Assembly (NCBI GenBank): GCA_024278345.1
Contig: JAJRTK010000077.1
Coordinates: forward strand, 1-8,913
DNA from: a bacterium
GTDB taxonomy: Bacteria; CSSED10-310; JAJRTK01
Reading direction: 5' to 3'
Length of the DNA: 8,913 bases
In this document: positions 1 to 8,913 of the stretch, one piece after another
How the letters are laid out: each line of letters starts with the position of its first letter
Numbering within the stretch: position 1 is the stretch's first letter
The notes under the pieces: generated by a model
Told to the model about the DNA's origin: nothing
Databases searched by the model: none
The model's input: the letters and a program-made list of their open reading frames with translations, nothing else
Made by a program: the position numbers and the translations under genes

Positions 1-1
1 C

Positions 2-289
2 CGTTCCAAGTCCTGCTTGACGCTTTTGGAATGCATGGCCAGCGGCCTTCCCGGCATCAGTAATGACGTAGGAGACGTTGGCTGGATGCTGGCAGGTTGC
101 GGTCGGCTGGCGGAGACAGGAAACCCAAAGGCGTTGGGAGAAGAGATGAGTTTGCTAGCCCGCGATGCCTCTTGTCGGAAAGTGCTCGGTGAAAAAGCCC
201 GCCAGCGGATACTCGAGCTGTTCACGCCAGAAAAAACCGTGGATTCTCTCGAACAGGCCTACAGATACGCTGTGGGCAAAAAAATCTGA
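2..289 (+). CDS. Glycosyltransferase, GT4/GT-B type, C-terminal fragment (5' end outside window)
   Basis: Reading frame 2 is open from the left edge to a TGA at 287-289, giving about 95 residues of a longer protein. The stretch LTLLECMASGLPG followed by NDVGDVGWMLAGCG matches the donor-nucleotide-sugar binding part of the C-terminal Rossmann half of GT-B retaining glycosyltransferases. The tail (NPKALGEEMSLLARD, then KVLGEKARQRILELF) is the usual closing helix pair of family GT4. These enzymes move a sugar from a nucleotide donor to lipid, saccharide or protein acceptors at the cytoplasmic face of the membrane; the acceptor cannot be told here. The second Glu of the GT4 E-x7-E motif is present (LLECMA), but the residue eight positions before it is Ser rather than Glu, right at the cut edge. 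The gene converges on the hupE-like gene with 133 bp between stops, and I see no clear terminator there. The fold and family are fairly sure; the specificity is unknown. Confidence 0.82.
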   Translation, partial: RSKSCLTLLECMASGLPGISNDVGDVGWMLAGCGRLAETGNPKALGEEMSLLARDASCRKVLGEKARQRILELFTPEKTVDSLEQAYRYAVGKKI

Positions 290-422
290 CATCGACTTTC
301 CGCCCATGACACCGCCGGTTTTTCCTTCTGTTCTCTGGAGCCACCCAAAGGGCTTGGCCGGCACTTCAGAAGGTCGCTCCAGGCAATGGGAAAGGGCTTC
401 ATGCCTTGCGGTCGTGGGGCAG

Positions 423-1844
423 TCACCCAAATGTTCGACCGAAAAACCAGCCACTGCCCGCCAGCAATGCCAACGCCGAGCCGACTTCCAACACGAGGTC
501 CCCCCGAAACTCCGGCTCCCAGCGGATTCCCACGGGATTTTCGCCATGCGTGCATGGCTCCGCGACCCAATCACTCTCGCCGCCCGATCTTTTTCCCGGT
601 TGCGTCCTGCTCCCATCGGCACCGCTGGGCGCCTTCGGCGCCACCTCCCCGCGTCCGCCGCTACTCGCCTGATCCACCGGTGACCCGCTCTTCGGCCCAC
701 TGGGGAGAGCCCCCAGGAGCTCGGCGCCGCGAGCACGCCCCATTTTTCGGCTCCATGCCAGGAGCGGCCAAATTCCGGCGATGACCACCAGCTGCCCGAT
801 CTCCACACCGCCGTTGAAGCCAAGAAGGCCCGGCAAGAGGTGGCTTCGCGAGAGCTCCAGATCCTTGAGAGCTCCGGCGAATCCGAAACCGTGGACCAGG
901 CCGAAGAGAGCCGTCACCAGAACCCGGAGCCGATCCGGATGACGTCGGCGCAGCAACAGGCCGAAATAGAAGCCGGCGAAAATCGCGGCCCCCAAAAGAG
1001 TCAGCGGCGCCACATTGCCGCCGAAGCAGGTCGCCACGCTGGCAATACCAAGAATGAGCACGGTTGCGCCGGGCAACCGGAAGTCGCGGCGACCCTGAGC
1101 CAGCCAGACGTTTTCCACCGCCACCAGGGCGATGGAGAGGCCAATAAGAGCCTCGATGGCCGCTGGATCGGGCTGGAGCTGATCCATTGCCGCCAGGCCA
1201 AGGGTGAGGCTGTGGCCCACGGTGAAGCCAGTGATGACCGTGGCCAAACGGCCCATGGAGGTGGCGCCTAGAAGGAGTGCCAGAAGAAAGACCAAGTGAT
1301 CCCAGCCACTCCAAATGTGCTCGATCCCCAGCAAAACAAACCGAAGGAAGTTGCGCCAAGAGGAAGGAGGCGAGCGAGGAAGCCGAAGTTCCCGGTTACC
1401 CTCGTTCAGAACGCCTTCCGTTTCGGTCTTTCCGTCCTGGAGAAGGACACGGGTCAGGTGAAGATGCTTCGGGATAAGATCCACTAAAAGGTCACTTCGG
1501 ATCAGCGTCGGAAGAGCCGAACAGCGAAGCCGCCACTGATAGATCTTCCACCCCTGTGGGGAGGGAGGCCTTTGGAGAGAGTCGGAAACTGGAAGACAGT
1601 CCTCGGCCCCGGCCAGGAGCCGAAGTCGAGCCTGCAAGTAGCCACTCACGGCGCCCAGACTGCCTCCCGCCAGAGGGCTGTTTTGGAGTGCGTCAAGATC
1701 GAGGCGGGCCAGCCGGAGGCGCACCGTGGCCGAAGAGCCGCTAACCCGCCAGGAAGAGTAAGAAACGCTCCTGGTATGAGCCGCGGCTCTCCCGGAAACC
1801 AAAAAAGAGGCGAAAAGAACTAGAATCACGCAAACGCGGGACAT
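423..1844 (-). CDS. HupE/UreJ_2-family membrane protein (putative metal permease) with signal peptide and extracytoplasmic N-terminal domain
   Basis: 473 residues from ATG at 1844. The start is chosen because it opens directly onto a signal peptide (hydrophobic 4-17, then GRAAAH with cleavage near Ala22). No strong Shine-Dalgarno is visible, and the frame stays open upstream to 2198 with non-protein-like sequence. Residues 23-160 form a soluble, probably extracytoplasmic, domain. Residues 166-365 hold about six membrane segments, and a last segment lies at 448-470. The HupE/UreJ signature H-x5-DH is present (His176, Asp182, His183), as are GHSLTL (His211), LVHGFGFAG (His318) and FNGGVEIGQ (Glu348). 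HupE proteins are nickel permeases of hydrogenase systems; the HupE/UreJ_2 branch is poorly characterised, so metal transport is inference. Between the last two membrane segments lies a hydrophilic Gly/Ser/Pro/Arg-rich loop of about 80 residues (366-447), which looks unusually long and contains a copy of the dispersed repeat. The gene is last in the leftward group after the DUF3604 and parvulin genes. Substrate unknown. Confidence 0.85.
   Translation of the reverse strand: MSRVCVILVLFASFLVSGRAAAHTRSVSYSSWRVSGSSATVRLRLARLDLDALQNSPLAGGSLGAVSGYLQARLRLLAGAEDCLPVSDSLQRPPSPQGWKIYQWRLRCSALPTLIRSDLLVDLIPKHLHLTRVLLQDGKTETEGVLNEGNRELRLPRSPPSSWRNFLRFVLLGIEHIWSGWDHLVFLLALLLGATSMGRLATVITGFTVGHSLTLGLAAMDQLQPDPAAIEALIGLSIALVAVENVWLAQGRRDFRLPGATVLILGIASVATCFGGNVAPLTLLGAAIFAGFYFGLLLRRRHPDRLRVLVTALFGLVHGFGFAGALKDLELSRSHLLPGLLGFNGGVEIGQLVVIAGIWPLLAWSRKMGRARGAELLGALPSGPKSGSPVDQASSGGRGEVAPKAPSGADGSRTQPGKRSGGESDWVAEPCTHGENPVGIRWEPEFRGDLVLEVGSALALLAGSGWFFGRTFG
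586..633 (-). repeat. Dispersed repeat, copy A, inside the hupE-like coding sequence
   Basis: On the minus strand this reads GGCGCC-CAGC-GGTGCC, a six-pair stem including one G.U, directly followed by the core GATGGGAGCAGGACGCAAC and an A-rich run. The core aligns without gaps to copy C (8646-8687) at 24 of 35 positions and closely to copy B at 6717. The copy lies in the reading frame of the hupE-like gene and encodes roughly residues 405-420 (PSGADGSRTQPGK) of the long hydrophilic loop. Translated in the same frame, copy B gives the similar ASDGSGVQPKKR. This is seen by eye; family size and boundaries are unknown. Confidence 0.55.
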
Positions 1845-2032
1845 TCCGCGCAACAAAAGGAGAGCCGCGCAGGGTAGAAAGGGGTGGGAGAGGGAGGCGT
1901 GAAAAGCTACCCGATTCAGCGCATTTCCAGTGATCCCGTTTTTGTTTCGCGACTCCTGTGGCACCCGTTTTCTCCGTGCATAAGGCGAGATGTGGAACAA
2001 AAGCAGCATCAACTTTTCGGGTATCCATGCAA

Positions 2033-2069
2033 GGTGGGACGGAACAGGAAAAAAGAGAAAAGCGCGGGG
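2033..2069 (+). repeat. Possible dispersed repeat, copy D (weak)
   Basis: GGTGGGACGGAACAGGAAAA followed by AGAGAAAAGCGCGGGG resembles the GATGGGAGCGGAACGCAACA core plus A-rich tail of copies B and C. One- or two-base gaps are needed, and no stem-loop is obvious before it. It could be a decayed copy or chance similarity of purine-rich DNA. On the minus strand the same tract is a T-rich run downstream of the inverted repeat at 2104-2177. Confidence 0.28.
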
Positions 2070-2103
2070 CCGAGCATAATCCCGGTTGCCCGGCAAGAAG
2101 CGG

Positions 2104-2177
2104 GCGAAGGCCGGAAGGCCCGCACCCAAAATCCGTTCCCCGGGAGCTTTTCGCCTGGAGGCCTTCCGGCCTTTCGC
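2104..2177. repeat. Inverted repeat with 14-bp perfect arms, downstream of the parvulin-like gene
   Basis: The arm at about 2107-2120 (AAGGCCGGAAGGCC) is the exact reverse complement of 2160-2173 (GGCCTTCCGGCCTT). After a one-base bulge the pairing continues for three more bases (GCG/CGC). The spacer is 39 bases. Each arm can also fold alone, as GGCC-GGAA-GGCC, with a GNRA-type loop on one strand. On the minus strand it begins 18 bases after the parvulin stop. It could act as a transcript end or 3'-protecting structure, although no T-run follows immediately; the nearest T-rich tract is over 40 bases further on. It may instead be a mobile repeat. Confidence 0.6.
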
Positions 2178-2194
2178 ATGGAGGCGGTCCGGGC

Positions 2195-3130
2195 TCAATC
2201 GCCTCTATTTTTCGGGGCTTGGAGGAGCTCCTGGATCTCCGCGGCCCGGCGCCGCTCTTGGAGGAATTTTCGCAGCTCCCGTTCTCCGGCTCGCCTTCGG
2301 TATTGGTCCAAAACCAGATCCCGGACCTCTTGGAAGGATCTTTTTTCACCGCCGTATCGATTCTTGAGCAAGAGGACATGGAACCCGGAATTGGAGCGGA
2401 TTGGCTCACTGACCTGCCCCTCCTGAAGCCCGGCGGCACGCCGAACCAGAGTGGGGCCTAGATAATCCTGGAGCTTTACCACGGGCAGGGGGCCGTCTGG
2501 AACTGGAAGAGGTGGCTCGTCCGCCATGACCGCCGCCTGATTGAAGGGAACGCCTTGCCCGATGGAGCTCACGGCCTTCATGGCCCGCCTCTTGGCTCTC
2601 TTTTCCCCCTGCTCGCTACTCCCTTCCACCCGAAAGAAGAGGCGGCGGACCCAGAGGCGCACCGGCCGCCGGAATTCGGCGGCCCGTTCGTCGTAAAAGA
2701 GCCGGAGATCGCTCTCCGGCGGATCCTGGGGATCGGTTTCGGCCCGCGCCGCAATAAGCGAGATGACAGCCGCGCTCAGATCCGCCCTGACCCTGGGGGA
2801 GCGCCCCGGGAGGCCGATCTCGATCCCGTATTGGACAAGGAGCTCCTCGTCGATGAGGCGCTGGAGGACGTGGCGCTGAAGAGCGGGGCCCAGCTCCCCG
2901 GTGCGCCGGTCGCTCTGGAGAGCGGTAACGGCCCTGTCAAAGTCGGATCTCAAGATCGGCTGACCATTGACGGTGGCGATGGCCTTGCCAGGATTGGGCA
3001 GGACCGCCCGGGATTTCTGGGATTGGAGCATCCCCGGCGCCGCCAGGGCCAGGCCGGCCAAGGCCCCCACAAGCAGCAGCCAATCCCCGCGCCTCCCGGG
3101 ATCCCGCACCGACGGATCGACCGAGCTCAC
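2195..3130 (-). CDS. Membrane-anchored parvulin-like peptidyl-prolyl isomerase/chaperone (PpiC/SurA type)
   Basis: 311 residues from a GTG at 3130. The start overlaps the upstream stop as GTGA, and GGTGG at 3137-3141 is a plausible Shine-Dalgarno six bases before it. One membrane segment (residues 16-34, LLLVGALAGLALAAPG) anchors the protein, with the bulk predicted outside the cytoplasm. Residues 50-105 (ATVNGQPILRSDFDRA to QRLIDEELLVQYG) are the SurA/PpiC N-terminal helical region. Residues about 158-258 are the rotamase-like domain, ending in LQEGQVSEPIRSNSGFHVLLL. The late His (251) is present, but the usual early His of the parvulin HIL motif is replaced: the matching stretch reads VRRLFF. 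Isomerase activity is therefore doubtful, and a chaperone role is as likely. A basic helical tail follows (265-305). Translational coupling to the DUF3604 gene suggests it helps that protein, which has many cysteines, to fold. The family is confident; the client is inference. Confidence 0.85.
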   Translation of the reverse strand: MSSVDPSVRDPGRRGDWLLLVGALAGLALAAPGMLQSQKSRAVLPNPGKAIATVNGQPILRSDFDRAVTALQSDRRTGELGPALQRHVLQRLIDEELLVQYGIEIGLPGRSPRVRADLSAAVISLIAARAETDPQDPPESDLRLFYDERAAEFRRPVRLWVRRLFFRVEGSSEQGEKRAKRRAMKAVSSIGQGVPFNQAAVMADEPPLPVPDGPLPVVKLQDYLGPTLVRRAAGLQEGQVSEPIRSNSGFHVLLLKNRYGGEKRSFQEVRDLVLDQYRRRAGERELRKFLQERRRAAEIQELLQAPKNRGD

Positions 3131-5499
3131 GGGACGCCACCCGTTCCTGGCGCCTCCAATTCAGACGAAGCACCGCTCTTGGCGGGTTCCGCAAAGGCCA
3201 GGTAAATGGGAGAAGACCATGCCCGTTCTTGGTTCTCCCCCAAACAGTCGTCCTTGTCATCGGTGCGGTAGTCGCCATAGCAGGGCCGCACCTCGCTGCA
3301 GCGGCCCTGTTCGTCTTCGACGCACCGAAGGCCGCCGGCATTGACGGCCAGGGTCGGTTCCTGGACCGCCCGGATGTAGTAAAGAGTGTCCCGACCACCC
3401 TTGGCGAATTCCGGATCGTCGAATTCCCCTTGGCAGAAACCAGTATCCGTGCACTGAAAGCTCTTCCAGGGATCATCGATGAGAGATTCGATGGATTCGT
3501 CTTCGCGGAGCTGCCGGCGAATGCGGATCACGTCGATCCGGTCCATCTTGTGCCTCTGGTCCCCGGGATTGTAGCACTCGTCCAGGCAGAGCCGCTGCAG
3601 GCGTGCGGGTCCCAGGGCATTCCGCGACCAATCGGGGCATCCCTTTTTTTGCTCCAGTGCTCCGGCTGCCCGGATCCGGAAGAGGGGTGTGTCCGACATT
3701 TCTACCTCGGAGCCCATGGGCCGGGGTCCGTCAGCTCCGTTCACAAGATCGAACCAGAGAAGGATGCGCTCCCCGCTTGTCCCGTAAACCTCGCGCCGTT
3801 TCAGGGCCTTCCAGATGGCCTCCCGGTGTCGGCCTTCGCTGTGGACGGCCACGAGGCCGCCGGTCATGAAAAAGGAAGCCTGCCGCTCCACATCGACGAT
3901 TTGAAAGGGGGGCAGTGAAAGGACCTTTTCCTGTACCAGCCGGACAGATTCCGGTGCGACGTCGGAGTGAAGAAAGAGCCGCCGCCGCCAGATCTCGTCA
4001 ATGGCTCCCGTCGCCTCTGTCATTTTGCGCCGGGCCATCTCTTTGTAGCCGGTTCCCGGGCGCGCCGTATGGTTGTCGCTGGAGGCGATGAAACCGAAAG
4101 TGGCGTGAGCCGGTTTCTTCCCGGAGTCTCCAAAATAGCCGGCGGCGACGGCAAGCTGGGCCGAGCCTCCCGACCGGTAGTTGAAAGCCGGGTTGAAGCA
4201 GTCTTGGCATTGGCCGCAGTTCTTCCAGTCGTCCACGGTGGCGCCCGGGACGGTCAGGTGCCCTGCCACACCGGCATCGACGTAGTTTTGCCGGGCCTCC
4301 GCCACCCGCCGGTGGCATTCTTTTGTCGGTGCGTCGCCACAGCGAGCCCGGATGATCTCTCCGGCTCGCCAGCAACAGGGCTCGAACTCCGCTGTCGGTT
4401 CGGGGCAGACAGGGGCGCCGTCGGGGCCGGCCACCACAGCTTGGAAGGATCGGTATTCCTCGGAATTGCCGTGGCCGGAGTAGATCTCGAACAGGCGCTG
4501 GCGTGCTGGATCGTGGAGGGCCGGAGAGATCTGCTTTCGGTAGGACGTTCCCGGCGGTGAGTAGAAGCCCCAGGTTGTGCCATGGGGGATGACGATGGAA
4601 TCGAAGCCCCACTGGTCGAGCTTCTCGAAGAGGGCCCGGGGTGTTGCCGCGACTTCATAGCAGTCGTCCGGTAGTTTGCGAATGTCAACGCCTTCGGGAC
4701 AGAGATCGAGTCTGGAGCGCTCCCAACTGAAGACCACCAGATCCAGGTAGCGATCGCGGTTCGAGAAGTCGGTGATGGGCAGAGCCAGCGCCCGCAAAAG
4801 GCCCACGGATCGGACCTGAGAGAGGGCCTTTTCCATTCCCGGCGCCGCAATGGGCCGCGTGGGCAATTGATCGTCATCCAGGTCCGGGAAAATCACGTTT
4901 TTGTGGCCATAGTGGGTTTCCGGTGTCGGGCCGACTTGCGACCACTCCCAGCCGGCAAAAGCGACGAGATCCGGATTCTTTGGATCGCCAGCGACGGCGT
5001 TGCACTGGCGAAGCGATTCTTTCGTCTCTTTCCAGTGGCTCGGCGTGAGGGCCTCCGCGTGGTCATTGAGGCTAAAGAAGTCCAGGCTCGAGCAATAGCG
5101 GGCGAAGTCACAGGCATCAGCCGGCGGGTGGGCTCCTTCTCCGGCCATGAGCGGCAGGCTTCTCATGAAGGCGTCCGCGGAAAAAGTCGTATGGACATGG
5201 AGATCCCCGAAAAGGATCTGCTTCACCGCCGCCGTTTCCCCGGGACTTCCTGTTTCCTTGGCATTCCCTGTTCCGGCATTGGCCGTTGCCTCAGCCTCAC
5301 CCGGCCTTTCGGATCCAGCTTCAATGTCAGAAAGGAACTCTTTCTGCCGTTGAACGCGAGCGGTGATCTCGCTTGGGGGCACAGGGGCCCGGGTGACGGT
5401 TCCAGGCCCTTCGTGGCGCCCCCCGCCGTAGATCCAATAGAGCCCGGAACCCAAAACCGCTCCCAGGAGTAGACAGCCCATTGGCCTACGTTGCTTCAT
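3127..5499 (-). CDS. DUF3604-domain protein, membrane-anchored PHP-like metallohydrolase
   Basis: 790 residues from ATG at 5499, with AGAGG at 5506-5510 six bases before it. An N-terminal membrane segment (residues 8-24, GCLLLGAVLGSGLYWIY) and a hydrophilic, low-complexity stretch to about 92 precede the catalytic part. Metal-ligand motifs of a PHP-type fold are visible in order: GDLHVHT (His101, His103), LNDH (Asp146, His147), PHG (His306), SGHGNSEE (His343, Glu347) and SDNHTARPG (Asp475, His477). This points to metal-dependent hydrolysis, probably of a phosphoester, outside the cytoplasm; the DUF3604 substrate is not known to me. It has about 22 cysteines beyond the anchor, including C-x2-C-x2-C at 428-434 and a Cys-rich C-terminal third, which suggests disulfides or a bound metal. 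It is the first gene of the leftward group, and its stop overlaps the parvulin start by four bases. The divergent promoter region is 5500-5663, where a TTGACC at 5567-5572 (minus) is only a weak -35 candidate. Confidence 0.88.
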   Translation of the reverse strand: MKQRRPMGCLLLGAVLGSGLYWIYGGGRHEGPGTVTRAPVPPSEITARVQRQKEFLSDIEAGSERPGEAEATANAGTGNAKETGSPGETAAVKQILFGDLHVHTTFSADAFMRSLPLMAGEGAHPPADACDFARYCSSLDFFSLNDHAEALTPSHWKETKESLRQCNAVAGDPKNPDLVAFAGWEWSQVGPTPETHYGHKNVIFPDLDDDQLPTRPIAAPGMEKALSQVRSVGLLRALALPITDFSNRDRYLDLVVFSWERSRLDLCPEGVDIRKLPDDCYEVAATPRALFEKLDQWGFDSIVIPHGTTWGFYSPPGTSYRKQISPALHDPARQRLFEIYSGHGNSEEYRSFQAVVAGPDGAPVCPEPTAEFEPCCWRAGEIIRARCGDAPTKECHRRVAEARQNYVDAGVAGHLTVPGATVDDWKNCGQCQDCFNPAFNYRSGGSAQLAVAAGYFGDSGKKPAHATFGFIASSDNHTARPGTGYKEMARRKMTEATGAIDEIWRRRLFLHSDVAPESVRLVQEKVLSLPPFQIVDVERQASFFMTGGLVAVHSEGRHREAIWKALKRREVYGTSGERILLWFDLVNGADGPRPMGSEVEMSDTPLFRIRAAGALEQKKGCPDWSRNALGPARLQRLCLDECYNPGDQRHKMDRIDVIRIRRQLREDESIESLIDDPWKSFQCTDTGFCQGEFDDPEFAKGGRDTLYYIRAVQEPTLAVNAGGLRCVEDEQGRCSEVRPCYGDYRTDDKDDCLGENQERAWSSPIYLAFAEPAKSGASSELEAPGTGGVP

Positions 5500-5584
5500 G
5501 ACGAACCTCTATTCGTTTTGATCGTGGAATCCCTTTGCCAGCCAGGTTTGCCACCGGAGCCGGTTCGGTCAAGCCGTCTTGCCT

Positions 5585-5613
5585 TTGACTTTCCCTGCCG
5601 GACCAAGTGGAAT
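5585..5613 (+). promoter_or_regulatory. Candidate sigma70-type promoter for the polyphosphate kinase gene
   Basis: TTGACT at 5585-5590 (five of six consensus bases) is followed after exactly 17 bases by TGGAAT at 5608-5613 (four of six). Transcription would begin around 5620, leaving a leader of about 45 bases before the ATG at 5664. The leader includes a short pairing possibility, AAGTGG near 5605 with CCACTT near 5646. Found by eye only. Confidence 0.45.
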
Positions 5614-5652
5614 TAGGGCTGGGCCAACGAGCCATAAATAGGTTGCCACTTC

Positions 5653-5658
5653 AGGAGG
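5653..5658 (+). promoter_or_regulatory. Strong Shine-Dalgarno (AGGAGG) that sets the PPK2 start
   Basis: AGGAGG sits five bases before the ATG at 5664. The frame is also open from an earlier possible start at 5607, but that one has no comparable site and would add 19 residues with no family match. The 5664 start is therefore preferred. Confidence 0.85.
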
Positions 5659-5663
5659 AAACG

Positions 5664-6590
5664 ATGAGCCCTAAGCACGGGAATGCCGAAAAGCAGAAGA
5701 CCTCTTCCGACGTGTCCGACTCATCGCCGCAAAAGGGCCACGAAGGGAAAGATAGCAACATCGTTCTTATCGACGTCAAGGGTAAGCAGGTTCGGGTGAA
5801 GAAGTACAAGAAAAACGGCAAGCTCAACACGGAGTACTACGAACACGAGCTTGTCCGCCTCCAGACCGAGCTTGTCAAGCTCCAATACTGGGTGCGCGAA
5901 GCAGGCCTCAAGGTGGTGATTGTCTTCGAAGGCCGCGGCTCCGCCGGCAAGGGCGGCGTCATCAAGCGGATCACCGAGCGGATGAGTCCTCGGATCTGCC
6001 GAGTCATCGCTCTCCCCAAACCCACCGATCGGGAAAAAACCCTCTGGTGGTTCCAGCGCTACGTCGCCAACCTTCCGGCTGCCGGTGAAATCGTTCTCTT
6101 CGACCGGAGCTGGTACAATCGGAGCAACGTCGAAAAGGTCATGGGCTTCGCTACACACGAGCAGATCCAGGAATTCCTTCGCTCCTGCCCGCAGTTCGAG
6201 CGAATGCTTGTGCGTTCAGGAGTCATTCTGCTCAAATACTGGTTCTCCATCAGTTACCAAGAGCAGCGGCAGCGCTTTGATGCCCGGAACCGAACGCCTG
6301 TCAAGCGATGGAAGCTGAGCGACATGGACCTCGAAGAGCATCGGCTCTTCGTGGAGTATTCCAAGGCCAAGGACATCACGTTTGACTTCACCGATATCAA
6401 GCAGGCTCCCTGGTACGTCGTGCCATCGGACGACAAGAAGAAAGCGCGTCTCAACTGTATCAGCCACATTCTGAGCCAGATTCCCTACCAGGATGTGGTG
6501 CCCGACCCGGTAGCCATCCCCGAGATGGAAGAGTCTTCCTACATCCGGCCGCCCATCACGGAGCAGACCTTCGTGCCGCAGCTCTACTGA
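5664..6590 (+). CDS. ppk2: Polyphosphate kinase 2 (PPK2 family, class I-like, single domain)
   Basis: 308 residues, a usual length for a one-domain PPK2. These enzymes phosphorylate nucleoside diphosphates (ADP or GDP) with polyphosphate, or the reverse, in the cytoplasm. The first 35 residues are a hydrophilic, Lys/Ser-rich tail. The Walker A region FEGRGSAGKGGVIKR is at 88-102, Walker B EIVLFDRSWYNR (Asp147) at 142-153, and the lid-region stretch KYWFSISYQEQRQRF with WKLSDMDLE at about 191-224. APWYVVPSDDKKKARLNCI at about 248-266 is typical of the family's C-terminal part. Within Walker A the common GRDAAGKGG reads GRGSAGKGG, so an often-conserved Asp is Gly. From memory, similar Gly forms occur in intact PPK2 proteins, so I do not read this as inactivating. 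The gene is divergent from the DUF3604 gene and has its own promoter candidate and strong ribosome site. The family is very sure; class and nucleotide preference are not. Confidence 0.95.
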   Translation: MSPKHGNAEKQKTSSDVSDSSPQKGHEGKDSNIVLIDVKGKQVRVKKYKKNGKLNTEYYEHELVRLQTELVKLQYWVREAGLKVVIVFEGRGSAGKGGVIKRITERMSPRICRVIALPKPTDREKTLWWFQRYVANLPAAGEIVLFDRSWYNRSNVEKVMGFATHEQIQEFLRSCPQFERMLVRSGVILLKYWFSISYQEQRQRFDARNRTPVKRWKLSDMDLEEHRLFVEYSKAKDITFDFTDIKQAPWYVVPSDDKKKARLNCISHILSQIPYQDVVPDPVAIPEMEESSYIRPPITEQTFVPQLY

Positions 6591-6615
6591 TCTCCGGATC
6601 TTGAGTCTTTTCAGC

Positions 6616-6633
6616 CGGTGCGGTCGGGCACCG
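6616..6633 (+). terminator. Possible hairpin after ppk2 (weak terminator candidate)
   Basis: CGGTGC at 6616-6621 pairs with GCACCG at 6628-6633 around a six-base loop, 25 bases after the ppk2 stop. The stem is GC-rich, but no T-run follows, so a classic intrinsic terminator is not supported. Confidence 0.25.
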
Positions 6634-6699
6634 TGGCGGCACCCGCTCGTTGGGGCTTCCTTTGTCCCGGGGGCGTCTGCTGGGGAAAAGGGCGAGCAG

Positions 6700-6759
6700 C
6701 GCGAGCGGCCGCGAGTGATGGGAGCGGAGTACAACCCAAAAAAAGAACGCGGTTTTCCC
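6700..6759 (+). repeat. Dispersed repeat, copy B, between ppk2 and the kinase gene
   Basis: The core at 6717 begins GATGGGAGCGGAGTACAACC and continues as an A-run, then GAACGCGGTTTTCC. It matches the reverse complement of copy C without gaps at about 32 of 42 positions, including the first 12 bases exactly. A shorter stem (CGCG-AGCGGC-CGCG, 6700-6713) lies just before it, in the place of the stem-loops of copies A and C. It fills part of the 228-bp gap; the rest of that gap shows only the hairpin at 6616. Confidence 0.6.
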
Positions 6760-6818
6760 GATGCTCGCCTTCCAAAGGTCAACGCGAACCGCTGGTCTGC
6801 CGGGCACGTGGGCAGGTG

Positions 6819-8603
6819 ATGTTAAAGACCATCGACAAGACGCGGTTTCAGCTCGAGAAGCTCAAGGTGATCCTCAAGGAAGGGCACCTTTCGTTTCCCT
6901 TGGGCGGGACGCTCCCTGCCGACCTGCTAGAACAGGCGCGACGGAGGCTCGGGTTGGTGGGGCTGGCATACGCGGTGACCTGGTCTCTCTACCTGCCTTT
7001 CCCAAGGCTGATTTTCCAGCGCTCGCTCTTTGCCCACGAGTGCGTGCCGATTTTTATCTCCATTGTGATGGGGCTTGGCATCTATGCTCTGTCAAGGAGC
7101 AGGATCTCTTCGGCTCTGCTGCTGGACGTCGGCTTGGGTTTTCAAGTGGCGGGAAGCTTTACCATCGCTCTTTTGACCACCTGGAACATCTTCTCGCCCC
7201 AGACTTTTTCTCCCGCGGCCGTCTATGTGGTGAAAGGCTTGATCTGGATGGGGCTCGTGGAGCCTCTCCACAATTTGACTTTGGGCGAGCTGAGCTGGAT
7301 CTGCGTCTGGATTGTGGCGTTTCCGCTCTTCGTTCCGAGCAGGCCTGGAAAAATCCTTGTTTCTTCGCTGCTTGCGGCAACGATGATGCCTTTGGCCCAG
7401 CTTTTGACCTTCTGGATCAACGGAGTTTCGGCTCCGCTTCGTCCATACGTGCCACTCATCCTGCTCTGGGGGGCGTTCCCCACCTATGTTTGCGCCGTTC
7501 TTTCCTTTTTCGGTGGGAAGGTCCTTTACCAGCTTACCAGCGATGTCAGCCGTGCTCGGGAAATGGGCAGCTACACTCTGACGAAGCTCCTGGGAAAGGG
7601 AGGCATGGGCGAGGTCTGGGGCGCCCGGCACCAGATGCTGGCGCGGCCGGCGGCCATCAAGCTTATCCGGAGCGAGTCACTGGGGGGAAGTGACGCGGCG
7701 AAACAGGCCACGCTGATCCAGCGGTTCGAGCGGGAGGCCCAAGCCACGGCATCTCTCGCGTCGCCCCACGCCGTCGAGCTCTACGACTTCGGCACAACAA
7801 GGGATGGGACCTTCTACTACGTCATGGAGCTCCTGGACGGCCTCGATCTCCAGACGCTGGTAGAGCGTTTCGGGCCTCAGCCTCCATCCCGGGTGGTCCA
7901 TTTTCTTCTCCAGACGTGCCACGCCCTGGCCGAAGCTCATGAGAAGGGCCTCATCCACCGGGACATCAAGCCGGCAAACCTCTATAGCTGTCGATTCGGC
8001 CGGGATTATGACTTCGTGAAGGTTCTGGACTTTGGCCTGGTGAAACCTCTGGCCGCGCCGGAGAAGGGAGGTACCAAGCTCACCCAAGTGGGGACGGTGA
8101 CGGGAACGCCGGCCTATGTAGCCCCGGAAATGGTTCTAGAAGGTGAAGCGGTAGATGGCCGCGCCGACCTCTATGCTCTGGCTTGCGTCGCCTATTGGCT
8201 GTTGACGGGAACGAATCTCTTTTCGGGAAGAGGGGTGGTGGAGCTCCTTGTACAACACGCCCGATCCCTTCCGGAACCTCCATCGAAAAGGTTGGGCACT
8301 GCCTTACCCAAAGGCCTGGAGGACTTGATTCTCAAGTGTTTGGCCAAGGACCCGGCGAACCGCCCCCAGACGGCTGACGAATTGAAAACAGAGCTGGAGG
8401 AGCTCGAACTGGCCAAGGATTGGCCAAGCTGGCGGGCGCGGGATTGGTGGGCGGAAAATATGCCGGAGCGGCAGGATGAAAAAGACGATCTCACGCCGAA
8501 GCTCGGGAGCCGCCAATTGGAGACCGAGACGCTACAGATCACGGCGCAAGGAGCTCGAATCCGCCTAGGCGCGGGGAGCACGGAGCTCACAAAACACGAT
8601 TGA
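6819..8603 (+). CDS. Hanks-type Ser/Thr protein kinase with an N-terminal multi-pass membrane domain
   Basis: 594 residues from ATG at 6819; AGG just upstream is a poor ribosome site, and the preceding GTG at 6816 is an alternative. Residues 40-240 contain about seven hydrophobic segments (for example GLVGLAYAVTWSLYLPF, ECVPIFISIVMGLGIYAL, YVPLILLWGAFPTYVCAV). The kinase domain follows at about 252-525. All key elements are present: Gly loop GKGGMGEV (259-266), AIK lysine 281, an alpha-C Glu near 306 in RFEREAQ, catalytic loop HRDIKPAN (Asp382, Asn387), DFG (Asp404), activation segment ending TPAYVAPE (437), and the late NRP motif. It should therefore be an active ATP-dependent kinase facing the cytoplasm. 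A hydrophilic tail of about 65 residues ends the protein, with no PASTA or other C-terminal sensor. The membrane domain comes first, unlike PknB-type kinases with one late membrane segment. Signal and targets are unknown. It lies downstream of ppk2 in the same direction but 228 bp away, so co-transcription is uncertain. Confidence 0.92.
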   Translation: MLKTIDKTRFQLEKLKVILKEGHLSFPLGGTLPADLLEQARRRLGLVGLAYAVTWSLYLPFPRLIFQRSLFAHECVPIFISIVMGLGIYALSRSRISSALLLDVGLGFQVAGSFTIALLTTWNIFSPQTFSPAAVYVVKGLIWMGLVEPLHNLTLGELSWICVWIVAFPLFVPSRPGKILVSSLLAATMMPLAQLLTFWINGVSAPLRPYVPLILLWGAFPTYVCAVLSFFGGKVLYQLTSDVSRAREMGSYTLTKLLGKGGMGEVWGARHQMLARPAAIKLIRSESLGGSDAAKQATLIQRFEREAQATASLASPHAVELYDFGTTRDGTFYYVMELLDGLDLQTLVERFGPQPPSRVVHFLLQTCHALAEAHEKGLIHRDIKPANLYSCRFGRDYDFVKVLDFGLVKPLAAPEKGGTKLTQVGTVTGTPAYVAPEMVLEGEAVDGRADLYALACVAYWLLTGTNLFSGRGVVELLVQHARSLPEPPSKRLGTALPKGLEDLILKCLAKDPANRPQTADELKTELEELELAKDWPSWRARDWWAENMPERQDEKDDLTPKLGSRQLETETLQITAQGARIRLGAGSTELTKHD

Positions 8604-8645
8604 CGAGCAATCTTGGATCATGCTTTTCGTCTGGGCTTGGATCTC

Positions 8646-8705
8646 GGTAAACCCTTTGCTTTCTTTGTGTTGCGTTCCGCTCCCATCGGGCGCCGTCCGG
8701 CACCC
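8646..8705 (-). repeat. Dispersed repeat, copy C, downstream of the kinase gene
   Basis: On the minus strand GGGTGCC (8705-8699), loop GGAC and GGCGCCC (8694-8688) form a seven-pair stem with one U.G pair. It is directly followed by the core GATGGGAGCGGAACGCAACA and an A-rich tail to 8646. Copy A has the same stem with its arms exchanged (GGCGCC then GGTGCC), so pairing is kept although the sequence differs. The rest of 8604-8827 holds no gene I can support; the small minus frames there translate to low-complexity, Arg-rich sequence. Confidence 0.58.
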
Positions 8706-8827
8706 GCTCTCCGCCATTGCCGCCGCTTTCGATCCGCAGCCCGAAGGCCGGAGCACCGCCAATTCTCTTTGCAGGGGCCTCGGTCATGGTACCGGCCACC
8801 CGAAAAAAGCGCGCAGCGCACAAAGAT

Positions 8828-8913
8828 GTGGGTCCAGGGAGCTGGCTCCCTGGCGTGGGTCTGGGAGCGGCGCTCCCAGCGGAGGTCCGGAGGCAGAGCC
8901 TCCGCCGGGTTCC
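8828..8913. repeat. Tandem array of about 26-bp hairpin repeats, continuing past the right edge
   Basis: Three consecutive units each begin with GGGT or AGGT (8830, 8857, 8883), with a fourth starting at 8907, giving spacings of 27, 26 and 24. Each holds its own hairpin: CCAGGGAG-CTGG-CTCCCTGG (8834-8853), CTGGGAGC-GGC-GCTCCCAG (8861-8879) and CGGAGGC-AGA-GCCTCCG (8888-8904). Stem sequences differ from unit to unit while pairing stays perfect. From memory, GGGTC-plus-palindrome repeats of this look occur between genes in many high-GC bacteria; their role is unclear. The position 225 bases after the kinase stop allows a transcript-end role, but there is no T-run. Confidence 0.75.

Follow-up and report, generated by a model that had tools for sequence, protein, structure and literature searches.

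A dispersed repeat, present in three copies in the window (the whole stretch of 8,913 nucleotides analysed here), is best explained as a MITE of 146-148 or 170-172 bp, and very probably is one: a non-autonomous DNA transposon that would insert through staggered 8-bp cuts and appears to have been amplified to about 400 copies in the lineage of its host. It represents a new family within a known class of elements. A preliminary description of the same DNA had given the element a size of 48-60 bp, far below the actual one, and missed its terminally bounded, transposable nature, with the 8-bp duplications that go with it. The three main copies it reported, A, B and C, are real, with profile E-values of 0.008, 9e-6 and 1e-37. 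A fourth, weak copy at 2033-2069 has no profile match and belongs to a different repeat, a member of another short repeat family at 2019-2066, 85% identical to L070:6044-6090. The features discussed below are as follows.

423-1724, minus strand: HupE/UreJ-like membrane-protein gene with copy A in frame (PF13795, E 2.6e-41).
590-678, minus strand: copy A, degenerate, of the subtype with an extra hairpin (nhmmer E 0.008; 2.7e-6 with a subtype profile searched against the window only).
2128-2135, plus strand: empty target site AAAATCCG; the flanking repeat is filled in L105 (contig C485).
6682-6770, plus strand: copy B, old, of the short-hairpin subtype, stem GC-GA-GC-GGCC-GC-GA-GT (nhmmer E 8.7e-6).
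8614-8760, minus strand: copy C, full-length, about 147 bp (nhmmer E 1.1e-37, match 8604-8759, profile positions 2-160; terminal alignment).
8669-8705, minus strand: core of copy C, hairpin GGGTGCC-GGAC-GGCGCCC and then GATGGGAGCGGAACGCAAC (direct sequence and family alignment).

The core 11-mer of the repeat, GATGGGAGCGG, has 262 exact occurrences (132 + 130) in the 6.06 Mb host assembly of 550 contigs, while the reversed pattern has 0. In 40 other genomes the same 11-mer is found 0-16 times per genome and the reversed pattern 0-7 times. Further, a family profile built from 18 aligned copies and searched with nhmmer gives 130 matches at E <= 0.02 in 849 kb (~0.85 Mb) of the host genome, and zero matches at that threshold in Markov-shuffled or reversed sequence. 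Together, the two counts and their controls exclude chance. The exact core is present in 80 of the 125 scored matches, which by extrapolation gives about 409 copies in the genome. A count of copies against chance had been proposed as a check on the repeat, and with hundreds of copies, far above chance, the repeat passes it. The placement statistics below refer to the 0.85 Mb sample; its stretches were fetched for carrying the core, which inflates the density and leaves partial elements that lack a core under-represented.

When copies are aligned outward, the core turns out to be the middle of a 146-148 bp unit, or of a 170-172 bp unit where an extra apical hairpin is present. The layout of the unit is GGTGGTGCTCCGGCCTTAGGGCAGTGG ... 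GGCGAGYAGC-hairpin-GATGGGAGCGGAACGCAACACAAAGAAAACAAAGGG ... ACGCCCTAAAAGAAGAGCACGACC. Three forms of its apical part exist. In the first, that of copy C, a 7-bp stem is capped by a GGAY loop; in the second (copy B) the stem is shorter, has GA/GA mismatches facing each other and ends in a GGMC-type loop; the third (copy A) is longer, with an added 6-9 bp stem closed by a GAA or similar loop. Several diverging subfamilies can be recognised within the family.

The ends of the element are well defined. GGTSGTGCTY is found at both, forming imperfect terminal inverted repeats (GGTSGTGCTY / GGTCGTGCTCTTC). In a scan for the two ends in inverted orientation, each pair flanked by matching 8-mers, nine copies (L024, L060, L074, L084, L095, L101, L105, L110 and L111) have perfect 8-bp target-site duplications. 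In the element's sense the duplicated 8-mers are AGAAGATC, CGACTTTG, AGATAATC, AGAAACCG, CGTTTTCG, AGGATTCC, AAAATCCG, CAATTTTT and CGGATTTG. All nine elements measure 146, 148, 170 or 172 bp. No perfect case exists at another length; end pairs at other lengths have mismatched 8-mers and poor ends. In a looser test for direct repeats at the boundaries, a score of at least 8 is reached by 9 of 33 copies, where permuted flanks predict 1.3. The duplication is absent at some full-length copies (L020, L068, L069 and L120), and that of copy C, which ends just past the stop codon of a Ser/Thr kinase gene (gene end 8603), has decayed.

In L105 the element is inserted in a second dispersed repeat, with the 8-mer AAAATCCG on both sides, and the uninterrupted form of this host repeat lies in the window at 2081-2172. 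Comparison of L105 with the empty site shows that the duplication is 8 bp long and that the adjoining GG/CC is part of the element ends. The host repeat at 2081-2172 is itself a long hairpin; over 105 bp it shares 94% identity with L070:2093-2197, and it predates at least one insertion of the element. At L060 8452-8661 a full element directly follows the right end of a second, same-strand copy, which suggests an insertion beside or into an older copy.

Inverted ends together with target duplications are the hallmark of DDE-type DNA transposition, and an element of this type without a gene of its own is a MITE. The terminal inverted repeats and the 8-bp target-site duplications thus identify the repeat as a MITE. 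It is also short, with fixed ends and a duplication of fixed length, contains no transposase gene, and is present in many dispersed, mostly intergenic copies.

With genes called by a simple hexamer model, coding sequence makes up 83% of the sample, yet 120 of the 130 matches are intergenic; of the other ten, 3 lie partly and 7 mainly within called genes. Copy B, for instance, is located between a PPK2 gene (5664-6590, stop at 6590) and a kinase gene (6819-8603, likely start at 6819). Most copies probably persist because of this location between genes. Between tandem genes there is a modest orientation bias, with 40 copies in sense and 20 in antisense (p = 0.013), which is non-significant in every age class alone.

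The centre of the element folds into a hairpin whose pairing is maintained across the family. Selection on a structure had been proposed earlier from an apparent compensation between the stems of copies A and C. The stem quoted for A (GGCGCC-CAGC-GGTGCC) is not homologous to that of C, so no compensation can be derived from this comparison; the conserved apical stem in A's subtype is GGCGCC-GAA-GGCGCC, atop CGGC/GCCG. However, compensation across the whole family is real, with G.U on one strand, and the proposal of a selected structure is supported. In the ten-pair helix of 88 distinct copies, 81.5% of the cells are paired, compared with 66.8% after shuffling, and the covariation score is 0.413 against 0.197. 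Two-sided changes are seen in 131 cells against 45.6 when shuffled, a level reached in 0 of 500 shuffles, but related copies are not independent and the change counts are therefore overstated. Compensatory change supports nine of the ten pairs. At one pair at the foot of the hairpin, 66 copies have A-U and 21 have G-C. Sliding the helix partner by 1-3 columns abolishes the covariation signal.

In the helix columns there are, on the plus strand, 84 G.U cells and only 19 A.C cells, of which 18 fall at a single pair of columns in which the alignment of the second subtype is probably wrong. This excess of G.U indicates that a strand-specific fold is maintained. A role as duplex or cruciform would not separate G.U from A.C, so it is the folded plus strand that matters, either as RNA or as single-stranded DNA. 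The folding energy of single copies is unexceptional (z from -3.1 to +0.8), and minimum free energy was dropped as support for the fold.

The conserved centre folds as a hairpin on one strand, kept by compensatory changes, and this hairpin probably acts as RNA, either in read-through from a neighbouring operon, affecting mRNA stability or processing, or in a transposition intermediate. A more far-reaching picture is unlikely to apply: an RNA fold specific to one strand, with apical hairpins that can be exchanged, would form the centre of the transposon and be kept after insertion by selection on the RNA, as an operon-level element, and forms of codon-multiple length (target duplication included) could also enter genes without breaking them.

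A rival explanation starts from a functional family of cis-regulatory RNAs or sRNAs: the core would be such an RNA, taken up by a transposon only later and kept by selection on the host side. The strand-specific covariation and the preference for the sense orientation between tandem genes both fit such an RNA, as does the finding that the centre is the best conserved part among old copies, but this conservation is partly built in, since the core sequence was used to collect the sample. No match to the element above the gathering score exists in Rfam, so the RNA family would be a new one. Several hundred copies restricted to one lineage fit a mobile element better than a regulator, and we regard a captured regulatory RNA as improbable.

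Alternatively, the repeat could belong to the GTAG superfamily of REPs and be moved in the form of single-stranded DNA by a RAYT (a Y1 tyrosine transposase); the G.U asymmetry, which shows that one strand folds, speaks for this. As in the GTAG REPs that occur with RAYT (PMC3733652), a tag is found at the foot of the hairpin in about half of the copies (47 of 88; 26 GTAG and 21 GCAG), and the genome contains one RAYT-like gene (PF01797). In contrast to those REPs, whose tag is invariant and unpaired, the tag here is variable (GTAG in only 26 of 88 copies), and its third base is paired and covaries with the opposite side (AG/AT 66, GG/AC 13, GG/CC 8). The terminal inverted repeats and 8-bp duplications are not products of HUH transposition, and the RAYT gene is not flanked by repeats as in those systems: it has no convincing copies beside it, the nearest downstream match having an E of 0.12. 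We therefore consider a GTAG REP very unlikely. The RAYT-like Y1 transposase gene, at L029 1012-1737 (contig C390), is the single one in the genome and shows no clear flanking repeats; as mobiliser of the element RAYT is rejected because of the 8-bp duplications and the flanks of this gene.

The MITE would more plausibly be moved by a DDE transposase that acts in trans and recognises the GGTSGTGCTY ends, possibly of IS1595 or another family making 8-bp duplications, such as ISL3, IS66 or IS6. Such an enzyme may by now be absent, decayed or unassembled in the host genome. Searches of the host genome with PF01609, PF00872 and PF12762 gave no autonomous relative with the ends of the element, and returned only ISAs1-type and IS1595-type fragments with unlike ends. 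DDE_Tnp_1 is represented in the host by one ISAs1-type C-terminal fragment at a contig end, Transposase_mut is not found in the genome, and IS1595 is represented by two fragments, into one of which a copy of the element has apparently inserted. Duplications of 8 bp are typical of IS1595 elements. The fragments begin with GGCTCTATATGCGATCC and not with GGTSGTGC, and because of this difference in the ends a link to IS1595 is only a possibility. The decayed IS1595-type transposase gene that an element copy apparently splits is located at L073 12212-13020 (contig C322).

Copy A is translated as part of the HupE/UreJ-like protein, in a loop that is missing from homologues without the repeat, as the preliminary description had proposed. 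It had pointed to residues 366-447 as the part to compare with orthologues, but the repeat corresponds to residues 349-379 of the 433-residue product, with the predicted peptide ASSGGRGEVAPKAPSGADGSRTQPGKR. From a conserved G-V/L-E motif to the C-terminus there are 128 residues here, compared with 52-56 in four homologues, one of which (L141) is a paralogue in the host genome itself. All four lack the loop of about 74 residues in which copy A lies, so the comparison with homologues, suggested as a possible refutation, does not refute the insertion. The terminal helix of the copy-A protein ends in WFFGRTFG, near WWFVGRTLP of the homologue L134, and this match indicates that the reading frame was kept through the insertion. 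An element of 172 bp together with its 8 bp can supply 60 residues, fewer than the roughly 74 extra ones, so part of the loop has another origin or results from later change. Copies A and B were also said to share a reading frame: A is clearly translated in it, but B is intergenic (6590 to 6819).

Two further copies lie in genes in the same element frame (L062:4599-5657 and L093:11763-13019), and in all three cases the host gene still reads through the element. With 8 bp added, the 148- and 172-bp forms, but not the 146- and 170-bp forms, give a whole number of codons. Sense frame 0 is open in most full-length copies, and the 148-bp form is often open in four of its six frames. Copy A may have survived in hupE because one sense frame was open, 172 + 8 bp made up whole codons and the insertion landed in a loop. 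Three intragenic copies are too few to say whether codon-multiple length is under selection. A protein-level insertion element that spreads peptides into genes, like the Rickettsia palindromic elements (RPEs), would agree with the common frame of these copies and with the divisibility of 148 + 8 and 172 + 8 by three, but no more than about 3 of 130 copies clearly lie within genes in the sense orientation, and open frames are common in the 148-bp form in any case (four of six), which makes it most improbable.

The likeness to RPEs drawn earlier holds for copy A only; the habit of the family differs. Like RPEs, the element is about 150 bp long, structured, stop-free in one frame and translatable inside host genes (PMC10969869). 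Nearly half of the 44 RPEs first reported are inside genes (PMC10969869), while more than nine in ten copies are intergenic here; the open frame and read-through of RPEs are found in this family, but not their frequent in-frame insertion into genes.

The closest known element, judged by the architecture described in PMC5896051 only, is QMITE2 of Coxiella burnetii. Full-size QMITE2 is 150-190 bp long, with terminal inverted repeats and variable direct repeats of 7-11 nt; it has an internal GTAG-type palindrome, small degenerate REP-like versions and some in-frame protein extensions (PMC5896051). It is present in 78 copies (PMC5896051), compared with about 400 estimated here, and the element described here differs from it by its 8-bp duplication, its variable and partly paired tag and its two interchangeable lengths of apical hairpin. 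By description, the element also resembles the Correia, ERIC and Chunjie MITEs, which are non-autonomous, intergenic and of high copy number, with inverted terminal repeats and stem-loop transcripts (PMC10969869). In contrast to these, a strand-specific, covarying central hairpin has been measured here.

As a kind of element the family is familiar. It documents a MITE expansion (about 400 copies, extrapolated) in a sparsely sampled phylum, and gives unusually clean evidence for a one-strand hairpin that is maintained while the family diversifies, together with translated copies in at least three genes. The copies offer a natural series in which to study two questions: whether elements of this sort are retained for the sake of an RNA function or simply tolerated, and by what route a mobile element with a structure of its own comes to be incorporated in a protein.

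The full element has no match by DNA in seven other genomes of the phylum, and none in plasmids or phages. A covariance model finds none in 59 other genomes (7 of the phylum and 52 others, with 77 candidates scored per genome). An exact 19-mer is absent from viral contigs and has one match in 84,980 genomes (Methylopila), which is about chance level, in a collection from which the host's own records may be left out. The closest genomes share only the phylum, so the family is lineage-specific at a coarse sampling.

A further repeat, made of consecutive hairpins, occupies positions 8776-8913 of the window; several sampled contigs contain it with 98-99% identity over 138 bp, usually at a contig end, and it is the probable cause of the break in the assembly at which the window stops. 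In L013, a group II intron match (RF00029) is found at 19-97, near the start of the contig.
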